From: Lachnospiraceae bacterium
GTDB lineage: Bacteria > Bacillota > Clostridia > Lachnospirales > Lachnospiraceae
Reading direction: 5' to 3'
Length of the DNA: 64,000 bases
Assembly: GCA_030524705.1 (NCBI GenBank)
Contig: JAUNGD010000005.1
Span: 35,626 to 99,625 of the forward strand
Below the pieces are notes generated by a model that made no database searches, was not told where the DNA came from, and saw nothing but the letters and a program-made list of their open reading frames with translations. The stretch's first letter is position 1; every line of letters starts with the position of its first letter. Shown here one piece after another: positions 1 to 64,000 of the stretch. Position numbers and translations under genes: made by a program.

Positions 1-498
1 CCGAGAATGCAGTACATGAAAGATCTGGAGGAAGAATTCCCGGATCGTTTTCAGATATTGGTTGAACAGTACAGTGATTGGAGTACCAATACATCTATGA
101 CAATGGTAGAAGACTGGCTGCAGGCATACCCGCAGATGAATTATATTGCTTCTGCATCCGAGGAACAGATGCTTGGAGTTATTGAAGCAGTAAAGATTCA
201 TTCATCATTGGATGATTTCGTATTAGTAACACATAATGGCGAGCAGACAGGTATTGATATGCTAAAGAATGGTGAAGTAGAGATGGTAGTTGCTCAGACA
301 TTCCCGATTTTCGCACAGGGCATTATTGATTACTGCGTGAAAATGCAGATGGAAGATTTTACAGGCAGTGTGGATATGAGTGATTATTCAATCAAAGTGC
401 TTACCCCGGAAAATGTTGCAGATTACGAGAAGCTGATCCAGGTTGATTATTATAATAATCAGTACTATGAGCCGATTCTTGCAGATTCTTACAAGTAA
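1..498 (+). CDS. Sugar ABC transporter substrate-binding protein, C-terminal part (cut by window edge)
   Basis: The reading frame is open from the first base, so the N-terminus, including any signal peptide or lipobox, lies outside the window. The visible ~165 residues fit the C-terminal lobe of a ribose/galactose-type (Peripla_BP_4) binding protein: a segment ending NYIASASEEQMLGV, where the protein would contact an effector sugar, followed by a VTHNGEQTGIDML strand-helix and a VVAQTFPIFAQG segment typical of this fold. It is followed after about 120 bases by the double-ATPase and permease of the same transporter, so the three should form one importer. Substrate cannot be read from the fragment; the downstream isomerases suggest a sugar, polyol or sugar derivative. 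Confidence 0.75.
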   Translation, partial: PRMQYMKDLEEEFPDRFQILVEQYSDWSTNTSMTMVEDWLQAYPQMNYIASASEEQMLGVIEAVKIHSSLDDFVLVTHNGEQTGIDMLKNGEVEMVVAQTFPIFAQGIIDYCVKMQMEDFTGSVDMSDYSIKVLTPENVADYEKLIQVDYYNNQYYEPILADSYK

Positions 499-617
499 AA
501 AACTGGCTTGAAAGGACGGTGGAGACGGGGATGTTACACTCCCGGTCTTCACCGCCTGGATTACTCAATCGTCAGGAGCTAGTTATAACCAGCAAAATGG
601 AAGAGAAGGTACTGGAT

Positions 618-2132
618 ATGAAAAAGGCAGATGATGATATCATCTTATGGATGAAAGATATTGAAAAATCTTTTAGCGGGGTGCAGGTTTTAAAAAAAGT
701 TCAGTTAATGATAAAGGCCGGGGAGGTACACGCATTAGTAGGCGAGAACGGCGCGGGAAAATCTACCCTGATGAAAATATTGCTTGGAATTTACCGTAAG
801 GACGGGGGCGAGGTTATATATCGTGGAGAGAAGATGGAATTCCATTCACCGGCAGATGCACTTAACCGTGGGATTTCTATGATTCACCAGGAGGTATGCC
901 TGATTCCTGATATGACGGTGGCAGAAAATATCTTTCTTGGCAGAGAAGACAATTTTTCACGTGCAAACGTTTTGCTTGATGTGGCAAAACAGAGAAAACA
1001 GGCAAAAGAGTTGTTAGAAAGATTAAAATTGGATATTTCAATTGATGCGAAGGTACAGGAACTTAGTGTTGCGCAGATGCAGCTGGTAGAGCTGGCGCGG
1101 GCAGTGTCTTATGATCCTAATATTGTTATTATGGATGAACCGACATCGGCATTATCAAATACGGAAATTGAAAAATTGTTTTCTGTAATAAGAATGCTTA
1201 CTTCCCAGGGCGTTTCCGTTATTTTTATTTCACATAAACTGGAGGAAATATATGAGGTATGCGACAGGATTACTGTTATGAGAGATGGAGAATATATCAT
1301 AACAAGTGATTGCAGTGAATTACAGGAAAAAGATTTAATTAATTATATAGTAGGAAGAAAAGTTGACGTACTGTACGAAAAAGAAAAAGTAGAACAGGGT
1401 GAGGAGGCGCTTCGGGTGGAAGGACTTGTAAGATCAGGCACATCCTCTGAAGTGAGCTTTTCTGTCAAAAAGGGTGAGGTTCTTGGATTTTGCGGTCTGA
1501 TGGGTGCTGGTCGTTCAGAGATACTGAGAGCTGTGTACGGCATCGATAAAAAAGTAAAGGGTGATATTTATGTTGAAGGTGTCCGACAGAATATTTACAG
1601 TCCCAAAACGGCTCTGAAATGTGGAATAGCAATGGTGACTGAGGATAGATTGCGGCAGGGGGTTATCGGTGCTTTATCACTGGTTCAGAATGTGACTATT
1701 TCGATGTTTGACAGGATTTGCAGCGGTCTGGGCTTTTTTCATCCGTCCAGAGAAAAAGGTATTTTTGTTGATATTGCAAAGAAACTATCTATCAAATACG
1801 CTTTTATGGATGCCTCAATCTCTAATCTGAGTGGAGGAAATCAGCAGAAAGCGATTATAGGGAGAGCAATGCTGACAAATCCTAAAGTTATATTGTTTGA
1901 TGAACCGACACGTGGAATAGATGTCGGGGCGAAGGCCGAGATTTATAAACTGATTGATGAACTTGCAGCAAATGGTTTGGCGGTTGTTATGATTTCCTCA
2001 GAACTTCCGGAATTGTTATCTCTTTGCGACAGGATTGCGGTCATTCGTGAAGGCGAGATCGTATATGAATGTGAACGGGAGAAGGCAACGCAGGAATTAT
2101 TGATGGGGTATGCATTTGGAACCAAAGGATGA
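618..2132 (+). CDS. Sugar ABC transporter ATP-binding protein, RbsA/MglA-type with two ATPase domains
   Basis: This 504-residue protein powers the sugar importer. The first ATPase domain is canonical: Walker A GENGAGKST near residues 42-50, signature LSVAQMQ, Walker B IVIMDEPTSAL. The second has a degenerate Walker A (GLMGAGRSE) but an intact LSGGNQQ signature and Walker B ILFDEPTRG, the usual asymmetry of carbohydrate CUT2 ATPases, in which the second site is often weak. I chose the ATG at 618 because AGAAGG lies about nine bases upstream; the ATG at 597 and a GTG at 519 are in frame, but their ribosome sites are poorer and the extra residues do not resemble the family. The permease starts 22 bases after the stop. 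Confidence 0.9.
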   Translation: MKKADDDIILWMKDIEKSFSGVQVLKKVQLMIKAGEVHALVGENGAGKSTLMKILLGIYRKDGGEVIYRGEKMEFHSPADALNRGISMIHQEVCLIPDMTVAENIFLGREDNFSRANVLLDVAKQRKQAKELLERLKLDISIDAKVQELSVAQMQLVELARAVSYDPNIVIMDEPTSALSNTEIEKLFSVIRMLTSQGVSVIFISHKLEEIYEVCDRITVMRDGEYIITSDCSELQEKDLINYIVGRKVDVLYEKEKVEQGEEALRVEGLVRSGTSSEVSFSVKKGEVLGFCGLMGAGRSEILRAVYGIDKKVKGDIYVEGVRQNIYSPKTALKCGIAMVTEDRLRQGVIGALSLVQNVTISMFDRICSGLGFFHPSREKGIFVDIAKKLSIKYAFMDASISNLSGGNQQKAIIGRAMLTNPKVILFDEPTRGIDVGAKAEIYKLIDELAANGLAVVMISSELPELLSLCDRIAVIREGEIVYECEREKATQELLMGYAFGTKG

Positions 2133-2153
2133 TACAGGAGGCGGGGAAATACA

Positions 2154-3116
2154 ATGAAATCACAGGTTAAAAAGTTTGGTTCGACACTTATAAAAGGAAA
2201 TAAGGCTGTTTTAATGGTAGCGATTTTAGCAGTTGCGTTGTCTTTTTTATCACCTATTTTCCTGACTCGTGTCAACCTGTTAAATGTATTGAGACAGGTA
2301 TGTGTTAGTACAATTATTGGATGTGGATTTACCATGGTTTTGGGAAGCGGAAATATCGATTTGTCTGTCGGCTCAACCGTGGGATTTACAAGCATCGTAA
2401 TGGCGAAAGCCATGGTTGCGGGAGTGCCGGTTTCAGTCTCGATATTATTGGGAGTTATCACTGGAATTATTATAGGAATCATCAATGCCGGTATCATAAT
2501 TTATTTTAAGCTTCCGCCGTTTATCGTAACGCTTGCGATGATGCAGGTACTGAGAGGAAGCTGCTACCTGACGACAGGAATGCTGCCGGTTACAAATGTT
2601 CCTAAAGAGTTCTCCTGGCTGGGCCAGGGATCTGTTTTGGGGATTCCGGTACCGATATATATCATGCTTTTAATGGTAGTTGTAATCTGGATTGTTGTAA
2701 ATCGCACAAAATTCGGACGATATCTGTTGGCCATAGGAGGAAATGAAGAGGCGGCAAGAGTAAGTGGTGTTAATGTTGAAAAAGTGAAAATTGGAGTTTT
2801 TGCCACTATGGGAGCTTGCTCAGCACTGGCCGGTATGGTTATGTCAGCGAGGGCATCATCCGCACAGCCTTCAGGCGGATTGAATATGGAGATGGACTGT
2901 ATTGCAGCGGTGGTGGTTGGCGGAACCAGTATGCAGGGTGGAAGCGTTAATGTAGTGGGCGCATTTTTTGGATGCCTGGTTGTGGGTATCATCAATAACG
3001 GATTGAATCTGATGGGGGTAGATTCCAACTGGCAGGTAGTAGCCAAGGGCTTACTGATTCTGTTTGCTGTTATTCTGGATAGTGTATCTCAGAAAGTATA
3101 CGGTAAAGCAAGATAA
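2154..3116 (+). CDS. Sugar ABC transporter permease, RbsC-type
   Basis: The 320-residue hydrophobic protein has about eight to ten membrane segments and the CUT2 permease pattern: FTMVLGSGNIDLSVGSTVG near residues 60-78 and a conserved cytoplasmic segment RTKFGRYLLAIGGNEEAARVSG that couples to the ATPase. Near the C-terminus it has VVVGGTSMQGG, another family hallmark. It probably works as a homodimer with the double ATPase encoded just upstream. The start at 2154 has a strong AGGAGG-type ribosome site. No second permease is present, consistent with the RbsABC architecture. Confidence 0.92.
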   Translation: MKSQVKKFGSTLIKGNKAVLMVAILAVALSFLSPIFLTRVNLLNVLRQVCVSTIIGCGFTMVLGSGNIDLSVGSTVGFTSIVMAKAMVAGVPVSVSILLGVITGIIIGIINAGIIIYFKLPPFIVTLAMMQVLRGSCYLTTGMLPVTNVPKEFSWLGQGSVLGIPVPIYIMLLMVVVIWIVVNRTKFGRYLLAIGGNEEAARVSGVNVEKVKIGVFATMGACSALAGMVMSARASSAQPSGGLNMEMDCIAAVVVGGTSMQGGSVNVVGAFFGCLVVGIINNGLNLMGVDSNWQVVAKGLLILFAVILDSVSQKVYGKAR

Positions 3117-3215
3117 GATTTTGAAATTTTCAGATGAGATTAATATTTTAGCGTATATACACTGCAATACATAGCAGGTATAAAAATAAATAATAAAAAG
3201 AAAAGGGGAATTATT

Positions 3216-4097
3216 ATGCAGATTGGTCTTCAGATGTTCACAGTTAGAAATAGTTTTTCCAAGGATCCGATGGGGACGTTGGAACAGATCGCAAAGATAG
3301 GCTATAAAAATATTGAGATGGCGAACCATAATGCCTACGAAGATGTAGGAACGGGTGTAGGCCTGTCTTTGAAAGAGTTCAAAGCAAAGGTTGACGAACT
3401 GGGAATTAATGTGGTTGGCGCGCATATTTTGCCGGCAGACGGTGCAAAAAATATTGATCCGTTTTTCAGGGATTATGACCGGTTTAAAAAGATTATTGAT
3501 TTCTATGCAGAATTGGGCAGTAAACATCTGTCTATTCCAATTGACTTTTTCCCGACCAAGGATTACCTCCTGAAGCGCTGTGAATCATACAATAAACTCG
3601 GAGAGATGTGTGCTGAAGCAGGCATTTACCTGCTGTACCACAATCACTATAATGAATTTCAGCGGTTAAATGGTGAATACATGATGGATCTAATCATGGA
3701 GAACACGGATCCGAAATATCTGGGGGTAGAGCTGGATGCATACTGGATGGTTCGCGGACTTTTTGATCCGAGAGATAAAATCAGAGAATTTGGTAACAGG
3801 CTGGCTATCCTGCATGAGAAGGATTTCCCGTTAAGTCAGATTGATAATCTGAATGCATGGAAAGTAATTGATCAGGATGTTCCCTGTGATTACGTATCTT
3901 TCCACAGTGCTACGGATCCTGAGTATTTCATTGAGATTGGTGATGGTATTATTAAGATTCAGGATGTAATTGATGCGGGTAATGAGTTTGATGTACCGTA
4001 CATTTTTGTGGAACAGGATTATACAAAGATGGCAGAGCTTGACAGCATTAAGAGAAGCTATGATAATTTCCGCAAAATGAGAGATCTGGAATGGTAA
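3216..4097 (+). CDS. TIM-barrel sugar isomerase/epimerase family protein (first of two)
   Basis: A 293-residue cytoplasmic protein of the AP endonuclease 2/xylose isomerase-like TIM-barrel family. The metal-site strands are recognisable: YHNHYNEF, GVELDAYW, HEKDF and IFVEQD, so it probably binds a divalent metal. Family members isomerise, epimerise or dehydrate sugars and inositol derivatives, and some act on 3-keto sugars. It follows the transporter permease by 100 bases and precedes a Gfo/Idh oxidoreductase, so it probably acts on the imported compound or its oxidised form. Its exact reaction cannot be decided from sequence. It shares little with the second TIM-barrel protein at 5423-6337, so they are not a recent duplication. 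Confidence 0.85.
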   Translation: MQIGLQMFTVRNSFSKDPMGTLEQIAKIGYKNIEMANHNAYEDVGTGVGLSLKEFKAKVDELGINVVGAHILPADGAKNIDPFFRDYDRFKKIIDFYAELGSKHLSIPIDFFPTKDYLLKRCESYNKLGEMCAEAGIYLLYHNHYNEFQRLNGEYMMDLIMENTDPKYLGVELDAYWMVRGLFDPRDKIREFGNRLAILHEKDFPLSQIDNLNAWKVIDQDVPCDYVSFHSATDPEYFIEIGDGIIKIQDVIDAGNEFDVPYIFVEQDYTKMAELDSIKRSYDNFRKMRDLEW

Positions 4098-4211
4098 CTT
4101 TTGAGCGATATTGCTGACGGGTATGGGATGTTCATGTATTTTGGACATCCTGTATTCAAATACGCAAAGATGTGGTATTGGCGGAGAAATTCGGATTCAG
4201 GAGGTACTCAG

Positions 4212-5402
4212 ATGGAAAGAGTAGGATTAGGCATAGTAGGCGGAGGCGCCATAGCAAGACGCATTTTAGCGCATTTGGATCAGGAGGATGTGAAAGATAA
4301 AGTTTTTCTTGCCGCGATATGTGACCCTGCGCCGGGAAGAGCGCAAGAAATTGCTGAGACATTTCATATCGCCAGATGGTATCTTTCGCTTGAAGAAATG
4401 CTGGCGGACAGTGAGGTTGATGCGGTTACATTATGTACACCGATAGGACTTCATTTTCAGCAGGGAATACAGGCGATTGAAGCCGGAAAACATGTACATT
4501 TTAACAAGACTATGGCGGTTACAACAAAAGAAGTGGATATGTTGGTAGAAGCAGCCCAAAAGAAAGGCGTAAAACTGGCAGCTTCACCGGGAAATATGCT
4601 GTGGCCGTTTAACCAGCGAAAAAGAAAATATATTTTGGAAGGAAAACTTGGAAAGGTTGTGTGGGCATCCGGCTGCAGCGGCAACAGTGCGACTTATCAC
4701 CTGAATGAAGGAGAACGAAGAAACACAGGTAATGCATCCCACAATGTAAATCCGGCATGGTATTTCCAAAAAAATGGCGGCGGTCCTTTGTATGATAGTA
4801 CGATTTATGCAATTCACAGCATCACGGGAGTCCTCGGACCGGCCAAATCTGTCCTGGCAGTTTCAAAGAAAATGAGAGAATCTTTTATTTTTAATGGTAT
4901 AGAGATTAACAATGAAATGGATGATTTCATTGTTATGATATTGGAATTTGAGGGAGGAGCCCACGGTATTATTTATGCGATTCCGACAGAAGAACCAGAG
5001 GCACTGGGCGGACAGTTTGGAGTATTCTACGGCCTGGATGGTTATATTGACAGAGTGGGATTAAATGGAGAAATGAATCTCAAATATGAAGGTGACAGGA
5101 TGCCGCATCATTTTGGAGAACATGGTAAATTGTGGGAATGTCATGTATATGAAGATGTTATGCAGCTGGTCAGCTGGATTCTGGAGGATGGAGAAGAACC
5201 TTTGTGTTCCGTCTCACATGCAAAACATGCGATTGAAATTATTGAAGCATGTTACGAATCAATCAGAATTGGAACAGCAGTACCTTTAAAAACAACATTT
5301 ACACCTCTCACTCTGGAAGAAATCAACAGAAATCTGGAAAAGTTCGGAGGAAAAGGACCAGGTACGCGAGTTCCGCAATTTGGAGGGGATTATGAAGTAT
5401 AG
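4212..5402 (+). CDS. Gfo/Idh/MocA family NAD(P)-dependent oxidoreductase
   Basis: This 396-residue protein begins with a Rossmann nucleotide-binding motif (GLGIVGGGAIARRI) and continues with the substrate domain typical of glucose-fructose oxidoreductases and inositol dehydrogenases. The family's EKP motif reads NKT here (GKHVHFNKTMAV): the lysine is kept but both neighbours are changed, which may mark an unusual subfamily. Family members oxidise a hydroxyl on a sugar, polyol or glycoside with NAD(P). The ATG at 4212 is preferred because of an AGGAGGT site just upstream; an in-frame upstream TTG at 4101 has no good ribosome site. It sits between two TIM-barrel isomerases, suggesting oxidation followed by isomerisation or cleavage. 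Confidence 0.88.
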   Translation: MERVGLGIVGGGAIARRILAHLDQEDVKDKVFLAAICDPAPGRAQEIAETFHIARWYLSLEEMLADSEVDAVTLCTPIGLHFQQGIQAIEAGKHVHFNKTMAVTTKEVDMLVEAAQKKGVKLAASPGNMLWPFNQRKRKYILEGKLGKVVWASGCSGNSATYHLNEGERRNTGNASHNVNPAWYFQKNGGGPLYDSTIYAIHSITGVLGPAKSVLAVSKKMRESFIFNGIEINNEMDDFIVMILEFEGGAHGIIYAIPTEEPEALGGQFGVFYGLDGYIDRVGLNGEMNLKYEGDRMPHHFGEHGKLWECHVYEDVMQLVSWILEDGEEPLCSVSHAKHAIEIIEACYESIRIGTAVPLKTTFTPLTLEEINRNLEKFGGKGPGTRVPQFGGDYEV

Positions 5403-5422
5403 ATCGGAGGTGAAAAGAAAAT

Positions 5423-6337
5423 TTGAAACTTGGACTTTTAAGTGCCATATTAGGAGACATGAGTTTTGAAGGGATGATTGAATATGCCTCAAAGGTTGGC
5501 TATGAATGTGTGGAGGTTGCCTGCTGGCCCAAAGGAAAAGCGAACAGAAAGTATGCTGGAGTTACGCATATTGATGCAGATACTTTCAATGATAACGTGG
5601 CGGAGCACATACAGGAACATTGTAAAATACATAATATTGAATTATCAGCGCTTAGCTATTATGGTAATCCGTTAGCTGAAAACGAAGAGGTGGCGAAAGC
5701 TTCCGCAGAACATACAAAGAAACTTATTAAAGTAGCGAATGCTTTGGGGATTGATTGTGTGGGGGCTTTTATTGGACGTTCTGAATACAAAAATGTAGAG
5801 GAGAATTTGGAACGGTTTAAAAAAGTATGGATTCCGATTATCGATGAGGCTGAAAAGAATAATGTAAAAATTGTGATCGAAAATTGTCCGATGCTGTTTA
5901 CTAAAAATGAGTGGCCGGGCGGACAGAATCTTGCGGCTACACCGGACATATGGAGGAAGATGTTTGACGAAATCCCGAGTAAGAACTTAGGACTCAACTA
6001 TGACCCTTCACATTTTATCTGGCAGCAAATGGATTATATTAAACCACTCTATGAGTTTAAAGACAGAATCTACCATCTTCATTTTAAAGATATTAAATTG
6101 TATAAAGAGAAACTTGCTGATGTGGGCATTATGGCTTATCCACTTAATTATATGTCTCCTAAATTGCCGGGCTTGGGGGATGTGGATTGGGGCAAGTTTG
6201 CTTCGGCACTTTATGATATAGGATATGATGGACCGGCTTGTGTAGAGATAGAAGATACGGCATTTGAAGGGTCACAGAAAGGAATTAAGCGGGCAGTAGA
6301 ACAGTCGTACAAATATATGAGACAGTTTATTGCTTGA
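5423..6337 (+). CDS. TIM-barrel sugar isomerase/epimerase family protein (second of two)
   Basis: A 304-residue protein starting with TTG, preceded by CGGAGGTG. The xylose isomerase-like metal ligands are visible as VIENCPM, NYDPSHF, HLHFKDI and VEIED, close to the pattern seen in IolE/IolI-like and hydroxypyruvate isomerase-like proteins. It is the last gene of the sugar operon; a probable terminator follows about 65 bases after the stop. Together with the Gfo/Idh enzyme it probably converts an oxidised sugar intermediate. The gene is AT-rich like its upstream neighbours and unlike the genes after 7 kb. Confidence 0.85.
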   Translation: MKLGLLSAILGDMSFEGMIEYASKVGYECVEVACWPKGKANRKYAGVTHIDADTFNDNVAEHIQEHCKIHNIELSALSYYGNPLAENEEVAKASAEHTKKLIKVANALGIDCVGAFIGRSEYKNVEENLERFKKVWIPIIDEAEKNNVKIVIENCPMLFTKNEWPGGQNLAATPDIWRKMFDEIPSKNLGLNYDPSHFIWQQMDYIKPLYEFKDRIYHLHFKDIKLYKEKLADVGIMAYPLNYMSPKLPGLGDVDWGKFASALYDIGYDGPACVEIEDTAFEGSQKGIKRAVEQSYKYMRQFIA

Positions 6338-6400
6338 TTAATTTTTTGCGGGAATGTTAATATTCCAGAGGAGCAGACGATAAAGCGACGGGTATGTATC

Positions 6401-6428
6401 AAACAATGGATGCATGTCCGTTGTTTTA
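6401..6428 (+). terminator. Probable terminator of the sugar operon
   Basis: AAACAATGGA at 6401 pairs with TCCGTTGTTT (one G-T wobble) across a 6-base loop and runs into TTTTAGTT. The U-tract is short, so the call is moderate. Confidence 0.45.
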
Positions 6429-6609
6429 GTTAACTCAATTTTAACAGAACGTGTTGCAGATCTTGAATCTTGACCATAATGGATCAGCAGCGTATCTGGC
6501 ATGCCGACTGTGATTCGACAACGTCGGAAAATCTGTCAAAACAGTCATTTTTTACTTTATGGAGGGCAAAATACAGATGAAAATTGTTAATAAATTAACA
6601 AAAAAATCG

Positions 6610-6638
6610 TTGACAGATATAGATTAAGCTGGTAGACT
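6610..6638 (+). promoter_or_regulatory. Sigma-A-type promoter for the cobalamin riboswitch transcript
   Basis: A perfect -35 box TTGACA at 6610-6615 and TAGACT at 6633-6638 are separated by 17 bases. Transcription would begin near 6645, immediately before the riboswitch aptamer. Confidence 0.6.
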
Positions 6639-6654
6639 GTTGTTAGTGTGAATA

Positions 6655-6840
6655 TGCCGTATTGAGTGGATTCCTCCGGCTTGCCGGAGTGAATACTAAG
6701 AGGGAATCAGGTGAGAATCCTGAACGATCCGGTCACTGTGAGCAGGGAGCGAGATTTCATGGGCCATTACATATTGTAAAGTGTGAGAAGGCGGAATTGA
6801 ACGATGATCTGTGAGCCAGGAAACCTGCTTAATATTAGAG
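6655..6840 (+). promoter_or_regulatory. Cobalamin (B12) riboswitch
   Basis: The aptamer core is clear: AAGAGGGAATCAGGTG followed by GAATCC, then GGTCACTGTG at about 6731-6740, GGGCCATTAC, GAGAAGGC, and the B12 box GAGCCAGGAAACCTGC at 6813-6828. These appear in the order and spacing expected of an AdoCbl-type riboswitch. A preceding CTCCGG/CCGGAG hairpin at 6674-6689 is a side stem. The nearest downstream gene is malate dehydrogenase at 7192, with a terminator at 7003-7030 between them, so a transcription-attenuation mechanism is plausible. Control of the Hdr/Flx/fumarate reductase operon by this element is an inference from position. Confidence 0.88.
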
Positions 6841-7002
6841 ATGAGCTACCGTGAATAGCGATGAAATCTAAGAAAGCAGCGACAGAGCGCTTGGCTGCTT
6901 TATTCCCGCAAAGTAACAGGTTGAAGTCGGGCTTTTCCGATTTTGGAGGCCGCCGTGAGAGGAAATATCCTTCATAGCGAAGCGGCGGGGGATTTGATTG
7001 AG

Positions 7003-7030
7003 GTTCGCCACGGAGCAGGCGAACATTTTT
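7003..7030 (+). terminator. Rho-independent terminator between riboswitch and mdh (possible expression platform)
   Basis: GTTCGCC at 7003-7009 pairs perfectly with GGCGAAC at 7018-7024, followed by ATTTTT. It lies about 170 bases beyond the B12 box. The intervening stretch can form other hairpins (AAAGCAGC/GCTGCTTT at 6873-6901; a CCGCCG/CGGCGG stem around 6951-6988) that could act as alternative pairings. Confidence 0.7.
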
Positions 7031-7191
7031 AATAAGAAATTTTGTTAAAAATATAACGAAAAAGGAGGGGAGGTAGCGAGAGCATTTGGGAATAGCAGAA
7101 AGGGCATATGGAACACAGGTTGTTGAGACGAATTTATAAAAAATAGGAATGGAACTGATACAAGACCAGGAAATGATCGAAAGGAGTATGT

Positions 7192-8139
7192 ATGAGCAGT
7201 AAAATCACGATTATTGGAGCAGGAAGCGTAGGGTCAACCATCGCGTATACTTTGTCAGGAATGGATGTCACATCGGAGATCGTAATGATTGACATTAATA
7301 AAGAGAAGGTAGCAGGCGAAGTTATGGATATTGAACAGGGAACCTGCTTCCGCAATCCAATTTCCATCAAGGCAGGAGAATATGAAGACGCCAAGGGTTC
7401 TGATATTGTCATTATCACATCAGGAATCGCCCGCAAGCCAGGACAGACGAGAATCGAACTGACTCAGACAAATGTAAATATTTTAAAGAGCATTACGCCG
7501 GAAATCGTAAAGGCGGCGCCGGATGCACTGTATATCATCGTAAGCAATCCGGTGGACATTATGACGTATGTATTTGCTAAAATATCAGGTGTTCCGGAGA
7601 ACCATGTCATCGGTTCCGGTACGATCCTGGATACAGCCCGGCTGCGTTTCGGTCTTTCTGATCACTTTAAGGTGGCTCAGAAAAATATCCACGCTTATGT
7701 ATTTGGAGAGCATGGAGATACCTCGTTTATTCCGTGGACAGGCGCTTACATTTCCGGAGCCAGTGTAGACGAGTACTATGAGCTGATGAAGAGCACCGGA
7801 AAAGACGTGGATGAGCTGGACAAAGAGGCAATGCTGAAATACGTGCAGAAGTCAGGCGGCCAGATCATTGCAAACAAGGGCGCTACCTTCTATGCTGTTG
7901 CCAATGCAGTCTGTAAACTCTGTGAGATCGTTCTCGCTGCATCTGATTCCATCGCAACCGTGTCTTCCATGATGCATGGAGAGTACGGCATTGAAGACGT
8001 ATGTATCAGTACGCTGACCCTTGTGGGACCGAACGGTATTCAGGGCAAGGTACCGATGCGTATGAACAAAGAGGAGATTGCTAAGCTTCAGGCCAGTGCG
8101 AACGCCCTGAAGGCAGTCATCGCTCAGATCGAATTATAA
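7192..8139 (+). CDS. mdh: Malate dehydrogenase of the lactate/malate dehydrogenase family
   Basis: A 315-residue NAD-dependent 2-hydroxyacid dehydrogenase with GAGSVGSTIAY for NAD binding, catalytic GEHGDTS (His174) and TILDTARLR (Asp147, Arg150). The specificity loop reads IARKPGQTR: Arg81 stands where lactate dehydrogenases have Gln, and arginine there selects dicarboxylates, so I call it malate dehydrogenase, although automated annotation could call it L-lactate dehydrogenase. It interconverts oxaloacetate and malate in the cytoplasm. It starts with ATG after GAAAGGAG and lies upstream of fumarate-producing and fumarate-reducing genes, which supports the malate assignment. It is separated from hdrB by 143 bases containing only a weak hairpin. 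Confidence 0.85.
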   Translation: MSSKITIIGAGSVGSTIAYTLSGMDVTSEIVMIDINKEKVAGEVMDIEQGTCFRNPISIKAGEYEDAKGSDIVIITSGIARKPGQTRIELTQTNVNILKSITPEIVKAAPDALYIIVSNPVDIMTYVFAKISGVPENHVIGSGTILDTARLRFGLSDHFKVAQKNIHAYVFGEHGDTSFIPWTGAYISGASVDEYYELMKSTGKDVDELDKEAMLKYVQKSGGQIIANKGATFYAVANAVCKLCEIVLAASDSIATVSSMMHGEYGIEDVCISTLTLVGPNGIQGKVPMRMNKEEIAKLQASANALKAVIAQIEL

Positions 8140-8282
8140 TTTATCCCAGGAGCACTTAGCCGTGCAGAAGCTGAAAAACAGGCCCGGAGATTGACTGCGG
8201 GCTTGGTGTTTTGGCTTTTTGCACGTAATTAAAAAAAGAAAATGGAAGATTGAAAAATCAGACCAGGAAAGGAAACGGGACT

Positions 8283-9080
8283 ATGAAGTACAGTTATTAT
8301 CCAGGATGCACGCTGAGAACGAAGGCAAAAGATCTGGATGCCTATGCCAGAGCCTGCGCGTCAGCCCTGGGCTTCGAGCTGGAAGAAATAGAAGAGTGGC
8401 AGTGCTGCGGCGGAGTTTACCCGCTGGGGACAGACGAGATTGCCACAAAGCTTTCTTCCGTCCGGGCGCTGAACGAGGCGAAGGAAAAGGGACAGGAGCT
8501 GGTGACCATATGCTCCGGCTGTCATCACGTGATCAAGCGTGTGAATGACGACATGAAAAACGTGGATGATATTCGAACCAGAGCCAACAATTATATGCAG
8601 CTTGACGAGCCGTATGCCGGAGAGACCAGTGTGCTGCATTATCTGGAGGTCCTGCGGGACAGAGTCGGGTTCGATACACTGAAGGAAAAGGTGGTCAATC
8701 CGCTGACCGGAAAAAAGATCGGCGCTTATTACGGATGTCTTCTGCTGAGACCTGGCAAAATTCTGCAGTTTGACAATCCAGAGAACCCGAAGATCATGGA
8801 AGACTTTATCCGGGCGATCGGAGCTGAGCCGGTGATTTATCCGTACCGGAATGAGTGCTGCGGCGGCTACATATCTCTGAAGGAGAAGGAGCTGTCGGCG
8901 GGCATGTGCGGCAAGATCATGGAGAGCGCGGAGGGCTTCGGCGCAGATATGCTGATTACAGCCTGTCCGCTTTGCATGTATAATCTGAAGAAAAACGGCA
9001 GCAGCGAGCTTCCGGTGTACTACTTTACGGAGCTGCTGGCAGAAGCCCTGGGCGTGAAGGAGGAGGTGGATCAGGCATGA
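8283..9080 (+). CDS. hdrB: Heterodisulfide reductase-like subunit B (HdrB), two CCG domains
   Basis: This 265-residue protein has two full cysteine-rich CCG domains: Cys9, Cys41-Cys42, Cys77 and Cys80, then Cys152, Cys192-Cys193, Cys228 and Cys231. In methanogen HdrB each such set holds a noncubane 4Fe-4S cluster that cleaves a heterodisulfide. Nothing in this genome region suggests coenzymes M and B, so its acceptor must differ; transfer toward the fumarate reductase encoded downstream is my inference. No membrane anchor is present. The ATG at 8283 follows GGAAACGGGA. Its stop overlaps the hdrC start (ATGA), indicating translational coupling. Confidence 0.92.
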   Translation: MKYSYYPGCTLRTKAKDLDAYARACASALGFELEEIEEWQCCGGVYPLGTDEIATKLSSVRALNEAKEKGQELVTICSGCHHVIKRVNDDMKNVDDIRTRANNYMQLDEPYAGETSVLHYLEVLRDRVGFDTLKEKVVNPLTGKKIGAYYGCLLLRPGKILQFDNPENPKIMEDFIRAIGAEPVIYPYRNECCGGYISLKEKELSAGMCGKIMESAEGFGADMLITACPLCMYNLKKNGSSELPVYYFTELLAEALGVKEEVDQA

Positions 9081-9466
9081 GTACTGCAAAAAAACAGGCC
9101 GAGATGATCAAAGAGATCAGCGGCGTAAACCCTCTGAAATGTATGAAGTGCGGGAAATGCTCTGCAACCTGTCCTTCCTACAACGAAATGGACATCAAGC
9201 CGCACCAGTTTGTATCCTATGTCATAAACGAAGATATTGATGCGCTGGTCAATTCAAAATCACTGTGGAAATGCCTTTCCTGCTTTGCATGTGTGGAGCG
9301 CTGCCCCAGAGACGTAAAGCCGGGCAAGCTGATCGACGCGGCAAGGCAGCTTGTGGTCCGTCAGAAGGGACAGAATTATCTGACGGCAGATGAGATCCCC
9401 GAGCTGCTGGATCCGGAGCTTCCGCAGCAGCTGCTGGTTAGCGCACTCAGAAGATACAGGAGGTGA
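9077..9466 (+). CDS. hdrC: Heterodisulfide reductase-like subunit C (HdrC), dicluster ferredoxin
   Basis: A 129-residue protein with two 4Fe-4S motifs, CMKCGKCSATCPS near residues 22-34 and CLSCFACVERCPR near residues 66-78, as in HdrC, which wires HdrA to HdrB. The length fits cytoplasmic HdrC. It overlaps hdrB by four bases and is followed at once by hdrA, the tightest possible hdrBCA arrangement, so the three should form a complex. Confidence 0.92.
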   Translation: MSTAKKQAEMIKEISGVNPLKCMKCGKCSATCPSYNEMDIKPHQFVSYVINEDIDALVNSKSLWKCLSCFACVERCPRDVKPGKLIDAARQLVVRQKGQNYLTADEIPELLDPELPQQLLVSALRRYRR

Positions 9467-9471
9467 GACAG

Positions 9472-11460
9472 GTGCAGAGAATTGGAGTGTTTGTCTGTCA
9501 CTGCGGAAGTAATATCGCAGCAACAGTTGACGTAAAAAAAGTAGTGGAAATGGTTCAGATGGAGCCGGGTGTGGTTCATGCAGAGGATTACCAGTACATG
9601 TGTTCCGAGGCCGGACAGGCTAAGATCGCAGCGGCTATCCAGGAAAAGGGACTGACAGGGATCGTGGTTTGCTCCTGTTCCCCGAGAATGCATGAGGCGA
9701 CCTTCCGCAAGGCTGCTGAGAGAGCCGGCCTGAATCCATATATGGTAGAGATCGCAAATATCCGTGAGCACTGCTCCTGGATTCACAAGAATATCGAGGA
9801 GGCCACGGAAAAGGCCGTGATCCTCGCCCGGGCAGCCATTGCCAAGGTAAATCTCAATACATCCCTGAAGCCGGGCGAGAGCCGCGTAACGAAGCGGGCC
9901 CTGGTAATCGGAGGCGGTATCGCGGGTATCCAGACCGCTTTGGACATTGCAGATGCCGGATACGAGGTGGATATTGTGGAGAAAACCCCGAGTATCGGCG
10001 GAAGAATGTCACAGCTTGACAAGACTTTCCCGACTCTGGACTGTTCCGCATGTATCCTGACTCCGAAGATGGTGGAAGCGGCGGCTCACGAAAAGATCAA
10101 GATCTATACATACAGTGAAGTAGAAAAGGTATCGGGCTTTGTGGGTGACTTTACCGTGGACATCCGCAAAAAAGCGAGAAGCGTAGATATGGATAAGTGT
10201 ACGGGCTGCGGCGTCTGCCAGGAGAAGTGTCCGTCCAAGAAGGCTCCCAGCGAGTTCAACCGGGGGCTGAATACGAGAAGCGCCATCTACACCCCCTTTG
10301 CTCAGGCCATTCCGAATGTTCCGGTCATCGACCGGGAGAACTGCATCAAGTTCAAGACCGGAAAATGCGGCGTCTGCTCAAAGGTATGTCAGGCCGGCGC
10401 GATTGATTATGATCAGCAGGACGAGATCGTAACAGAAAAGTACGGAGCAATCGTGGTGGCTACCGGTTTTGATACCATCAAGCTGGACAACTACGACGAA
10501 TATGCATACAGCCAGAGCAAGGACGTCATCACCTCTCTGGAGCTGGAGCGTATCATGAATGCGGCAGGCCCGACAAAGGGTCATCTGGAGCGTCTTTCCG
10601 ACGGAAAAGCACCGAAGGAAATGGTATTTATCCAGTGTGTGGGAAGCCGTTGTGCGGACAACAGAGGAAAGAGCTACTGCTCAAAGATCTGCTGTATGTA
10701 TACGGCTAAGCATGCCATGCTGATCCGGGATAAATATCCGGATGTGAATGTTACGGTATTCTACATTGATGTGCGTACACCGGGTAAGAACTTTGACGAG
10801 TTCTACAGAAGAGCGGTGGAACAGTACGGCGTGAATTATATAAAAGGCCAGGTGGGCAAGGTTATCCCGCAGCCGAACGGAAAGCTGCTGGTACAGGGAG
10901 CCGACCTTCTGGACAACAAGCAGATATTAAAGGAAGCAGATATGGTGGTGCTGGCTACGGCGATCGAGCCGAATCCTGACGTCCGCAAGATTGCGACAAT
11001 GCTGACGGCAAGTATTGATACCAATAACTTCCTGACAGAGGCGCATGCAAAGCTTCGTCCGGTAGAATCCCCCACAGCCGGTATTTTCCTGTCCGGCGTA
11101 TGCCAGGGACCGAAGGATATTCCTGAGACGGTGGCCCAGGCCGGAGCTGCGGCAGTAAAGGCAATCGGACTGCTGGCTAAGGATAAGCTGCTGACGAATC
11201 CGTGTACGGCTCAGGCAGATGAACTGATGTGTAATGGATGCTCTACCTGTGCAAATGTCTGCCCGTACGGAGCGATCACTTATGAGACACGTCTCGTAAA
11301 CGACCACGGAATCCGGGAAGACCGCAGAATTGCAGTTGTAAACAGCGCACTGTGTCAAGGCTGCGGCGCTTGTACGGTGGCTTGTCCGTCCGGTGCAATG
11401 GACCTGCAGGGCTTCTCCAACAGACAGATAATCGCGGAGGTGGATGCAATATGTCGATAG
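9472..11460 (+). CDS. hdrA: Heterodisulfide reductase-like subunit A (HdrA), bifurcating flavoprotein
   Basis: A 662-residue protein, full length for HdrA. In order: an N-terminal domain starting VFVCHCGSN; a thioredoxin-reductase-like FAD domain with VIGGGIAGIQTA near residue 145; an inserted ferredoxin domain (CTGCGVCQEKC and CGVCSKVCQ); and a C-terminal dicluster ferredoxin (CNGCSTCANVCPYG, CQGCGACTVACPSG). In characterised HdrABC-MvhD complexes this FAD splits electron pairs between a high-potential and a low-potential acceptor, the latter being ferredoxin. I chose GTG 9472, eight bases after AGGAGG; a GTG at 9463 overlaps the ribosome site. The last 10 bases overlap flxD. Confidence 0.92.
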   Translation: MQRIGVFVCHCGSNIAATVDVKKVVEMVQMEPGVVHAEDYQYMCSEAGQAKIAAAIQEKGLTGIVVCSCSPRMHEATFRKAAERAGLNPYMVEIANIREHCSWIHKNIEEATEKAVILARAAIAKVNLNTSLKPGESRVTKRALVIGGGIAGIQTALDIADAGYEVDIVEKTPSIGGRMSQLDKTFPTLDCSACILTPKMVEAAAHEKIKIYTYSEVEKVSGFVGDFTVDIRKKARSVDMDKCTGCGVCQEKCPSKKAPSEFNRGLNTRSAIYTPFAQAIPNVPVIDRENCIKFKTGKCGVCSKVCQAGAIDYDQQDEIVTEKYGAIVVATGFDTIKLDNYDEYAYSQSKDVITSLELERIMNAAGPTKGHLERLSDGKAPKEMVFIQCVGSRCADNRGKSYCSKICCMYTAKHAMLIRDKYPDVNVTVFYIDVRTPGKNFDEFYRRAVEQYGVNYIKGQVGKVIPQPNGKLLVQGADLLDNKQILKEADMVVLATAIEPNPDVRKIATMLTASIDTNNFLTEAHAKLRPVESPTAGIFLSGVCQGPKDIPETVAQAGAAAVKAIGLLAKDKLLTNPCTAQADELMCNGCSTCANVCPYGAITYETRLVNDHGIREDRRIAVVNSALCQGCGACTVACPSGAMDLQGFSNRQIIAEVDAICR

Positions 11461-11894
11461 AAGCAAAGAACGAATTCAAACCGAAGATCGTAGCGTTTTG
11501 CTGCAACTGGTGCAGCTACGCCGGCGCTGACCTGGCAGGAAGCAGCCGCCTTACCTATCCGGCGGATGTAAAGATCATCCGCGTGCCGTGCTCCTGCCGT
11601 GTAAACCCGATGTTTATTTTGAGAGCCTTCGAAAAGGGCGCAGACGGAGTGATCCTCTGCGGCTGCCACCCGGGAGACTGCCATTACAGCACCGGCAACT
11701 ATTATGCGAGAAGGCGAATGACACTGTTGTTTTCCATGCTGGATTACCTCGGCGTGGAGAATGGACGTACCCGCGTAGAATGGGTATCCGCTGCAGAGGG
11801 CGTGAAATTCTCCCAGACCATGAATGAGTTTGTGGAAAAGATCTATTCCCTGGGCGAGAACGTGAGATTGGGGGATTTGCGATGCAGGAATTAA
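11451..11894 (+). CDS. flxD: MvhD/FlxD-like 2Fe-2S electron-transfer subunit
   Basis: A 147-residue MvhD-family protein with the cysteine pattern CCNWCSYAGAD, VPCSCR and CGCHPGDCHY, which binds a 2Fe-2S cluster. In methanogens MvhD links the hydrogenase MvhAG to HdrA; in FlxABCD-HdrABC systems FlxD plays that role for the NADH-oxidising FlxABC. No hydrogenase large or small subunit is present here and flxA-like genes follow, so the Flx role fits. The ATG at 11451 lies inside hdrA (10-base overlap), and the gene overlaps the next one by 13 bases. Confidence 0.88.
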   Translation: MSIEAKNEFKPKIVAFCCNWCSYAGADLAGSSRLTYPADVKIIRVPCSCRVNPMFILRAFEKGADGVILCGCHPGDCHYSTGNYYARRRMTLLFSMLDYLGVENGRTRVEWVSAAEGVKFSQTMNEFVEKIYSLGENVRLGDLRCRN

Positions 11895-12856
11895 TCAATC
11901 GGATAAAAGAACTGCTGGCAGACGGAACGGTGGCAAGAGCCCTTGGCTGGAGGGCCGGAGACCTCCCCTACAACCCGGAGCCGGCTTACTTTGAAACAGC
12001 AGAGTCTTTGCAGGACTTCGTATACAACGGATTCTGCGGAGCAAATTTAAGTAAATATATGATCGAGGCTTCAAAGCTGGAGGGCAGGACCCTGGTCTGT
12101 CTGAAGCCCTGCGATACATACAGCTTCAACCAGCTTCTGAAGGAGCATCGCGTCGACCGGGAAAAGGCGTATATCATCGGCGTGGGCTGCAAGGGCAAGC
12201 TGGACATCGAAAAGATCCGGCAGCAGGGAATCAAGGGCATCCAGAGCATCAGCGGAGCGGAGCTGACGGATGAAGGTGAGACCCTGACGATTCAGACCAT
12301 TTACGGCGAGAAGACCTGCGCTTACAAGGACGCCATGCTGGAGCGGTGCCACGTATGCAAGGGAAAAGAGCACAAGATATACGATGAGCTGATCGGCGAA
12401 TCAAAGGATACGAAGGATGCCGAGCGCTTTGCGGAGGTGGAGCGCATTGAGGCGATGACGCCGGAAGAAAAGTTTGCGTTTTTCCGGAGCGAGCTCAGCA
12501 AATGCATCCGCTGCAACGCCTGCCGCAACGTGTGTCCGGCCTGCAGCTGCCGGAAGTGCGTATTTGACAGTGTGAAATTTGACAGCTCCCAGAAAGCGAA
12601 CGTGGATTCCTTCGAAGAGAAGATGTTCCATGTGATCCGGGCCTTCCATGTGGCAGGAAGATGTACGGACTGCGGAGAGTGCAGCCGCGTATGTCCGCAG
12701 GGGATTCCGCTGCACCTGTTCAACCGCAAGTTCATAAAGGACATTGACGAGCTGTACGGAGAATATCAGGCCGGAGAGGATGCGGAGGCCATTGCTCCGC
12801 TTACAAGCTTTACATTTGACGACGCAGAACCGAGCATTGTAGGAAAGAGAGGGTAA
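11882..12856 (+). CDS. Flx-type 4Fe-4S protein (FlxB/FlxC-like, first of two)
   Basis: A 324-residue protein with an N-terminal domain without known motif, a CHVCKGKEH segment near residue 156, and a C-terminal dicluster ferredoxin: CIRCNACRNVCPACSCRKC and CTDCGECSRVCPQG. This resembles the iron-sulfur proteins of FlxABCD gene sets and the beta-type F420 dehydrogenase-like proteins. It likely carries electrons between the NAD(P)H-oxidising flavoprotein at 13915 and FlxD/HdrA. It overlaps flxD by 13 bases. I cannot decide whether it corresponds to FlxB or FlxC, so no symbol is given. Confidence 0.75.
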   Translation: MQELINRIKELLADGTVARALGWRAGDLPYNPEPAYFETAESLQDFVYNGFCGANLSKYMIEASKLEGRTLVCLKPCDTYSFNQLLKEHRVDREKAYIIGVGCKGKLDIEKIRQQGIKGIQSISGAELTDEGETLTIQTIYGEKTCAYKDAMLERCHVCKGKEHKIYDELIGESKDTKDAERFAEVERIEAMTPEEKFAFFRSELSKCIRCNACRNVCPACSCRKCVFDSVKFDSSQKANVDSFEEKMFHVIRAFHVAGRCTDCGECSRVCPQGIPLHLFNRKFIKDIDELYGEYQAGEDAEAIAPLTSFTFDDAEPSIVGKRG

Positions 12857-12859
12857 ACT

Positions 12860-13915
12860 ATGTATAAGATTGCAAGAGAAAATCTGCCCGCACTATTCCG
12901 ACGGATCGCAGCGGATCAGGAATTATATCTTCCCGTAAAGGTCAGCGGTCAGGTGAACTTCGGTGCCTGGACAGAGGACGCGCAGGTAGATCTGGACACA
13001 TTAAAGTCCGTAAAATCCCCGAAGGATGCATTTTTCCCTCAGAGCGAGAACCTCTACACAGTAGTAAAGGAAGGGAAAAAGCTCAGCGTTCATCCTGAAA
13101 AATTAAAGGACCAGAAATTCGTAGTCTTCGGTATGAAGGCCTGCGACGTGAAGGGGCTGGAGGTGCTGGATAGGGTATTCCTGTCCGACCCGGTGGACAC
13201 CTTCTATGCGGCAAGAAGAGAGCATGGGACGGTGGTAGCCATGGCCTGTCATGAGCCGGAGGAATCCTGCTTCTGTAAGGTGTTTGGCGTGGACTGCGCC
13301 GAGCCTTCTGCAGATGTGGCTGTCTGGATGGTGGAGGACGTGCTGTACTGGAAGGCGCTCACCGCAAAGGGCGAGGAGCTGACAAAGACGGCAGAAGAAC
13401 TCCTGGAGGATGCGGACGCACAGGAGGAAGCAAAGCTGGAGACAGAAAAGGCTGCGATCCGGGAGATCGTAGAGAAGCTTCCGTATTCCAATCTCTCCCT
13501 GGAGGGCTGGAACGGGGATGCGCTTTCCGAAAAATTCGATTCCCCGCTTTGGGAGACGCTGTACAAGCCCTGCCTTGCCTGCGGAACGTGTACCTTCGTC
13601 TGCCCGACCTGCCAGTGCTACGATATTAAAGACTATGATACGGGACACGGCGTACAGCGGTACCGCTGCTGGGATTCCTGCATGTATTCTGATTTTACGA
13701 TGATGGCCCACGGCAACAACCGTACGAGCCAGATGCAGCGTTTCCGCCAGAGATTTATGCACAAGCTGGTCTACTTCCCGGCGAACAACGACGGCATGTA
13801 TTCCTGCGTCGGCTGCGGCCGCTGCGTGGAGAAATGTCCGGCAGCTTTAAATATAGTAAAGGTAATCAAGAAATTTGCAGAGGATTCTGCGGATAAAGCA
13901 GGAGGTGAGCAGTGA
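12860..13915 (+). CDS. Flx-type 4Fe-4S protein, AsrA-like (second of two)
   Basis: A 351-residue protein related to the AsrA subunit of anaerobic sulfite reductase. The N-terminal part has FGMKACDVKGLEVLD near residue 90, and the C-terminus has two 4Fe-4S motifs, CLACGTCTFVCPTCQCYD and CVGCGRCVEKCPA. There is no siroheme subunit (AsrC) nearby, so sulfite reduction is unlikely; in Flx gene sets such a protein accompanies the NADH-oxidising FlxA. An acidic Glu/Ala/Lys-rich stretch near residues 175-195 may be a linker. The stop codon overlaps the ATG of the next gene. Confidence 0.78.
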   Translation: MYKIARENLPALFRRIAADQELYLPVKVSGQVNFGAWTEDAQVDLDTLKSVKSPKDAFFPQSENLYTVVKEGKKLSVHPEKLKDQKFVVFGMKACDVKGLEVLDRVFLSDPVDTFYAARREHGTVVAMACHEPEESCFCKVFGVDCAEPSADVAVWMVEDVLYWKALTAKGEELTKTAEELLEDADAQEEAKLETEKAAIREIVEKLPYSNLSLEGWNGDALSEKFDSPLWETLYKPCLACGTCTFVCPTCQCYDIKDYDTGHGVQRYRCWDSCMYSDFTMMAHGNNRTSQMQRFRQRFMHKLVYFPANNDGMYSCVGCGRCVEKCPAALNIVKVIKKFAEDSADKAGGEQ

Positions 13916-14796
13916 TGGGTGAGCAGAAGCAGGAAGCGGCAGTACATGAGTGCACCTGCCATACAAACTACACACTGGATACTTTGATTCCGAAGATCGG
14001 CGTTATCACGGATATTCGCCAGGAGACGCCGGACGTAAAGACCTTCCGCGTGAATGCGCCGGAGGGCGGAAAGCTCTTTGAGCATATGCCGGGGCAGTGC
14101 GCCATGGTCTGTGCGCCGGGAGTCAGCGAGGGTATGTTTTCCATCACCTCTTCTCCCACAAATAAGGAATATCAGGAATTCAGTATCAAAAAGTGCGGAA
14201 CACTGACGGATTATCTTCACAGCCTTCAGGTGGGAGATGAAATCACAGTTCGGGGGCCCTACGGAAATCATTTTCCGGTGGAAACCGAATTAAAGGGCAA
14301 GAATCTGCTCTTCATCGCCGGCGGTATCGGCCTTGCGCCGCTGCGCTCCGTGATCAACTACGTGCTGGACAACAGGGAGAATTACGGGACTGTGGACATT
14401 CTGTACGGCTCCCGTTCCGCGGACGACCTGGTGCAGCTTAAGGAAATACAGGAAGTATGGATGAAGGCAGAGGGCGTCAATGTGTATCTGACCATTGACC
14501 GCGAGCAGGAAGGATGGGATGGCCATGTGGGCTTTGTTCCGTCTTACTTAAAAGAGATCGGCTTTACAACGGATAAGGTGGCGCTGGTATGCGGACCGCC
14601 TATCATGATCAAGTTTGTGCTGGCAGGACTTCAGGAGCTGGGCTTCACGAGGGAGCAGGTATATACCACCCTGGAGCTGCGTATGAAGTGCGGAATCGGA
14701 AAATGCGGCCGCTGCAATATCGGTTCAAAGTACGTCTGCAAGGACGGCCCGGTATTCCGGTTTGATGAGATCGACGAGTTGCCCAACGAGTATTAG
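13915..14796 (+). CDS. flxA: FlxA/AsrB-like FAD- and NAD(P)H-binding oxidoreductase subunit
   Basis: A 293-residue ferredoxin-NADP reductase-fold protein: FAD-domain motif FSITSSPTN, RGPYGNHF, then the NAD(P) domain GGIGLAPLRSV and CGPPIMIKFV, and a C-terminal 2Fe-2S site KCGIGKCGRC with a downstream VCKDGPV. AsrB, PyrK and FlxA share this layout. Next to HdrABC and FlxD and without a hydrogenase, it is the probable entry point for NADH electrons. NADH over NADPH is inferred from the Flx family and not proven by the motif. The ATG at 13915 follows AGGAGGTGAG and overlaps the stop of the previous gene. Confidence 0.85.
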   Translation: MGEQKQEAAVHECTCHTNYTLDTLIPKIGVITDIRQETPDVKTFRVNAPEGGKLFEHMPGQCAMVCAPGVSEGMFSITSSPTNKEYQEFSIKKCGTLTDYLHSLQVGDEITVRGPYGNHFPVETELKGKNLLFIAGGIGLAPLRSVINYVLDNRENYGTVDILYGSRSADDLVQLKEIQEVWMKAEGVNVYLTIDREQEGWDGHVGFVPSYLKEIGFTTDKVALVCGPPIMIKFVLAGLQELGFTREQVYTTLELRMKCGIGKCGRCNIGSKYVCKDGPVFRFDEIDELPNEY

Positions 14797-14813
14797 GAAA
14801 GGACGGACAGATT

Positions 14814-15488
14814 ATGGAACAGATGGTAAATGTATATTTTTTCGGTAAAAAATACAGCGTACCGGCAGAGCTGACGATCATGACAGCCATGGAGTACGCC
14901 GGATATACCCTGAAAAGAGGGTGCGGATGCCGCCACGGCTTCTGCGGCGCCTGTGCAACGATTTACAGAATCAAGGGAAAGAATGAACTGAAGACCTGTC
15001 TGGCCTGTCAGACTCAGGTGCAGGAGGGAATGTATGTGGCAAGCATCCCGTTCTTCCCGACGGACAAGAGAACCTACGATATTAATGAGATTAAGCCGAA
15101 CCAGCAGATTATGATGGAGCTGTATCCTGAGATCTACAGCTGTATCGGCTGCAATGCCTGCACAAAGGCATGTACCCAGGATCTGAACGTTATGCAGTAC
15201 ATTGCTTACGCGCAGAGAGGCGAGCTGGAAAAATGCGCGGAGGAATCCTTCGACTGTATCAGCTGCGGCTGCTGCAGCGTGAGATGCCCGGCGGAGATTT
15301 CTCATCCGATGGTGGGTCTTCTGGCAAGACGTCTGACCGGCAAGTACATCGCGCCGGAGTCAGAGCACTTGAACAAGCGCGTAGAAGAGATCCATGCAGG
15401 CGCATACGATGAGCTGATCGAGAACATCATGCAGAAGCCGATCACGGAGATGCAGGAACTTTACAACAACAGAGAGATTGAGAAATAA
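14814..15488 (+). CDS. frdB: Fumarate reductase iron-sulfur subunit (soluble, atypical FrdB)
   Basis: A 224-residue protein with an N-terminal 2Fe-2S plant-type domain (Cys37, 39, 44, 47, 62, 65; GCGCRHGFCGAC) and a C-terminal dicluster domain with two regular CxxCxxCxxxC motifs (Cys110-120 and Cys148-158, with an extra Cys153). Classical FrdB/SdhB carries 2Fe-2S, 4Fe-4S and 3Fe-4S centres; here the last site has four standard cysteines and looks like a second 4Fe-4S, as in HdrC and GlpC proteins. It should pass electrons to FrdA encoded 12 bases downstream. There is no CCG domain as in methanogen TfrB, but a separate CCG protein (HdrB) is in the same operon. Confidence 0.82.
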   Translation: MEQMVNVYFFGKKYSVPAELTIMTAMEYAGYTLKRGCGCRHGFCGACATIYRIKGKNELKTCLACQTQVQEGMYVASIPFFPTDKRTYDINEIKPNQQIMMELYPEIYSCIGCNACTKACTQDLNVMQYIAYAQRGELEKCAEESFDCISCGCCSVRCPAEISHPMVGLLARRLTGKYIAPESEHLNKRVEEIHAGAYDELIENIMQKPITEMQELYNNREIEK

Positions 15489-15500
15489 GGAGGGTTATTC

Positions 15501-17102
15501 ATGTTTACACCAGAAATGCTTGAGTCTGTAAAGAAGGTAGAAGCTACCAGAGCAGAACGTATGAAGACAGAGCCAAGACGTATGACAGCGGACGAAAAGG
15601 ATGCCCTTCTGAAAGCATATCATCCCGATTACAGAGAGGATGGCTTCGCGGAGATCAAGATCGGACCGAATAAGGGACAGAAGGTACCCAGCGAGCTGGG
15701 ACATCTCCTCCACTCCAATAGCCGCGTCTTGAATGCGGGCATCGACCTGAACAAGGTGGATTATGATGTGGACGTTCTGGTTATCGGCGGCGGCGGCGCA
15801 GGTGCATCCGCAGCCATTGAGGCGCATGAGGCCGGAGCAAATGTCATGATCGTGACGAAGCTTCGTATCGGCGACGCCAACACCATGATGGCAGAGGGCG
15901 GTATCCAGGCGGCCGACAAGGAAAATGATTCTCCGGTACAGCATTACCTTGACGCCTTCGGCGGCGGACATTTTGCTGCAAGACCGGAGCTGCTGAAGAG
16001 ACTCGTTATGGAGGCCCCGGATGCGATTCAGTGGCTGAACAAGCTGGGCGTTATGTTTGATAAGGATGAAGACGGAAGAATGGTGACCACCCACGGCGGC
16101 GGAACCTCCAGAAAGAGAATGCATGCCTGCAAGGACTACTCCGGTGCGGAGATCATGCGTACACTCCGGGACGAGGTGTTGAACCGTCAGATTCCGGTGG
16201 TGGAATTTACCTCCGCGGTGGAGCTGATCAAAGACGACAAGGGCCAGGTGGCAGGAGCCGTTCTTCTGAACATGGAGACGGATGACTACCTTGTGGCAAG
16301 AGCAAAGACCGTTATTATCGCAACGGGCGGAGCGGGACGTCTGCACTATCAGAATTTCCCCACCTCCAACCATTACGGTGCAACGGCAGACGGACTCGTT
16401 CTCGGATACCGTGCAGGAGCGCCGCTCCTTTATCAGGATACGATTCAGTACCATCCGACGGGCGTTGCGTACCCGGCACAGATCTTCGGCGCGCTGGTTA
16501 CAGAGAAGGTACGTTCCCTGGGCGCGATGCTGGTTAACGCAGAGGGTGAAGCATTCATGCATCCGCTGGAGACCCGTGACGTATCCGCTGCCTCCATCAT
16601 CCGCGAGTGTACGGACAGAGGCAAGGGCGTGACGACACCGCTGGGCAGCGGCGTATGGCTGGATACTCCGATGATCGAGCTGCTGGGCGGCGAGGGCACC
16701 ATCGAAAAGCGTATCCCGGCAATGCTGCGTATGTATCTGAACTACGACATTGATATGAGAAAGGTGCCGATCCTCGTATATCCGACGCTGCATTACCAGA
16801 ACGGCGGCCTGGAGATCGGCGGCGACGGCTTCACAAAGGCCATTGATAATCTGCTGGTGGCAGGAGAGGCCGTAGGAGGCATCCACGGAAGAAACCGTCT
16901 GATGGGCAACTCACTGCTGGATATTATCGTATTCGGCCGCAACGCAGGCAAGGCTGCGGCAGCAAAGGCGAAGACAGTAGAGCTGGGAGCGCCGTCACTG
17001 AAGCACGTGGAGGATTATGCGAAGGAGCTGGAGAACGCAGGAATCGAATCCGACGACGTTTCTCCGCTGCTGCTTCCGAAGTATGCAAGACATGAGAGAT
17101 AG
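15501..17102 (+). CDS. frdA: Fumarate reductase flavoprotein subunit (soluble type)
   Basis: A 533-residue FrdA/SdhA/NadB-family flavoprotein. About 90 residues precede the FAD Rossmann motif GGGGAGASAA, an extension classical FrdA lacks. Further motifs: TMMAEGGIQAA, HGGGTSRKRMH, QYHPTGVAYP, HYQNGGLEIG, and GGIHGRNRLMGNSLLD with the catalytic region. The His that attaches FAD covalently in membrane FrdA (S-H-T) is Asn127 here (A-N-T), so the flavin is probably non-covalent. The usual C-terminal helical domain is largely missing. No FrdC/FrdD membrane anchors occur, so it is cytosolic. L-aspartate oxidase is an alternative reading but the frdB-fumarase context argues for fumarate reduction. 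Confidence 0.85.
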   Translation: MFTPEMLESVKKVEATRAERMKTEPRRMTADEKDALLKAYHPDYREDGFAEIKIGPNKGQKVPSELGHLLHSNSRVLNAGIDLNKVDYDVDVLVIGGGGAGASAAIEAHEAGANVMIVTKLRIGDANTMMAEGGIQAADKENDSPVQHYLDAFGGGHFAARPELLKRLVMEAPDAIQWLNKLGVMFDKDEDGRMVTTHGGGTSRKRMHACKDYSGAEIMRTLRDEVLNRQIPVVEFTSAVELIKDDKGQVAGAVLLNMETDDYLVARAKTVIIATGGAGRLHYQNFPTSNHYGATADGLVLGYRAGAPLLYQDTIQYHPTGVAYPAQIFGALVTEKVRSLGAMLVNAEGEAFMHPLETRDVSAASIIRECTDRGKGVTTPLGSGVWLDTPMIELLGGEGTIEKRIPAMLRMYLNYDIDMRKVPILVYPTLHYQNGGLEIGGDGFTKAIDNLLVAGEAVGGIHGRNRLMGNSLLDIIVFGRNAGKAAAAKAKTVELGAPSLKHVEDYAKELENAGIESDDVSPLLLPKYARHER

Positions 17103-17117
17103 AGAGGAGTGACTGCT

Positions 17118-17960
17118 GTGCGTGAAATAAATGTGAGCCAGCTTACAGATGTAATCGAAAAGCTCTGTATAGAGGCTAATGAGCACCTTCCGGAGGACGT
17201 AAAGTGTGCGATTAAGAACTGCCGTGCCTGTGAGGACGGTGAGATCGCCAAGGGCGTGCTGGACAATATCATCGAAAATTTTGACATCGCAGATAATGAA
17301 TGTGTACCGATCTGTCAGGATACCGGTATGGCCTGCGTATTTCTGGAGATCGGACAGGACGTTCACCTGGTAGGAGGAAACCTTGCTGAGGCAGTGGACG
17401 AGGGTGTCCGCAGGGGATACGACAAGGGATACCTGAGAAAATCCGTAGTAAAGGACCCGGTTCGCCGGGGCAATACGGGAGACAACACACCGGCAATGCT
17501 CTATACCGAGATCGTTCCGGGAGAAAACATCAAGGTAACAGTGGGTCCCAAGGGCTTTGGAAGCGAGAACATGAGCATGATCCGCATGTTCAAGCCCTCC
17601 GCGGGGCTTCAGGGCATCAAGGATTTCATTCTTGAGGTAGTGGAGACCGCCGGCCCGAATCCGTGTCCGCCCATGGTGGTGGGCGTAGGCATCGGCGGCA
17701 CCTTTGACAAGGCGGCGCTGCTGGCAAAGAAGGCTCTGATGCGCCCGATTGATTCCTCCAACCCGGATCCGTTCTATGCAGACCTGGAAAAGGAAATGCT
17801 GGAGAAGATCAATCAGCTCGGCATCGGCCCCCAGGGCTTTGGCGGCAGGACTACAGCCATCGGCCTGAACATTGAGACACTGCCTACTCACATTGCAGGA
17901 ATGCCCTGTGCGGTCAATATCAACTGCCATGTGACACGCCACAAAACGGAGGTGATCTAG
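17118..17960 (+). CDS. fumA: Class I fumarate hydratase, alpha subunit
   Basis: A 280-residue Fe-S hydrolyase alpha subunit of the fumarase/L-tartrate dehydratase family. Cluster cysteines lie in VPICQDTGM and GPNPCPPM, with CRACEDG near residue 36. GTG at 17118 is chosen because GAGAGGAG lies eight bases upstream; an earlier in-frame GTG at 17109 overlaps that site. The beta subunit begins two bases after the stop. Fumarase and tartrate dehydratase are hard to separate by sequence; the neighbours mdh and frdBA make fumarase the likely role, dehydrating malate to fumarate. Confidence 0.88.
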   Translation: MREINVSQLTDVIEKLCIEANEHLPEDVKCAIKNCRACEDGEIAKGVLDNIIENFDIADNECVPICQDTGMACVFLEIGQDVHLVGGNLAEAVDEGVRRGYDKGYLRKSVVKDPVRRGNTGDNTPAMLYTEIVPGENIKVTVGPKGFGSENMSMIRMFKPSAGLQGIKDFILEVVETAGPNPCPPMVVGVGIGGTFDKAALLAKKALMRPIDSSNPDPFYADLEKEMLEKINQLGIGPQGFGGRTTAIGLNIETLPTHIAGMPCAVNINCHVTRHKTEVI

Positions 17961-17961
17961 T

Positions 17962-18519
17962 ATGGAAAAACACATTACGCTGCCCCTCACAGAAGAGCTG
18001 GCAAAGACATTACATGCAGGTGATTCCGTATACCTCACCGGCACGATCTACACCTCCCGGGATGCGGGACACAAGAGAATGTGCGAAGCACTGGCTAGAG
18101 GCGAGGAGCTTCCCTTTGACCCGACGGATGCGACTATTTACTATGTAGGCCCCACACCGGCGAAGCCGGGAGCCGTCATCGGTTCTGCAGGTCCCACCAC
18201 CAGCGGACGTATGGATGCGTATGCGCCGACTATGATGTCTGTGGGAGCCAGAGGCATGATCGGCAAGGGAGCCCGTCTGCCGGAGGTCGTGGAGGCGATG
18301 AAGAAATACAGCGGCGTTTACTTTGGAGCCATCGGAGGCGCCGGAGCGCTTCTGGCAAAATGCATCAAGAGCGCAGAGCTGATCGCATATGAGGATTTGG
18401 GAGCAGAGGCTCTTCGGAAGCTTTACGTAGAGGATATGCCGCTGGTGGTAATCATCGACAGCGAGGGCAACAACCTCTATGAGATGGGACGGCAGGATTA
18501 CCTGAAAAACCGTCAGTAA
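17962..18519 (+). CDS. fumB: Class I fumarate hydratase, beta subunit
   Basis: A 185-residue beta subunit with family motifs GTIYTSRDAGHKRM near the N-terminus, GPTTSGRMD in the middle and GAIGGAGALLAKCI near residue 130. It pairs with the alpha subunit encoded two bases upstream; in many bacteria the two are fused in one protein. It is the last gene of the mdh-hdr-flx-frd-fum run, and a strong terminator follows 40 bases later. Confidence 0.9.
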   Translation: MEKHITLPLTEELAKTLHAGDSVYLTGTIYTSRDAGHKRMCEALARGEELPFDPTDATIYYVGPTPAKPGAVIGSAGPTTSGRMDAYAPTMMSVGARGMIGKGARLPEVVEAMKKYSGVYFGAIGGAGALLAKCIKSAELIAYEDLGAEALRKLYVEDMPLVVIIDSEGNNLYEMGRQDYLKNRQ

Positions 18520-18558
18520 AAAGGCATTAAAAAAAGCCCAGGAAAACGGGCAGAAGGG

Positions 18559-18600
18559 ACAGTGACATTCGCAGAACGCGGGTGTCGCTGTTCTTTTTTC
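18559..18600 (+). terminator. Terminator of the mdh-hdr-flx-frd-fum operon
   Basis: ACAGTGACA at 18559-18567 pairs with TGTCGCTGT at 18583-18591 (one wobble), with further pairing in the loop, followed by TTCTTTTTTC. Confidence 0.85.
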
Positions 18601-18715
18601 TGCCTGCTATTTTATGATAGAAGTTGCGGTTAGAGAAGACCTTTGATAAAATTAGAGAAAGACGGAGATTCCGTATCCACGGTCTATAGAAGAAAATAAG
18701 GTATAAAAGGCTTAT

Positions 18716-18770
18716 AAAAATGGAACGCTTTTTGGAACGCAATGGCAAAAATGGAACGCTTTTTGGAACG
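18716..18770 (+). repeat. Two tandem copies of a 31-base period repeat
   Basis: Copies of AAAAATGGAACGC followed by TTTTTGGAACG start at 18716 and 18747. Each copy itself contains GGAACG twice. A weaker GAAACGCTTTCC follows near 18798. It lies about 100 bases before the udp promoter and may be an operator array; nothing else is seen in this 514-base spacer besides the terminator and promoter. Confidence 0.6.
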
Positions 18771-18868
18771 AAATGATAAATCTTGTACGGGATTTGAAAC
18801 GCTTTCCGATGGAGATTATCATGAATATTTTTATACAGTGCTTTGGCAATTCTGTTTCAGACTTTTTA

Positions 18869-18897
18869 TAGACACCGGCCAAAAAATCTGATATAAT
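18869..18897 (+). promoter_or_regulatory. Promoter of the nucleoside salvage operon
   Basis: TAGACA at 18869-18874 and a perfect TATAAT at 18892-18897 with 17 bases between. About 130 bases of leader precede the udp ATG. Confidence 0.65.
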
Positions 18898-19033
18898 TTT
18901 ATTGAAATTTTCAGAAAAAAGTTGAAATGCTGTTCTGAAAATTTTTTGGAGTTAGGACATTATTCTAAACCAGGAAAATGAAGAAGACTGAAAATGTGCA
19001 AATTGACAGCATGCAGGAAGGGAGCGTGGTCGG

Positions 19034-19813
19034 ATGAATTATTCAGAGGATCCTGGTAAACAGTACCATCTTCAGGTAGGAAAGGGCGATGTCGGCCGCT
19101 ATGTGATCATGCCCGGCGACCCGAAGCGCTGTGCTAAGATTGCGAAGTATTTTGACGATGCGGAGCTGATTGCGGACAGCAGGGAGTACGTTACATACAC
19201 GGGCTATCTGGACGGTGTAAAGGTCAGCGTGACCTCCACAGGGATCGGGGGGCCCTCCGCCTCCATCGCCATGGAAGAGCTTGCCATGGTGGGAGCAGAT
19301 ACCTTTATACGGATCGGGACCTGCGGCGGAATGCAGCTTGGCGTGAAAAGCGGTGATATTGTTATTGCCAGTGGAGCGATCCGCATGGAGGGAACCAGCA
19401 GGGAGTATGCGCCGATCGAATTTCCTGCTGTGGCAGATATTGGGATCACGAATGCTCTGATCGGGGCGGCCCGGGATCTGGGGACGAATTACCATGTGGG
19501 CGTTGTTCAGTGCAAGGACGCCTTTTACGGACAGCATTCACCGGAGACAAAGCCCGTAAGCTACGAGCTTTTGAACAAGTGGGAGGCGTGGAAGCGGCTT
19601 GGCTGCCTGGCGTCCGAGATGGAGTCGGCGGCTTTGTTTATCGTAGCCAGTTCACTGAAGGTCCGGGCAGGCTCCGTATTTCTGGTGGTGGCCAACCAGG
19701 AGCGCGAAAAGGAAGGCTTGGACAATCCTGTGGTGCATGATACGGATATGGCGATCCGCACTGCGGTAGAAGCCATCCGCAGACTGATAAAGGAAGACGG
19801 ACAGGGGCAGTAA
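19034..19813 (+). CDS. udp: Uridine phosphorylase
   Basis: A 259-residue nucleoside phosphorylase of the Udp/DeoD superfamily: phosphate-binding [13 protein letters not shown] near residue 25, [14 protein letters not shown] near residue 97, and SEMESAALF near residue 200 that contacts ribose. The signature favours uridine phosphorylase over purine nucleoside phosphorylase; a separate DeoD lies at 27631. It cleaves uridine (and probably deoxyuridine) with phosphate to uracil and (deoxy)ribose-1-phosphate. It is the first gene of the operon. Confidence 0.88.
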
Positions 19814-19876
19814 GGTCCCGGCAGCTAATTATGTGGATCAGGCATAATGCCTGCAATATAGAAAGGAGAAAAACAA

Positions 19877-20893
19877 ATGAATAAGAAAGTATTGGCAGTA
19901 GTATTGACAACAGCAATGGCAGCAATGGCAGTGCCCACTGTTTCCATGGCAGACGGAGAAGAATTTAAGGTAGGTCTTGTGACAGACGTCGGCGGTGTAA
20001 ACGACGGCTCCTTCAACCAGTCCGCATGGGAAGGACTTCAGAGAGCAATGGACGAGCTGGGCATCGAGGCAAATTACCTTGAGTCTTCCACAGACGCCGA
20101 TTATATTCCGAACATTGAGACATTTATTGATGAGGAATATGATCTGGTTATCAGCGTAGGCTACATGCTGGCAGACGCTACAAGAGCAGCAGCAGAAGAA
20201 AACCCGGACTGCAAATTTGCAATTATTGATGACTCAAGCATCGACCTGGACAACGTTACCTGCCTGATGTTCAGACAGGAGCAGGCTTCCTACCTTGTAG
20301 GATACGTAGCAGGCCTTATGACGAAGACAAACAACATCGGCTTCGTGCTTGGTATGGCAAATGAGACGATGCATCAGTTCGGATACGGATACTGCGCAGG
20401 CGCTTTGGACGCAAACCCGGATATCACGATCCAGCAGTTCAACGCGAACTCCTTTGCTGACTCTGCAACAGGAAAGACAAATGCAAACACAGCAATCACC
20501 AACGGCGCAGATATTATCTTCCATGCGGCAGGCGCAACAGGTCTCGGCGTGATCGAGGCATGCCAGGAGGCTGGTATCTATGCGATCGGCGTAGACAGCG
20601 ACCAGTCCTCCATCGCACCGGATACAATCATCACCTCTGCTATGAAGAGAGTAGACAACTCCGTATATGATTCTGTAGCAGCTCTGATAGACGGCACACT
20701 GGAAGGCGGCGTTAAGACATATGACCTGGCAGCAGGCGGCGTAGATATTGCTCCGACACAGGATCTGCTTCCGGAAGATGTTATCACAGCAGTAAACGAA
20801 GTAAAAGAAAAGATCATCAGCGGCGAGGTTACTGTTCCGTCCAACAAGGAAGAGTTTGAAGCTGCATACGGTGACGTATACGTATTGGATTAA
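19877..20893 (+). CDS. BMP-family nucleoside ABC transporter substrate-binding protein
   Basis: A 338-residue extracytoplasmic binding protein of the Bmp/Med/PnrA family, with the hallmark GLVTDVGGVNDGSFNQSAWEGL region just after the leader and HAAGATGLGVIEA and IGVDSDQSS in the C-terminal lobe. The leader has a Lys-rich start, a hydrophobic core and a VSMA-D type signal peptidase I site near residue 25. It has no cysteine there, so it is not an obvious lipoprotein, unlike most Gram-positive BMP proteins. The matching ATPase and two permeases lie at 23407-26947, separated by yjjI-yjjW. Confidence 0.9.
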   Translation: MNKKVLAVVLTTAMAAMAVPTVSMADGEEFKVGLVTDVGGVNDGSFNQSAWEGLQRAMDELGIEANYLESSTDADYIPNIETFIDEEYDLVISVGYMLADATRAAAEENPDCKFAIIDDSSIDLDNVTCLMFRQEQASYLVGYVAGLMTKTNNIGFVLGMANETMHQFGYGYCAGALDANPDITIQQFNANSFADSATGKTNANTAITNGADIIFHAAGATGLGVIEACQEAGIYAIGVDSDQSSIAPDTIITSAMKRVDNSVYDSVAALIDGTLEGGVKTYDLAAGGVDIAPTQDLLPEDVITAVNEVKEKIISGEVTVPSNKEEFEAAYGDVYVLD

Positions 20894-20913
20894 TAAAAAT
20901 GAGAGAAATTTCA

Positions 20914-22443
20914 ATGGAGCGGGTGAATGAGACCCGGGAAAAGATTCTGGAGATTATCAAAAGTCCATCCCTGACCCATGAGCAGAAGGTGACAAATCTG
21001 GCAGGCCAGGCGGATTCCCTTATGGAGGTTCTGGATTTGCCGGAGGGTCTGGATGAGCTGCTGAATGCTCCGGGCGAAGCACAATGTATCTGCGACCTTT
21101 CCGAGGGGCACGCACCCATGCGCCCGCGGTATATTGTTCCAGATTACGAAAAATTTATGAAGGAGGGGAGCTGCTTTCTGCAGCTTGCCCCTCCCACTGA
21201 TTTATATGAAGCGCTGGACCATCTGCTGATCCTTTACAAGCATGTACCCAGCGTTACAAATTATCCCGTTTTTGTGGGACATCTTGACCGGCTTCTGGAG
21301 CCGTTTATTGATACGGTGGAGGAGGCCCAGGCCAAAAAGCTTCTAAAAATGTTCATGACGCATATTGACCGGACCGTTTTGGATTCCTTTTCCCATGCGA
21401 ATATCGGCCCGGCGCCGACGAAGGCCGGAAGGCTGCTGCTGGAGGTGGAGGCTGAGCTGGAGAATGCCGTTCCGAACCTGACGCTGAAATACGAAGAGGG
21501 CGTGACGGACGATGCATTCATGCTGAAGGCGATTGACTGTGCGCTGCACAGCGCGAAGCCAAGCTTTGCCAACCACGCAATGTTCCGCAGCGAGCTGACG
21601 GAGGACTATGTGATCGCAAGCTGCTACAACGGCTTGCCGCTGGGAGGCGGCTCTTATACGCTCTGCCGTCTGATCCTGGGCAATATCGCAAAGCGCTCCT
21701 CTGGTATTCAGGATTTTGAGGAGAATCAGCTTCCTTACGTCATGGATATTATGGCCCGCTATATGGATGAGCGGATCCGTTTTGAAGTAGAAGAAAGCGG
21801 ATTTTTTGAGAACAATTTCCTGGCAAAGGAGGGCCTGATCCACAGAGACCGGTTTACCGCAATGTTCGGGCTGGTGGGTCTTGCGGACTGCGTCAATCTC
21901 CTTCTTGAAAAAGAGGGTAAGAGCGGACGCTTCGGCCACGACGAAAATGCCAACGATCTCGGAGTGGAGATCATGGAGATCATTCAGAAATTTAATGATG
22001 CACACGTCAATCCATACTGTGAGGTGACCGGAGGCCATTTCCTTCTGCACGCCCAGGTGGGCCTGGCGGAGGATCAGAATGTGACGCCGGGAACGCGTAT
22101 CCCTATTGGAGAGGAGCCGGAGGAGCTGATCGACCAGCTTCTGGTGCTCAGCCGCTTCCACAAATATTTCCCCTCCGGGACAGGCGATATTTTCTCCATC
22201 GACCTGACGGTACACAAAAATCCAGAGTACGTTCTGGATATTATAAAGGGTGCTTTCAAGAAAGACCTGCGGTATCTGTCCTTCTATTCCAGCGACAGCG
22301 ATGTGATCCGGGTGACCGGATATCTGGTGAAACGCTCCGAGATGGAGAAGCTGGATCAAGGGCTGGCGGTGCTGCAGGATACGACGGCCTTGGGACTCGG
22401 CGCGTCGAAGAACGGCCATATTCTGGAAAGAAAGGTACGCTGA
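20914..22443 (+). CDS. yjjI: YjjI-family glycyl radical enzyme (DUF3029), function unknown
   Basis: A protein of about 509 residues of the YjjI glycyl radical family. A candidate active-site cysteine sits in ASCYNGLPLGGGSYTL, and the C-terminal glycyl radical site is in VIRVTGYLVKRSE. GEEPEELIDQLL and a conserved TGTRIP-like loop lie between. The activase YjjW is encoded next, overlapping by one base. The start at 20914 has a GAGAG ribosome site; an ATG at 20899, six bases after the previous stop, has none. In Escherichia coli yjjI-yjjW also sit beside deoCABD, so the link to nucleoside breakdown is conserved across phyla. Its reaction is not established; the radical makes it strictly oxygen-sensitive. 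Confidence 0.88.
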   Translation: MERVNETREKILEIIKSPSLTHEQKVTNLAGQADSLMEVLDLPEGLDELLNAPGEAQCICDLSEGHAPMRPRYIVPDYEKFMKEGSCFLQLAPPTDLYEALDHLLILYKHVPSVTNYPVFVGHLDRLLEPFIDTVEEAQAKKLLKMFMTHIDRTVLDSFSHANIGPAPTKAGRLLLEVEAELENAVPNLTLKYEEGVTDDAFMLKAIDCALHSAKPSFANHAMFRSELTEDYVIASCYNGLPLGGGSYTLCRLILGNIAKRSSGIQDFEENQLPYVMDIMARYMDERIRFEVEESGFFENNFLAKEGLIHRDRFTAMFGLVGLADCVNLLLEKEGKSGRFGHDENANDLGVEIMEIIQKFNDAHVNPYCEVTGGHFLLHAQVGLAEDQNVTPGTRIPIGEEPEELIDQLLVLSRFHKYFPSGTGDIFSIDLTVHKNPEYVLDIIKGAFKKDLRYLSFYSSDSDVIRVTGYLVKRSEMEKLDQGLAVLQDTTALGLGASKNGHILERKVR

Positions 22444-23285
22444 TGAAGGCGGTGGTGAACCGTATTATTCCCTTCAGCAGCGTGGACGGGCCGGGGAACC
22501 GGACTGCAATTTTCCTGCAGGGCTGTAATATCAACTGTAAATACTGCCACAATCCAGAGACCAGAGGGCTCTGTATCGGATGCGGAAGCTGTGTGGAGCA
22601 ATGTCCCGTGGGCGCATTGTCTCGGACGGCGGAGGGCAGGATACGGTATGATGCTTCAAAGTGTGTCCAGTGCGATACGTGCATTCACGTATGCCCTCAC
22701 GACAGCTCTCCGAGGACCTGGGAGATGTCGCCGGAGGAGGCATATGAGAAGGTAAAACGTCAGATTCCCTTTATCCGGGGAATTACTGTTTCCGGGGGAG
22801 AATGCATGCTGCAGCCGGATTTTCTTCTGGAGCTGTTTCGGCTGGCAGGAAAAGACGGCCTTACGACTATGATAGACAGCAACGGGACGATTCCGTTTTG
22901 GGAATTTCCAGAGCTGCTTTCAGTGACGGACGGCGTGATGCTGGATATCAAGGCCTTTGGGGCGAAGGAGCACCAAAGGATCACGGAGGCTTCGAACGAT
23001 ACGGTCCTGAAGAACGCCGTATATCTGGCGGAGCAATCCAAATTGTATGAGGTGCGGTGCGTGATTGTGCCGGATCTGTATGACGCGGAGCAGAGTATCC
23101 GTGATATGGGAAAATTCCTGGCGCCTTATTTGAAAATCCGTGAGTTTCGCATAAAAATAATTGCTTACAGACCGATGGGAGTACGGGAAGCGTACTCCCA
23201 TTATAGGATACCGGGGCGGGAATATCTGGACAGCCTGGCGGATATTTTGAGGGAATATGGTTTTAGGGACATAGTAATGATATAA
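22443..23285 (+). CDS. yjjW: YjjW-family glycyl radical enzyme activase (radical SAM)
   Basis: A 280-residue radical SAM activase. The radical SAM cluster motif CNINCKYC lies near residue 28, followed by an inserted dicluster ferredoxin (CIGCGSCVEQCPVG and CVQCDTCIHVCPHD) and the SAM-binding VSGGECMLQ segment. It should generate the glycyl radical on YjjI using S-adenosylmethionine and low-potential electrons. The ATG overlaps the yjjI stop by one base, indicating coupled translation. Confidence 0.9.
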   Translation: MKAVVNRIIPFSSVDGPGNRTAIFLQGCNINCKYCHNPETRGLCIGCGSCVEQCPVGALSRTAEGRIRYDASKCVQCDTCIHVCPHDSSPRTWEMSPEEAYEKVKRQIPFIRGITVSGGECMLQPDFLLELFRLAGKDGLTTMIDSNGTIPFWEFPELLSVTDGVMLDIKAFGAKEHQRITEASNDTVLKNAVYLAEQSKLYEVRCVIVPDLYDAEQSIRDMGKFLAPYLKIREFRIKIIAYRPMGVREAYSHYRIPGREYLDSLADILREYGFRDIVMI

Positions 23286-23286
23286 A

Positions 23287-23341
23287 GGTGATGGAAAGGT
23301 AATAGAACGGTAATAGAAAGATAATAGAACGGTAATAGAGA
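23287..23341 (+). repeat. Five tandem 11-base units between yjjW and the transporter ATPase gene
   Basis: Units read GGTGATGGAAA, GGTAATAGAAC, GGTAATAGAAA, GATAATAGAAC, GGTAATAGAGA. The period is close to one helical turn. They begin two bases after the yjjW stop and end 66 bases before the next start codon. Confidence 0.8.
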
Positions 23342-23406
23342 TGCCGGAGCTGTGCAGACCTCATGCGGCCGCAGACCGGCAATTACAGGCGAGGAGGTAA
23401 GGGAGT

Positions 23407-24951
23407 TTGGGAAGAGTGAGCCATTTGGATGAAAGCAAAGTCGTAATCCGCATGAAAGACATTGTGAAAAAGTTTGGGGACTTTACTGCAAATGATCACA
23501 TCAACCTGACCGTACATAAAGGCGAGGTACACGCGATTCTCGGCGAGAACGGAGCAGGAAAGAGCACCATGATGAATGTGCTCTGCGGACTGTACAAGCC
23601 CACCAGCGGTCAGATTTTTATTAATGAAAAGGAAGTCCATTTTTCCAGTCCGAAGGATGCCATCGACATTGGAATCGGTATGGTACACCAGCATTTTATG
23701 CTGATTCAGCCCTTCACCGTTACGGAGAATATTATTCTCGGTATGGAGCCGGTAAAGGGGCTTGTGGTGGACAAAGAGAGCGCCAGAAAAAAGGTCATGG
23801 AACTTTCCGAGCGCTACAATATGAAGGTTGACCCGGATGCAAAGATCGAGGATATTTCCGTCGGTATGCAGCAGAGGGTGGAGATCCTGAAGGTACTCTA
23901 CAGAGGGGCGGATACGCTGATCCTGGATGAGCCCACCGCGTCTCTGACTCCGCAGGAGATCGAGGGACTGATGGAGATTATTCAGAATCTGACGGCGGAC
24001 GGCAAGAGCGTGATCCTGATTACGCACAAATTAAAGGAGATCACGGCGTCCTCCGACAACTGTACGATCATCCGTCAAGGCAAATACATCAATACGGTGA
24101 AGGTGGATGAAGTAAACGAAAATGACCTGGCAGCCATGATGGTGGGCCGGGATGTGAATTTTAAGGTCGAAAAAAAGGAAATGACTCCGGGAGAGATCGT
24201 TCTCGACGTAAGGGATATCCGGGCAAAGGATTACCGGGATGTGGAGATCCTGAAGGGACTGAGCCTGAATGTCAGAAGAGGCGAGATCGTGGGACTGGCA
24301 GGCGTGGACGGCAACGGACAGACCGAGCTGGTGGAGGTCTTGACTGGGCTTCGCAAGGCAGAGTCTGGTCAGGTGACGGTACTTGGAAGGGATGTATTCA
24401 ACAAATCCCCGAAGGAGACCTTTGAGAGCGGTATTTCCAGTATTCCGGCGGATCGTCAGAAGCACGGCCTGATTCTGGATTTTTCTGTTGAGGACAATAT
24501 GATCCTTCAGCATTTTGAGGAGGAGCCGTATTCCTCCAAAAAGTTTTTGAACCGGAAGGCGATCCGGGAGCACGCCACGGAGCTGATGGACAAATTTGAC
24601 ATCAGGCCCAGGGGGACTGAGGGCAATCCGGCAGGCACCCTGTCCGGCGGTAATCAGCAGAAGGTGATCATCAGCCGGGAAGTGACGAATGACAAGGAGC
24701 TTCTGATCGCGGTAAATCCGACGAGAGGCCTCGACGTCGGAGCCATTGAGTTTGTACATAAGTATCTTGTGGAGCAGAGGAACAAAAACCGTGCGATCCT
24801 GCTGGTTTCCTTTGAGCTGGACGAGATCATGAGTCTGTCAGACCGCATTGAGGTTATCTTTGACGGACAGATTACCGGAAGCGTACCGGGTAAGGACGCG
24901 GATGAAAAAGAGTTGGGATTTATGATGGCGGGAGGTAAGAAGCATGAATAA
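23407..24951 (+). CDS. Nucleoside ABC transporter ATP-binding protein (two ATPase domains)
   Basis: A 514-residue double ATPase of the BmpB/NupO type. First domain: Walker A GENGAGKST, signature ISVGMQQRVEI, Walker B LILDEPTASL. Second domain: degenerate Walker A GVDGNGQTE, signature LSGGNQQKV, and a Walker B LLIAVNPTRGLD in which the usual DEP is replaced by NPT, so the second site is probably not hydrolytic. TTG at 23407 is chosen with AGGAGG nine bases upstream. The gene overlaps the first permease by eight bases. It energises uptake of nucleosides delivered by the BMP protein. Confidence 0.9.
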   Translation: MGRVSHLDESKVVIRMKDIVKKFGDFTANDHINLTVHKGEVHAILGENGAGKSTMMNVLCGLYKPTSGQIFINEKEVHFSSPKDAIDIGIGMVHQHFMLIQPFTVTENIILGMEPVKGLVVDKESARKKVMELSERYNMKVDPDAKIEDISVGMQQRVEILKVLYRGADTLILDEPTASLTPQEIEGLMEIIQNLTADGKSVILITHKLKEITASSDNCTIIRQGKYINTVKVDEVNENDLAAMMVGRDVNFKVEKKEMTPGEIVLDVRDIRAKDYRDVEILKGLSLNVRRGEIVGLAGVDGNGQTELVEVLTGLRKAESGQVTVLGRDVFNKSPKETFESGISSIPADRQKHGLILDFSVEDNMILQHFEEEPYSSKKFLNRKAIREHATELMDKFDIRPRGTEGNPAGTLSGGNQQKVIISREVTNDKELLIAVNPTRGLDVGAIEFVHKYLVEQRNKNRAILLVSFELDEIMSLSDRIEVIFDGQITGSVPGKDADEKELGFMMAGGKKHE

Positions 24952-26011
24952 GAAAAAGAGTATTTTAGAGAGCAATGTGCTTTATACCATTATCGCAATT
25001 ATTGTAGGTTTTCTGATCGGAGCTGTCTTTCTTCTTATCGCGGGCATCAGCCCGGCGGTAGCCTATGCAAAGCTTTTGGACAGCGTATTCGGCAAACCGA
25101 AATATATGGTGTGGACGCTGATTTATGCCAGCCCGCTGATCTTCACGGGTCTGAGCGTTGCCTTTTCTTTCCGCACCGGCGTATTCAATATCGGCGCGGA
25201 GGGACAGTTCGTTGTGGGAAGCCTTGCGGCGTGCGTCATCGGTATTCTTTTTGACCTCCCGGTGTGGATTCATGTGCCGCTCTGTATCATCGCGGCGGCG
25301 GCGGCCGGAATGGTCTGGTCCCTGCTGGTGGGCCTTTTGAAGGTAAAGCGGGGCATCCATGAGGTATTGTCCTTCATCATGTTCAACTGGATCGCATTTT
25401 ATCTGTCAAACTATGTGGTTAACCTGGCGGCTATCCACAAGGAAGGCGGCGGAGAGGCGACAAAGGATGTGCGGAGCACTGCCAGGATTCTGGTGCCGGA
25501 GGGACTGCGGGATGCGCTGGGCTGTACTGCGGCAAACTGGGGCATCGTCATGGCAGTGGTTGCGGCTATCATTATCTGGGTAATTATTGAAAAAACGACT
25601 CTGGGCTATAAGCTGAAGGCGGTGGGCTTCAACAGCAGCGCGGCTTTGTATGCCGGCGTGAATTCTGACCGGTCCGTGCTGACGGCGCTGGGAATTTCCG
25701 GCGCTCTGGCAGGTCTCGGCGGAGCCGTACAGATCCTTGGCATGTCAGGACGCTTGAGCCAGTTCGCGGGACAGGAGGGCTATGGATTCGAGGGAATCAC
25801 CGTGGCTCTGATCGGAGCGTCAAGCCCCATCGGCTGTATATTTGCAGGTATTTTCTACGGAGCCATGAAGTACGGCGGCTCCAAGCTCAGCATCATAAAG
25901 GCCCCGGCGGAGGTCGTGGACATCATCATGGGCTGCGTCATTTTGTTCATCGCAATTTCGCAGATCTTTAAGGTGCTGCTCGGAAAGCTTACGAAAAAGG
26001 AGGTAAAATAA
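24944..26011 (+). CDS. Nucleoside ABC transporter permease, first subunit
   Basis: A 355-residue membrane protein with eight or more membrane segments, motif FSFRTGVFNIGAEGQFVVG near residue 72 and KLKAVGFNSSAALYAGVN as the ATPase-coupling loop. It matches NupP-type permeases that pair with a shorter partner. The ATG lies within the end of the ATPase gene and the stop is directly followed by the ATG of the second permease. Confidence 0.92.
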   Translation: MNKKKSILESNVLYTIIAIIVGFLIGAVFLLIAGISPAVAYAKLLDSVFGKPKYMVWTLIYASPLIFTGLSVAFSFRTGVFNIGAEGQFVVGSLAACVIGILFDLPVWIHVPLCIIAAAAAGMVWSLLVGLLKVKRGIHEVLSFIMFNWIAFYLSNYVVNLAAIHKEGGGEATKDVRSTARILVPEGLRDALGCTAANWGIVMAVVAAIIIWVIIEKTTLGYKLKAVGFNSSAALYAGVNSDRSVLTALGISGALAGLGGAVQILGMSGRLSQFAGQEGYGFEGITVALIGASSPIGCIFAGIFYGAMKYGGSKLSIIKAPAEVVDIIMGCVILFIAISQIFKVLLGKLTKKEVK

Positions 26012-26947
26012 ATGGATGTGATCATTAAAAATCTGGGACTTTTGATTAATGCAACACTGATTGCAACGCCTCCTCTTCTGTTGGCTGCTCTGGGCTCCTG
26101 CTTTTCGGAGCGGAGCGGAGTCATAAATATCGGAATCGAGGGAATGATGACCATTGGAGCCTTCACCGGAGCGGTGATGGGACTGAAGACCGGAAACGGA
26201 TGGATCGCGTTTTTCTGTGCGGGCCTGGCCGGAGCGCTTTTCGGAGCAATATTGGCGGTGGCCTGTATCTCCTTCCATGCGGACCAGACCATCGCCGGAA
26301 CGGCTATCAATTTCCTTGGGCCTGGTCTGGCGGTATTCCTCTGCAAGGCGATGTTCAATAACTCCTCGGATACCCCGGCGATGGATCCGAGCTGCAAGCT
26401 TCCGAAGCTGTTCGAGGGCGTATTTCCGGCGGGCTCCTTCTGGAGCAATGTACTGAATGTTTATTCCGTGGCATATCTTGTATTTATCCTGGCGGTGGTC
26501 TGCTGGTTTGTATTTTACAAGACAAAATTCGGAGCGCATCTGCGGGCGGTGGGCGAGCATCCAGAGGCGTGTGAGTCCCTCGGCATCGACGTATACAGGG
26601 TTCGCTACACCTGCGTGATCCTGTCAGGCTTTCTTGCGGGCCTCGGCGGAGCCTTTGTGACACTGGCGACCATCAACCAGTTCCGCCCCAGCGTTATCGT
26701 AGGACAGGGCTTCATCGCCATCGCGGCCGTTATCTTCGGAAAGTTTTCACCGGAGGGTGCGACAAAGGCATGCCTGCTGTTCGGCTTCTGCAGCGGCGTC
26801 AAGACCCTGGCGGGCAGCAGCAATACAATTTCCCCGAATCTGATCTCGATGATCCCGTATATCGTGACGATTCTTGCCCTGGTGCTGTTTGTCGGAAAGG
26901 CACACACCCCGGCGGCAAACGGAAAGCCCTTTGTGAAGTCCAAATAA
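26012..26947 (+). CDS. Nucleoside ABC transporter permease, second subunit
   Basis: A 311-residue membrane protein of the NupQ type: CFSERSGVINIGIEGMM near the N-terminus and FGAHLRAVGEHPEACESLGI as the coupling loop. It forms the heterodimeric channel with the permease encoded immediately upstream with no intervening base. A 41-base spacer leads to the YczE-like gene. Confidence 0.92.
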   Translation: MDVIIKNLGLLINATLIATPPLLLAALGSCFSERSGVINIGIEGMMTIGAFTGAVMGLKTGNGWIAFFCAGLAGALFGAILAVACISFHADQTIAGTAINFLGPGLAVFLCKAMFNNSSDTPAMDPSCKLPKLFEGVFPAGSFWSNVLNVYSVAYLVFILAVVCWFVFYKTKFGAHLRAVGEHPEACESLGIDVYRVRYTCVILSGFLAGLGGAFVTLATINQFRPSVIVGQGFIAIAAVIFGKFSPEGATKACLLFGFCSGVKTLAGSSNTISPNLISMIPYIVTILALVLFVGKAHTPAANGKPFVKSK

Positions 26948-26988
26948 TCTGATTGAAGCATAAAGGAGCTGTCAAGAAATAACGAAGC

Positions 26989-27618
26989 ATGAAACAGAAC
27001 AAATTTACAGCGAAAAATATATTTACTGCGCTCATGGGGGTTTTTCTCGTGGGCGTAGGCGTCTCATTCAACAATTGCGCCGGACTGGGCAATGACCCCA
27101 TCGGGATTGTCTATGACGGCATCCGAAACATTACCGGGATGAATGCCCAGCAGCTTGGGACGGCGTCTAACGTGGTCAATCTTGCGCTGGTGGTGGTACT
27201 CTGGTTTGTCGGCAGGCGGTATATCAGCCTCGGAACGCTGATTTATTTTCTGCCCTACGGAGTGTTTGTGGATTTTGGAGCTTTTCTGTACCGGCACCTG
27301 GCGGTCTCGGAAGGACTGGCCTCCAGAATCGGATTCAGTGCGGCGGGATGCCTGCTGCTGTATCTCGGCGTTGCCTTTTATATCGCGGTGGACATTGGAG
27401 TAGACCCGTTTTCCGCCGTGGTGCTGGTGCTGCGGGATGTTTCAAAAAAAGAATACCGCATAGTAAAGGTTATATTTGATATTGCAATGATCGTACTGGG
27501 GACGGTTCTCGGCGGCAGGCTGGGAGTGGTTACGGTGGCGACAGCCCTCACCGCGGGCCCTGTGATTCAGTATTTTACGGGGCTTGTCAGAAAATACTGG
27601 CTGAAAACAGAGAAATAA
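26989..27618 (+). CDS. YczE/YyaS-like integral membrane protein, function unknown
   Basis: A 209-residue protein with about five membrane segments and the YczE/YitT-family features GVGVSFNNCAGLGNDPIGIVYDG at the N-terminus and VDIGVDPFSAVVL near residue 125. The family has no firm biochemical role. Its position inside a nucleoside operon, between the transporter and deoD, suggests a part in nucleoside or base transport, for example base export, but this is only from context. A short spacer (12 bases) leads to deoD. Confidence 0.75.
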   Translation: MKQNKFTAKNIFTALMGVFLVGVGVSFNNCAGLGNDPIGIVYDGIRNITGMNAQQLGTASNVVNLALVVVLWFVGRRYISLGTLIYFLPYGVFVDFGAFLYRHLAVSEGLASRIGFSAAGCLLLYLGVAFYIAVDIGVDPFSAVVLVLRDVSKKEYRIVKVIFDIAMIVLGTVLGGRLGVVTVATALTAGPVIQYFTGLVRKYWLKTEK

Positions 27619-27630
27619 AGGAGGAAATAT

Positions 27631-28341
27631 ATGTCTAACACACCAACTCCGCACAATGGTGCGAAAAAGGAAGATTTTGCGAAAACCGTATTGATGCCCG
27701 GGGATCCGCTGCGGGCAAAATATATTGCGGAAACGTATCTGGAAAATCCAAGACTTGTGACGTCCGTCAGAAATATGCTGGGCTATACGGGAACGTACAA
27801 GGGAAAAGAGATTTCCGTGATGGGAGGCGGCATGGGTATCCCCTCCATCGGTATCTATTCGTATGAGCTTTTTAATTTTTATGATGTAGATAATATTATC
27901 CGCATCGGCTCTGCGGGAGCGCTGAGCGACGATTTGAAGGTGATGGATGTGGTGATCGGCATGGGCGCCTGCACGGATTCAAACTATGCGGCGCAGTTCG
28001 GACTGCCGGGAACCTTTGCGCCGACGGCTGATTACGGACTGCTGAGCCGGGCGGTGGAAGTGGCGAAGGAGCAGGGAACGAGAGTGGTAGTCGGAAACGT
28101 GCTGTCCTCTGACTGCTTCTACAACGGCAACCCGAATGCGAACGATTTGTGGAAGAGCATGGGCGTGCTGGCGATCGAGATGGAGGCGGCTGCGCTTTAT
28201 ATGAACGCGGCGAAGGCGAAAAAGAACGCACTGTGTATCCTGACAATTTCCGATCATATCTATACAGGCGAGGCGCTGAGCGCGGAGGACCGTCAGCTCG
28301 GATTCCACAAGATGATGGAGATTGCGCTGGAGCTGGCATAA
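27631..28341 (+). CDS. deoD: Purine nucleoside phosphorylase, DeoD-type
   Basis: A 236-residue hexameric-type purine nucleoside phosphorylase. Motifs: VLMPGDPLRAKYIAE near residue 24, GGGMGIPSIGIYSYEL, IRIGSAGAL, VLSSDCFYN, IEMEAAALY and the C-terminal LTISDHIYTGE with the catalytic Asp. It cleaves purine (deoxy)nucleosides to base and (deoxy)ribose-1-phosphate. It pairs functionally with Udp at the front of the operon and DeoB/DeoC after it. Confidence 0.95.
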   Translation: MSNTPTPHNGAKKEDFAKTVLMPGDPLRAKYIAETYLENPRLVTSVRNMLGYTGTYKGKEISVMGGGMGIPSIGIYSYELFNFYDVDNIIRIGSAGALSDDLKVMDVVIGMGACTDSNYAAQFGLPGTFAPTADYGLLSRAVEVAKEQGTRVVVGNVLSSDCFYNGNPNANDLWKSMGVLAIEMEAAALYMNAAKAKKNALCILTISDHIYTGEALSAEDRQLGFHKMMEIALELA

Positions 28342-28358
28342 GAAAGGAGTAATTAATT

Positions 28359-29024
28359 ATGGAAGCAAAAGAAATCTTAAAGCATGTTGACCATACGCTG
28401 CTTCTTCAGGGAGCAACCTGGGAGGAGATCAAGCAGATCTGTGACGACGCCATTGCGTACGGCACTGCATCGGTGTGTATTCCGCCCAGCTATGTAAAGC
28501 AGGCGAAGGAATACGTCGGAGATAAGATGGCGGTATGCACCGTGATCGGCTTCCCGAACGGATATATGACGACGAAGACGAAGGAGTTTGAGACGAAGGA
28601 TGCGCTGGCCAACGGCGCAGATGAGATCGACATGGTCATCAACATCGGCTGGGTAAAGGATCAGAAATTTGACTGCATCGAAGAGGAGATCCGCACCCTG
28701 AAGGCTGCCTGCGGCGACAGGATCCTGAAGGTAATCATCGAGACCTGCCTGCTGACGGATGAAGAAAAGATAAAGATGTGCCAGGCCGTGACAAATGCAG
28801 GAGCTGACTATATCAAGACCTCCACCGGATTTTCCAAGGCAGGAGCGACTTTCGCAGACGTGGAGCTGTTTGCAAAAAATGTCGGGCCGGATGTGAAAAT
28901 CAAGGCTGCGGGCGGGATTTCCTCCATGGATGACGCAGAGCGCTTCCTGGAGCTGGGAGCAGACCGCCTCGGCACAAGCCGTATCATCAAGCTTGTAAAA
29001 AATGAAGCAGCTTCCGGGTATTGA
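28359..29024 (+). CDS. deoC: Deoxyribose-phosphate aldolase
   Basis: A 221-residue class I aldolase with a typical start KHVDHTLL, an acidic [12 protein letters not shown] segment and the Schiff-base lysine in YIKTSTGF near residue 152; KAAGGISS supplies a second conserved Lys. It splits deoxyribose-5-phosphate into acetaldehyde and glyceraldehyde-3-phosphate. Ribosome site AAAGGAG; nine bases separate it from cdd. Confidence 0.96.
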
Positions 29025-29033
29025 GGAGGATTT

Positions 29034-29453
29034 ATGGAGCCGAAAATGATACAGAAACTGATAGAGACCGCGATTGGCCAGCTCCAGTATGCCTACGTTC
29101 CGTACTCCGGCTTCCGGGTTGGGGCTGCATTGCTTGCTCAAAACGGTACGGTTTATACCGGGTGCAACATTGAGAATGCAGCGTATACGCCCAGCAACTG
29201 TGCGGAGCGCACTGCGTTTTTCAAGGCAGTGAGCGAGGGCGTGACAGAATTTTCTGCCATTTGTATCGTGGGAGGGAAGGATGGAATTCTGACAGAATAT
29301 ACGCCGCCCTGCGGCGTGTGCCGTCAGGTGATGATGGAATTCTGTGATCCGGAGCAATTTCAGATCATTTTGGCAACAGACGTGCAGAATTACCATATAT
29401 TCACATTAAAGGAATTGCTTCCGATGGGCTTCGGCCCCGGAAATCTGGAATAA
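29034..29453 (+). CDS. cdd: Cytidine deaminase
   Basis: A 139-residue tetrameric-type cytidine deaminase. The N-terminus reads YVPYSGFRVGAALL, the zinc and proton-shuttle site is NCAERTAF, and PPCGVCRQ supplies the other two zinc cysteines, the three-cysteine pattern of Gram-positive enzymes. It converts cytidine and deoxycytidine to uridine forms, which Udp then cleaves. Confidence 0.95.
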   Translation: MEPKMIQKLIETAIGQLQYAYVPYSGFRVGAALLAQNGTVYTGCNIENAAYTPSNCAERTAFFKAVSEGVTEFSAICIVGGKDGILTEYTPPCGVCRQVMMEFCDPEQFQIILATDVQNYHIFTLKELLPMGFGPGNLE

Positions 29454-29571
29454 ACCGGCCTGGGGCACCGGATGCAAAAGCCAGCGAAGCAGCATATGGC
29501 CTTCTTGGAAGGCGATCTGAGGCATGTATGGCTGAATTGTTACTGTTTTTGTTTAGAAGAGGAGGCGAAAT

Positions 29572-30762
29572 ATGCCGAATTATAATCGTGTATTTGTCAT
29601 TGTGGTGGATTCTCTCGGCGTCGGCGAGATGCCGGATTCTGAAAACTTTGGAGATGTGGGGGTCAACACCCTCGTTCATATTTCAGAGTCGGTGGATACG
29701 TTTGAGATTCCGAATCTTCAGAGGATCGGTATTGCAAACCTGTGTCCGTTGAAGCAGGTAGAGCCGGCAGAGAGGCCGCTGGGATATTACACAAAAATGA
29801 ATGAGCGCAGTCTCGGAAAGGATACGATGACTGGGCATTGGGAGATCATGGGTCTTGAGATTACGAAGCCCTTCAAAACTTTTACAGCGCATGGTTTTCC
29901 GCCGGAGCTGATTAAGGAACTGGAGGAGAGGACCGGCCGGAAGGTGATCGGCAACAAGAGCGCCAGCGGAACGGAGATCCTGGAGGAGCTGGCGGAAGAA
30001 GAGATCGCGACGGGGCACATGATCGTCTATACCTCCGCTGATTCTGTGCTTCAGATCTGCGGAAATGAGGAGACCTTCGGTCTGGAAGAGCTTTATCGCT
30101 GCTGTGAGATCGCCAGGGACATCACGATGAAGGATGAATGGAAGGTCGGCCGCATCATTGCCAGACCGTACGTCGGCAAGAAAAAGGGCGAATTCAAACG
30201 GACCAGCAACCGTCACGACTATGCGTTGAAGCCCAGCGGAAAAACAGCGCTGGATGCGCTGAAGGAAAGCGGTCTTGATGTAATTTCTATCGGAAAGATC
30301 AAGGATATTTTCGATGGGGAGGGCATCACCCGGGCGCTGAAATCCAAGAGCTCCGTACACGGGATGGAGCAGACCATCGAGACCGCTAAAGAAGATTTTC
30401 ATGGACTTTGCTTTGTGAATCTGGTGGATTTTGACGCGCTGTGGGGACACAGAAGAGATCCGCAGGGGTATGCTCAGGAAATCGAAAAATTCGACAAAAA
30501 TCTCGGTGTGTTGATAGATACCATGCGGGAGGATGATCTGCTCATCATCACGGCGGATCACGGCAATGACCCGACCTATACGGGAACGGATCATACGAGG
30601 GAAAAGGTGCCGTTCCTGGCGTATTCCAAATCTATGAAAGGATACGGCGCTCTCCCGGAGACGGATACCTTTGCGGTTGTCGGAGCGACGATTGCGGATA
30701 ACTTTGGAGTAAAGATGCCGGAAAATACGATAGGAGCTTCACTGCTGGATCTTCTGAAATAA
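29572..30762 (+). CDS. deoB: Phosphopentomutase
   Basis: A 396-residue alkaline-phosphatase-superfamily enzyme: [15 protein letters not shown] with a metal Asp at the start, [10 protein letters not shown] with the phosphorylated Thr near residue 86, and the C-terminal metal ligands in [11 protein letters not shown] and [11 protein letters not shown]. It moves phosphate from C1 to C5 of (deoxy)ribose, feeding DeoC and the pentose phosphate pathway. It is the last gene of the operon, ahead of a good terminator; the ribosome site AGAGGAGG precedes the ATG. Confidence 0.96.
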
Positions 30763-30785
30763 ATCCGGGGATAGCAGGACAGAGG

Positions 30786-30826
30786 GCTGCAGTTTTGTTA
30801 TGGAATACAAGGCTGCAGCTTTTTTC
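30786..30826 (+). terminator. Terminator of the nucleoside operon
   Basis: GCTGCAG at 30786 pairs with CTGCAGC at 30813-30819, with extra TTGT/ACAA pairing in the loop, followed by a run of T's. Confidence 0.85.
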
Positions 30827-30853
30827 CGCCCCCGTTTCTGTCCCGGCGGGTAC

Positions 30854-30882
30854 TTGCGATTCTATACCGAGTGTGCTATCAT
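30854..30882 (+). promoter_or_regulatory. Promoter of the MATE transporter gene
   Basis: TTGCGA at 30854-30859 and TATCAT at 30877-30882, 17-base spacing, about 100 bases before the start codon. Confidence 0.55.
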
Positions 30883-30979
30883 CGAAGTCGCTTAAAGGAT
30901 AAAACGATATACCCCTAGGACGAGCTTTCATACAGGCCCTGCGGGGCGGAAAAATACAAAAAGAGGGAAGGCTACGAGT

Positions 30980-32323
30980 GTGAAAGAAAAACATATCTTC
31001 AGCAACAAGGAACTGTGGGCGCTGCTGATCCCGGTTATGGTGGAGCAGCTTCTGACCTCCCTGATGGGAACGGTAGATACGATCATGGTCAGCAATGTGG
31101 GCTCAGAGGCCATTTCGGCGGTATCGCTGGTGGATGCCATTAATGTCCTGGTGATTCAGGCCTTCGCAGCGCTGGCGGCGGGCGGAACGATCATCTGTTC
31201 CCAGTATCTGGGAAGAACGGATAAAAAGAACGCCGAGAATGCCGCTTCGCAGGTTGTGCTGTCTACCGTGGTGCTGTCTTTGCTGGTGACGATGGTCTGT
31301 CTGGCGGTGCGTACACCCCTTCTGCGGCTGATTTTCGGAGCTGTTGAACCGGAGGTTATGCGGAACTCAGAGATCTATTTTTTCTATACGGCGCTGTCCT
31401 TTCCTTTTATAGCGTTATTTAATTCCGGTTCAGCGATTTTCCGGGCACAAAAAAACACGAGAACTCCGATGACTATTTCCGTGACATCGAACTTCATGAA
31501 TATCGGCGGAAATGCTTTCCTGATCTGGGGAATGCATATGGGAGTGGCCGGAGCCGCGATTGCAACTCTTGCTTCCAGAGTTTTCTGCGCGGTTATGGTC
31601 ATGTATTGCCTGCGAAAGCCTCGCTACGAGCTGACGGTTCGGGATTACCGCAGAATACGCCCGGACTGGAGCTGTATCAGAAGAGTGCTGTCCGTGGGCA
31701 TCCCGTCGGGAGTCGAGAATTCTATGTTTCAGTTCGGAAAGCTTGCGATCCAGTCTACGGTATCGACTCTGGGAACGGTGGCCATCGCGGCTCAGGCAAT
31801 GACCAACATTCTGGAAGGCCTGAACGGGATCTGCGTGATGGGCGTAGGAATGGGAATGATGACGGTGGTCGGTCAGTGCATTGGCGCCGGGCGCGAGGAT
31901 GAGGCGGTATATTATATAAAGAAGCTTTCCGTCTGGAGCGAATTTATTATGATCGCTAACTGCCTTGTGGTATTTGCTGCGACAAAGCCCATTACAATCC
32001 TCGGCGGAATGGAGGCAGAGAGCGCTCGGATGTGCTTTGAGATGATGCTGGCAATCACGATCTATAAGCCGATCGCCTGGGTCTGCTCCTTTGTCCCGGC
32101 CTACGGGATGAGAGCGGCGGGAGATGTGAAATTTTCCATGATCGTAACGTGTGTCAGCATGTGGCTCTGTCGGGTAAGCCTGGCCGTCGTACTGTGCCGC
32201 TTTACGGACATCGGACCGATGGGTGTCTGGGTCGCAATGTTTACCGACTGGACGGTACGGGGATTTATTTTCCTATACAGGTTCCACAGCAGGAAATGGC
32301 TGAGGCATCGTGTGATTGAGTAA
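30980..32323 (+). CDS. MATE-family efflux transporter
   Basis: A 447-residue protein with twelve membrane segments and MATE features: LLIPVMVEQLLTSLMGTVDTIMVSN at the N-terminus and SVGIPSGVENSMFQFGKL at the start of the second half, mirroring the first. Such proteins export cationic drugs, flavin or metabolites against Na+ or H+. It starts with GTG after GAGGGAAGG. It is monocistronic, between the nucleoside terminator and the trp T-box. Substrate unknown. Confidence 0.9.
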   Translation: MKEKHIFSNKELWALLIPVMVEQLLTSLMGTVDTIMVSNVGSEAISAVSLVDAINVLVIQAFAALAAGGTIICSQYLGRTDKKNAENAASQVVLSTVVLSLLVTMVCLAVRTPLLRLIFGAVEPEVMRNSEIYFFYTALSFPFIALFNSGSAIFRAQKNTRTPMTISVTSNFMNIGGNAFLIWGMHMGVAGAAIATLASRVFCAVMVMYCLRKPRYELTVRDYRRIRPDWSCIRRVLSVGIPSGVENSMFQFGKLAIQSTVSTLGTVAIAAQAMTNILEGLNGICVMGVGMGMMTVVGQCIGAGREDEAVYYIKKLSVWSEFIMIANCLVVFAATKPITILGGMEAESARMCFEMMLAITIYKPIAWVCSFVPAYGMRAAGDVKFSMIVTCVSMWLCRVSLAVVLCRFTDIGPMGVWVAMFTDWTVRGFIFLYRFHSRKWLRHRVIE

Positions 32324-32356
32324 AAAGGCATCGTGTGCTCAGGTAAAAAAAACACA

Positions 32357-32385
32357 TTGACAACCCGGAGAGAATATTGTATATT
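32357..32385 (+). promoter_or_regulatory. trp operon promoter
   Basis: Perfect TTGACA at 32357-32362 and TATATT at 32380-32385 with 17-base spacing, directly upstream of the T-box leader. Confidence 0.75.
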
Positions 32386-32394
32386 AGATAAAGA

Positions 32395-32680
32395 TAATTT
32401 AGTTTGGTAAACCGATGAAGCGGAAGTAACGGCAGTTATGCGCGCACAGAGAGTCCGGGAGGGTGAGAGCCGGGCGGAGATGCAGATTGTCAAATGGGCC
32501 GCTGAGGGCGCAGTCAAAGGCATACGCCGAGTATTCTGCGACGTGATGCATACGTAAGTTGCAGGAGGTATGATGGTATCTCGCTAAGTGCACGAGAGAT
32601 CGTGAAGCAGGGTGGCACCGCGGAAGAGTAAAGTATATCCGTCCCTGGCAGATTGTATCAGTCTGTCAGGGATTTTTTGC
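32395..32680 (+). promoter_or_regulatory. T-box leader, tryptophan specifier UGG
   Basis: The leader has the AGAGAG motif with GGGTGAGAGCCGGG side stem, a specifier loop CAAATGGGCCGCTGAG with TGG (Trp) at 32495-32497, and the antiterminator T-box AGGGTGGCACCGCGG at 32609-32623. The terminator stem TCCCTGGCAGA/TCTGTCAGGGA at 32642-32672 is followed by six T's. Uncharged tRNA-Trp pairs with the specifier and T-box and allows transcription into trpE. This accounts for most of the 468-base gap; about 110 plain bases follow up to trpE. Confidence 0.93.
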
Positions 32681-32791
32681 GTGCGACAGCAGGTCAGACA
32701 AGGGGAAAACTGCAATTGGAAAAATGCGGAATGCTTTCCTGTGTCTGCTCTGACTTATATGTAAAGAAGAAACGAAATAAGGAGGAGCAAT

Positions 32792-34285
32792 ATGTATCCA
32801 TCATTAGAACAGGCAAAAGAGATTGCTGCATCCGGCAAATACAAGAGAATTCCGGTGTGCAAAGAGTTATTTGCAGACCGGTTCACAACGATTGAGGTGA
32901 TGCGGACTCTTCGGGCAGTCAGCAGCCACTGCTATCTGCTGGAAAGTGCCGAGGCGCATCAGCAGTGGGGCAGGTATTCCTTTCTCGGCTATGCGCCGAC
33001 GCTGGAGATCACCTGCCGGGCAGGGCAGGTGAAGATCCGCCGGGGTGAGGACATCCGGGCAGGCGAAAGCGTCACTGAAGAGATACGCAGGGAAAGTCCC
33101 CAGAAGGTGATCCGGGAAATTCTGGAGGAGAACAGAAGCCCGAAAATGGAGGGCATGCCCACCTTCACCGGAGGACTGGTGGGATATTTTGCATATGATT
33201 ATATCTGTTACAGCGAGCCGACGCTGAAGCTGAGCGGGGAGGACCCGGACGCTTTTCAGGATGCGGACCTGATGCTTTTTGACCGGGTCATTGCCTTCGA
33301 TAATTACAGGCAGAAGCTGATCCTGATCTGCGGGGTGAGAACGGAGAATTTGGAACAGTCATATCAAGAGGCCCAGAGAGCGCTGCGGGAGATGGAGGAG
33401 CTGCTGAAAAGCAGCGTGAAAGCATATTTTCCGCCGATTCACCTGAAGGAGGAGATTAAGCCCTGCTTTTCCAGAGAACGCTACAAGGAGATGGTGGAGA
33501 AGGCGAAGCACTATATCCATGAGGGCGATATCTTTCAGGTGGTGCTTTCAAATCCTATGGAGGCGGAGGCAGAGGGAAGCCTGTTTGATACGTACCGTGT
33601 ACTGAGGACCTCAAATCCGTCCCCGTATATGTTTTATTTTTCCAGCGACGACATGGAGCTGGTAGGGGCATCACCGGAAACGCTGGTGAAGCTGGAGGAC
33701 GGCGTGCTGCACACCTTCCCGCTGGCAGGAACGCGGCCCCGGGGGAAGACGGAGGCCGAGGATCGGGCTCTTGAGACGGAGCTTCTGGCGGATGAAAAAG
33801 AGCGTTCTGAGCATAATATGCTGGTAGACCTTGGAAGGAACGATATTGGAAAAATCAGCCAGATCGGCAGTGTCAAGGTAGAAAAATACATGACCATCGA
33901 GCGTTTTTCCCATGTGATGCATATAGGCTCCACGGTGGCGGGAACGATTCGGGAGGACAGAGACGGAGTGGATGCGGTGGACGCGATTCTTCCGGCCGGA
34001 ACTCTTTCAGGGGCGCCGAAGCTGCGGGCCTGCCAGATCATTGATGAGCTGGAGGGAAGAAAGAGAGGCGTTTACGGCGGCGCCATTGGTTATCTGGATT
34101 TTACAGGTAATCTCGATACGTGCATTGCAATCCGGCTGGCCTTCAAGAAGAACGGAAGGATGACAATACGTTCCGGCGCGGGCATCGTGGCAGACAGTGT
34201 GCCGGATAAAGAATTTGAAGAGTGCTGCAACAAGGCAAAGGCAGTAGTAAATGCGGTGCTTCAGGCAGAGGAGGGGATGGAATGA
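32792..34285 (+). CDS. trpE: Anthranilate synthase component I
   Basis: A 497-residue chorismate-utilising enzyme: an N-terminal LLESAE-type motif near residue 50, involved in tryptophan feedback binding in this family, then the chorismate domain with FQVVLSNPME, GSTVAGTI, PAGTLSGAPKLRA and YGGAIGYLDFTGNLDTCIAIR. It makes anthranilate with ammonia from TrpG. ATG after AAGGAGGAG. The stop overlaps the trpG start (ATGA). Confidence 0.96.
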   Translation: MYPSLEQAKEIAASGKYKRIPVCKELFADRFTTIEVMRTLRAVSSHCYLLESAEAHQQWGRYSFLGYAPTLEITCRAGQVKIRRGEDIRAGESVTEEIRRESPQKVIREILEENRSPKMEGMPTFTGGLVGYFAYDYICYSEPTLKLSGEDPDAFQDADLMLFDRVIAFDNYRQKLILICGVRTENLEQSYQEAQRALREMEELLKSSVKAYFPPIHLKEEIKPCFSRERYKEMVEKAKHYIHEGDIFQVVLSNPMEAEAEGSLFDTYRVLRTSNPSPYMFYFSSDDMELVGASPETLVKLEDGVLHTFPLAGTRPRGKTEAEDRALETELLADEKERSEHNMLVDLGRNDIGKISQIGSVKVEKYMTIERFSHVMHIGSTVAGTIREDRDGVDAVDAILPAGTLSGAPKLRACQIIDELEGRKRGVYGGAIGYLDFTGNLDTCIAIRLAFKKNGRMTIRSGAGIVADSVPDKEFEECCNKAKAVVNAVLQAEEGME

Positions 34286-34860
34286 TTTTACTGATAGACA
34301 ATTATGACAGCTTTTCCTACAATCTGTATCAGCTTGCCGGTGCGGTAAGGCCGGATATTCAGGTGATCCGAAACGATGCGTATACGGCGGAGCAGATTGA
34401 AGCCATGAAGCCGGAGGCGATCATTATCTCTCCGGGGCCGGGAAGACCCGAGGATGCCGGCGTGTGTATTGAGGTGATTCGGAAAATGGCGGGCAAGGTG
34501 CCGATTCTCGGCGTATGCCTGGGACATCAGGCGATTTGCAAAGCCTTCGGCGGCACCGTGTCCTACGCAAAGGAGCTGATGCACGGCAAGCAGTCCATGC
34601 TGGAGGTATCGCCGGACAGCGTGCTGTTCCGGGGCATGACGAATCCTGTGGCGGCGGCCAGATATCATTCCCTGGCGGCGATAGAGGATACGCTTCCGGC
34701 GGAGCTTCGCATTACGGCCCGGACGCAGGACGGAGAGGTGATGGCCGTGGAGCATGTAGAATATGAAGTATATGGAGTGCAGTTTCACCCGGAATCGGTA
34801 ATGACACCGGAAGGGATCAAAATAATGAAAAATTTTATGGAGGCGGTAAAAAATGATTAA
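34282..34860 (+). CDS. trpG: Anthranilate synthase component II (glutamine amidotransferase)
   Basis: A 192-residue class I glutamine amidotransferase: [15 protein letters not shown] start, nucleophile in GVCLGHQAI, and the HPES catalytic pair near the C-terminus. It supplies ammonia to TrpE. The ATG at 34282 overlaps the trpE stop and an earlier in-frame extension inside trpE is unlikely. It is not fused to trpD, unlike in enteric bacteria. Confidence 0.95.
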
Positions 34861-35863
34861 AGAAGCGATTATCAAACTTTCAAAAAAAGAAAATCTGACG
34901 TATCAGGAAGCAGAAGCAGTTATGAATGAGATCATGAGCGGTGAGGCAACGCCGGTTCAGATGTCCTCTTATCTCACGGCACTGGCGATGAAGGGAGAGA
35001 CCATTGAGGAGATCACCGCATCGGCGGCAGGAATGCGGGCGCACTGTCTGAAGCTTCTGCACGAAATGGATGTACTGGAGATTGTGGGAACCGGCGGAGA
35101 CGGGGCTAATTCCTTCAACATTTCCACAACCGCTTCTCTGGTTATTGCATCGGCAGGAGTTCCGGTGGCGAAGCACGGCAACCGGGCAGCGTCCTCCAAG
35201 AGCGGAGCGGCAGATGTTCTGGAGGCTTTGGGTGTGAACATTGCAGTGCCGCCGAGAAAGAGCGCCGAGCTTTTGGAAAAGATCAATATTTGTTTCCTGT
35301 TTGCTCAGAATTACCATGTCGCTATGAAATACGTGGCGCCGATCCGAAAGGAGCTTGGTATCCGTACTGTGTTTAATATTCTCGGGCCGCTGTCCAATCC
35401 GGCCGGAGCGAACATGGAGCTTATGGGCGTATTTGACGGAGCGCTGGTGGAGCCTCTGGCTCAGGTTATGATGAACCTCGGAGTAAAACGCGGAATGGTG
35501 GTATACGGTCAGGATAAGCTGGATGAGATTTCTATGAGTGCGCCAACCTCTGTCTGCGAGATTAAGGATGGTTCGCTGAAATCCTATACCATCACACCGG
35601 AGCAGTTCGGTTATGAAAGATGCGCGAAGGAAGATTTGAAGGGCGGCACACCGCAGGATAATGCTGAGATCACAAAGGCGATCATAAGTGGCGCGGACAA
35701 GGGACCGAAGCGTCAGGCAGTATGCTTAAATGCCGGAGCAGCTCTGTATATCGCGGGTAAGGCGGAGACGCTGGAGGAGGGTGTACGCCTTGCAGAGCAG
35801 CAGATTGACAGCGGAGCGGCTCAGCAGGTACTGGATGCATTTGTAAAAGAGAGCAATTCCTGA
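34853..35863 (+). CDS. trpD: Anthranilate phosphoribosyltransferase
   Basis: A 336-residue enzyme with the PRPP-binding [14 protein letters not shown] near residue 79 and [15 protein letters not shown] near residue 104. It overlaps trpG by eight bases and is followed by a duplicated 40-base spacer before trpC. Confidence 0.96.
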
Positions 35864-35940
35864 CCGGAAAAATGCAGTATTTAAAAGGAAAAGTAATTGC
35901 TGGCCGGGAAAATGCAGGATTTCAAAAGGAGAGTAATTTC
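35861..35940 (+). repeat. Imperfect 40-base tandem duplication between trpD and trpC
   Basis: Copy one (35861-35900) begins in the trpD stop; copy two (35901-35940) ends two bases before the trpC ATG. Shared parts include CCGG, AAAATGCAG, AAAAGGA and AGTAATT. Copy two carries the working AAAAGGAG ribosome site of trpC; copy one retains a similar site with no start codon after it. Confidence 0.8.
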
Positions 35941-35942
35941 TG

Positions 35943-36740
35943 ATGAGCAGGAATATTTTAGAGGAAATTGCAGAAAAAACAGTGGAAAGGATCACCTCGG
36001 AGAAGCGGGAAAATCCTTTGGAGGCGGTTCGCAGGGAGGCAGAGCGGAAGCAGCAGGAAAACAGAAAACAGGATTTTGCCTTTGAACGGGCGCTGGCGGC
36101 AGATGGAATGTCCTTCATCTGCGAGGTGAAAAAAGCCTCTCCCTCCAAAGGGCTGATAGCCCCGGATTTTCCGTATCTGGAGATTGCAGAGGAATATGAA
36201 AAAGCCGGAGCTTCAGCGATTTCCTGTTTGACAGAACCGTTTTATTTTCAGGGGAAGGACGCATATTTAAAGGAGATTGCCAAAAAGGTTCGGATTCCGG
36301 TGCTCCGCAAGGATTTTACGGTGGATGAATATATGATCTACCAGGCGAAAGCGCTGGGAGCCGGAGCTGTGCTGCTGATCTGTGCGATTCTGGACGACGG
36401 GCAGCTTTTGTCTTACGGACAGCTGGCCCGGGAGCTCGGCCTGTCGGCGCTGGTGGAAGCGCATTCAGAGGAGGAAGTGGAACGGGCGCTGAAGGCCGGA
36501 GCAAGGATAGTCGGCGTGAATAACAGGGATCTGAAAACATTCCAGGTGGATATTACGACCAGCGCCAGGCTGCGGAAAATGGTGCCGCCGGAAATTCTGT
36601 TTGTCTCAGAGAGCGGCATCCGGGGGACGGAGGATATTCGTGCCCTGCGCCAGAATGGAACGGATGCGGTGCTGATCGGCGAGACGCTGATGCGGTCCGG
36701 CCGGAAGAAAGAGCTTTTGGCCGAGTGGAAAAGCGTATAG
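35943..36740 (+). CDS. trpC: Indole-3-glycerol phosphate synthase
   Basis: A 265-residue TIM-barrel enzyme: FICEVKKASPSKGLI near residue 56, VLRKDFTVDEYMIYQA, LVEAHSEEE, GVNNRDLKTF and SESGIRGTEDI. It closes the indole ring from CdRP. It is separate from trpF, with 44 bases between. Confidence 0.96.
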   Translation: MSRNILEEIAEKTVERITSEKRENPLEAVRREAERKQQENRKQDFAFERALAADGMSFICEVKKASPSKGLIAPDFPYLEIAEEYEKAGASAISCLTEPFYFQGKDAYLKEIAKKVRIPVLRKDFTVDEYMIYQAKALGAGAVLLICAILDDGQLLSYGQLARELGLSALVEAHSEEEVERALKAGARIVGVNNRDLKTFQVDITTSARLRKMVPPEILFVSESGIRGTEDIRALRQNGTDAVLIGETLMRSGRKKELLAEWKSV

Positions 36741-36784
36741 AAAAAGCATATAAAAAAGACTGCGCGGGATAGGGCCGCCGGGAA

Positions 36785-37456
36785 ATGGAAAGGAAAGCGA
36801 GTATGCCTTTGAATACGGAGCATAATAGGACAAAAGTGAAGATCTGCGGTCTGAGCCGCCGGGAGGATATTTTGTATGTTAATGAGGCGATGCCGGATTT
36901 CTGCGGCTTCATTATCAATGTACCCAAAAGCATCCGCAACACGACCCCGGAGCAGGTGAGGGCTTTGCGGCAGATGCTTCGGCCGGAAATTATACCGGTG
37001 GGAGTTTTCAGAAACGCCCTTGTCGAGACGGTGGCCGAACTGCTGCAGGAGGGGACGATTGCGGCGGCGCAGCTCCATGGCAGCGAGGATGAAACGTATA
37101 TCCGGCGGCTGAAGGCGATGGGGAATTTTACCGTGATAAAGGCCTTTAATGAACGGACGCTGGAGCTGGCCCAGGACAGCGGCGCCGATTATATCCTTTT
37201 AGACCACGGGAGCGGCGGGACAGGGCAGACCTTTGACTGGACCCTTGCGGATAAAATCAGCCGTCCGTATTTTCTGGCCGGAGGACTTGGGCCTGACAAT
37301 ATCATACAGGCGCTGGAGAAGCTGCATCCCTGGGCGGTTGACCTGAGCAGCAGCGTTGAGACAGAGGGGAAAAAGGACCGGGAAAAGATCCTGGCGATGG
37401 TTCGGGCCGTACGGGACTACGAGGAGCGCAGGCAGCAAAGCAGTGCAGGAGTATAA
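36785..37456 (+). CDS. trpF: Phosphoribosylanthranilate isomerase
   Basis: A 223-residue TIM-barrel enzyme: VKICGLSRREDI near residue 17, PDFCGFIINVPKS, AQLHGSED and FLAGGLGPDNI. The ATG at 36785 is possible; an ATG at 36803 has the better AAGGAAAG site and may be the true start. The last residues (RQQSSAGV) fall in the first copy of a 34-base tandem repeat, so the C-terminus may be a lineage-specific extension. Confidence 0.93.
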   Translation: MERKASMPLNTEHNRTKVKICGLSRREDILYVNEAMPDFCGFIINVPKSIRNTTPEQVRALRQMLRPEIIPVGVFRNALVETVAELLQEGTIAAAQLHGSEDETYIRRLKAMGNFTVIKAFNERTLELAQDSGADYILLDHGSGGTGQTFDWTLADKISRPYFLAGGLGPDNIIQALEKLHPWAVDLSSSVETEGKKDREKILAMVRAVRDYEERRQQSSAGV

Positions 37457-37491
37457 AGAGCGCAGGCAGTAAAGCAGCGTGAAAATATAAA
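37424..37491 (+). repeat. Imperfect 34-base tandem duplication at the trpF 3' end
   Basis: GAGCGCAGGCAG starts at 37424 and again at 37458, both copies ending in TATAAA. Copy one encodes the trpF tail and stop; copy two is untranslated. Confidence 0.75.
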
Positions 37492-37599
37492 TGAGATGGG
37501 AAAATGAGCAGATTACGTTGAAAATAGAAAAGTAATGTTTGCAGCGAAAGGAATACTGAGATTTTAGAAGCAGATTGTAAAAGACAGGAGGAACGTGCA

Positions 37600-38781
37600 A
37601 TGAGCGGAAGATTTGGAACCCACGGCGGCCAATATATACCGGAAACATTGATGAATGCTGTGATTGAGCTGGAACAGGCATATGAGCATTATAAGGATGA
37701 TCCGGATTTTAACAGAGAATTGACGGCGCTGCTGAATGATTATGCAGGACGGCCGTCCAGGCTTTACTACGCAAAGAGAATGACGGAGGATCTGGGCGGC
37801 GCAAAAATCTATCTGAAGCGGGAAGACCTGAATCATACCGGAGCGCATAAGATCAATAACGTTCTGGGGCAGGTGCTGCTTGCCAAAAAGATGGGGAAGA
37901 CGAGGGTGATCGCAGAGACCGGAGCCGGACAGCACGGCGTTGCCACCGCCACAGCCGCGGCGCTGATGGATATGGAATGCGAAGTGTTTATGGGGGAAGA
38001 GGATACAAAGCGCCAGGCCCTCAACGTTTACCGTATGCGGCTTCTGGGAGCGCAGGTGCATCCAGTATCCAGCGGAACAGGTACGCTTAAGGATGCCGTA
38101 TCAGAGACGATGCGGGAGTGGACAAAACGGATTGATGATACGCATTACGTACTTGGCTCCTGCATGGGGCCGCATCCCTTTCCAACGATTGTTAGGGATT
38201 TTCAGAGCGTCATTTCTAAGGAGATCAAGGAGCAGATGCTGGAGCGGGAGGGCCGGCTTCCAGATGCTGTACTGGCGTGTGTCGGCGGCGGCTCCAATGC
38301 GATCGGCGCATTTTATCATTTTATCGGGGATGAAAGCGTGCGGCTGATCGGATGCGAGGCGGCGGGCCGGGGCGTCAATACCGCGGAGACGGCGGCCACC
38401 ATCGCAACAGGAAGGCTGGGAATTTTCCACGGAATGAAATCTTATTTCTGCCAGGATGAGTACGGCCAGATTGCGCCGGTATATTCTATTTCCGCCGGGC
38501 TGGATTATCCGGGCATCGGCCCGGAGCATGCGTACCTGTATGACAAGGGACGGGCGGAATATGTGGCGGTGACGGACGATGAGGCGGTGGAAGCCTTTGA
38601 ATATCTGTCGCGTTTGGAGGGCATTATTCCGGCTATTGAGAGCGCGCATGCGGTAGCTCATGCGAGAAAGCTGGCTCCTACGATGGATAAGGATCAGATT
38701 ATTGTCATTAACATTTCAGGCCGGGGCGACAAGGATTGTGCGGCGATCGCGCGTTACAGAGGGGAGGATATTCATGAATAA
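37600..38781 (+). CDS. trpB: Tryptophan synthase beta chain
   Basis: A 393-residue PLP enzyme of the TrpB1 type: start [19 protein letters not shown] lysine in [13 protein letters not shown] near residue 85, phosphate loop GGGSNAIG and [14 protein letters not shown]. It condenses indole with serine. It overlaps trpA by eight bases. Confidence 0.97.
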
Positions 38782-39553
38782 CATACAGAAGGCGTTTGAA
38801 AAAGGAAAGGCGTTTATTCCGTTTATCACCTGCGGCGATCCGTCACTGGAAATCACAGAAAAGCTTGTCTATGCGATGGAAGAGGCCGGGGCGGATCTGA
38901 TCGAGCTTGGAATTCCGTTTTCAGATCCCACAGCAGAAGGGCCGGTGATTCAGGAGGCGAACCTGCGGGCGCTGTCCGGGGGCGTGACCACAGACAAAAT
39001 CTTTGATATGGTGAAACGCATTCGGAAAAATACGCAGATTCCCATGGTTTTCATGACCTATGCCAACGTTGTCTATTCCTACGGGACAGAACGCTTTGTA
39101 AACACTGCGGCAGAAGCTGGCATGGATGGAATCATTCTCCCGGACGTGCCCTTCGAGGAGAAGGAAGAGTTCAGCGGGGTGTGCAGCCAGTATGGTCTTG
39201 CACTGATCTCTCTGATCGCGCCTACTTCCCATCAGAGGGTAGCGAAAATTGCAGCGGCGGCGGATGGATTTATTTACTGTGTTTCTTCCCTTGGAGTCAC
39301 CGGCGTAAGAACGGAGATTACCACGGATATTGGGGAGATGGTCGGACTTGTGAGGGAAAATAGCAGCCTGCCCTGTGCCGTTGGATTCGGTATCTCTACA
39401 CCGGAGCAGGCAAAACGTATGGCTCAGTACGCAGACGGCGTTATCGTAGGCTCTGCGATTGTAAAAATATGTAAGGAGTATGGAAAAGACTGTATTCCCC
39501 ATGTAGTGGAATATGTGAAAGCGATGAAGGAAGCTGCAATGTCAGCAATGTAG
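38774..39553 (+). CDS. trpA: Tryptophan synthase alpha chain
   Basis: A 259-residue TIM-barrel enzyme: [30 protein letters not shown] with the catalytic Asp, PDVPFEE and [11 protein letters not shown]. The ATG at 38774 lies within the end of trpB. Final gene of the trp operon. Confidence 0.97.
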
Positions 39554-39568
39554 CAGAATAGTAGACAG

Positions 39569-39610
39569 AAAATCCCGCCGCGAATGGTTTGCATTTGCAG
39601 CGGGATTTTT
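39569..39610 (+). terminator. trp operon terminator
   Basis: AAAATCCCGC at 39569-39578 pairs with GCGGGATTTTT ending at 39610. Usable in both directions. Confidence 0.9.
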
Positions 39611-39649
39611 ATAAGTAAGGCCTGCTGATCATATTTCGCTAAAAAACAG

Positions 39650-39678
39650 TTGACGCAAAACATGGAATCATTCATAAT
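39650..39678 (+). promoter_or_regulatory. Promoter of the thioredoxin-fold lipoprotein gene
   Basis: TTGACG at 39650-39655 and CATAAT at 39673-39678, 17-base spacing. Confidence 0.6.
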
Positions 39679-39722
39679 TCAAATACATAATTCAGATAGC
39701 AAAAAGAAAATGGGGACAGAAA

Positions 39723-40313
39723 ATGCGAAAAATAAATTTAATGATAGCAGGATTATTGATGAGTATAGCGGCGGCTGGGTGTTCCAAGGATACTATGCCG
39801 AAGGAAACAGAAGCAAAGAACACAGAAGCTGAAGTAACGGAGGCTGCGGAGACGGAAACGCAGGCAGGCGCAACGGGCTTATTTGGAGCTTTCGAGACAA
39901 AAACGCTGGAGGGAGAAGCAGTGGATCAGAGCATTTTTGCAGAGGCAGATCTGAATATGGTCAATATCTGGGGAACCTTCTGCGGCCCATGTATCCGGGA
40001 AATGCCGGAGCTTGGGGAGCTTGCCGCGGAATATGAGGAGAAGGGCATGCAGCTGCTCGGTATTATTTCAGATGTCGTAGAACCGGGGGACGAGACTGCA
40101 ATGCAGATTGTGGAGAAGACCAAGGCAGATTATACGCATCTGGTGCTTTCTCAGGAGCTTTGGAATAATTATCTCGGCAGTGTACAGGCCGTTCCTACCA
40201 CAATCTTCGTAGACAAAGACGGCAATCAGGTGGGAGATATTTGGGTTGGTTCCCGGTCTAAGGAGGACTGGACGAAGATTATTGATGAAGCGCTGGAGCA
40301 GGTTGCTCCGTAA
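39723..40313 (+). CDS. TlpA/ResA-like thioredoxin-fold lipoprotein
   Basis: A 196-residue lipoprotein: signal peptide ending in lipobox AAAGC (Cys20), then a Thr/Glu/Ala-rich linker (residues ~28-48) and a thioredoxin domain with NIWGTFCGPCIREMPEL (CGPC redox pair near residues 90-93) and the cis-proline VPTT. It should work outside the membrane in disulfide reduction or oxidation. The usual neighbour, a CcdA-type membrane electron carrier, is not here. Monocistronic, with its own promoter. Confidence 0.9.
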   Translation: MRKINLMIAGLLMSIAAAGCSKDTMPKETEAKNTEAEVTEAAETETQAGATGLFGAFETKTLEGEAVDQSIFAEADLNMVNIWGTFCGPCIREMPELGELAAEYEEKGMQLLGIISDVVEPGDETAMQIVEKTKADYTHLVLSQELWNNYLGSVQAVPTTIFVDKDGNQVGDIWVGSRSKEDWTKIIDEALEQVAP

Positions 40314-40388
40314 AAATTCCCGGTGGTTGCCATTCTGATGATTTCAGGTTAAAATATAATAACAAGTATACGGAATGGGAGGAAGGCA

Positions 40389-41180
40389 ATGATTTTTGAT
40401 ACACATGCACATTATGATGATAAAGCATTTGATGAAGACAGAGAGTCGTTGCTTACGCAGATGGGGCAAAACGGGATTGCCGGGATCGTGAATGTGGGGG
40501 CATCCCTTCGGGGCGTTCAGGCGAGCCAGGAGCTGGCCGAAAAATATCCGTCTGTTTATGCTGCGGTGGGCGTACATCCAGATGAGGTAGGGGATATGGA
40601 CGAGCAGAAGCTTCTTTGGATGTATGACCTTTGCCGTAAGGAAAAGACCGTGGCGGTAGGGGAAATCGGGCTGGATTACTATTGGGACAAGGAAGCCCAT
40701 GAATTTCAGAAGCAGTGGTTTATCCGGCAATTGCAGATGGCGAAGGATACGGGACTACCTGTCAACGTACACAGCCGAGAGGCGGTGGAGGATACCTTCA
40801 ATATCATAAAGGAGCATCATGCCGGGACTACGGGAGGCATCATTCATTGCTTTTCGGCCTCGGCACAGGTGGCAGAGGCGTATGTGAAGCTGGGGTATTA
40901 TATCGGAATCGGCGGCGTTGTGACATTTAAAAATGCCCGGGTCATAAAAGAGGTAGTCCGGGCGGTTCCTCTGGAACGGATCGTCATAGAGACGGATTGC
41001 CCGTATCTTGCGCCCGTGCCCCATCGCGGGGAACGCAATTCTTCGCTGTACCTGCCTTTGGTGATTGAGGAGATTGCGAAAATTAAAGAAGTAGAGCCGC
41101 AGGAAGTGGAAGAGGCGACGTACTGGAATGCTTTGCGGGTGTATTCGAAGGTATACCGGGCAATGTGCCTGCGGAAATAA
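40389..41180 (+). CDS. tatD: TatD-family metal-dependent hydrolase (DNase)
   Basis: A 263-residue TIM-barrel hydrolase with metal ligands in FDTHAHYD, GEIGLDYYW, VNVHSREA, IIHCFSAS and ETDCPYLAP. Family members have 3'-5' DNase activity. It is followed by rsmA (KsgA), a common pairing in Firmicutes; the end of the gene lies about 65 bases before the rsmA start. Confidence 0.93.
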   Translation: MIFDTHAHYDDKAFDEDRESLLTQMGQNGIAGIVNVGASLRGVQASQELAEKYPSVYAAVGVHPDEVGDMDEQKLLWMYDLCRKEKTVAVGEIGLDYYWDKEAHEFQKQWFIRQLQMAKDTGLPVNVHSREAVEDTFNIIKEHHAGTTGGIIHCFSASAQVAEAYVKLGYYIGIGGVVTFKNARVIKEVVRAVPLERIVIETDCPYLAPVPHRGERNSSLYLPLVIEEIAKIKEVEPQEVEEATYWNALRVYSKVYRAMCLRK

Positions 41181-41245
41181 GCGAGGAGCCGGGGCTGAAT
41201 TTTCAGGCCCCGGGCCTTGGAATTACAGACAGAACGGAGACATAT

Positions 41246-42112
41246 ATGGAGAAGCTTTCAAATCCTCAGAAGACAATAGAGGTAATACAGAAGCATGGCT
41301 TTGATTTTCAGAAAAAATTCGGACAGAATTTTTTGATTGATTCCCATGTGCTGGACAAGATTATTGCAGCGGCAGAGATTACAAAGGAGGATTTTGTGCT
41401 GGAGATCGGGCCGGGCATCGGAACGATGACGCAATATCTGGCGGAGGCGGCCCGGGAGGTGATTGCGGTGGAGATCGACCGGAATCTGATCCCGATTTTG
41501 CAGGAGACTCTGGCTGATTATGACAATGTCACAATTCTCAATCAGGATATTCTGAAAACGGACATTGCGGCCATCGCGCAGGAGAAAAACGGCGGCAGGC
41601 CGATTAAGGTGGTGGCAAATCTGCCATATTATATCACGACTCCGATTATTATGGGGCTGTTTGAGAGTCATGTGCCGGTGGAAAGTATTACGGTTATGGT
41701 TCAGAAGGAGGTCGCCCAGCGGATGCAGGCAGGGCCCGGGACAAAGGATTATGGGGCGTTGTCCCTGGCGGTTCAGTATTATGCGGAGCCGTATATTGCG
41801 GCAAATGTGCCGCCGAACTGTTTTATTCCACGGCCGAATGTCGGCAGTGCGGTGATCCGTCTCAGGAAATACCAGGAGCCTCCGGTACGGGTGCAGGATG
41901 AAAGGCTTTTGTTTGCGCTGATCCGCGCATCCTTTAATCAGCGGCGGAAGACTCTTGTGAACGGACTGAAAAATTCGCCGGAATTAGCCTTTGAAAAGGA
42001 AGAGCTGCTGGAGGCTCTTGGGAAAATCGGGCTTTCAGAAAATATCCGCGGCGAGGCGCTGACTCTGGAGCAGTTTGCAGCGCTGGCGGATGCCCTGTGT
42101 GGAGCAAAGTAA
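41246..42112 (+). CDS. rsmA: 16S rRNA (adenine1518-N6/adenine1519-N6) dimethyltransferase
   Basis: A 288-residue SAM-dependent methyltransferase: KKFGQNFL near residue 28, SAM site EIGPGIGTMT, and catalytic NLPYYI near residue 121. It dimethylates two adenines at the 3' end of 16S rRNA. ATG 41246 follows ACGGAGA; the longer frame from 41165 overlaps tatD and lacks a ribosome site. Confidence 0.96.
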   Translation: MEKLSNPQKTIEVIQKHGFDFQKKFGQNFLIDSHVLDKIIAAAEITKEDFVLEIGPGIGTMTQYLAEAAREVIAVEIDRNLIPILQETLADYDNVTILNQDILKTDIAAIAQEKNGGRPIKVVANLPYYITTPIIMGLFESHVPVESITVMVQKEVAQRMQAGPGTKDYGALSLAVQYYAEPYIAANVPPNCFIPRPNVGSAVIRLRKYQEPPVRVQDERLLFALIRASFNQRRKTLVNGLKNSPELAFEKEELLEALGKIGLSENIRGEALTLEQFAALADALCGAK

Positions 42113-42152
42113 CAGTATACAGATAAAAAGGATTCAGAGAAGGGGGTTTTGT

Positions 42153-43088
42153 ATGATTAAAGAGGAGCATTTTTATTTTACATCAAATCACGGGACGATT
42201 CAGAGTCACGGAATGCGCTGGATCCCGGAGGGCGAGGTGAAGGCGGTGCTTCAGATTTCCCACGGAATGTCTGAGCATATCGAACGGTACCGCGGTTTTG
42301 CAAATTATCTGGCAGAAAGAGGAATCCTTGTTGTCGGACACGACCATCTCGGACACGGCGGTTCGGCTACTTCAGAAAAGGACTATGGATATTTTGCGGA
42401 GGAAAACGGAAATAAAATTCTGATTGCGGATCTGCATAAGGTACTCCGCCTGACAAAGAAAAAATACAAAAGAGTTCCGTATATTTTGCTGGGACACAGT
42501 ATGGGTTCTTTTCTTGCCCGGCAGTTCCTGTGCGTGCATGGAACGGAGCTGGACGGGGCAATCATCTGCGGTACGGGGTATCATTCGCTGGCTGTGGCAA
42601 GGCTCGGGATGCGTATTGCGAAGTCTGAGGCGTATATGCATGGCTGGGATTACAGAAGCCCGCTGCTGCACTGGATGAGCTTTGGAAGCTACAATGCAAA
42701 ATTCAATCCGACCCGCACGGATTCCGACTGGCTGTGCCGGGACGAAAGCGTAGTGGACGAGTATATCCGGGATCCGAAATGCGGCTTTGCATTTACGGTA
42801 AACGGTTATTACAATATGTTCCTCGGTCTGTCCAAGATTGTACGCAAGGGCTATCTGGAGAAAATGCCGAAGGAGCTTCCGGTATTTTTCATCGCAGGCG
42901 AGAAGGACCCGGTGGGCAGCTTTGGGAAGGGCGTGCGCCGCGTGGAGAAGATGTTCCGGGAGACCGGAATGAAGAACGTAGAGTGCAAATTATATCCTGA
43001 AGACCGGCATGAGCTTCTGAACGAGCTGGATAAGGAAAAAGTGTATGAAGACATTGTCGGATGGATGGAGAAAAATGGATTGATCTGA
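42153..43088 (+). CDS. Alpha/beta hydrolase, monoglyceride lipase/lysophospholipase-like
   Basis: A 311-residue serine hydrolase: nucleophile in LLGHSMGSF (near residue 115), acid in FIAGEKDPVG and His in EDRHELLNE. HDHLGHGGS near residue 63 is the oxyanion region typical of the lysophospholipase (Hydrolase_4) family. ATG 42153 has AGAAGGGGG upstream. No signal peptide, so cytoplasmic. Natural substrate not readable. Confidence 0.88.
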   Translation: MIKEEHFYFTSNHGTIQSHGMRWIPEGEVKAVLQISHGMSEHIERYRGFANYLAERGILVVGHDHLGHGGSATSEKDYGYFAEENGNKILIADLHKVLRLTKKKYKRVPYILLGHSMGSFLARQFLCVHGTELDGAIICGTGYHSLAVARLGMRIAKSEAYMHGWDYRSPLLHWMSFGSYNAKFNPTRTDSDWLCRDESVVDEYIRDPKCGFAFTVNGYYNMFLGLSKIVRKGYLEKMPKELPVFFIAGEKDPVGSFGKGVRRVEKMFRETGMKNVECKLYPEDRHELLNELDKEKVYEDIVGWMEKNGLI

Positions 43089-43138
43089 CAGCTGTTTTGG
43101 TAAAAGAAATAGAAAGAGGCTTTAGCTGAAAATAAAAA

Positions 43139-43180
43139 AGCCGTAAAACAATCACCGGCGATTGCTTTACGGCTGATTTT
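43139..43180. terminator. Bidirectional terminator between convergent genes
   Basis: AGCCGTAAA at 43139-43147 pairs with TTTACGGCT at 43166-43174, extended by CAATC/GATTG inside, with A-run before and TTTTA after. Confidence 0.85.
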
Positions 43181-43200
43181 ATGTCATAGGAAAGCCATTG

Positions 43201-45447
43201 TTATTCTAATGTTAACACGCCTGTTTTTTCAAAATCCTTATCCATATCAAAGGAAATCAGAAACGTGTTTCCGGCGAGATAAAAGGTATCTTCTATATAT
43301 AATCCCCTCATTGTGTTGTATTCGGCCTGTCCGATCAGCATATCCGAATAAAAATCATACGTCAGCTCGTTGACAAATCCCTTTTCAGAGTCATAGGAAA
43401 AGAGCAGGTAGCGGTTGTCGCAGAAGAAGCCAATCAGATTTTTTTCCGGTTCCACGAGTATGGACTTGTAATCCTCGATGGCAGGGCACCAGGTAATGCC
43501 GGGGAGGACAAGGCGGTTGACTTCTGTGACCGTAGACGAGTCTGAAATATCGAACATGGACAGCTTCAGTCCTGTGGTGATCCCGGTTTCCGGGTCTGCC
43601 TCATAGCCAATGCCCAGCAGCAGGTTTTCTCCGTAAAAATGCAGGTAGGAGGAAAAACCGTTTACCTTTAGTTCTCCCAGAATCTGAGGGTTGGCGGGAT
43701 CGGACAGATCGACGGAGAAAAGGGGATCTGTCTGGCGGAAGGTGACAAAGTATCCCGTCTCACCGAAGAATCTTGCGGACCGGATGATCTCGCCGTCTGC
43801 CAGACCTTCAATGGCCCCGATCTGCTGCAGTGTTTCATCCAGCACGTACAGCGCATTGTGCTCCCTCCAGCTTTCTTCATAATAATTTCCGGTGATTTCA
43901 CTGGCAAAATCTCTTACAGCGTTAAATTCATCGCCGGTATAAGTAGAAACGACCCGCAGCTTTCCCTCGTGCTCATTCATGGAAAAGGAATTGTTCAGGT
44001 ATCCCTTGACGGAGGCGGCAGCCACTCCGGTAATCTTACCGTTTGAATAATGGAATTTCGTAATCTCCGTCATGGTCTGGCTGGAGGCATACCGTTCGTT
44101 GGCGATATAAATATTTTCTGTACTTACATAATAGTTGGAAGCGCCGGAAACCAGGATTTTGCAGTCCAGGACGTCGTCAGGCGCAGCGGTATCCACAGAG
44201 GAGATCACCAGATACGTACTGTCAGTCAGAGAGTCCGGCAGGAAGACGTCGCTGGCAGAGGCTTCCGTGCTGTTGATGCGGGGCATGATCGTACTTTCGT
44301 CGTAGGTGTCCTGCAAATCAGGATAGTATCTGGTAAACAGATAAATATACTGCCCGTTTTTGCGGGAGGTCTCATAAGAGCCCTCCTGGGTCACCGTACC
44401 GGTCAGCACCGGAGCATTCCGGTGGGAAATGTCATAGGTGAGCAGCTTTGCCTGTCTGCTTGAACGGGTATAATAAATATCAGGCTGAATGTCAGGTGAG
44501 GAAACGGATCCGTCATTTTCGTTCTCAAGCGAAGTAATATATTCACTTATGATGACATGCAGCGTATCGCCCTCCAGGTACATTTCCCGGATGGATGCAT
44601 TTTCAGAATCCCCCAGAGAAGTAATGCTCACTGTTTCGGAGCTTTTCCCATCTGCTTTTACGATCGCCAGAGACAGATCCTGGCGCAGGATATAAATATA
44701 CTTACCGTCGGTTTTGACAATATCCCCTTCGTCGACGCCGATTTCCTGCAGGTTCGTCTCAGAAAAATCGGTGCTTCCGGTGATACCCATATCCATCGCC
44801 GGGGCGGATTCAAAGGATGCGCTGTCCTCTACGGATATTTCTGCGGTTTCTCCTCTGGCCATGGTTTTTCCGTAACCGGAAAAAATGTTGGCGGAATTTT
44901 GATGAAACTGCTTGTATAAGGTATTGTAAATACTTTCCGGGTTGTCGGCATAGGTGAAGGCTTCTGCAAACTCCGGTATGGCATCCTGCTCCCGGGCGAT
45001 TGCCTCGCCGCCGTCAGCCGTTTTCTGTGATCCGGCGTTATCGGAAGCAATGGATTTTTGCTGAGGTTCCGCGTCATCGGAAGCGACGGATTTTTGCTGA
45101 GTCTTTGCTTCATCGGAAGCAGTAGAATTTTGCTGAGGTTCCGCGTCACTGGAATAAGAAGAGTCGTCGGCGGAATCTGTGAGTGTCTCTATACGCTGGG
45201 ACTGCCACAGTGCTGTAATTGCCAGAGCAAATACAGCGGCAATGCTGCCGTATTTTGCGAAGGTTCGGTACCGCTTTTTTTTCTTTCCGGCGGAAAAGCC
45301 AGCGACTGTGTCCTGGGAAGAAGGGTCCGCTTGCTTGGCCTGCTGTTCACGCAGCATTTTCTCAATGGCCTCCGGCTGCAGGGAAGCAGGCGGGGTAAGA
45401 TTGTCGGAATCATTTTTTATTTTCTGCAATAAATCTTTTTCGTTCAT
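43201..45447 (-). CDS. Membrane-anchored beta-propeller protein (PF09826-type), candidate anti-sigma partner
   Basis: A 748-residue protein. Residues 1-60 are hydrophilic and would be cytoplasmic; one membrane segment (GSIAAVFALAITALW) follows at about 67-81. Next comes a low-complexity Ser/Gln/Asp linker with repeats of the form AEPQQKSIASD (about residues 100-150), then a long extracytoplasmic domain rich in DISD/VDLSDP-type blades, as in C-terminal beta-propeller proteins distantly related to WD40. It is encoded 56 bases after an ECF sigma factor gene on the same strand, the position and topology of an anti-sigma factor, but the N-terminus has no zinc-finger motif. Function is inferred. 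Confidence 0.85.
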   Translation of the reverse strand: MNEKDLLQKIKNDSDNLTPPASLQPEAIEKMLREQQAKQADPSSQDTVAGFSAGKKKKRYRTFAKYGSIAAVFALAITALWQSQRIETLTDSADDSSYSSDAEPQQNSTASDEAKTQQKSVASDDAEPQQKSIASDNAGSQKTADGGEAIAREQDAIPEFAEAFTYADNPESIYNTLYKQFHQNSANIFSGYGKTMARGETAEISVEDSASFESAPAMDMGITGSTDFSETNLQEIGVDEGDIVKTDGKYIYILRQDLSLAIVKADGKSSETVSITSLGDSENASIREMYLEGDTLHVIISEYITSLENENDGSVSSPDIQPDIYYTRSSRQAKLLTYDISHRNAPVLTGTVTQEGSYETSRKNGQYIYLFTRYYPDLQDTYDESTIMPRINSTEASASDVFLPDSLTDSTYLVISSVDTAAPDDVLDCKILVSGASNYYVSTENIYIANERYASSQTMTEITKFHYSNGKITGVAAASVKGYLNNSFSMNEHEGKLRVVSTYTGDEFNAVRDFASEITGNYYEESWREHNALYVLDETLQQIGAIEGLADGEIIRSARFFGETGYFVTFRQTDPLFSVDLSDPANPQILGELKVNGFSSYLHFYGENLLLGIGYEADPETGITTGLKLSMFDISDSSTVTEVNRLVLPGITWCPAIEDYKSILVEPEKNLIGFFCDNRYLLFSYDSEKGFVNELTYDFYSDMLIGQAEYNTMRGLYIEDTFYLAGNTFLISFDMDKDFEKTGVLTLE

Positions 45448-45503
45448 GAGAATCTCCTTTCAGTACAGGGATGTACGAAGATCACGTTTATAGAAAGCGG
45501 CAT

Positions 45504-46004
45504 TCAGGCGAGCATGGATTCCAGCCTTTTCAGGGCGCGGCTTTGCCTGGAACGTACCGTATTGGGGTTCATATTCAGCAGCCTTCCGATTTCCTGGCTG
45601 GAATAACCGGCAAAAATGTTCATGGAAATGATCAGCCGGTCTTCATCCGCAAGGGATGCGAGGGCGCGCTGAATGTCTGTCTGGCCGCACAGATCGTCAG
45701 GTTGCTCCCCGAGGGATTCATCAAGCTCAGCAGGAGCATTGATGTACTGACGGATCCTGCGGTTGCATTTGGCTGTCAGGATACGGAAAATCCAGGATTT
45801 GAAGGACGCGGCTTCCCGGAGTGTATGTATCTGGGCAAATGCATCCAGTACCGTTTCGCTGACGGCATCCTCCGCGTCCTGGGCGTGGTGCAGGGTGTAG
45901 ACTGCAAAGCGGTACAGATCTTTATAAACGGATTCATATAGCTGGGCAAAGGCATGCGTATCGCCTTGCTGTGCCTGACGGATGAGCTCTGTCGTCATAT
46001 TCAT
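45504..46004 (-). CDS. RNA polymerase sigma factor, ECF subfamily
   Basis: A 166-residue sigma-70 family protein with only regions 2 and 4. Region 2 includes YKDLYRFAVYTLHHAQDAEDAVSE (residues ~26-50) and SWIFRILT; region 4 ends with the helix-turn-helix SSQEIGRLLNMNPNTVRSR near residues 133-151. ATG 46004 follows AAGGAGGGAG. It should direct transcription of its own operon with the beta-propeller protein downstream. Signal unknown. Confidence 0.92.
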   Translation of the reverse strand: MNMTTELIRQAQQGDTHAFAQLYESVYKDLYRFAVYTLHHAQDAEDAVSETVLDAFAQIHTLREAASFKSWIFRILTAKCNRRIRQYINAPAELDESLGEQPDDLCGQTDIQRALASLADEDRLIISMNIFAGYSSQEIGRLLNMNPNTVRSRQSRALKRLESMLA

Positions 46005-46162
46005 ATGCTTCTCCCTCCTTTTGTATATTAAGTGTCAAAAAGAGCATGAACTGTTGCAGAAAATAAAAATATTTTCCGTAATAGGAGAGAACTTGTCACG
46101 CTGAAGCGTGAAAGTCTTTCCCTACAGCCCCCTTTGGGAGTGTGCAAAGCGGACATTTATTT

Positions 46163-47038
46163 TTACGGTATCGGATGGCTCCCGTTTTCAATAAAGCCTT
46201 CTCCGTAGACCTGCCTGGTCTCGGTCATCATGACGAAGGCGTTTGCGTCGATCTCGTGAACTGCGCTGATGATGGTATGGGCCTGGACGTTGGAGCAGGC
46301 GCAGAGCAGAACGTCCCGGTCCTGCTTTGTATAGGTTCCCATGGCCCGGATAGCGGTGGAGCCCCGGTCTGTGATTTCGCCTATCTTATCGGCAATTTCC
46401 ATTCCCTTATCTGTAATAATAATGGCGAGGGCGCCGGCGGAGATGCCGTACATGATCTTGTCCATTACGATGGAGGTGGCAAAGGTGGTGATAAGTCCGT
46501 AAAGAACAGCGTCCACATGCCTGAATACCGGCCATCCCAGCAAAATAACAATGAGATCCGTCGCCATTGTGACAATACCCAGAGAAAGATGCGGGCGGAG
46601 ATGCTTGATCGTCATGGTCAAAAAATCGGCTCCGCCGGAGGAGGTGCCCCGCATATAGAACAGCCCTAATCCGACGCCGAGGAATATGCCGGCGTACAGA
46701 GCGGCCATAAACGGAGAGCCGGTGTAGGCTGGCGTATGCGGAAAGACTACGTCCAGGAAAAAGGTGCATATCAGCATGGTGCGGGCCGTCTTGCGGAGAA
46801 ACTGTTTTCCCACTACTTTGTAGCTGATCAGCACCAGAGGGATGTTGAGCAGCAGGGAGGTAACGCCGATGGGAAGCCCCCAGAGATAGTTTATAATAAG
46901 AGCCAGACCGGATACGCCGCCCGGGGCGAAATTTGCCGAACGGGCAAAGGTGTAAATGCTGATAGAATAGGAAATACTGCCGATAATATCAAACAGGAGG
47001 TCCAGCATAAAATTTTTCATGTTTTTCTTCTTGTTCAT
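46163..47038 (-). CDS. YitT-family membrane protein (DUF161/DUF2179)
   Basis: A protein of about 291 residues with five or six membrane segments (DUF161) followed by a cytosolic C-terminal DUF2179 domain from about residue 220. Motifs ANFAPGGVSGLALI and RGTSSGGADFL are typical. ATG 47038 has GGAG upstream; an ATG at 47053 is in frame but lacks a ribosome site. Transport role suspected but not proven in the family. Confidence 0.88.
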   Translation of the reverse strand: MNKKKNMKNFMLDLLFDIIGSISYSISIYTFARSANFAPGGVSGLALIINYLWGLPIGVTSLLLNIPLVLISYKVVGKQFLRKTARTMLICTFFLDVVFPHTPAYTGSPFMAALYAGIFLGVGLGLFYMRGTSSGGADFLTMTIKHLRPHLSLGIVTMATDLIVILLGWPVFRHVDAVLYGLITTFATSIVMDKIMYGISAGALAIIITDKGMEIADKIGEITDRGSTAIRAMGTYTKQDRDVLLCACSNVQAHTIISAVHEIDANAFVMMTETRQVYGEGFIENGSHPIP

Positions 47039-47093
47039 TGCAATGTTCTCCATTTCTGAAAGGTTGTATCTATTTTTTCATGTTTACAGGATG

Positions 47094-47122
47094 ATTATAC
47101 CGTATATAAAGGCGTTTGGCAA
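47094..47122 (-). promoter_or_regulatory. Promoter of the YitT-family gene
   Basis: On the minus strand TTGCCA (47122-47117) and TATAAT (47099-47094) are separated by 17 bases. Confidence 0.75.
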
Positions 47123-47305
47123 AATATATACCCTAAGCGGCTGATCCGGCAGAAAAAGATTAATTCCAAAATCGTGGACTGCTGCATCTGCGGGCTGACA
47201 GACAGCTTGAGGCTTTATGAAGTGAGGCATTTCCGATACTGGGTATATTCTGGAGAATATTGTTTATCTGGAGCTGAAGCGCAGAGTTTTTGAAGTGTAT
47301 GCAGG

Positions 47306-47369
47306 GCAGACGGAATCCTACAATACAGTGCAGATGGAATCCTACAATGCAGGCCGGATGGAATCTTAG
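47306..47369 (+). repeat. Degenerate tandem repeat, about 24-26 base period
   Basis: GCAGACGGAATCCTACAAT at 47306, GCAGATGGAATCCTACAAT at 47330, then a partial GGATGGAATCTTAG at 47356. Lies between the divergent YitT and asnS promoters. Confidence 0.65.
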
Positions 47370-47372
47370 ACC

Positions 47373-47401
47373 TTGCAGGAACAACCGAAAAAAGGTATAA
47401 T
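47373..47401 (+). promoter_or_regulatory. Promoter of asnS
   Basis: TTGCAG at 47373-47378 and perfect TATAAT at 47396-47401 with 17 bases between. Transcription would start at the edge of the structured element at 47411. Confidence 0.65.
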
Positions 47402-47410
47402 GTCCGAAAA

Positions 47411-47573
47411 GGGCAGAGCCAGGTCAGGACAAGGCGAAGAATCGCTTCATGCCTGCATGAAAAGCGATTCGCAGTCTTGTACTGATATGGCGAGCGAAGC
47501 GAGCCTGGAAAAGCGGAGCTTTTACAGGCTCTGCCCGGGAAGGCATACGGAAGAGCTTTTGCAGGCTCTGCCC
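47411..47573 (+). repeat. Structured repeat-like element in the asnS leader
   Basis: GGGCAGAGCC at 47411-47420 pairs perfectly with GGCTCTGCCC at 47527-47536 (and with a second copy at 47564-47573). Inside are a hairpin AATCGCTTCATGC/GCATGAAAAGCGATT (47440-47469), GCGAGC-type pairing near 47490-47504, and AAAAGC-GGA-GCTTTT near 47508-47523. The last arm is duplicated (47516-47536 and 47553-47573). It looks like a dispersed repeat or a folded leader RNA. Confidence 0.65.
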
Positions 47574-47607
47574 TAAAGGGTGAAAATGAACGAAAAGGAG
47601 ATAAAAA

Positions 47608-48996
47608 ATGGAATTTACTACAGTCAGGGAATTGTACCGCAACAGCGGTGCTTATACAGGTAAGGAAATAACGGTCGGCGGATGGGTCAGAAGTATCCGC
47701 GATTCCAAGACCTTTGGATTTATCGTGCTGCACGACGGCACATTTTTCGAGACGCTTCAGGTTGTGTATTCGGACAAGCTGGACAATTTCGCAGAAATAT
47801 CAAAGCTGAATGTTGGTGCGGCCATCATCGTCAAGGGTACTCTGGTGGCGACGCCGAACGCTAAGCAGCCCTTTGAGATCCAGGCAGAATCCGTTGAAGT
47901 AGAGGGAGCGTCCACCCCGGATTATCCGATGCAGAAGAAGCGTCATTCCATGGAATATCTGAGAACCGTTCCGCATCTTCGTCCGAGAACCAATACGTTC
48001 CAGGCCGTGTTCCGGGTGCGTTCTCTGATCGCGTATGCGATTCATAAATTCTTCCAGGAGAGAGATTTCGTTTATGTACATGCGCCGCTGATCACTGCCA
48101 GCGACTGTGAGGGCGCAGGCGAAATGTTCCAGGTAACGACGATGGATCTGAACAATGTGCCGAAAAACGACAAGGGAGAGGTGGATTTCACCCAGGATTT
48201 CTTCGGAAAGGCGACGAAGCTGACCGTCAGCGGACAGCTTGACGTTGAGGCATTTGCTCAGGCCTTCCGCAATGTCTATACCTTTGGACCGACCTTCCGT
48301 TCCGAAAATTCCAATACGGCCCGTCATGCGGCTGAGTTCTGGATGATCGAGCCGGAGATTGCCTTTGCAGATTTGAAGGATGATATGATTCTGGCAGAGG
48401 ATATGATCAAATATATTATCCGCTACGTGCTGGAGCATGCGCCGGAGGAGATGAAGTTCTTCAATTCCTTTATCGACAAGGGACTGATCGAGCGCCTGAA
48501 CCATGTGCTGAATTCTGAGTTTGGCCATGTGACCTACACAGAGGCCATTGAGATTCTTGAGAAAAACAATGACAATTTTGAATATAAGGTATCCTGGGGC
48601 TGCGACCTTCAGACAGAGCACGAGCGCTATCTGACAGAAAAGGTATTTAAAAAGCCGCTGTTCGTTACGGACTATCCGAAGGAGATCAAGGCTTTTTATA
48701 TGAAGCTGAATGAGGACGGCAAGACCGTTGCCGCTATGGATTGTCTTGTACCGGGCATCGGAGAGATCATCGGCGGTAGCCAGAGAGAGGATGATTTCGA
48801 CAAGCTGCAGGCCCGGATCGCCGAGCTTGGAATGAAGCCGGAGGATTACAAGTATTATATGGATCTCCGCAAATACGGTTCTACCCATCATGCAGGATTC
48901 GGACTGGGATTTGAGCGTTGCGTTATGTATCTGACCGGAATGTCCAATATCCGCGACGTCCTCCCGTACCCACGAACAGTTGGGAACTGCGAATAG
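47608..48996 (+). CDS. asnS: Asparagine-tRNA ligase
   Basis: A 462-residue class II aminoacyl-tRNA synthetase: N-terminal OB-fold ([20 protein letters not shown]), motif 2 [14 protein letters not shown] and motif 3 [15 protein letters not shown]. It charges tRNA-Asn. The C-terminus reads [12 protein letters not shown]; the family usually ends with PRT plus a few residues and Phe, and the last residues here are encoded by the start of a repeat-like element that runs on downstream. ATG after AAAAGGAG. Confidence 0.96.
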
Positions 48997-49088
48997 CGAG
49001 CCAAGTGCCGCAGCGCCGGGCCAGCCCGGGGATGCGAGGATTTGGCGAGCGAACGACATGAGTATGAAGCGAAGCGGAATGAGATAGA
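48970..49088 (+). repeat. Structured repeat-like element overlapping the asnS 3' end
   Basis: The stretch contains CAGTT-GGG-AACTG (48977-48989), CCGGG-CCAG-CCCGG (49015-49030 region), GCCAA pairing with TTGGC, and GCGAGCGAACGACATGAG. It spans the asnS stop codon and fills the spacer to the response regulator. Its multi-hairpin make-up resembles the element before asnS, though the sequences differ. Confidence 0.6.
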
Positions 49089-49102
49089 CAACAAGGAGAA
49101 AC

Positions 49103-49795
49103 ATGAGCAGTAAAATTTTAGTACTGGATGATGAAAAAGAGATTGCGGATGTCATTGCGCTGTACCTGAGAAATGACGGCTATGAAGTGGAGACGGCTTA
49201 TACAGGCCGCTCTGCCTGGGCCGCGATTGAGCGGGAACAGCCGGATCTGGCGCTTCTGGACGTGATGCTGCCGGATATTGACGGGTTTCAGATTCTTCAG
49301 AAGATCCGTGAAAAATACAGGTTTCCGGTGATCATGCTGACGGCGAAGACAGAGTACACGGACAAAATCGCCGGACTGACCCTGGGAGCGGATGATTACA
49401 TTGCGAAGCCCTTCAATCCGCTGGAGTTGGTGGCCAGAGTCAAGGCGCAGCTTCGCAGGTACACGAAATATAACGAAAATAACAAGCAGGGGAATATCAT
49501 TGATTTTGCCGGGCTGCAGATGAACCGTGATACTCATGAATGCATCTACAACGAACGGGAGCTTGTGCTGACGCCGATTGAATTTGACATTCTGTGGCTG
49601 CTGTGTGAGAACAGGGGAAAGGTCATCAGCTCTGAGCAGCTGTTTGAGCAGATCTGGAAAGAAAAATATTTTAAGAACAGCAACAACACAGTCATGGTCC
49701 ATATCCGTCATCTGCGAGAAAAGATGGGGGATGGAAGAAGAAAAAGTGATTTCATCAAAACCGTTTGGGGAGTAGGGTATAAGGTTGAAAAATAA
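49103..49795 (+). CDS. OmpR-family response regulator, VanR-like
   Basis: A 230-residue regulator: receiver domain with LVLDDEKEIADV acidic pocket, phosphorylated Asp in LALLDVMLPDIDG (near residue 53), Lys in YIAKPFNP, then an OmpR winged helix ending VWGVGYKVEK. It resembles VanR of vancomycin-type systems, but no vanHAX genes are present, so cell-wall or other envelope control is more likely. It overlaps the kinase gene by 11 bases. Confidence 0.9.
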   Translation: MSSKILVLDDEKEIADVIALYLRNDGYEVETAYTGRSAWAAIEREQPDLALLDVMLPDIDGFQILQKIREKYRFPVIMLTAKTEYTDKIAGLTLGADDYIAKPFNPLELVARVKAQLRRYTKYNENNKQGNIIDFAGLQMNRDTHECIYNERELVLTPIEFDILWLLCENRGKVISSEQLFEQIWKEKYFKNSNNTVMVHIRHLREKMGDGRRKSDFIKTVWGVGYKVEK

Positions 49796-50912
49796 TTACA
49801 GTAAGCTAAAACGGACCATTCTGGTCCGGTCGCTGCTGACCTCGGTTCTGGTGGCGGCTGTGGGATACGGGATTCTGACTTTTCTGGTGGATGGAATTTT
49901 CCAGGACAGCTTTGCAAATCTTGTTGTCCGTATATTGATGAAGCTCGGGATGGAGCAGTGGCAGGCCATTGAGTATTACAACCGTCTGTTTATCTACAAC
50001 AAATCCATATTTGTGGTGGGCGGTTTCTGCATACTGTTTCTGTTCTATTTCTATGTTTCTGTCGGACGTTTGACCAAATATCTGAATGATATCAGCGATG
50101 CGCTGGAAAAGACGCTGAATGCCTCGGACGAACCGATCGTGCTGGTGCCGGAGCTGGAACCCATGGCGGAGACGCTGTCCACGCTGAAGATGAAGCTGAA
50201 GCGGCGGGAAAAGCAGGCGGCGGAGAGCGAACAGCGGAAAAATGAGCTGGTGGTGTATTTAGCCCATGATCTGAAGACGCCTTTGACCTCAGTGATCGCA
50301 TACCTGACTATGCTGGATGAGCAGCCGGATATGTCCCAGGAGGAGCGGGCGAAGTATACGCATATTACGCTGGAAAAAGCGATTCGTCTGGAAGAGCTGA
50401 TCAATGAATTTTTTGATATTACAAGGTTTAACCTTCAGAATATCGTTCTGGACAAGGAAAGGCTGAACCTGTCGATTCTTCTGGAGCAGCTTGCGGACGA
50501 AAGCTACGGTATGCTGAGTGAGAAAAATATGACGTGTGCCGTGGATGTGGAGGAGCGGCTGATGTTCCAGGGAGACCCGGACAAGCTTGCCCGGGTGTTC
50601 GACAATCTTCTGCGGAATGCCGCAGCGTACGGATATGAGGGAACTCAGATTCTGATACAGGCCAGAGGCGGCAACGGCAGGATTACGATTATTTTTACAA
50701 ATGAAGGCCCGCAGATCCCGCAGAAAAAGCTGGAAATGATTTTTGAGAAGTTTTACCGTGTTGACGACGCCAGGTCGAGCAGGACAGGCGGAGCCGGACT
50801 GGGACTGGCAATAGCGAAGCAGATCGTAGAACTGCATGGAGGAACGATTTCGGCAGCCAGTGACAGCAGGAACACACGGTTTATTGTAACTCTTCCGTCG
50901 CAGGAAGTGTAA
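49785..50912 (+). CDS. Sensor histidine kinase, VanS-like
   Basis: A 375-residue kinase: membrane segments near residues 14-35 and 70-92 with a short outside loop, HAMP-like linker, phospho-accepting His in YLAHDLKTPLTSVIAYL (near residue 159), N box FDNLLRNAAAYG, and G boxes GGAGLGLAIAKQ. TTG start at 49785 lies within the response regulator gene, indicating coupled expression. The short outside loop suggests it senses the membrane or a partner rather than a large ligand. Confidence 0.9.
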   Translation: MKNNYSKLKRTILVRSLLTSVLVAAVGYGILTFLVDGIFQDSFANLVVRILMKLGMEQWQAIEYYNRLFIYNKSIFVVGGFCILFLFYFYVSVGRLTKYLNDISDALEKTLNASDEPIVLVPELEPMAETLSTLKMKLKRREKQAAESEQRKNELVVYLAHDLKTPLTSVIAYLTMLDEQPDMSQEERAKYTHITLEKAIRLEELINEFFDITRFNLQNIVLDKERLNLSILLEQLADESYGMLSEKNMTCAVDVEERLMFQGDPDKLARVFDNLLRNAAAYGYEGTQILIQARGGNGRITIIFTNEGPQIPQKKLEMIFEKFYRVDDARSSRTGGAGLGLAIAKQIVELHGGTISAASDSRNTRFIVTLPSQEV

Positions 50913-50923
50913 GGGGGTGCCGC

Positions 50924-51787
50924 ATGGCTCGGAGAAGAAGAAAACGAAGAAAAACATTCGGAGATATTATGAGCACGCTGCTGATGCTGATAGCACTGGT
51001 CGTATTCATTTTTTCTGGATACACATTATATGGTTTTTATCAGGAATATCACAAGGGCTCTGTGGAGTACGACAATCTGGAAAGCAGCTATGCCGTGGAT
51101 GAGCAGGAGACGGAGGATTTTGATGCTCTGGAAAATGAAGCTGCTCTGCAGAATATTTCAGGCCGGGAGGTCGTCACCGTGACGGAGAATGGCCGGGAGG
51201 TCACTCTTCCTATGATGCACAATCCGATTGATTTTGCCGAGCTGCAGCAGGTGAACAGCGACATCGTGGGCTGGCTGCGTATCCGGGCGCTGGATATTTC
51301 CTACCCGGTGGTGCAGGGGGAGGACAACGATTTTTACCTGCACAGGACCTTCGAAAAGGAAGACAATTTTGCAGGCTGCCTGTTTGTCAACTGCGATAAC
51401 AGCCCGAAGCTGACGGATCAGAATACGATCGTATACGGGCACAACATGAAAAACGGTTCCATGTTCGGAAAGCTGAAGCAGTTCCGGGAGGAAGGAACCT
51501 TTGACAAGGGAAAATATTTCTGGATGTTTACACCGGATCTGATCTACCAGTACCGTATTTTTTCTGCGACGGTGGTGGACAAGACAGGACTGACGTATCA
51601 GACCTTTTTCACGGACGATGAGTTCAGCCAGTGGATGAATTACGCGTTTGAAACGTCAGAGGTGGACAATACCGGGGTAGAGGTGACAAAGGATGACCGT
51701 GTCATGACGCTGTCAACCTGCACCGGAGATGATTCGACCAGATTTGTCGTGATGGGTAAGCTTGTACAGATTTATGCATCAAAATAA
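50924..51787 (+). CDS. srtB: Class B sortase
   Basis: A 287-residue transpeptidase: Arg/Lys-rich start, one membrane anchor (residues ~17-38), then the sortase fold with catalytic His in VYGHNMKNGS and Cys in LSTCTGDDSTRFVV followed by the usual Arg. It joins a sorting-signal protein to the cell wall or to pilin. It is encoded 11 bases after the VanS-like kinase, so the two-component system may control it. No substrate with a sorting signal is visible in the window. Confidence 0.9.
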   Translation: MARRRRKRRKTFGDIMSTLLMLIALVVFIFSGYTLYGFYQEYHKGSVEYDNLESSYAVDEQETEDFDALENEAALQNISGREVVTVTENGREVTLPMMHNPIDFAELQQVNSDIVGWLRIRALDISYPVVQGEDNDFYLHRTFEKEDNFAGCLFVNCDNSPKLTDQNTIVYGHNMKNGSMFGKLKQFREEGTFDKGKYFWMFTPDLIYQYRIFSATVVDKTGLTYQTFFTDDEFSQWMNYAFETSEVDNTGVEVTKDDRVMTLSTCTGDDSTRFVVMGKLVQIYASK

Positions 51788-51810
51788 AACAATAGTTCAG
51801 GAAGGGGCGT

Positions 51811-52536
51811 ATGAAGATGGAAGAAAATGTAAAGAAATTGCAGGAGATTGTCAGGGGCAGCGATAATATTGTATTTTTCGGCGGAGCTGGAGTCTCCACC
51901 GAGAGCGGAATACCGGATTTCCGGAGCGTGGACGGGCTGTACCATCAGAAATACGATTACCCTCCGGAGACGATTCTGAGCCATACCTTTTTTGTACGCA
52001 ATACAAAGGAATTTTACCGGTTCTACCGGGACAAAATGCTCTGCCTTGACGTGCAGCCGAATGCAGCTCACAAAAAGCTGGCAGAGCTGGAGGAAGAAGG
52101 AAAGCTGCGGGCGGTGGTGACTCAGAACATTGACGGCCTGCACCAGGCGGCAGGCAGCAAACGGGTAATGGAGCTGCACGGCAGCGTACACAGGAACTAC
52201 TGCCAGAAATGCGGGAAAAGCTACGACGCCAGATACATGCTGGAATATCCGGGGGAGGTGCCCCTGTGTGAATGCGGCGGAGTCATTAAGCCGGATGTTG
52301 TGCTGCATGAGGAGGGGCTGGATCAGCAGACGATACAGGACGCTATTTACTATATTTCCCGGGCGGATGTAATGATTATCGGCGGTACTTCCCTGGCAGT
52401 TTATCCGGCAGCGGGGCTGATTGACTATTTCAGGGGAAGCCATCTCATAGTCATCAATAAATCTCCGACGCCCCGGGATAAATTTGCGGATCTCCTGATT
52501 TCAGACAGTATCGGAAAGGTGCTGGGAGCGATTTGA
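51811..52536 (+). CDS. Sir2-family NAD-dependent protein deacylase (sirtuin)
   Basis: A 241-residue sirtuin: GAGVSTESGIPDFRS for NAD binding, TQNIDGLHQAAG, catalytic His in ELHGSV, and zinc cysteines in CQKCG and CECGG. The loop after the zinc site reads VVLHEEGL where most bacterial sirtuins have a VVxFGE sequence; this may alter acyl preference. Start ATG at 51811, with a second ATG at 51817 nearer to the GAAGGGG site. Confidence 0.9.
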   Translation: MKMEENVKKLQEIVRGSDNIVFFGGAGVSTESGIPDFRSVDGLYHQKYDYPPETILSHTFFVRNTKEFYRFYRDKMLCLDVQPNAAHKKLAELEEEGKLRAVVTQNIDGLHQAAGSKRVMELHGSVHRNYCQKCGKSYDARYMLEYPGEVPLCECGGVIKPDVVLHEEGLDQQTIQDAIYYISRADVMIIGGTSLAVYPAAGLIDYFRGSHLIVINKSPTPRDKFADLLISDSIGKVLGAI

Positions 52537-52545
52537 GGTGCCGGT

Positions 52546-52728
52546 ATGGATTATGAAGTAGGACAGATCGTGAAATTGAAAAAAAAGCATCCCTGCGGAA
52601 GCCAGGAATGGGAAATTCTGCGGGTGGGCGCGGACTTTCGCCTCAAGTGTCTGGGCTGCGGCCACCAGATTATGATCGCCAGGAAGCTGGTGGAGAAAAA
52701 TACAAAAGGATTGCGGGAAAAAGCTTGA
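52546..52728 (+). CDS. DUF951 family small protein
   Basis: A 60-residue protein beginning DYEVGQIVKLKKKHPCG with a CLGCGH motif further on, the conserved pattern of DUF951, a family common upstream of rpsF in Firmicutes. The three or four cysteines may bind zinc. No function is known. It begins ten bases after the sirtuin stop. Confidence 0.88.
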   Translation: MDYEVGQIVKLKKKHPCGSQEWEILRVGADFRLKCLGCGHQIMIARKLVEKNTKGLREKA

Positions 52729-52771
52729 TTTTGCAGGAAATTTGTGTTAAAGTCAATACTCGTGATATATT
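52725..52771 (+). promoter_or_regulatory. Possible promoter region for rpsF-ssb-rpsR
   Basis: Two weak overlapping options: TTGATT with TAAAGT at 17 bases (52725-52753), or TTGTGT with TATATT at 18 bases (52742-52771). Confidence 0.4.
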
Positions 52772-52829
52772 TATTTCCTTGCTCCTTTCATAGAAAAGGG
52801 GCCAGAGACCATAAGGAGGTGCGAAAAGC

Positions 52830-53117
52830 ATGAACAAGTATGAATTAGCAGTGGTTGTCAGCGCAAAAATCGAAGACGAAGACAGAGCCGCTACAATCGA
52901 AAAGGTGAAAGAGTACATCACACGTTTTGGTGGTACTGTGACAGAAGTAGACGAGTGGGGCAAGAGAAAGCTCGCTTATGAAATCCAGAAAATGCGTGAA
53001 GGATTTTACTATTTCGTTCGTTTCGAGTCTGATGCAGCATGCCCGGCAGAAGTTGAAAAACGTGTCCGTATCATGGAAAATGTCATCAGATATTTATGCG
53101 TTAGACAGGATGCATAG
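52830..53117 (+). CDS. rpsF: 30S ribosomal protein S6
   Basis: A 95-residue protein with the S6 fold: NKYELAVVVSAKIEDE start, EWGKRKLAYEIQKMREG and YFVRFES. It binds S18 in the platform of the small subunit. Ribosome site AAGGAGGTG. First of the classic rpsF-ssb-rpsR operon. Confidence 0.97.
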   Translation: MNKYELAVVVSAKIEDEDRAATIEKVKEYITRFGGTVTEVDEWGKRKLAYEIQKMREGFYYFVRFESDAACPAEVEKRVRIMENVIRYLCVRQDA

Positions 53118-53136
53118 ATAGAAAAGAGGAGATAGA

Positions 53137-53595
53137 ATGAATAAAGTCATCTTAATGGGACGTTTGACAAGAGACCCTGAAGTGCGTTATTCCGCAGGGG
53201 ATAATTCCATGGCAATTGCCAGATATACGCTGGCAGTTGACCGCAGATTCCGCCGTGACGGCGAATCCAATGCAGATTTTATCGGCTGCGTTGCTTTTGG
53301 CAGAAGCGCAGAATTTGCAGAGAAATACCTCCGCCAGGGTACGAAGATCGTAGTGACCGGTCGGATTCAGACTGGCAGCTACACAAACCGGGATGGCCAG
53401 AAAGTATATACGACCGATGTGGTTGTAGAGGATCAGGAATTTGCTGAGAGTAAGGCTGCGGCTGCAGAGAGCGGCATGATGCGTCAGCCTTCACCAATGG
53501 CGGCGGCTCCGATGCCGTCACCGAGTCAGGCATCTGTGGGGGACGGATTCATGAATATTCCAGATGGAATTGACGAGGAGCTTCCGTTCAACTAA
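53137..53595 (+). CDS. ssb: Single-stranded DNA-binding protein
   Basis: A 152-residue SSB: OB-fold start NKVILMGRLTRDPEVRY, a flexible Met/Pro/Ala/Ser-rich tail from about residue 112, and the acidic tip DEELPFN (canonical DDDIPF) that recruits repair and replication proteins. Confidence 0.97.
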   Translation: MNKVILMGRLTRDPEVRYSAGDNSMAIARYTLAVDRRFRRDGESNADFIGCVAFGRSAEFAEKYLRQGTKIVVTGRIQTGSYTNRDGQKVYTTDVVVEDQEFAESKAAAAESGMMRQPSPMAAAPMPSPSQASVGDGFMNIPDGIDEELPFN

Positions 53596-53634
53596 AGCGC
53601 CTGAGAGATTGTGCGTAAAAGGAGGAAAAACCAA

Positions 53635-53898
53635 ATGGCATTCAATAAAGATAGAGGCGATGCTCCGATGAAGAGAAGAGGCGGCATCCGTAGAAGAAAA
53701 AAAGTCTGCGTTTTCTGTGGAAAAGAAAACAATGAGATTGATTACAAGGACGTAAACAAGCTGAAAAGATACGTATCCGAAAGAGGAAAGATTCTTCCGA
53801 GAAGAATCACAGGCAACTGTGCAAAGCATCAGAGAGCGCTGACAGTAGCGATCAAGAGAGCTCGTCACGTATCCCTTATGCCCTACGTTCAGGACTAA
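53635..53898 (+). CDS. rpsR: 30S ribosomal protein S18
   Basis: An 87-residue S18: [24 protein letters not shown] includes two Cys. [20 protein letters not shown] is the conserved core. ATG 53635 follows AAAAGGAGG; the earlier in-frame ATG-like starts overlap that site. The four-cysteine zinc form is not complete. Confidence 0.97.
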
Positions 53899-53913
53899 TT
53901 TTTTTGAATCACC

Positions 53914-53946
53914 AGAGACTGTTGCTTTTGCGGCAGTCTCTTTTTT
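53914..53946 (+). terminator. Terminator after rpsR
   Basis: AGAGACTG at 53914-53921 pairs with CAGTCTC at 53934-53940, followed by six T's. Confidence 0.9.
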
Positions 53947-53960
53947 AATATAATTTTAAG

Positions 53961-53989
53961 TGGTCATATTGTTTATAATCTGATATAAT
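53961..53989 (+). promoter_or_regulatory. Promoter of the RelQ-type gene (extended -10)
   Basis: TGGTCA at 53961-53966, 17 bases, TATAAT at 53984-53989 with an extended TGA in front. Confidence 0.7.
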
Positions 53990-54031
53990 AGCGTCGGTGT
54001 ATTACAGGAAATAAAAGGACGGAAAACACAG

Positions 54032-54733
54032 GTGGAAAATAAGAACGAAAAACTGAGCGAATTAGGCTACAAATATATCAGCCTTCTGGAAAACGGACAG
54101 AAATACATGCAGATCATGAATAAATATCACTGCGCTATCATGGAGGTGGAGACGAAGCTGAACGTGCTTAATGCAGAGTTTTCCCTGCAATACGACAGGA
54201 ATCCGTTTGAGTCCATCAAGAGCAGGCTGAAAAGTCCGGTCAGCATTATAGAGAAGCTGCAGAGAAAGGATCCGCATCTGTCAGAGGAAACGATTGCGGA
54301 AAGTATTGAAGAGCATTTGTATGACGTGGCGGGTATCCGTGTGGTCTGTGCATTTCAGGAGGATATTTACCGGTTGGCAGAACTTCTCATTCAGCAGGAT
54401 GATATCCAGCTGATACGGACGAAGGATTACATTAAAAACCCAAAGCCCAACGGCTACCGCAGTCTGCACCTGATTTTGGAAATACCTGTCTTTCTCAAGG
54501 AAGGGAAGACACCGGTAAAGGTGGAGGTGCAGTTCCGGACCATCGCCATGGACTTTTGGGCAAGTGTAGATCATAAGCTGCGTTACAAAAAGGATTTGCC
54601 GAATGAAGCGGAGATTGTGGAAAAGTTGCGGCAATGTGCGGATGTGATCGCCGGACTGGACTGCGAAATGCAGGAAATCCGCAGCATGATCGAAATGGAC
54701 GAAGAGGGAGCGGCGGAGGAAGAGCCGGCCTAA
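54032..54733 (+). CDS. Small alarmone synthetase, RelQ-type GTP pyrophosphokinase
   Basis: A 233-residue stand-alone (p)ppGpp synthetase: GIRVVCAFQEDIYRLAELL, KDYIKNPKPNGYRSLHL and EVQFRTIAMDFWASVDHKL are the synthetase core; there is no HD hydrolase domain and no TGS/ACT regulatory region. GTG start after AAAAGGACGG. It would make alarmone from ATP and GTP/GDP under stress. It stands just before gdpP; (p)ppGpp is known to inhibit GdpP enzymes, so the pairing is meaningful. Confidence 0.9.
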   Translation: MENKNEKLSELGYKYISLLENGQKYMQIMNKYHCAIMEVETKLNVLNAEFSLQYDRNPFESIKSRLKSPVSIIEKLQRKDPHLSEETIAESIEEHLYDVAGIRVVCAFQEDIYRLAELLIQQDDIQLIRTKDYIKNPKPNGYRSLHLILEIPVFLKEGKTPVKVEVQFRTIAMDFWASVDHKLRYKKDLPNEAEIVEKLRQCADVIAGLDCEMQEIRSMIEMDEEGAAEEEPA

Positions 54734-54859
54734 GCCCAGATATGAAAGAAGACGCAGGATAGAGAGCAAATACAGGAAAATACTTTTACAATGGGATGTT
54801 TTATGGTAAAATAATAAGATAAAGCTATATTGAACTTCAGCGAAGGATTGGAGACAGAT

Positions 54860-56926
54860 ATGAACAAGAATGGGACAGACAACAAAGCGCAAATGAAATA
54901 CAGTGGAAAACTGATGCGGCACTGGTACTGGTGTGTTCTGGTAATCCTTTTCCTTCTGATCCTCACGGCGGTTGTTTTGTATGTTGATACACTGGCTGGC
55001 TGTATTGTAGGAGGCTTTACGGTCATTCTGTTTTTGTCGGTACTGCTGTTGGATCTGCATTACAGGTCGCGGGTATTGATCGAGCTGATGGATTTCGCAC
55101 ACAAATTCAGCGGTGTTGAGAAAGAGATGCTGAAAGAGTTTGTGATTCCGTACGCGATTGCACAGCCGGATGGAAAGCTGCTCTGGATGAATGACATGAT
55201 GACAGAGCTGACGGGCAAGGGGGCAGATTACCATAAGAATATTTCTACTGTGTTCCCGCAGATAAATTCTGCGCATTTTCCGCTCGGTGCGGAGGAGCGT
55301 ACGCTGGAGATTGAACAGAATGAGCGGAAGTACAGGGTAAATATGAAAAAGGTCTCTCTGGAGAATATGATCGAGGATCTGGAGGGAGTGGAGAAAAATG
55401 GAGCTGAATGCTATGTGATTACATTGCATTTCTTTGACATTACGGAGCTTTCCGGCTATAAGCAGGAGAATTATGAACAGAAGCCGGCGGTGGGACTGCT
55501 TTATATGGATAACTACGATGAAGTGATGGACAGCGTGGAGGATGTACGCCGCTCTATGCTGGAAGCATTGGTAGACCGGAAGATTACGAAGTATATATAT
55601 TCGGTGGGAGGACTGATCAAAAAGCTGGAAAAAGACAAATATCTCCTCGTCGTGAACCGCAGGGGACTTGAGACGATGGAGGAAGACCGCTTTTCTGTTC
55701 TGGAGGATGTGAAGACGGTCAATATTGGCAATACCATCAACATGACGGTCAGTATCGGTATCAGTACGAACAATGGAGACTATGCGCAGAATTATGAGAC
55801 TGGACGTGGGGCTATGGAGATGGCGCTGGCCCGGGGCGGTGACCAGGCGGTAGTTAAGGATCATGACAAGATGGCGTTTTTCGGCGGAAAGACGCAGAGA
55901 GCAGAGCGGAATACGAGGGTGCGTGCCCGGGTGAAAGCTCAGGCATTGCGAGAGCTGATCAGTTCAAGAGAGCGCGTCATCGTCATGGGACATAAGATGA
56001 CGGACATTGATTCCCTGGGGGCCGCGGTGGGTGTCTGCCGGGCGGCAAAGCAAGTGGGAAAGCCCGCCCATATTGTTCTGGGTGATATCAACAGCGGGAT
56101 CCGTCCCTGGATCAGCGTGCTAGAATCATTGGAAAATAATGGGGAGAAGCTTTTCCTCACCCATGAGCAGGCCATCGAAATGACGAATTACAATACGGCG
56201 GTGATCGTGGTGGACACGAACAGGCCGAGTATGACAGAATGCGAGGAGCTGCTGTATCTGACGAAGACGATCGTTGTGCTGGATCACCACCGTCAGGGAA
56301 CGGAGAAGATTGAAAACGCTTCCCTGTCCTATATTGAGCCGTCGGCGTCCTCTGCCTGCGAGATGATTTCAGAAATTCTCCAGTATTATGATGACAGTAT
56401 CCGGCTGAAGCCGGGAGAAGCGGACTGCATTTATGCCGGAATTATTGTTGATACGAACAATTTTGTGGCTAAGACCGGCATGCGGACCTTTGAGGCTGCT
56501 GCATTCCTGCGCCGGAACGGTGCGGATATGACGAGAGTCCGAAAATCCTTCCGAAACGATATGGATACGTACAAGGCCCGGGCCGAAGCCGTTCGGCACG
56601 CGGAAGCCTTTATGGGCTGCTATGCGATCAGCGTATGCCCCAGCGAGGGAATTGAAAACCCGACGGTGGTGGGGGCGCAGGCTGCCAATGAGCTGCTGAA
56701 CATCGTGGGCGTTAAAGCCTCATTCGTACTGACGGAGTTTAACAACAAGGTGTATATCAGCGCCAGGGCGATTGATGAGGTAAATGTACAGATTATTATG
56801 GAACGTCTGGGCGGCGGCGGACACATGAATATTGCCGGAGCTCAGCTGGACGGCGTAGACACAGAGGGCGCCAGAATAAAACTGAAGGAAGTTTTGACAC
56901 AGATGACGAAAGAAGGAGCGATTTAA
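54860..56926 (+). CDS. gdpP: Cyclic-di-AMP phosphodiesterase GdpP
   Basis: A 688-residue membrane protein: two membrane segments (residues ~20-65), a PAS-like sensor, a degenerate GGDEF domain, then DHH (GHKMTDIDSLGAA, VVDTNRP, VVLDHHRQG) and DHHA1 (GGGGHMNIAGAQL). It hydrolyses c-di-AMP to pApA, affecting potassium, osmotic and wall homeostasis. ATG 54860 has GGAG at a good distance; an upstream TTG at 54830 is less likely. Two bases separate it from rplI, a conserved order in Firmicutes. Confidence 0.94.
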   Translation: MNKNGTDNKAQMKYSGKLMRHWYWCVLVILFLLILTAVVLYVDTLAGCIVGGFTVILFLSVLLLDLHYRSRVLIELMDFAHKFSGVEKEMLKEFVIPYAIAQPDGKLLWMNDMMTELTGKGADYHKNISTVFPQINSAHFPLGAEERTLEIEQNERKYRVNMKKVSLENMIEDLEGVEKNGAECYVITLHFFDITELSGYKQENYEQKPAVGLLYMDNYDEVMDSVEDVRRSMLEALVDRKITKYIYSVGGLIKKLEKDKYLLVVNRRGLETMEEDRFSVLEDVKTVNIGNTINMTVSIGISTNNGDYAQNYETGRGAMEMALARGGDQAVVKDHDKMAFFGGKTQRAERNTRVRARVKAQALRELISSRERVIVMGHKMTDIDSLGAAVGVCRAAKQVGKPAHIVLGDINSGIRPWISVLESLENNGEKLFLTHEQAIEMTNYNTAVIVVDTNRPSMTECEELLYLTKTIVVLDHHRQGTEKIENASLSYIEPSASSACEMISEILQYYDDSIRLKPGEADCIYAGIIVDTNNFVAKTGMRTFEAAAFLRRNGADMTRVRKSFRNDMDTYKARAEAVRHAEAFMGCYAISVCPSEGIENPTVVGAQAANELLNIVGVKASFVLTEFNNKVYISARAIDEVNVQIIMERLGGGGHMNIAGAQLDGVDTEGARIKLKEVLTQMTKEGAI

Positions 56927-56928
56927 TT

Positions 56929-57375
56929 ATGAAGGTTATTTTATTACAGGATGTAAAGTCACTGGGCAAAAAAGGTGATGTTGTAGAGGTAAGCGAGGGC
57001 TATGCCCGCAATATGCTGCTGAAGAAGGGACTGGGCAAGGAAGCCACGGGAAAGAACATGAATGACCTGAAGCTTCAGAAGGCAAATGCGGAAAAGATTG
57101 CCCGGGAAACGCTGGAGGCGGCTCAGGCTCTGGGAAAGGAGCTTGAAGGAAAAGAGGTTAAGATCGCAGTTAAGACCGGCGAGGGCGGCCGTGTGTTCGG
57201 TTCCGTATCCTCCAAGGAGATTGCGGAGGAGATCAAAAAGCAGCTGGGCTACGACGTCGATAAGAAAAAGATTCAGATTGACAATCCGATCAAGGCTCTC
57301 GGGGTCACAAACGTATCTGTGAAGCTGCACGCAAAGGTGACCGCAGAGGTTAAGGTACACGTAGTAGAATTGTAA
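56929..57375 (+). CDS. rplI: 50S ribosomal protein L9
   Basis: A 148-residue L9: KVILLQDVKSLGKKGDVVEV and YARNMLLKKGLG at the N-terminal rRNA-binding domain, a long helix, and a C-terminal domain ending VKVHVVEL. Confidence 0.97.
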   Translation: MKVILLQDVKSLGKKGDVVEVSEGYARNMLLKKGLGKEATGKNMNDLKLQKANAEKIARETLEAAQALGKELEGKEVKIAVKTGEGGRVFGSVSSKEIAEEIKKQLGYDVDKKKIQIDNPIKALGVTNVSVKLHAKVTAEVKVHVVEL

Positions 57376-57391
57376 ATGATTGATTTTGAAG

Positions 57392-57420
57392 AAAGCTGCC
57401 TTACAGGTTCGGGCAGCTTT
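57392..57420 (+). terminator. Hairpin between rplI and dnaB, possibly a weak attenuator
   Basis: AAAGCTGCC at 57392-57400 pairs perfectly with GGCAGCTTT at 57412-57420; only TTTCC follows, so full termination is doubtful. Confidence 0.5.
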
Positions 57421-57459
57421 CCTTGAATGACAGGGAAGAAGATCAAAAGGAGGATTACT

Positions 57460-58788
57460 GTGGAGGAATCGTTACTCAAGCGGGTAATGCCGCACAGCAT
57501 TGAGGCGGAGCAGTCTGTGATCGGCGCTATGATTCTGGACCGGGATGCCGTTACGGTGGCGTCTGAGATGCTGACGGTGGAGGATTTCTATCAGAAGCAG
57601 TACGGTGTTCTTTTTGAGACGATGACGGAGCTTTACAGTGAGGGAAAGCCCATCGACATGATCACGCTTCAGAACCGCTTGAAGGAGAAGGATGTGCCGC
57701 CGGAGATCAGCAGTCTCGAATTCGTGCGGGATATGATCAACACGGTTCCCACTTCTGCAAATGTCAGGTATTATGCGGAGATCGTATCGGAGAAGGCACT
57801 GCTGCGGCGGTTGATCAAGGTCAATGAGGATATCGCGGCATCGTGCTATGCCGGAAAAGAGCGGGTGGAGGATATTCTGGAGGATACCGAGAAAAATATT
57901 TTCAAGGTACTGCAGAGACGCTCCAATGATGATTACGTTCCGATCAAGGAGGTCGTGCTGAACGCCCTGGACAAGATCGAGGCGGCCAGCCGTTCCAAGG
58001 GAAACGTGACCGGTATGGCCACCGGATTTATTGATCTTGACTATAAGACCTCCGGCTTTCAGCCCTCCGATCTGATCCTGATTGCGGCGCGTCCGTCTAT
58101 GGGAAAGACGGCGTTTGTATTGAATATAGCGGAGTACATGGCGTTTCGGAGCAATGAGACGGTGGCTATTTTCAGTCTGGAAATGTCCAAGGAACAGCTT
58201 GTGAACCGTCTGTTCGCCCTGGAATCCCGGGTGGATTCTCAGATTCTCCGTACCGGAAACTTAAGCGACAGCGACTGGGCGAATCTGATCGAGGCGGCGG
58301 GGACAATCGGCCGTTCCAATCTCATTATAGACGATACGCCGGGTATTTCCGTTTCGGAGCTTCGAAGCAAATGCAGAAAATACAAGCTGGAGCACAATCT
58401 AGGAATTATCATGATCGACTACCTTCAGCTGATGCAGGGCAGCAAGCGCTCTGAGTCAAGACAGCAGGAGATCTCGGATATTTCCCGTTCTCTCAAGGAG
58501 ATCGCCAGGGAGCTTCAGGTTCCGGTGGTGGCGCTGTCCCAGCTTTCCCGGGCAGTGGAGCAGAGACCGGACCATCGGCCCATGCTTTCCGACCTGCGTG
58601 AGTCGGGAGCCATTGAGCAGGATGCGGACGTCGTTATGTTCCTATATCGGGATGATTATTACAATCACGATACGGAAAAAAAGGACGTGGCAGAAGTCAT
58701 CATAGCCAAGCAGAGAAACGGCCCCATCGGTACCGTAGAGCTTGCATGGCTGCCGCGCTTCACAAAATTTGCAAATATGAAAAAGTGA
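57460..58788 (+). CDS. dnaB: Replicative DNA helicase
   Basis: A 442-residue DnaB: N-terminal domain (MPHSIEAEQSVIGAMILD), Walker A ARPSMGKTAF near residue 206, Walker B IIMIDYLQLM, and DLRESGAIEQDADVV. It unwinds DNA at the fork. GTG 57460 follows AAAAGGAGG, so it is chosen over upstream starts. No intein. Confidence 0.97.
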   Translation: MEESLLKRVMPHSIEAEQSVIGAMILDRDAVTVASEMLTVEDFYQKQYGVLFETMTELYSEGKPIDMITLQNRLKEKDVPPEISSLEFVRDMINTVPTSANVRYYAEIVSEKALLRRLIKVNEDIAASCYAGKERVEDILEDTEKNIFKVLQRRSNDDYVPIKEVVLNALDKIEAASRSKGNVTGMATGFIDLDYKTSGFQPSDLILIAARPSMGKTAFVLNIAEYMAFRSNETVAIFSLEMSKEQLVNRLFALESRVDSQILRTGNLSDSDWANLIEAAGTIGRSNLIIDDTPGISVSELRSKCRKYKLEHNLGIIMIDYLQLMQGSKRSESRQQEISDISRSLKEIARELQVPVVALSQLSRAVEQRPDHRPMLSDLRESGAIEQDADVVMFLYRDDYYNHDTEKKDVAEVIIAKQRNGPIGTVELAWLPRFTKFANMKK

Positions 58789-58910
58789 TGGCATGAGGCG
58801 AGAAAAACATCGAGACGAAGACGAGATGAAAAAGTGAGCCTCGTGACAGAGGTAAGTTCTTTTTTGGAAGGTTTCTTCATATATTTGTAGTAGAGCACAA
58901 ATGTATGCAG

Positions 58911-58928
58911 GGGGCGTTTGGACGCCCC
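58911..58928 (+). other. GC-rich perfect hairpin before the MerR gene
   Basis: GGGGCGT at 58911 pairs with ACGCCCC at 58922-58928. No U-tract; role unclear. Confidence 0.5.
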
Positions 58929-58983
58929 GGGGCAGAAGCTGCTGCAGAAAAATTGCTTTGATGCAGATAAGGGGAGAAGCTTT

Positions 58984-59667
58984 ATGGAAGAGACATTATA
59001 TTCGGTTTCAGAAGCAGTGCGGCTCGTGGGTGTAGAGTCGCACGTTTTGCGTTATTGGGAGGAGGAGCTGAAGATTCCGATACAGCGGACCAGCCAGGGA
59101 CACCGCGTATACAGTCCGAAGGATATTGAAATGTTTTGCCGGGTGAGGGAGTGGAAGCAGAAAGGGCTGCAGCTAAAGGCCATCCGGGTGCTTCTGGACA
59201 GGCCGGAGGGTATCGGAGAAGAGGCAGGGTTTGATGAGCAGATACGGTCGATTGCCTATGCTGCGCCGGAGCATTCTGATGAAAATAAAAAATCCGCCGG
59301 AACGGAGAAAGCGCACGAGAAATTTTCAGGAGCAGATACCGGGACCGAAGCGTTTTCCGAAGCAGAGCTTCAGGATAAAACGGCGGAGGATGGGGAAACC
59401 GTGTATGAGATCGTCTCTGTACAGGAATCAAAGGGGGATCTGGAAAAGGTCATATTGATTTTAAAGCAGATGATGGAGGAGGTTGTCTCGGAACAGAACA
59501 AGAAGCTGGAGCGGGAAATCACAGAACAGCTTCGGGAGGAGATGGAGTCCTTATACCTTCAGTATCTTCAGGCGCTGCAGGAGGCGTCAGCATCGAGAGA
59601 ACCGGAGTACCGGCAGGGAGGAAAACTAAAACAGGTACTTCGAAGGCTGTTTCCTGAAAAACGATAA
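58984..59667 (+). CDS. MerR-family transcriptional regulator with coiled-coil tail
   Basis: A 227-residue regulator: MerR winged helix-turn-helix YSVSEAVRLVGVESHVLRYWEEEL and HRVYSPKDIEMF within residues 1-70, then a long acidic, Glu/Lys-rich C-terminal part with heptad-like helices (about residues 140-200). No cysteine effector site. Position after dnaB is seen in related genomes. ATG 58984 after GGGGAGAAG. Confidence 0.85.
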   Translation: MEETLYSVSEAVRLVGVESHVLRYWEEELKIPIQRTSQGHRVYSPKDIEMFCRVREWKQKGLQLKAIRVLLDRPEGIGEEAGFDEQIRSIAYAAPEHSDENKKSAGTEKAHEKFSGADTGTEAFSEAELQDKTAEDGETVYEIVSVQESKGDLEKVILILKQMMEEVVSEQNKKLEREITEQLREEMESLYLQYLQALQEASASREPEYRQGGKLKQVLRRLFPEKR

Positions 59668-59704
59668 ACCTGCACGTTACATATTTTCTGAAAATTTATA
59701 CACG

Positions 59705-59735
59705 AAAAAAGCACTGGGTAACCAGTGCTTTTTCT
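59705..59735. terminator. Bidirectional terminator between MerR gene and ferredoxin gene
   Basis: AAAAAAGCACTGG pairs with CCAGTGCTTTTT across a GTAA loop (59705-59733). Confidence 0.9.
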
Positions 59736-59766
59736 TATAGGATAATAAATCCTGTGTACGTGCGAA

Positions 59767-59937
59767 TTATTCAGCGGAAATAGCACCTGTCGGGCAGGAA
59801 GCTTCACATGTACCGCAATCAAGACAGGCATCAGCGTCGATTACGTACTTGCCATCGCCTTCAGAAATAGCGTCTGCCGGGCACTCGCCTGCACATGTTC
59901 CACAAGCTACACACTCATCAGAAATTACATATGCCAT
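59767..59937 (-). CDS. 2[4Fe-4S] ferredoxin
   Basis: A 56-residue clostridial ferredoxin starting at 59937: MAYVISDECVACGTCAGECP, then CLDCGTCEASCPTG. Eight cysteines in two CxxCxxCxxxCP motifs hold two low-potential 4Fe-4S clusters. Ribosome site AGAAGGAGG on the minus strand. A candidate partner for the bifurcating complex at 8-17 kb, though not linked to it on the chromosome. Confidence 0.95.
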   Translation of the reverse strand: MAYVISDECVACGTCAGECPADAISEGDGKYVIDADACLDCGTCEASCPTGAISAE

Positions 59938-59991
59938 AATAATATCCTCCTTCTAAAATACGTTTTGGACTCCTTCTGGAATCTTTTTTTT

Positions 59992-60020
59992 ATTTTAATA
60001 CAAAATACAGGAATACACAA
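59992..60020 (-). promoter_or_regulatory. Possible promoter of the ferredoxin gene
   Basis: Minus strand TTGTGT (60020-60015), 17 bases, TAAAAT (59997-59992). Confidence 0.45.
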
Positions 60021-60096
60021 GTAAAAAAGCAGATTTTGCAATGTATTTCTATGGGAACATTGGCAACGCTTTCTTGATAAAAAATTGAAAATCTGC

Positions 60097-60124
60097 TTGA
60101 CACGGTGGAAAAAGTGAGTATACT
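60097..60124 (+). promoter_or_regulatory. Promoter of the PadR operon
   Basis: Perfect TTGACA at 60097-60102 and TATACT at 60119-60124 with a 16-base spacer. Confidence 0.7.
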
Positions 60125-60126
60125 GA

Positions 60127-60147
60127 TATATATAAATTTTATATATA
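60127..60147. promoter_or_regulatory. Perfect 21-base inverted repeat, candidate PadR operator
   Basis: TATATATAAA at 60127-60136 and its exact complement TTTATATATA at 60138-60147 flank a single T. It starts two bases after the -10 box and about 40 bases before the padR ATG, where an autoregulator would block transcription. AT-rich content makes chance symmetry possible. Confidence 0.55.
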
Positions 60148-60188
60148 AAATATTTATTGTTTAAAATTCTACATAAGGAGGGAACAGA

Positions 60189-60506
60189 ATGTATTATCCA
60201 ATTTCAGCGCTTTTGATCGAATGCCTGATTCTGTCAGTGGTAGAAGTGCAGGATTCTTATGGGTATGAGATCAGCCAGACTGTAAAGCTGGTGGCCATGA
60301 TCAAGGAATCCACCCTGTATCCGATTCTTCGCAGGCTGGAGACCTCGGGGTATCTCGAGACGTACGAACAGGAATTTCAGGGGAGAAAAAGGAAGTATTA
60401 TTCCATTACAGAAAAAGGAAAAGAACAGCTTGAATTTCTGAAAAAAGAGTGGGTTTCTTATCGGGATACCATTGACGGAATTATAGAAGGGAGGATTCGG
60501 GGATGA
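60189..60506 (+). CDS. PadR-family transcriptional regulator
   Basis: A 105-residue PadR winged helix: ILSVVEVQDSYGYEISQTV and STLYPILRRLETSGYLE. It lacks the long C-terminal helix of subfamily 1, so it belongs to the short subfamily 2. AAGGAGGG precedes the ATG. It overlaps the DUF1700 gene by four bases and probably represses its own operon. Confidence 0.92.
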   Translation: MYYPISALLIECLILSVVEVQDSYGYEISQTVKLVAMIKESTLYPILRRLETSGYLETYEQEFQGRKRKYYSITEKGKEQLEFLKKEWVSYRDTIDGIIEGRIRG

Positions 60507-61093
60507 ATCGGGAGGATTATTTAAAAGCGCTGGACAAATATTTAAAACGGCTGCCCCAAAAGGAATATGAGAATGCAGTCGGCTATTTCAGAGAGTATTT
60601 TGAGGATGCGGGAGAGGAAAACGAGCAGGAGGTGATTCGGGAGCTCGGTACGCCGAAGGAGGCCGCCGCCGAGGTGCTCCGCAATCTTCTGACGGAAAGC
60701 TCAAAAGAATTGCAGCAGGAGGAAACGAAGAAAAGCCATATAGGAAAAAATATCCGTCTGGCAGTTCTGGCGGTTTTGGCGGCGCCAATCGGACTGCCGC
60801 TGGCTGTGGCGGCGATCGCCGTGCTCCTGTCGGTGGTTCTTACAGTGGCGGCGATGGTGGTTTGCGTATTTGCCTTCAGCCTGACCTTATTTTGTGTCGG
60901 AGGGAAGCTTTTGCTCCGCGGGCTTGTGGCGCTGCCTGTATCGGTGCCTGGAGCTATGCTCCTTTGCGGGCTGGGGATTCTGGCAATAGGCTGTGGTCTC
61001 CTGTCAGTGATATTGGCCGTTTACCTGACAAAGTGGCTGAGTGCCGGTGTGGTGATGTTTTCGAGAAAAGTGATCAGAAAGAGGAGGAAATGA
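60503..61093 (+). CDS. DUF1700 family membrane protein
   Basis: A 196-residue protein: conserved cytosolic start NREDYLKALDKYLKRLPQKE with a YFREYFEDAG segment, then three hydrophobic segments (residues ~85-180) and a Lys/Arg-rich end. PadR-DUF1700-DUF4097 is a widespread Firmicute arrangement thought to respond to the cell envelope. No enzyme activity known. Confidence 0.88.
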   Translation: MNREDYLKALDKYLKRLPQKEYENAVGYFREYFEDAGEENEQEVIRELGTPKEAAAEVLRNLLTESSKELQQEETKKSHIGKNIRLAVLAVLAAPIGLPLAVAAIAVLLSVVLTVAAMVVCVFAFSLTLFCVGGKLLLRGLVALPVSVPGAMLLCGLGILAIGCGLLSVILAVYLTKWLSAGVVMFSRKVIRKRRK

Positions 61094-61096
61094 TTT

Positions 61097-62086
61097 ATGC
61101 AGAAAAGAGTCAAGGGCCTGCTGGTGGCGGGGGGCGTTTTAAGTGCAGTAGGGATCGGACTGTTTGCGGTAGGCGCCGGCATGGGCGGCATTGCCTACGT
61201 CGGAGCGGCGGATCTGAATAAAATAGACGGAAACGCGAAAAAGCAGGAAAGTATTGTTATGGAGAAAACGAAGATAGAAGCGTTTGGTCAGATAAAAGCA
61301 GATCTGAGTGATATTGACCTCAAAATATTGCCCTCAGAGGATCAAAATTATTACATGTCATACGAGATTTACCGGCCGGGAAATGACGAGCCGTTGGAAT
61401 ACAGGGTGGAAAACGGCACGATGAAGCTGTCAGAGCATAGCGGAAACGGAAAGCTGTTCCAGATTGACATTGGGTTTATTTCCTATCTTTTAGGAAAACG
61501 GGAAATACTGGATAGAGACAGCGAGGTGGTTCTGTACGTGCCGAAAAATACAGTATTTGAGGATAGCGAAATTAAAATCGGCGACGGTGACCTGGAGATG
61601 GAGGGATTTTCCGGTAAAAATACGGAGCTGACGCTTAGCTACGGCGATATGAAGCTCCGGGAATGTATGTTTGAAAACGGCGTGATCGCTTCTGCCGACG
61701 GCGATATGGAGGCTTCCGGCCTGAGCTGTAAAGGGACGCAGCTTCAGTTTCAATACGGTGATCTGTCCCTGGATGAGGTATCCCTGGAGGACTGTACAGT
61801 AAAACAGTCGGATGGCGATATGGAGGCCGATAGGCTGAAGGTTGCGGGAAACCTGGAGCTTAAAAATTCCTATGGAGACATTGAGCTTCAGCTTTCCGGA
61901 GAATGCAGGGAGACGCTTTCGATGAGCCTGAAGACCAGCTACGGTGAGATTAATGTCAGTGAGGATCTGGGAAAAGGCGGACGCCTGGTCAGCCAGGATG
62001 ACAAGGCAAGCTATGAGAAAACGGCGGAAGCTGCGGAGGGGATGCTCAAGGCGGAGCTGTCCGACGGAGATATTACGCTGAAGTAG
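61097..62086 (+). CDS. DUF4097 family repeat protein (adhesin-like beta-helix)
   Basis: A 329-residue protein: one N-terminal membrane segment (residues ~7-30), then a beta-rich region. From about residue 165 it has regular repeats of about 18-22 residues that alternate between DGDME/DGDLE and YGDMK/YGDLS forms, ending SDGDITLK. Such repeats suggest a beta-solenoid surface outside the membrane. Three bases after DUF1700. Function unknown. Confidence 0.85.
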   Translation: MQKRVKGLLVAGGVLSAVGIGLFAVGAGMGGIAYVGAADLNKIDGNAKKQESIVMEKTKIEAFGQIKADLSDIDLKILPSEDQNYYMSYEIYRPGNDEPLEYRVENGTMKLSEHSGNGKLFQIDIGFISYLLGKREILDRDSEVVLYVPKNTVFEDSEIKIGDGDLEMEGFSGKNTELTLSYGDMKLRECMFENGVIASADGDMEASGLSCKGTQLQFQYGDLSLDEVSLEDCTVKQSDGDMEADRLKVAGNLELKNSYGDIELQLSGECRETLSMSLKTSYGEINVSEDLGKGGRLVSQDDKASYEKTAEAAEGMLKAELSDGDITLK

Positions 62087-62123
62087 AGATAAGAAAGAAA
62101 ATCGTTTTTTTGTCCCAGGCAAT

Positions 62124-62174
62124 AAGCTGCAGAATAACTTCGAATCAATCATATCTGGAGTTATTCTGCAGCTT
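62124..62174. repeat. Perfect 16-base inverted repeat between convergent genes
   Basis: AAGCTGCAGAATAACT at 62124-62139 and its exact complement at 62159-62174 flank a 19-base loop. No U-tract on either side; could be a terminator without a run of T's or a cruciform. Confidence 0.75.
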
Positions 62175-62246
62175 AAGTATTGTACAGCAAATATTCAGTT
62201 CAATCTATGTATAAAAAAGCTCGGCTTAGCATATGTATGGAAAATT

Positions 62247-62807
62247 TTACACAAATGAAAAGTCTCTGTAAAGGGAACAGCAAATCAGATTAGCTATTTC
62301 CTCCGGCGTTTTAGGAATATCTTCTATCAACCATTGACTGATTAACGTAGATATGCCGACAGAGAAAAAGCTGTTGAATAAGCGCAGCGTATCATCGTCA
62401 ACAGGCTTTCCCTTGTACAGAATTTTTCTTGTCCCGACAAAATCATCACAAAGCTCCTGAAAAATTTTCGTGATGCCGTCATTTGTGTTGTTTCTGATCA
62501 GAAGCTTTGCCCTGTCTGAATTATGATATATGAATCGGCATAATTGTATGATTTCATTATGCATATCATGCGATGTGTTCAGCGATGATGAGAATTTGCG
62601 GAACTCTTTTATATAATCAGAAGCAATGTCTATAAGGACATCGTTGGGCGTTTCATAATGCCTGTAAAAGGTAGTGCGGTTGATCTCGGCCTCCTGGCAC
62701 AGCTCGCTGATACTTATTTTGGTTATGTGCTTTTTTTGCAGAAGGTTTAACAGGCCTGTCTTTAGTAAGTGCTTTGAAAGAGCAACTCTTTGATTTTCCT
62801 TTGGCAT
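62247..62807 (-). CDS. TetR/AcrR-family transcriptional regulator
   Basis: A 186-residue regulator: N-terminal helix-turn-helix KISISELCQEAEINRTTFYRHY near residues 31-52, then a ligand/dimer domain typical of the TetR_C_8-type group. Start at 62807 has a good AAGGGGAAT site; a longer frame to 62873 would run through the promoter region. It is divergent from the DUF308 gene at 63003, its probable target. Confidence 0.85.
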   Translation of the reverse strand: MPKENQRVALSKHLLKTGLLNLLQKKHITKISISELCQEAEINRTTFYRHYETPNDVLIDIASDYIKEFRKFSSSLNTSHDMHNEIIQLCRFIYHNSDRAKLLIRNNTNDGITKIFQELCDDFVGTRKILYKGKPVDDDTLRLFNSFFSVGISTLISQWLIEDIPKTPEEIANLICCSLYRDFSFV

Positions 62808-62892
62808 CTTATTCCCCTTAAAATATGGCGCAAGCAGTTCGACACTTTTGAAATATTGTTGCGTTTGCATCAATTTTTGCGCATCTGGCTGC

Positions 62893-62921
62893 TGTTAATG
62901 CAACAGTTGTTGTGATATAAT
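62893..62921 (+). promoter_or_regulatory. Promoter of the DUF308 gene
   Basis: TATAAT at 62916-62921 with an extended TGTGA in front and a weak TGTTAA at 62893-62898. CAACAGTTGTTG near 62901 overlaps the spacer and is nearly palindromic, a possible TetR-family operator. Confidence 0.5.
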
Positions 62922-63002
62922 CATAGCATTAGGGAAAGGTGGTGTCAAGACTGGCACGCCCCGTATAGAAAGCAAATAAAATCGTCTGGGAGGAACATTT
63001 TT

Positions 63003-63554
63003 ATGAAAATCGTGAATGAAAAAGCAAATGAAAAGGTAAATGGAATCGTTCTTTGCCTGTTTGAGCTGGTTGTCGGCGTACTTCTCCTGATTAATCCGGT
63101 GGGATTTACGGCTGGAATTATCAAGGTAGCCGGCGTTGTGCTGATGATACTCGGCCTCATTGAAATCGTGAAATATTTTAGAATGAATGCGGAAGAAGCG
63201 TCTCTTGGACAGGCCCTTGTCAAGGGACTTGTCTCTGTGCTGGCGGGAGCCTTTTGTACCTTTAGGACCGAATGGTTTATCCTCACATTCCCGGTTCTTA
63301 CGACGATATATGGCGTGATCCTTTTGTTAGTCGGTTTGGGAAAAATCCAGTTGACGGTGGATATGGTCCGCAGGAAAAACAAAAACTGGGTTTGGGCGGC
63401 GGTTAATGCTGTAGTTTCTATTGTCTGCGCCATTATCATTCTGAGCAGTCCGTTTACGTCCACGACGGTTCTTTGGATATTCACCGGCGCTTCTCTGATC
63501 GTAGAGGGTGCATTTGATATTATTACATTTTTGGTTGACAGGAAGTCAAAGTAA
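63003..63554 (+). CDS. DUF308 (HdeD-like) membrane protein
   Basis: A 183-residue protein with six membrane segments and the repeated pattern of HdeD proteins: LLINPVGFTAGIIKVAGVVLM and VIIL SSP-type loops. A ribosome site GGGAGGAAC precedes the ATG. HdeD of Escherichia coli is linked to acid resistance; function here unknown. Divergent from the TetR gene. Confidence 0.85.
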   Translation: MKIVNEKANEKVNGIVLCLFELVVGVLLLINPVGFTAGIIKVAGVVLMILGLIEIVKYFRMNAEEASLGQALVKGLVSVLAGAFCTFRTEWFILTFPVLTTIYGVILLLVGLGKIQLTVDMVRRKNKNWVWAAVNAVVSIVCAIIILSSPFTSTTVLWIFTGASLIVEGAFDIITFLVDRKSK

Positions 63555-64000
63555 GCTTGGCTGTTTTGGCGGAAGTCGTATACGCCGGGGCAGATTGCAG
63601 GTACGGAGGAATTTCCGCCGGTCACGAGCCTGAAGGGTGTGACGGCTATGGGGGGCTGATGCAGTACTATCCGCCGGTGGATCTTTATAATGAGCGCCTG
63701 AAAGAGCTGGCCAAAAAGCTGGGTCCGGGAGCATTATCCGAACTGCCTGCTGGTGGGCCCCTGTACCACAGGCAATCCTGACATTGCGGTTTCGGGAAGC
63801 GAGGGCGTGCATGTTTACTGCCATTCCCGGAAAGTATTGCCGCACTTCCCCCCGGGAGCTGTACGTTTTTTGCAATATAAGAATGCAGAGAGCAGGAAAA
63901 GCTGAGAGCTGCAGATAACGGCGCATGCGTAAATATGTACAGAATGGGCAGGGTTGTTTCATGAATGATTTTTAAAAGTATAGGAAGATCAGATTTTATC
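63555..64000. other. Right-end stretch with no recognisable gene
   Basis: Short frames exist (63557-63781 on the plus strand has AYYPPV-like and LYNERLKELAKKLGPG segments; a different plus frame continues with LLVGPCTTGNPDIAVSG near 63745-63800), which together look like a decayed coding region with a frameshift near 63740. I cannot name a family. No ribosome site supports either frame. Confidence 0.3.

Follow-up and report, generated by a model that had tools for sequence, protein, structure and literature searches.

Probable succinate formation by an Hdr-Flx-fed cytoplasmic fumarate reductase: an operon of a Lachnospiraceae bacterium

Here, we describe a twelve-gene operon for the probable formation of succinate. 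Its cytoplasmic fumarate reductase would receive electrons from an Hdr-Flx complex that oxidises NAD(P)H and may save energy as reduced ferredoxin. The operon lies in a 64,000-nucleotide stretch of DNA, in the following called the window, from a Lachnospiraceae bacterium whose closest relatives come from animal guts. A soluble, bifurcating fumarate reductase that is fed by Hdr-Flx and supplied by the products of mdh and fumAB is the best explanation in our judgement, and we hold it with somewhat better than even confidence.

The operon occupies positions 7192-18519 of the window on one strand. The twelve predicted ORFs are all open, with the coordinates and strand given for them, and family scans back their names:

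7192..8139, + strand: mdh, malate dehydrogenase of the LDH-like group (open ORF, family scans, Arg81)
8283..9080, + strand: hdrB, SdhE-like as well, both non-cubane cluster (CCG) motifs complete (family scans, motif cysteines)
9077..9466, + strand: hdrC, with two [4Fe-4S] motifs (family scans; eight cysteines in 20/20)
9463..11460, + strand: hdrA, with FAD domain (HdrA2, 793 bits over profile positions 1-640)
11451..11894, + strand: mvhD/flxD (PF02662, 184 bits; HdrA2 profile positions 641-773)
11882..12856, + strand: flxC, FlxC-type 4Fe-4S protein (Fer4 families; weak FrhB_FdhB_C)
12860..13915, + strand: flxB, FlxB-type 4Fe-4S protein, ShyB/HydB/AsrA-like (family scans)
13912..14796, + strand: flxA, FAD and NAD(P)H binding, iron-sulfur domain, HydG/AsrB-like (family scans)
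14814..15488, + strand: frdB, divergent FrdB-like protein with a [2Fe-2S] domain and two [4Fe-4S] motifs (13 cysteines in 24/24)
15501..17102, + strand: frdA, FrdA/TfrA-like flavoprotein (fumarate residues present, without the flavin-linking His)
17109..17960, + strand: fumA, alpha part of a class I fumarase (PF05681, 389 bits)
17962..18519, + strand: fumB, beta part of the fumarase (PF05683, 196 bits)
18555..18602, + strand: intrinsic terminator of the operon (-27.1 kcal/mol, z -6.5; 0/200 shuffles as low)

Adjacent genes overlap or lie no more than about 20 bases apart. The sole exception is the gap of 143 bases between the end of mdh (8139) and the ATG of hdrB (8283), which contains a weaker hairpin (-17.7 kcal/mol, z -2.8). 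The single terminator expected at the end of the operon was found and is strong, its stem being followed by TCTTTTTT; it is absent from the list of a pattern scan, which gave a hairpin at 7003..7024.

Several gene names call for comment. The mdh product exceeds two L-lactate dehydrogenase cut-offs (NCBIfam), but we read it as malate dehydrogenase because its specificity position, residue 81, is Arg, which we take to be the mark of this enzyme; the Arg is kept in 58/58 homologous loci (56 distinct sequences). FrdB carries a [2Fe-2S] domain and two [4Fe-4S] motifs and is highly divergent, with 26 bits against SdhB/FrdB models, 32.5 against TfrB and 39 against RsxC/RnfC (NCBIfam). FrdA has TfrA as its best NCBIfam match (337 bits, under the cut-off of 718). 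At E 0.001, only FAD_binding_2 and, more weakly, Rossmann-type families were matched in it, and not the C-terminal complex II flavoprotein domain. H318, T334, E335, R359 and H431, which together with R466 we take to be the fumarate residues, are invariant in 21/21 FrdA sequences, and R466 is present in all 20 rows reaching that position. FlxA, FlxB, FlxC, FlxD/MvhD, HdrA, HdrB and HdrC, the members of FlxABCD-HdrABC complexes, are all there and linked, FlxC being named from gene order.

FrdA orthologues occur in 39/398 genomes of the host's phylum and in 24/295 of its order; in the latter HdrA was found in 25 genomes and both proteins in 22 (E up to 1e-60), with HdrA on a different contig in one genome (G130). 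The co-occurrence implied by the original prediction thus holds for 22/24 and 22/25 genomes, hdr-flx adjoins frdBA near-invariably in the order, and homologous clusters regularly without frdAB were not encountered in this order sample. Among 103 loci (102 distinct, L030 being the same locus as L127), 73 have the whole nine-gene block hdrBCA-flxDCBA-frdBA in this order; in 27 a contig end truncates it, in two its genes are rearranged yet still neighbours, and one locus has it split. Gene order and content recur far above chance, and the FrdA tree clusters the HdrFlx-linked sequences (3 changes vs 18.8 in shuffles).

In the mechanism that we propose, Mdh and FumAB would convert oxaloacetate via malate to fumarate, and one soluble assembly would reduce it. 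FlxA would take up a hydride from NADH (or NADPH), and FlxB, FlxC and FlxD would pass the electrons on to the FAD of HdrA, where they would be split. One branch would lead to ferredoxin, and from there to Rnf or other sinks; RnfC scores over its cut-off in 25/37 host genomes, in favour of this, and below it in 12/37, which counts against it; the window's genome has two rnfC copies. The other branch would go by way of HdrC and then both clusters of HdrB to FrdB and the FAD of FrdA, where fumarate would become succinate. Complex formation, the path from HdrB to FrdB, bifurcation, the donor (NADH or NADPH) and the direction are what we infer.

Bifurcation is unnecessary if the system is a plain NAD(P)H:fumarate reductase, in which Flx-Hdr electrons reach FrdBA and ferredoxin is not reduced. 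NADH to fumarate is strongly downhill alone, and elsewhere FrdBA adjoins other redox proteins, namely an NrfH-like or a formate-dehydrogenase-gamma-like protein in two inspected loci. Such a direct route needs no HdrA, whereas HdrA is full-length here: it aligns with crystallised HdrA 5odc_A over residues 5-663 (692 bits), its Lys416 matching Lys409 of that chain. It retains the FAD domain and Fe-S motifs, as in FlxABCD-HdrABC complexes; the MvhD part of HdrA2 is missing from it and is encoded by the following gene, flxD. We regard the direct route as unlikely.

HdrB has a complete disulfide-reductase-type site, so the real acceptor could be some disulfide. The substrate of HdrB would then be a disulfide, either of a small molecule or of a protein, with thiols joining the two halves of the system as in the thiol:fumarate reductase of methanogens. 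Both cluster motifs of HdrB are intact, with all ten cysteines in 20/20 sequences, and four loci (L223, L225, L229, L245) have hdrCB-frdBA while hdrA is absent from the stretch. Weak matches to corresponding parts of the TfrB profile point the same way, though they equally speak for our main reading: FrdB covers positions 19-87 (32.5 bits), HdrC 119-220 (28.5) and HdrB 415-487 (40.0). FlxC (22 bits) and FlxB (18 bits) also match TfrB weakly, so the reading of a split TfrB leans on gene order and the CCG motifs. Against a thiol link, the operon is without a candidate disulfide carrier, and DsrC, absent as predicted, scores over its cut-off in 0/37 hosts (in the control only in E. coli of 14 genomes; G269 has a single match below threshold, containing stops). 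We consider it quite improbable.

More doubtful still is a mere co-regulation of Frd with Flx-Hdr, another donor feeding Frd. In the rest of the phylum, 19/35 FrdBA loci have no HdrB neighbour, 4 of these having less than 3.2 kb of upstream sequence, a count that concerns the neighbourhood only. The original interpretation thus stands as to the complete Flx-Hdr set, the linkage and the fumarate residues, but not as to an exclusive partnership. Co-regulation alone is at odds with an order near-fixed across several families and with the co-occurrence of the orthologues.

Hdr enzymes can be reversible, and the system might run as ferredoxin oxidation (confurcation) or as succinate oxidation. We give this very little credence: mdh and fum share the operon, and FrdA position 127, which aligns with the His that links the flavin in E. 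coli SdhA, is Asn in 21/21 sequences. Judged from the alignment, FrdA would lack the covalent histidyl-FAD of complex II. E. coli FrdA that has lost this His no longer oxidises succinate, whereas fumarate reduction is not abolished.

SdhE is the CCG-type anchor subunit of methylmenaquinol:fumarate reductase, and HdrB scores slightly higher with its model (142.5 bits) than with that of HdrB (137.0; NCBIfam), which qualifies the gene name and, SdhE being a subunit of another fumarate reductase, also favours our main reading. That HdrB is such an anchor in a quinol-fed FrdBA-HdrB is scarcely credible, since both scores are far under their cut-offs (500 and 345), the block also holds hdrC, hdrA and flx, and menB is over its cut-off in 0/37 hosts (sub-threshold in 3, including the window's genome; the futalosine route lies outside this search). 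The operon has no cytochrome-b-type membrane anchor, a complex II trait, and Sdh_cyt (PF01127) was found in 0/37 host genomes against 7/14 in the control, FrdC/FrdD families being outside this genome-wide search; the predicted absence of a membrane anchor is in good agreement with this. If the bifurcating fumarate reductase is real, Clostridia without menB over cut-off or Sdh_cyt (the 37 hosts) would gain energy from cytoplasmic fumarate reduction via ferredoxin. The near-fixed synteny offers cultured targets, in records named Blautia glucerasea, Blautia schinkii and [Clostridium] asparagiforme.

The front of the operon holds a cobalamin riboswitch, which the original prediction had missed:

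6610..6638, + strand: promoter-like site directly 5' of the riboswitch (TTGACA and TAGACT at a spacing of 17 bases, with TG)
6647..6846, + strand: cobalamin riboswitch aptamer RF00174 (96.2 bits, gathering 31.5)
7003..7024, + strand: terminator-like hairpin between riboswitch and mdh, a candidate expression platform

The gathering score is also exceeded ahead of the same operon at L181 (87.7 bits), where a similar promoter-like site has an equal relative position. We treat the site at 6610..6638 as a consensus match only, because the region has 15 such sites vs 11.5 +- 3.5 in shuffles. In the window's genome, a further cobalamin riboswitch precedes a monomeric [FeFe] hydrogenase. Terminator-like hairpins number 10 in the region vs 11.4 in shuffles (pattern scan), and none was found at L181. 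Tentatively, and from sequence features, we suggest that the bifurcating fumarate reductase operon could be riboswitch-controlled, B12 shortage leading to ferredoxin-yielding succinate formation, and that the [FeFe] hydrogenase would belong to this B12 response as another electron sink, perhaps replacing corrinoid-dependent acetogenesis. If true, a B12 riboswitch would link the fermentation product to vitamin supply.

Among known systems, TfrAB of methanogens has a thiol donor. It shares the FrdA-type subunit, with TfrA-type fumarate residues, and the FrdB, HdrC-like and HdrB-like parts; these are fused in TfrB, whereas frdB, hdrC and hdrB are three genes here, with FrdB and CCG on separate polypeptides, so that their products look like separated parts of TfrB. 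The 8-methylmenaquinol:fumarate reductase SdhABE, with quinol donor and membrane association, shares an FrdA-type flavoprotein (219 bits) and the HdrB-like SdhE; the operon of the window differs by its linked HdrA, HdrC and Flx, and its HdrB stays below the curated SdhE cut-off. FlxABCD-HdrABC of Desulfovibrio vulgaris (cf. Ramos et al. 2015) shares the whole electron-input and bifurcation set. It is linked to DsrC there; here FrdBA follows, in hosts without DsrC over cut-off. In Moorella MetFV-HdrABC-MvhD, HdrABC-MvhD likewise has an attached reductase of a non-disulfide substrate, the acceptor being methylene-tetrahydrofolate (PMC5861303).

An Hdr-Flx-linked fumarate reductase is not a new idea and was in print by 2019-2020; the literature searched contained no biochemical test of it. 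For tubeworm symbionts, PMC6315080 and PMC11636981 propose that Flx-Hdr hands electrons directly to a fumarate reductase of the Tfr type; these are carbon-fixing Gammaproteobacteria whose rTCA cluster has flxABCD-hdrABC with tfrAB and with interspersed korABCD. Their tfrAB expression differs from the rest of the cluster (PMC11636981), which counts against our main reading. New here are the distribution, the split-TfrB reading and the cobalamin riboswitch before the operon, common to one other species. The closest precedent in content is Pseudoclostridium thermosuccinogenes, for which PMC7282089 (2020) cites a 2019 preprint (10.20944/preprints201912.0288.v1) with the same proposal, fumarate reduction coupled to ferredoxin reduction. 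Its operon, whose rise of about 4-fold at low CO2 favours our main reading, joins fumarase, Flx-Hdr and fumarate reductase genes as here (a comparison of gene content); neither mdh nor a riboswitch is named in the passages considered, whereas the operon of the window has both.

The original prediction described an uninterrupted operon (mdh, hdrB, hdrC, hdrA, flxD, two 4Fe-4S Flx proteins, flxA, frdB, frdA, fumA, fumB) in which Hdr-Flx feeds a soluble FrdBA, and it placed the 3' end at a terminator. Here, we find all twelve genes on one strand at the predicted coordinates, family scans match the predicted identities, and a strong terminator follows the last gene. The sole sizeable intergenic gap lies between mdh and hdrB and contains a weaker hairpin. 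The original prediction named no features of the 5' leader, in which we find a cobalamin riboswitch preceded by a promoter-like site and followed by a terminator-like hairpin. The window features are:

6647-6846, cobalamin riboswitch ahead of the operon
7192-18519, operon from mdh to fumB, twelve genes on one strand
18555-18602, strong terminator at the operon's 3' end
20899-22443, gene of a YjjI-like glycyl radical enzyme, behind the gene of a PnrA-like (Bmp) binding protein

Among the matches listed, the closest relatives of the window are MAGs from animal guts.

FrdA keeps H318, T334, E335, R359 and H431 in 21 out of 21 aligned rows and R466 in all 20 rows that reach this position; these are the substrate residues of the family (a His, a Thr-Glu pair, an Arg, a second His and a second Arg). 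The alignment position of the flavin-linking His is Asn127 in all 21 rows. An assignment of FrdA as L-aspartate oxidase was rejected because its best score is below that of TfrA (257 vs 337 bits) and the operon carries mdh and fumAB. Ten cluster Cys of HdrB and eight of HdrC are kept in 20/20 sequences each, and 13 Cys of FrdB in 24/24, the window included in every case. HdrA Lys416 aligns with Lys409 of 5odc, which is presumably placed by the flavin. The structure prediction of FrdB reached a mean pLDDT of 60 and a pTM of 0.37. NCBIfam profiles score the mdh product in favour of lactate dehydrogenase, against the Arg-based malate dehydrogenase reading; the former was rejected, the specificity site being Arg in 58 out of 58 loci.

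At E up to 1e-60, FrdA orthologues occur in 24 of 295 genomes of the order and in 14 of 47 genomes of the genus, and at E up to 1e-100 in 39 of 398 genomes of the phylum, with the window's genome counted throughout. In the order searches for FrdA and HdrA, no more than four candidates were scored in any one genome. HdrA (E up to 1e-60) was detected in 25 of the 295 order genomes, 22 of which also have FrdA. FrdA without HdrA is limited to G078 and G146 (85 and 68% complete), whose contigs both end inside the block, and HdrA without FrdA to a contig-end fragment in G086 (71% identity) and to distant HdrA proteins in G172 and G185 (43 and 47%). Homologous clusters regularly devoid of frdAB, which would have spoken against the proposal, were thus looked for and not seen among the 295 order genomes, as 22 of 25 HdrA genomes carry FrdA and the exceptions are fragmentary or distant.

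Gene order was compared over 23 order loci and the best 80 of at least 589 relatives from a GTDB contig scan, 102 distinct loci in total (L030 and L127 are identical). The core block hdrB-hdrC-hdrA-mvhD-flxC-flxB-flxA-frdB-frdA is complete, ordered and on a single strand in 17/23 order loci and 56/80 of these best relatives (of at least 589), and broken by a contig end in 3/23 and 24/80, respectively. The three broken order loci include L043, classed by script as 'other', because its HdrA sits at the very end of the contig. In two order loci (L040, L042) the block is adjacent with hdrBCA, mvhD and flxC inverted, and in one (L048) it is split. Where more than 3.5 kb is available downstream, frdA is followed by fumarase as the next operon genes detected in 3 of 17 order loci and 43 of 63 best-80 loci. 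The mdh gene lies ahead of hdrB in 3/23 order loci and 40/80 best GTDB relatives (of at least 589), contig-broken loci included. Since they are present at only some loci, mdh and fumarase represent the variable part of the operon. A glycine riboswitch lies just 3' of the operon copy of one relative (L187, 13364-13456).

A quick tree was built from 59 FrdA proteins. On it the HdrFlx label, assigned to all order loci except L048 and including contig-broken ones, changes 3 times vs 18.8 times in shuffles, none of 500 shuffles reaching so low a count. The window's FrdA falls into a group of 28 rows with support 100, 23 with the label and five without.

The phylum set comprises 35 FrdBA loci from 34 genomes (out of 38 others with FrdA), with HdrB neighbours called by tblastn within each stretch. 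HdrA and HdrB accompany FrdBA in 11/35 loci, four of which (L228, L230, L235, L236) stop at or soon after mvhD, so that Flx may follow. HdrB together with Flx occurs in one locus of 35 (L239), and HdrB and HdrC alone in four of 35. HdrB was not found by tblastn in 19/35 stretches, where L231, L232, L243 and L247 offer less than 3.2 kb upstream. In L223, L225, L229 and L245 we observe hdrC-hdrB-frdB-frdA and no hdrA within the stretch; this arrangement may represent thiol:fumarate reductase in a naturally split state. Individual FrdA loci of the phylum are:

L216, 5280-18273 (turned), hdrCBA, a protein of 1070 residues (two HdrA-like parts), mvhD and frdBA, along with a gene for a 2-oxoacid:ferredoxin oxidoreductase
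L237, succinyl-CoA ligase gene and RnfC-like Fe-S proteins close to FrdBA
L238, 14320-15957, second FrdA of the same family in G431; frdB not found within the stretch
L241, 13148-13567 (turned), NrfH-like cytochrome beside FrdBA
L242, 11162-12151 (turned), formate dehydrogenase gamma-like protein beside FrdBA

The gene set of L216 resembles a reverse TCA module, and the neighbours in L241 and L242 suggest membrane-fed versions of FrdBA. Across these loci, FrdBA resembles a module that can be combined with various partners. This variety weakens Hdr as the sole donor, while FrdB as the electron entry point still fits.

NADH has a potential of -320 mV. For fumarate, the accessible part of PMC5861303 gives +33 mV. 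From these potentials we infer that electron flow from NADH to fumarate would make driving ferredoxin reduction energetically easy. Among 37 hosts, the window's genome included, Sdh_cyt was found in none (control 7/14). DsrC exceeds the cut-off in 0/37, with one sub-threshold match containing stops (control 1/14), and menB in 0/37, with sub-threshold matches in three including the window's genome (control 7/14 over cut-off). RnfC is over cut-off in 25/37 hosts.

The operon riboswitch recurs in L181 (1194-1395), a locus of G340, and the two species of the genus have the promoter-like site, the aptamer and the downstream operon in common. In the genus, mdh adjoins hdrB in eight genomes (the window's and seven others), two of which have the riboswitch; the remaining six gave no match, L191 being checked by motif only. 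In 23 other order genomes, every RF00174 match is located away from the operon, with the leaders of G110, G209, G078 and G146 out of view because their operon contigs start within the block or near it. Scanning 103 loci for the B12 box, with one mismatch allowed, gave a single match, far downstream in L131, and Rfam on nine loci detected the riboswitch in L181 only. A widely conserved operon riboswitch was not found. The leader fold has a z of -1.6 (13 of 200 shuffles as low), which is no proof of a switch mechanism.

The window's genome has nine cobalamin riboswitches in all. For those scanned among the remaining eight, the first genes downstream include ones for importer parts (B12/siderophore and nickel/cobalt type), a Big_2-domain protein, HemA and a hydrogenase. 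The latter is a monomeric [FeFe] hydrogenase (L249, 13-1732 on contig C116; TIGR04105, 613.7 bits at a cut-off of 450), and its ORF begins 27 bases 3' of the aptamer. At 20 further riboswitch-like sites in the genus, several of them truncated by contig ends, the downstream sequence showed neither hydrogenase nor mdh. Conversion of succinate to propionate by methylmalonyl-CoA mutase was rejected, with no match in the window's genome (88% complete) nor in 34 of the 37 hosts; the enzyme was found in G012, G066 and G130. The usual B12-succinate link hence does not explain the riboswitch. The cobalamin riboswitches in the accessible part of PMC11575231 are not near propionate pathway genes.

A like operon, from Pseudoclostridium thermosuccinogenes, is described in the available text of PMC7282089, which refers to a preprint of 2019 for a link between fumarate reductase and the reduction of ferredoxin. 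As far as their accessible sections go, PMC6315080 and PMC11636981 propose Flx-Hdr to Tfr transfer in tubeworm symbionts, PMC11636981 with a tfrAB expression pattern that is not that of its cluster, and those of PMC9044749 and PMC12174285 add nothing on Hdr-Flx-linked fumarate reduction. No biochemical test of Hdr-Flx-fed fumarate reduction was found in our searches of open-licence PMC papers.

The TfrB profile is matched piecewise by the window's FrdB, HdrC and HdrB, each weakly (28-40 bits), and still more weakly by FlxC and FlxB. For HdrB, the model of SdhE, which is the CCG subunit of a different fumarate reductase, gives a slightly higher score than the HdrB model, both far under cut-off. 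As the TfrB parts are spread over FrdB, HdrC and HdrB, and HdrB is SdhE-like, the operon looks like a split thiol:fumarate reductase, the HdrB end of which would be fed by HdrA and Flx.
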